Of a stretch of 5,158 bases of DNA, positions 1-5,158 are shown piece after piece (position 1 is the stretch's first letter; every line of letters starts with the position of its first letter). The notes under the pieces were generated by a model, which was given only the letters and a program-made list of their open reading frames with translations, was not told the DNA's origin and ran no database searches. The DNA is taken from positions 1-5,158 of the forward strand of contig PEWQ01000185.1 in the NCBI GenBank assembly GCA_002780065.1, read 5' to 3'. Made by a program: the position numbers and the translations under genes. Source of the DNA: Candidatus Hydrogenedentes bacterium CG07_land_8_20_14_0_80_42_17. Its GTDB lineage: Bacteria > UBA8481.

Positions 1-1385
1 TTCACTTCTTCTTCCTTTTCTTCCGAAGCTTCAAGAGTTTCTATTGCAGAACCAATCAAAGAAATTAAAGCCGCGTTCACTTCGATCTTTGGAATACTCT
101 TTCTGCCTTTTTCTAACGCATCTCCATTTGCTCTAGCCGAAAGAGTAATATCAGTCCCGAAGACAAGAGAAGGAGAAGGAACTTTAACCGGAAGAATTAT
201 GCTTCGCTCAGCCGATCGTGATTCTATACCAGCCCACCACGGTGCTTCCTCATTACGTGTTTGTGGAGTAATAATAACCGATGGCGTATTTTGAATTAAT
301 GGTTCTCGATTCGCTCCAGCTGAACTCGATGGAAATTCAGTTGAAACATGTCCTGTTCCATAATAGGGAGGATTTGTCTGAGTCGAAGTTTCTTTGCCTC
401 CGCTCAAATCAAAACCTATAGTTCTATCTTCAGACGTCTGGCGCCTTTCGTAAGAAACTCTGCTGCCTGCTAATGACAAAGGAGTTCCTGAAGTTGAAAC
501 CGGAATTGCCGTCATTTGTAACGACGGGCGATTTGGAGTCTGAGCTTCAACAGTTTGTTCTACTACTTCTTCATTTTCATTACTTGAAATTTCTGATATT
601 TCAGCCGGCAATATTTCCTCTCTCACAGGAAAAGTCACAACTTTAATTCCACCAACAAAATACGGAACTACATGCTGATTTGCTGAAGGTTCAAGAATTT
701 TATTTTCATTCAAAAAATTTTCAGGAAAAGTCGCATTGCCTACAAAATTAACTTCTTCATTACTTTGAGGATACTCAGTTGCAGAGCTCACAGTAGAATT
801 CTGATTTCTAGGCCACGAACCGGATGAAACATTCTGAGGACGTTCATTTCTTCTCGTTCGACTCGCAGTTCGAGTTCTAGCGCGCCTGGAACCACTAGAA
901 GTTCTTGCAGTTTCATTCTGAGGCGGAACTGCTCGATCAACAATCTCTCCAACAACGTTTCGCGCCAATCTATCTGCCGCCGAATTGCTGCGCGACGAGT
1001 TTTCACTTCCTGAAGCTGGAGAAGCAGTCTGATTTGAACTTTCATTTACCGGCATTCTTTCGATCTCTTTAATCCTCTGCTTTGCAAATGAAGAAAGATC
1101 CGAACTCGATCCGTATGCAGAAAGCATATTCTTATATGCCTCTAAAGCCGCAGTTCTATTCCCTCTGCGCTCTTCAGTCAGCCCGATGTAATATGCCGCT
1201 ACCGGCGCCTCCGGCGAGGATGAATGCTGTGCAACAACATCTTTAAAACCGGATTCAGCTTCAGAATAGCGCCCGTTTTCAAAGAGTCGTCGCGAATGCT
1301 GAAGTCCCTCATTCGGAGTCGTTCCGTATACTGCAAGAATAGATGCGCAAATTCCTACAGCTATCGAAATCGATCTGAATCTCAT
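1..1385 (-). CDS. Exported TPR protein with long disordered Ser/Arg/Asn-rich region (3' end outside window)
   Basis: This frame stays open for 461 codons from the ATG at 1385 to the left edge, so the C-terminus is missing. The start has an AAGGAG 8 bases upstream and overlaps the preceding stop as ATGA. Residues 1-21 are a short basic stretch plus hydrophobic core ending near VYG, read as a signal peptide or anchor; Cys13 lacks a lipobox. Residues about 26-110 form two TPR-like helical hairpins (GRYSEAESGF..., then AAYYIGLTEERRGNRTAALEAY) with the spacing of YbgF/CpoB/BamD-type periplasmic TPRs. Residues 112-380 are low complexity, rich in Ser, Asn, Thr, Gln, Pro and Glu. An Arg cluster at 161-182 holds nine Arg. 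From a WW pair at 383-384 to about 451 the sequence looks ordered (SIILPVKV, GTDITLSARANG, IEVNAALISLIG), then becomes acidic (EEKEEE). I recognise no family for that part. Export and TPR calls are fairly firm; function is unknown. Confidence 0.85.
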   Translation of the reverse strand, partial: MRFRSISIAVGICASILAVYGTTPNEGLQHSRRLFENGRYSEAESGFKDVVAQHSSSPEAPVAAYYIGLTEERRGNRTAALEAYKNMLSAYGSSSDLSSFAKQRIKEIERMPVNESSNQTASPASGSENSSRSNSAADRLARNVVGEIVDRAVPPQNETARTSSGSRRARTRTASRTRRNERPQNVSSGSWPRNQNSTVSSATEYPQSNEEVNFVGNATFPENFLNENKILEPSANQHVVPYFVGGIKVVTFPVREEILPAEISEISSNENEEVVEQTVEAQTPNRPSLQMTAIPVSTSGTPLSLAGSRVSYERRQTSEDRTIGFDLSGGKETSTQTNPPYYGTGHVSTEFPSSSAGANREPLIQNTPSVIITPQTRNEEAPWWAGIESRSAERSIILPVKVPSPSLVFGTDITLSARANGDALEKGRKSIPKIEVNAALISLIGSAIETLEASEEKEEEV

Positions 1386-1825
1386 CTGCTCTTCTCCTTG
1401 TATGGCCTTGTTCGCGCCGGTCTAAACTCAAATACTTCCCAACTCGGCATAAAAAATTGTCCCCTGTCAACAAGCACTAATCTGTATTCGCTTTTCCTTG
1501 AGCCGCCAGGCGGTGCAAGGCTCGATGCTTCGAATATCACTAAATATTCAATGCGACGATCTTTACTCTTATCGGTAATAGAAGGCTCTACCTTACGATC
1601 TAATTGAAAAATGTTTGAAATTCCCCGTTTCGGTACATCTATCCTGTCCGGCGGCAAAGGCGATGAAAAATTGTATTTAACCAAAAAAATAGAGTTGTCT
1701 ATTCCAAGCCGCAATTCCTCAACAAACGCTCTAGCCTTTTCATCAGGCAGCATGTGGAGAACTACTTTTTGCCAACCAAACGCAAGAAGTACCAAAATCA
1801 CCGCAATTAAAACAACATTTTTCAT
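1382..1825 (-). CDS. Small membrane-anchored protein of unknown family
   Basis: The 147-residue product begins MKNVVLIAVILVLLAFGW, a single hydrophobic segment at residues 3-18 after one Lys. It fits an uncleaved N-terminal anchor, with the remaining ~125 residues in the periplasm, or possibly a signal peptide. The soluble part starts with a probable helix (28-40, DEKARAFVEELRL). It continues with alternating hydrophobic/polar stretches suggesting beta structure (47-53, 92-99, 114-120, 128-134), a PPGG turn at 105-108 and a basic tail. I see no catalytic motif, Cys pair or named domain. The ATG lies in an ATGA overlap with the upstream beta-barrel gene and has AGGAG 7 bases upstream; its own stop overlaps the next start the same way. 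This arrangement implies coupled translation and a shared role with its neighbours. Pseudopilin-like or assembly-factor roles were considered, but no prepilin cleavage motif is present. Confidence 0.85.
   Translation of the reverse strand: MKNVVLIAVILVLLAFGWQKVVLHMLPDEKARAFVEELRLGIDNSIFLVKYNFSSPLPPDRIDVPKRGISNIFQLDRKVEPSITDKSKDRRIEYLVIFEASSLAPPGGSRKSEYRLVLVDRGQFFMPSWEVFEFRPARTRPYKEKSR
1394..1399 (-). promoter_or_regulatory. Shine-Dalgarno for the left-edge TPR gene
   Basis: AAGGAG on the minus strand, 8 bases before the ATG at 1385 and inside the end of the 147-codon gene. With the ATGA overlap it fixes the start of the partial gene and supports coupled translation. Confidence 0.8.
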
Positions 1826-3012
1826 TTAGTTTCTCCTGTCAATCCACCAAGCGAAATTAAATTCGAGCGCGCAAGAGAATGATTCGGGTCGATCTCCAAA
1901 GCTCGAGCAAAAGCTCTACGGGCACTCTGAACCTCTCCGATGCGGTAATATGCAAGTCCGATATTAAAAGGTATGTCAGCATTCTTCGGTTCAAGTTCCG
2001 CCGCCTTTTCATACGCTTCTATCGCTTCACGAGGACGCCCCATCCGATAATATGCATTCCCCATATTATTCCAAGCTGACGGAATTGAAGAATCTTTAGA
2101 GATTGCTTCCCGATAAAGTGAAATTGCTAGAGGATAATCATTCTGAGCCATTGCTGATTCTGCCTGAGCAATACTTTCCTCTGCTCCTGGAGCGGGCGGC
2201 CGTCCCCATTCCGCCTTCCTGTAATTCGTAGCGTCTCCCGCCGTTTTTCCAAACTCTTTGGTAATTCCAACCCTTGCTATCCAATTCGGACTTTCTTTTG
2301 TAAAACCGGCTCCACCTGAAAATGCCATCTCCAAAGTTGGAGTCAATTCCTTCGTCAATCCTAATTCGCCAACAATGTCCTTTCTAACGCCTGGAACAAG
2401 CTGTTGTCCGGAATTGACTCCGAGGCTCCAACGCATTGTATCTCGAAATCTCCGCTCATACGCTCCCCCCCACTGAAACACATCATCGCGCTTCGACATA
2501 AACAAAGTATATCCAAGGTTGAGATGTCCCGCGGATCTTCCTTCGGAAAAAACTTTTGTTAAGGCGTAAACAATTCCTATTGAGATAGCATCACTCGACG
2601 CAGGATTATTCAATCCGTAGCCCAATTTAATTTCTGTCGATGTCGCAGGATAATTTCCCTCATTTTGAGTCATCTGATATTTCAATGCGACAGAGAGATC
2701 GGACAATCCACTTCCGTCAAAATCAGAATTGCTCGAACTTTGAAATGCAAAAGGAATTCCAAATCCGACCTCTAAACGGTCTTTCCAGCCATAACGCAAA
2801 GATATTGGAGCTCTAACAGCAGAGAGTTCACTGCCTTCAAGCATCAAACCGGCACCTGCATCCAATCCAATCTTCGATTCCCAAGTACCCGCCCAGAGCA
2901 CCGTAGCGTCATCTGCAAACATAGTTCCCAATCCGATTCGGGCATCAACTTTGGAAAAAGAAAAAAGAAAAGTGAAAAGCACAATGGCAAAAAATAATAA
3001 ACGTCGAATCAT
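1822..3012 (-). CDS. Outer-membrane beta-barrel protein with C-terminal TPR repeats
   Basis: A 396-residue protein with a clear signal peptide: RR at 3-4, a Phe/Leu-rich core at 5-19 and likely cleavage after VDA (residue 24). Residues about 26-254 show amphipathic strands separated by polar turns, roughly 10-12 in number (for example SAVRAPISLRYGW, RLEVGFGIPFAF, GLSDLSVALKYQM, STEIKLGYGL). They finish at ITKEF with Phe254, like the terminal aromatic of a barrel beta-signal. The 'LRYGWKDRLEVGF...GLSDLSVALKY' pattern resembles the MetA/phenol-degradation transporter-like barrel family. A linker at 255-279 (RPPAPGAEE) leads to three TPRs at about 280-309, 312-345 and 346-379, the last two near-canonical (AWNNMGNAYYRMGRPREAIEAYEKAAELEP). 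The TPR part presumably sits in the periplasm and binds partners. It follows the TPR gene by 16 bases with no evident Shine-Dalgarno. The barrel call is strong, but its cargo is unknown; the MetA family name implies no phenol metabolism here. Confidence 0.9.
   Translation of the reverse strand: MIRRLLFFAIVLFTFLFSFSKVDARIGLGTMFADDATVLWAGTWESKIGLDAGAGLMLEGSELSAVRAPISLRYGWKDRLEVGFGIPFAFQSSSNSDFDGSGLSDLSVALKYQMTQNEGNYPATSTEIKLGYGLNNPASSDAISIGIVYALTKVFSEGRSAGHLNLGYTLFMSKRDDVFQWGGAYERRFRDTMRWSLGVNSGQQLVPGVRKDIVGELGLTKELTPTLEMAFSGGAGFTKESPNWIARVGITKEFGKTAGDATNYRKAEWGRPPAPGAEESIAQAESAMAQNDYPLAISLYREAISKDSSIPSAWNNMGNAYYRMGRPREAIEAYEKAAELEPKNADIPFNIGLAYYRIGEVQSARRAFARALEIDPNHSLARSNLISLGGLTGETK
1833..1837 (-). 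promoter_or_regulatory. Shine-Dalgarno for the small anchored-protein gene
   Basis: AGGAG on the minus strand, 7 bases before the ATG at 1825. It is embedded in the last codons of the beta-barrel gene (encoding ...LTGETK). It supports the chosen start and coupling with the barrel gene. Confidence 0.8.
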
Positions 3013-3028
3013 ATCTATATTCTATAAC

Positions 3029-5110
3029 TTATCTTTTCATTCTGCCAGAGTCACTTTTTCTAATTCTTCGAATAGAATCGCCCGCGCGCACTTCAGGCAT
3101 GCCTTCTGTAATCTTTACTTCAGCATACCTTTCCGTTAAATCAGAAACATATCCCACAGCAATCGAACGTTCCTGCTCTCCAGGCCAATCCAGTCCTTGT
3201 ACAAGAATATCGCGCTTCTTCTGAAATATTTGGATCGAATCTCCTTTAACTATGCCGTGAATTCTTCCGAGATTTATTGTCGCTATGTCGGAAGAATGTC
3301 TGCGCAATACAGCTCCCTTCAGAGACAAAATTCCGGCAACATCGTTTGAAATCTCTACTATGGCTCTTGTCAAAGAATTCGTTCCTTCTGTTGTTAAACT
3401 CTGACTGAAAATGATTGGCCCTGCCGGAACTTTAATTACATTCATCACAATTCGTATCTTCTCTTCTGCTTCGATAATTCGAGAGGCAATCACAACATCA
3501 GCGCCTAAAGCCTCGCCTATTGAGGCAGGTTCAATGTCTTCCAAACGATTCGCGTTCTTCTCGGATATAACTCTTTTAACTTCCTGCATAGGAATAATTT
3601 TAAAGCCCGGAAGAAGTTCCAGTGTAGTGCTCAGCCATTCTCCGGCAATCTCTCCGACTCCGTCATGATAAGGCCGCACAGGTTCAGAGAACGGCAATAT
3701 TGCGATAACTAATCGGGGCTTCGGCACCGCCGTAATACTCCATCTTATCTTCTCTTCCAACACTTCAGGATTTCCAATGAGAGCACCGAGCTGACTCGTC
3801 GGCTGATCCCAGATATCTCCAAATTCGACCTCATGAACTTTCTCCATCTCGGCCAATGCTTGATGAGTTATTACCTCCATGAGGTCTGATGCAACCAATC
3901 TTTCATTTTGTGAGCGAGTCAGTTCTTCAACTCTTTGAAGCTGTTTCACCGCTTCAGAAAAGTCTTTTTCGCCGGCAAGAAATCGTGCCATATCGAGTCT
4001 CGCCGAAGAATACTGTGGAGCAAGCCGAATCGCTCTATGATAGTTAAGAAATGCAAGTAAAGTGTTTTTTACATTCTCAGCTTTTTTTGCGAGAGCTATT
4101 CTTCTTACTGCAAGAGTCATTCGAGCAGTATCTTCAACAGGCAAAAGTTTTATTCTTACCAGTTCGAGTCTATCCATTGCAACTTCATCTTCAGGTTTTA
4201 AAAGTAAAGCGTTCAGATATTCTGACTCCGCTTCCTTCAAATATCCTGCCGCTTCCAAATCTCTGCCTCGACCAAATGCGCCCTTTTCTCCTACCTTCTG
4301 CATGTAGTCGGCAGCTTCTCGATAGTTGCCTGTAATTCTCGAAAGCGATGCCAATTCAAGATAAGGGTCAGGCCTTCCATCCGATAATTCAGAAGCTCTT
4401 ATGTAAGCTCTTCTCGCTTCGGAGTCTCTTCCCATCTCAATCAGTATTTCTCCAAGCATCTGCCATGCCCAATATGAATTCGAGTCGATTTGCAAGGCTT
4501 GTTTTAGATACTTCTCCGCATCGATATTATTTTCTGTAAATTTTGCTGTGGCTCCAAGTCCGATAAATGCTTCAGCATTATTCAGCTCGATACGTGCCGC
4601 AACGAGAAAATACGATCTGCCTTTTTCTAATAGTTCAGGGTCAGGTAATGCCTCTTTAAGTCTCTCCTTCTGCGCCTTTGCAATGCAAAGCCAACCCATG
4701 AGTTTATTTGCAGAAAGTGAATTCAAATTATTCTTCAGCATGACTAGAGCTCTGCTTTCAGCTTCGTCTATTCTATTAAGCCTTACTAATATAATTGAGG
4801 ATTTTGCCTGAAAATCAGGATCATCTCCTGAAATTTTATATGCGCGGTCGTAAGCAATCAGAGCCTCATCTAGTCTGCCGTTTGCTTGATAAAAATCACC
4901 TAGTTTTTCCCATGCTTCAATATCGTAAGGGTTTTCATCAAGAATACGTTTCAAACCGAGTTCAGAGCCGACTGAATCTCCTATTGCGAGGTTTCCCGTG
5001 CTAGCATCCAAAGCGGCGTTACGGCCGTAATAAGCCATTGAGCCGGCTGAAATCAGAAGCGCCGATAAAAATGCGATAGGCAAATATCTTTTTGTAAAAG
5101 CAATATTCAT
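3029..5110 (-). CDS. Exported TPR scaffold with CsgG/FlgO-like and FlgT-C-like domains
   Basis: The 693-residue product starts with KR at 7-8 and a hydrophobic segment at 10-22, a signal peptide (possible cleavage after SMA, residue 26) or anchor. TPR-type helical pairs fill much of residues 50-400; the clearest are 65-98 (AWEKLGDFYQANGRLDEALIAYDRA), 179-212, 213-246 and 350-382. Residues about 466-598 fit the CsgG/FlgO/TolB-N/LpoB-type fold: a first strand LVIAILPF, then GEIAGEWLSTTLELLPGFKIIP, a VKRVISEKN helix, IGEALGADVVIASRI and a closing IRIVMNVIKVPAGPII strand. Residues about 602-682 resemble the FlgT C-terminal domain (ATINLGRIHGIVKGDSIQIF ... AVGYVSDL ... AEVKI ... VRAGDSI). Such domains occur in curli secretion and flagellar H/T-ring or lipoprotein-activator proteins. 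No flagellar or curli gene is visible here, so neither function is assigned. An in-frame TGA lies 6 bases before the ATG, fixing it as the first possible ATG; the Shine-Dalgarno is poor. Confidence 0.92.
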   Translation of the reverse strand: MNIAFTKRYLPIAFLSALLISAGSMAYYGRNAALDASTGNLAIGDSVGSELGLKRILDENPYDIEAWEKLGDFYQANGRLDEALIAYDRAYKISGDDPDFQAKSSIILVRLNRIDEAESRALVMLKNNLNSLSANKLMGWLCIAKAQKERLKEALPDPELLEKGRSYFLVAARIELNNAEAFIGLGATAKFTENNIDAEKYLKQALQIDSNSYWAWQMLGEILIEMGRDSEARRAYIRASELSDGRPDPYLELASLSRITGNYREAADYMQKVGEKGAFGRGRDLEAAGYLKEAESEYLNALLLKPEDEVAMDRLELVRIKLLPVEDTARMTLAVRRIALAKKAENVKNTLLAFLNYHRAIRLAPQYSSARLDMARFLAGEKDFSEAVKQLQRVEELTRSQNERLVASDLMEVITHQALAEMEKVHEVEFGDIWDQPTSQLGALIGNPEVLEEKIRWSITAVPKPRLVIAILPFSEPVRPYHDGVGEIAGEWLSTTLELLPGFKIIPMQEVKRVISEKNANRLEDIEPASIGEALGADVVIASRIIEAEEKIRIVMNVIKVPAGPIIFSQSLTTEGTNSLTRAIVEISNDVAGILSLKGAVLRRHSSDIATINLGRIHGIVKGDSIQIFQKKRDILVQGLDWPGEQERSIAVGYVSDLTERYAEVKITEGMPEVRAGDSIRRIRKSDSGRMKR

Positions 5111-5135
5111 CCCAAATCATCTATCGGTTGTTTTC

Positions 5136-5158
5136 GGGGTCAGGCTTGAACTTTTTTA
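5136..5158. other. Possible dispersed repeat motif (IS200/Y1-transposase-associated type)
   Basis: The string GGGGTCAGGCTTGAACTTTT on the plus strand lies 25 bases upstream of the first gene's ATG and reaches the window edge. From memory it resembles a 'GGGTCAGG-TTGAA' motif common near REP-associated/IS200-like Y1 transposase genes in environmental genomes. Only one copy is visible here, so the repeat status is unproven. It could instead be part of an upstream gene or leader. Confidence 0.25.

Follow-up and report, generated by a model that had tools for sequence, protein, structure and literature searches.

What does a single polypeptide do that carries a tetratricopeptide repeat (TPR) array followed by a CsgG-like and a FlgT-C-like domain: does it form a channel, serve the flagellum or act as a periplasmic scaffold? 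The locus that raises this question lies in a window of 5158 bp, the whole stretch of DNA analysed here, which is an entire contig of a 2.39-Mb draft genome. An ATG open reading frame at 3029..5110 on the minus strand encodes a protein of 693 aa, in which a TPR array, a TolB-N/CsgG-superfamily domain and a FlgT_C-like domain follow one another. The open reading frame, Pfam, profile and fold evidence agree on this joining of the three parts, which a sequence-only reading of the locus had proposed. An ortholog is encoded in a second genome of the phylum (G001, 'Candidatus Hydrogenedentota bacterium isolate J006', contig RFFU01000032.1), with 42% identity over the full length and the layout kept. 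Our within-phylum comparison consists of these two genomes, from two families of one order.

Residues 1–26 (5033..5110, minus strand) resemble a signal peptide, with KR, a hydrophobic stretch and SMA; the ortholog's N-terminus is likewise signal-like, with AFA in place of SMA. Hydropathy in 19-residue frames peaks at 1.53, in the frame that begins at residue 10. Read from the sequence, the N-termini of both proteins lack a lipobox of the CsgG/FlgO type; the 693-aa protein contains one cysteine in all, and neither protein has one near its N-terminus. Given this signal-like N-terminus, the protein would be exported to the periplasm.

The TPR array was assigned to residues 46–322 (4145..4975, minus strand) as eight confident helix pairs from Pfam (TPR_19, 2.1e-20; TPR_2, 6.8e-17) and AlphaFold, which predicted 16 helices within these residues, mostly at pLDDT 75–94, and lower-confidence helices to about residue 426. 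Residues 323–394 (3929..4144, minus strand) are helical in the low-confidence part of the model, weakly match Pfam PknG_TPR (309–424) and are a probable degenerate continuation of the array. An initial estimate of about 400 residues of TPRs was slightly generous in length: the eight repeats are secure, and the remainder is helical. Residues 394–426 (3833..3931, minus strand) are predicted to form one long helix and are the most conserved segment of the protein (VEELTRSQ.ERLVASD.MEVIT..ALAEME.VH), with 82–87% identity between the two families against 38–53% in the flanking domains. No segment of the long-TPR relatives L036 and L037 aligns with this helix, which probably serves as an order-specific interface.

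The C-terminal assignments draw on several kinds of profile. Pfam FlgT_C matches residues 610–668 at E 7.8e-5 when the C-terminal piece is searched, with 23.5 bits, under the curated cut-off of 27; the ortholog scores 19.6 bits. Residues 466–598 (3317..3715, minus strand) gave no direct Pfam match to CsgG, FlgO (PF17680) or LpoB, so that the HMM check suggested earlier for these three and FlgT_C returned FlgT_C, below threshold, and none of the others directly; the relatives L040, L050 and L060, however, exceed the FlgO cut-off. FlgT_N, in whose place the TPR array fills the N-terminal part, and LysM, a TsaP domain, were not among the Pfam matches of the 693-aa protein. A test profile was built from six other-phylum relatives; those that were scanned gave Pfam CsgG matches between 1e-12 and 1e-14. 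This profile found the 693-aa protein at E 4.7e-14 (49 bits, residues 465–636), and the best of 2000 shuffled C-termini reached 7.4 bits. Searched against the PDB, a C-terminal family profile matched TsaP (4.7e-6 and 2e-5), FlgT (1.4e-4) and LpoB (E 0.016). We assign residues 466–598 as CsgG-like on the basis of the six-relative profile and the predicted fold.

A full-length AlphaFold model made with two sequences stayed mostly below 50 pLDDT across residues 324–599, and a C-terminal model (441–693) made with three sequences had a mean pLDDT of 70 and a pTM of 0.55. The monomer prediction proposed earlier was informative: the top Foldseek match of the C-terminal model was Vibrio FlgT (3w1e, E 1.8e-14), covering both domains, followed in order by TolB, GNA1162, PelC and LpoB. 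VIA-align likewise placed model residues 22–250 on FlgT 94–356 across both domains (Z 14.7, 212 residues, rmsd 8.6 Å); because of this rmsd and the three-sequence model, the placement of the two domains relative to each other is unsettled. The first domain by itself aligned with TolB-N (Z 15.8, 118 residues, rmsd 2.1), the PelC dodecamer (Z 12.4), LpoB (Z 10.3) and CsgG (Z about 10 to 11; 6lqh 11.2), indicating that the CsgG core fold is present. In the model, residues 466–598 are no closer to CsgG than to TolB-N, FlgT-M and PelC, and the two C-terminal domains together look like what we take to be the M and C domains of FlgT. Residues 599–683 (3062..3316, minus strand) are assigned as a FlgT_C-like small beta-barrel on three grounds: Pfam, the similarity to TsaP and FlgT in the PDB profile search, and the fold. 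The profile matches and the fold confirm boundaries near 466–598 and 602–682, as originally drawn. Matches of the barrel to V-/F-ATPases were set aside, as small-barrel resemblance is common. A GLDWP motif (window 3182–3196, residues 639–643) is conserved in the order's FlgT_C-like domain and missing from the aligned relatives.

CsgG builds its pore from two membrane-spanning beta-hairpins. The window's genome and G001 each encode a CsgG+FlgT_C paralog with strong CsgG scores (1e-31, 1e-35), and at the two hairpin sites the paralog from the window's genome has insertions, one of about 23 residues and one of about 26. Alignment with the hairpin-bearing paralogs of both genomes showed that the 693-aa protein and its relatives lack both insertions. 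Because both hairpins are missing, a curli-type pore was rejected and the protein is not read as a secretion pore; judged from these alignments, a pore role is unlikely. The absence of pore hairpins noted at the outset, and the preference for a scaffold over a channel, are thus borne out.

How unusual is this architecture? A profile of the C-terminal region found relatives in 71 of the 386 genomes searched, including the window's own and G001. Several of them match Pfam CsgG at 1e-12 to 1e-14, with weaker matches to FlgO, LpoB, TolB_N and FlgT_C. Proteins with CsgG-like and FlgT_C domains are common in other genomes and are spread over many phyla, often with TPRs: few-repeat versions of the TPR, CsgG and FlgT_C order occur in other phyla (L038, L040, L041, L050), and L036 and L037, from one other phylum, combine a long TPR array with the same domain order at about 20% identity. 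Other relatives of the module add Ig-like-looking regions or cyclase-like domains, both recognized from sequence only. In another phylum, one protein (L094 10716–13631) seems to combine CsgG-like and FlgT_C-like domains with TPRs, a CHAT-like region and a nucleotide cyclase. A single-protein scan of genome contigs and scans of viral contigs returned no full-length relatives, one viral contig yielding a CsgG-like lipoprotein only, and a literature search retrieved no paper treating CsgG and FlgT with tetratricopeptide, or FlgT and TolB with H ring. The sequence-only reading had started from FlgO and FlgT as separate proteins, a premise that does not hold: a fusion of FlgO to FlgT was rejected because FlgT itself pairs M and C domains and the CsgG-like/FlgT_C pair is widespread in other genomes. 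What is new here is the arrangement, not the parts: the architecture varies a recurrent theme and is not categorically new. By this evidence the FlgT-M/C pair would be a widespread module that can carry various N-terminal arms, the Vibrio H-ring protein being one user.

One module relative, L060, bears a peptidoglycan-binding domain, and LpoB and TolB-N share the fold of residues 466–598. Both observations favor a regulator of peptidoglycan synthesis or outer-membrane stability, in which the LpoB/TolB-N-like domain would contact a synthase or Tol-Pal and the TPRs would form an LpoA-like arm. However, the stretches read contain no linked penicillin-binding protein or tol-pal genes, LpoB and TolB lack FlgT_C, and the 693-aa protein is not a lipoprotein. 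We consider this the least probable of the alternatives.

Computation shows the domains, the fold and the hairpin loss, and also that the layout is conserved both in another phylum and in two families of the order. The explanation that we prefer, at about even confidence, is a periplasmic scaffold that resembles FlgT, is exported and carries an arm of TPRs. The FlgT-M/FlgT-C-like module, by analogy with FlgT, would dock to an outer-membrane machine and may form a ring around it, and the TPR array would reach away from the C-terminal module and bind partner proteins. Some proteins with cyclase-like domains contain the FlgT-M/C-type module too, so that the module alone implies no ring.

Which machine would such a scaffold serve? 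FlgT acts at the flagellar LP ring, and a flagellar reading makes the 693-aa protein the phylum's FlgT equivalent in an H-ring-like collar, its TPR array replacing FlgT-N and recruiting stators. Consistent with this, FlgT is the best fold match, flgI is present in both genomes, surrounded in that of the window by what appear to be other hook-basal-body genes, and the CsgG+FlgT_C paralog is the only FlgT_C protein found in either genome besides the 693-aa protein and its ortholog. TPR proteins also serve other motors, as stator scaffolds in Campylobacter and, putatively, as collar proteins in spirochaetes (PMC12222027, PMC7990780). However, the gene lies outside any flagellar cluster in both genomes, and FlgT_N is unmatched. 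Furthermore, G284 (98% complete) has the same long-TPR architecture and no flgI match, whereas its sister G147 has one; on this ground a strictly flagellar architecture was rejected. Among ten genomes with related proteins, flgI was found in three and secretin in eight, a secretin figure that carries little weight. A flagellar partner is doubtful and ranks second to a pilus or secretin machine. Near flgI in the window's genome (about 4 kb away), L087 115–1444 encodes, beside argB, two small proteins of the CsgG superfamily whose N-termini are lipobox-like; G001 has a similar small pair (L082 and its neighbour).

The genes downstream point to another candidate. Beginning 17 bp after the 3029..5110 gene, the next gene (1822..3012, minus strand) encodes a 396-aa protein in which three TPRs follow a predicted outer-membrane beta-barrel region. 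The same probable operon continues with a 147-aa protein bearing an N-terminal hydrophobic segment (1382..1825, minus strand), to which a 151-aa protein in the same position in G001 corresponds, and a YbgF-like TPR protein of at least 461 aa (3..1385, minus strand), cut by the contig end, whose G001 counterpart has 1159 aa. The barrel region weakly matches Phenol_MetA_deg and precedes the TPRs; in PelB the TPRs come first. Together, the 693-aa protein and the barrel/TPR protein could form an outer-membrane export complex in the style of PelB (TPR plus barrel) and the PelC ring. PelC has the same fold and forms a ring that is seated on PelB (PMC12141448); in G267, an outer-membrane-protein-like gene lies beside a TPR+CsgG+FlgT_C gene. 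However, PelC is small, is a lipoprotein and lacks FlgT_C. Moreover, contig 28 of G001 carries the orthologous trio (barrel/TPR, 151 aa, 1159 aa) without the 3029..5110 ortholog, which is on a separate contig, and argB lies upstream of the trio; the barrel/TPR linkage is therefore not conserved, and we regard an export complex as improbable. Two long proteins downstream of the trio in G001 (L031 2814–5924 and 907–2817) are coiled-coil, with apparent ComEA-type helix-hairpin-helix ends.

Upstream, the ortholog in G001 lies 78 bp behind a gene for a PilB/GspE-type ATPase carrying an MshEN (c-di-GMP) domain, itself preceded by a nucleoside phosphorylase gene. The same phosphorylase–ATPase pair in the window's genome ends 172 bp before a contig end, and the 3029..5110 gene starts 48 bp from the end of its own contig. 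By eye, contigs 140 and 130 of the window's genome have no end sequence in common. The ATPase gene possibly adjoins the 3029..5110 gene in the window's genome as well, a suggestive arrangement of a linkage seen in G001 alone. Because the ortholog lies directly behind this ATPase gene, we favor, tentatively, as the likeliest partner of the scaffold a machine that the PilB-like ATPase would power, either a type IV pilus or another secretin system. Both genomes encode several secretins. Against this partner we count the linkage in one genome, the absence of a PilB-type gene from the stretches read around L036, L037 and L038, and G130, in which a shorter TPR+CsgG+FlgT_C protein occurs and neither FlgI nor a secretin was found. 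A more specific version is unlikely: here a FlgT-type periplasmic ring, its subunits bearing long TPR arms, would belong to a pilus or secretin machine of the phylum, which is little sampled, and would be co-controlled with a PilB-like, c-di-GMP-binding ATPase. If the ring reading is true, the FlgT-M/C module would be a collar common to flagella and pili. If the ATPase linkage reflects function, the flagellar H-ring fold would be connected to type IV pilus machines, where TsaP carries a FlgT_C-like barrel.

Among known systems, FlgT of the Vibrio H-ring (PDB 3w1e, 8z5n) is an exported non-lipoprotein with FlgT-M-like and FlgT_C-like domains in the same order; the 693-aa protein differs in having about 400 residues of TPR/helical array for FlgT-N, in lying outside a flagellar cluster and in its sub-threshold FlgT_C score. 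The short other-phylum proteins L038, L040, L041 and L050 share its domain order but carry few TPRs and are about 20% identical, and L036 and L037 share both order and long array but lack the 394–426 helix. The CsgG curli channel (PF03783) has a similar alpha-beta core, to which the 693-aa protein adds the TPR and FlgT_C parts while lacking hairpins and lipobox. FlgO, too, is an outer-membrane lipoprotein, unlike the 693-aa protein. PelC, LpoB and TolB-N resemble residues 466–598 in fold but consist of one small domain or are joined to further domains, and PelC and LpoB are lipoproteins. The secretin-associated TsaP (PDB 3jc8, 6ve2) is exported to the periplasm and has a FlgT_C-like domain, which it combines with LysM instead of TPRs and a TolB-N-like domain.
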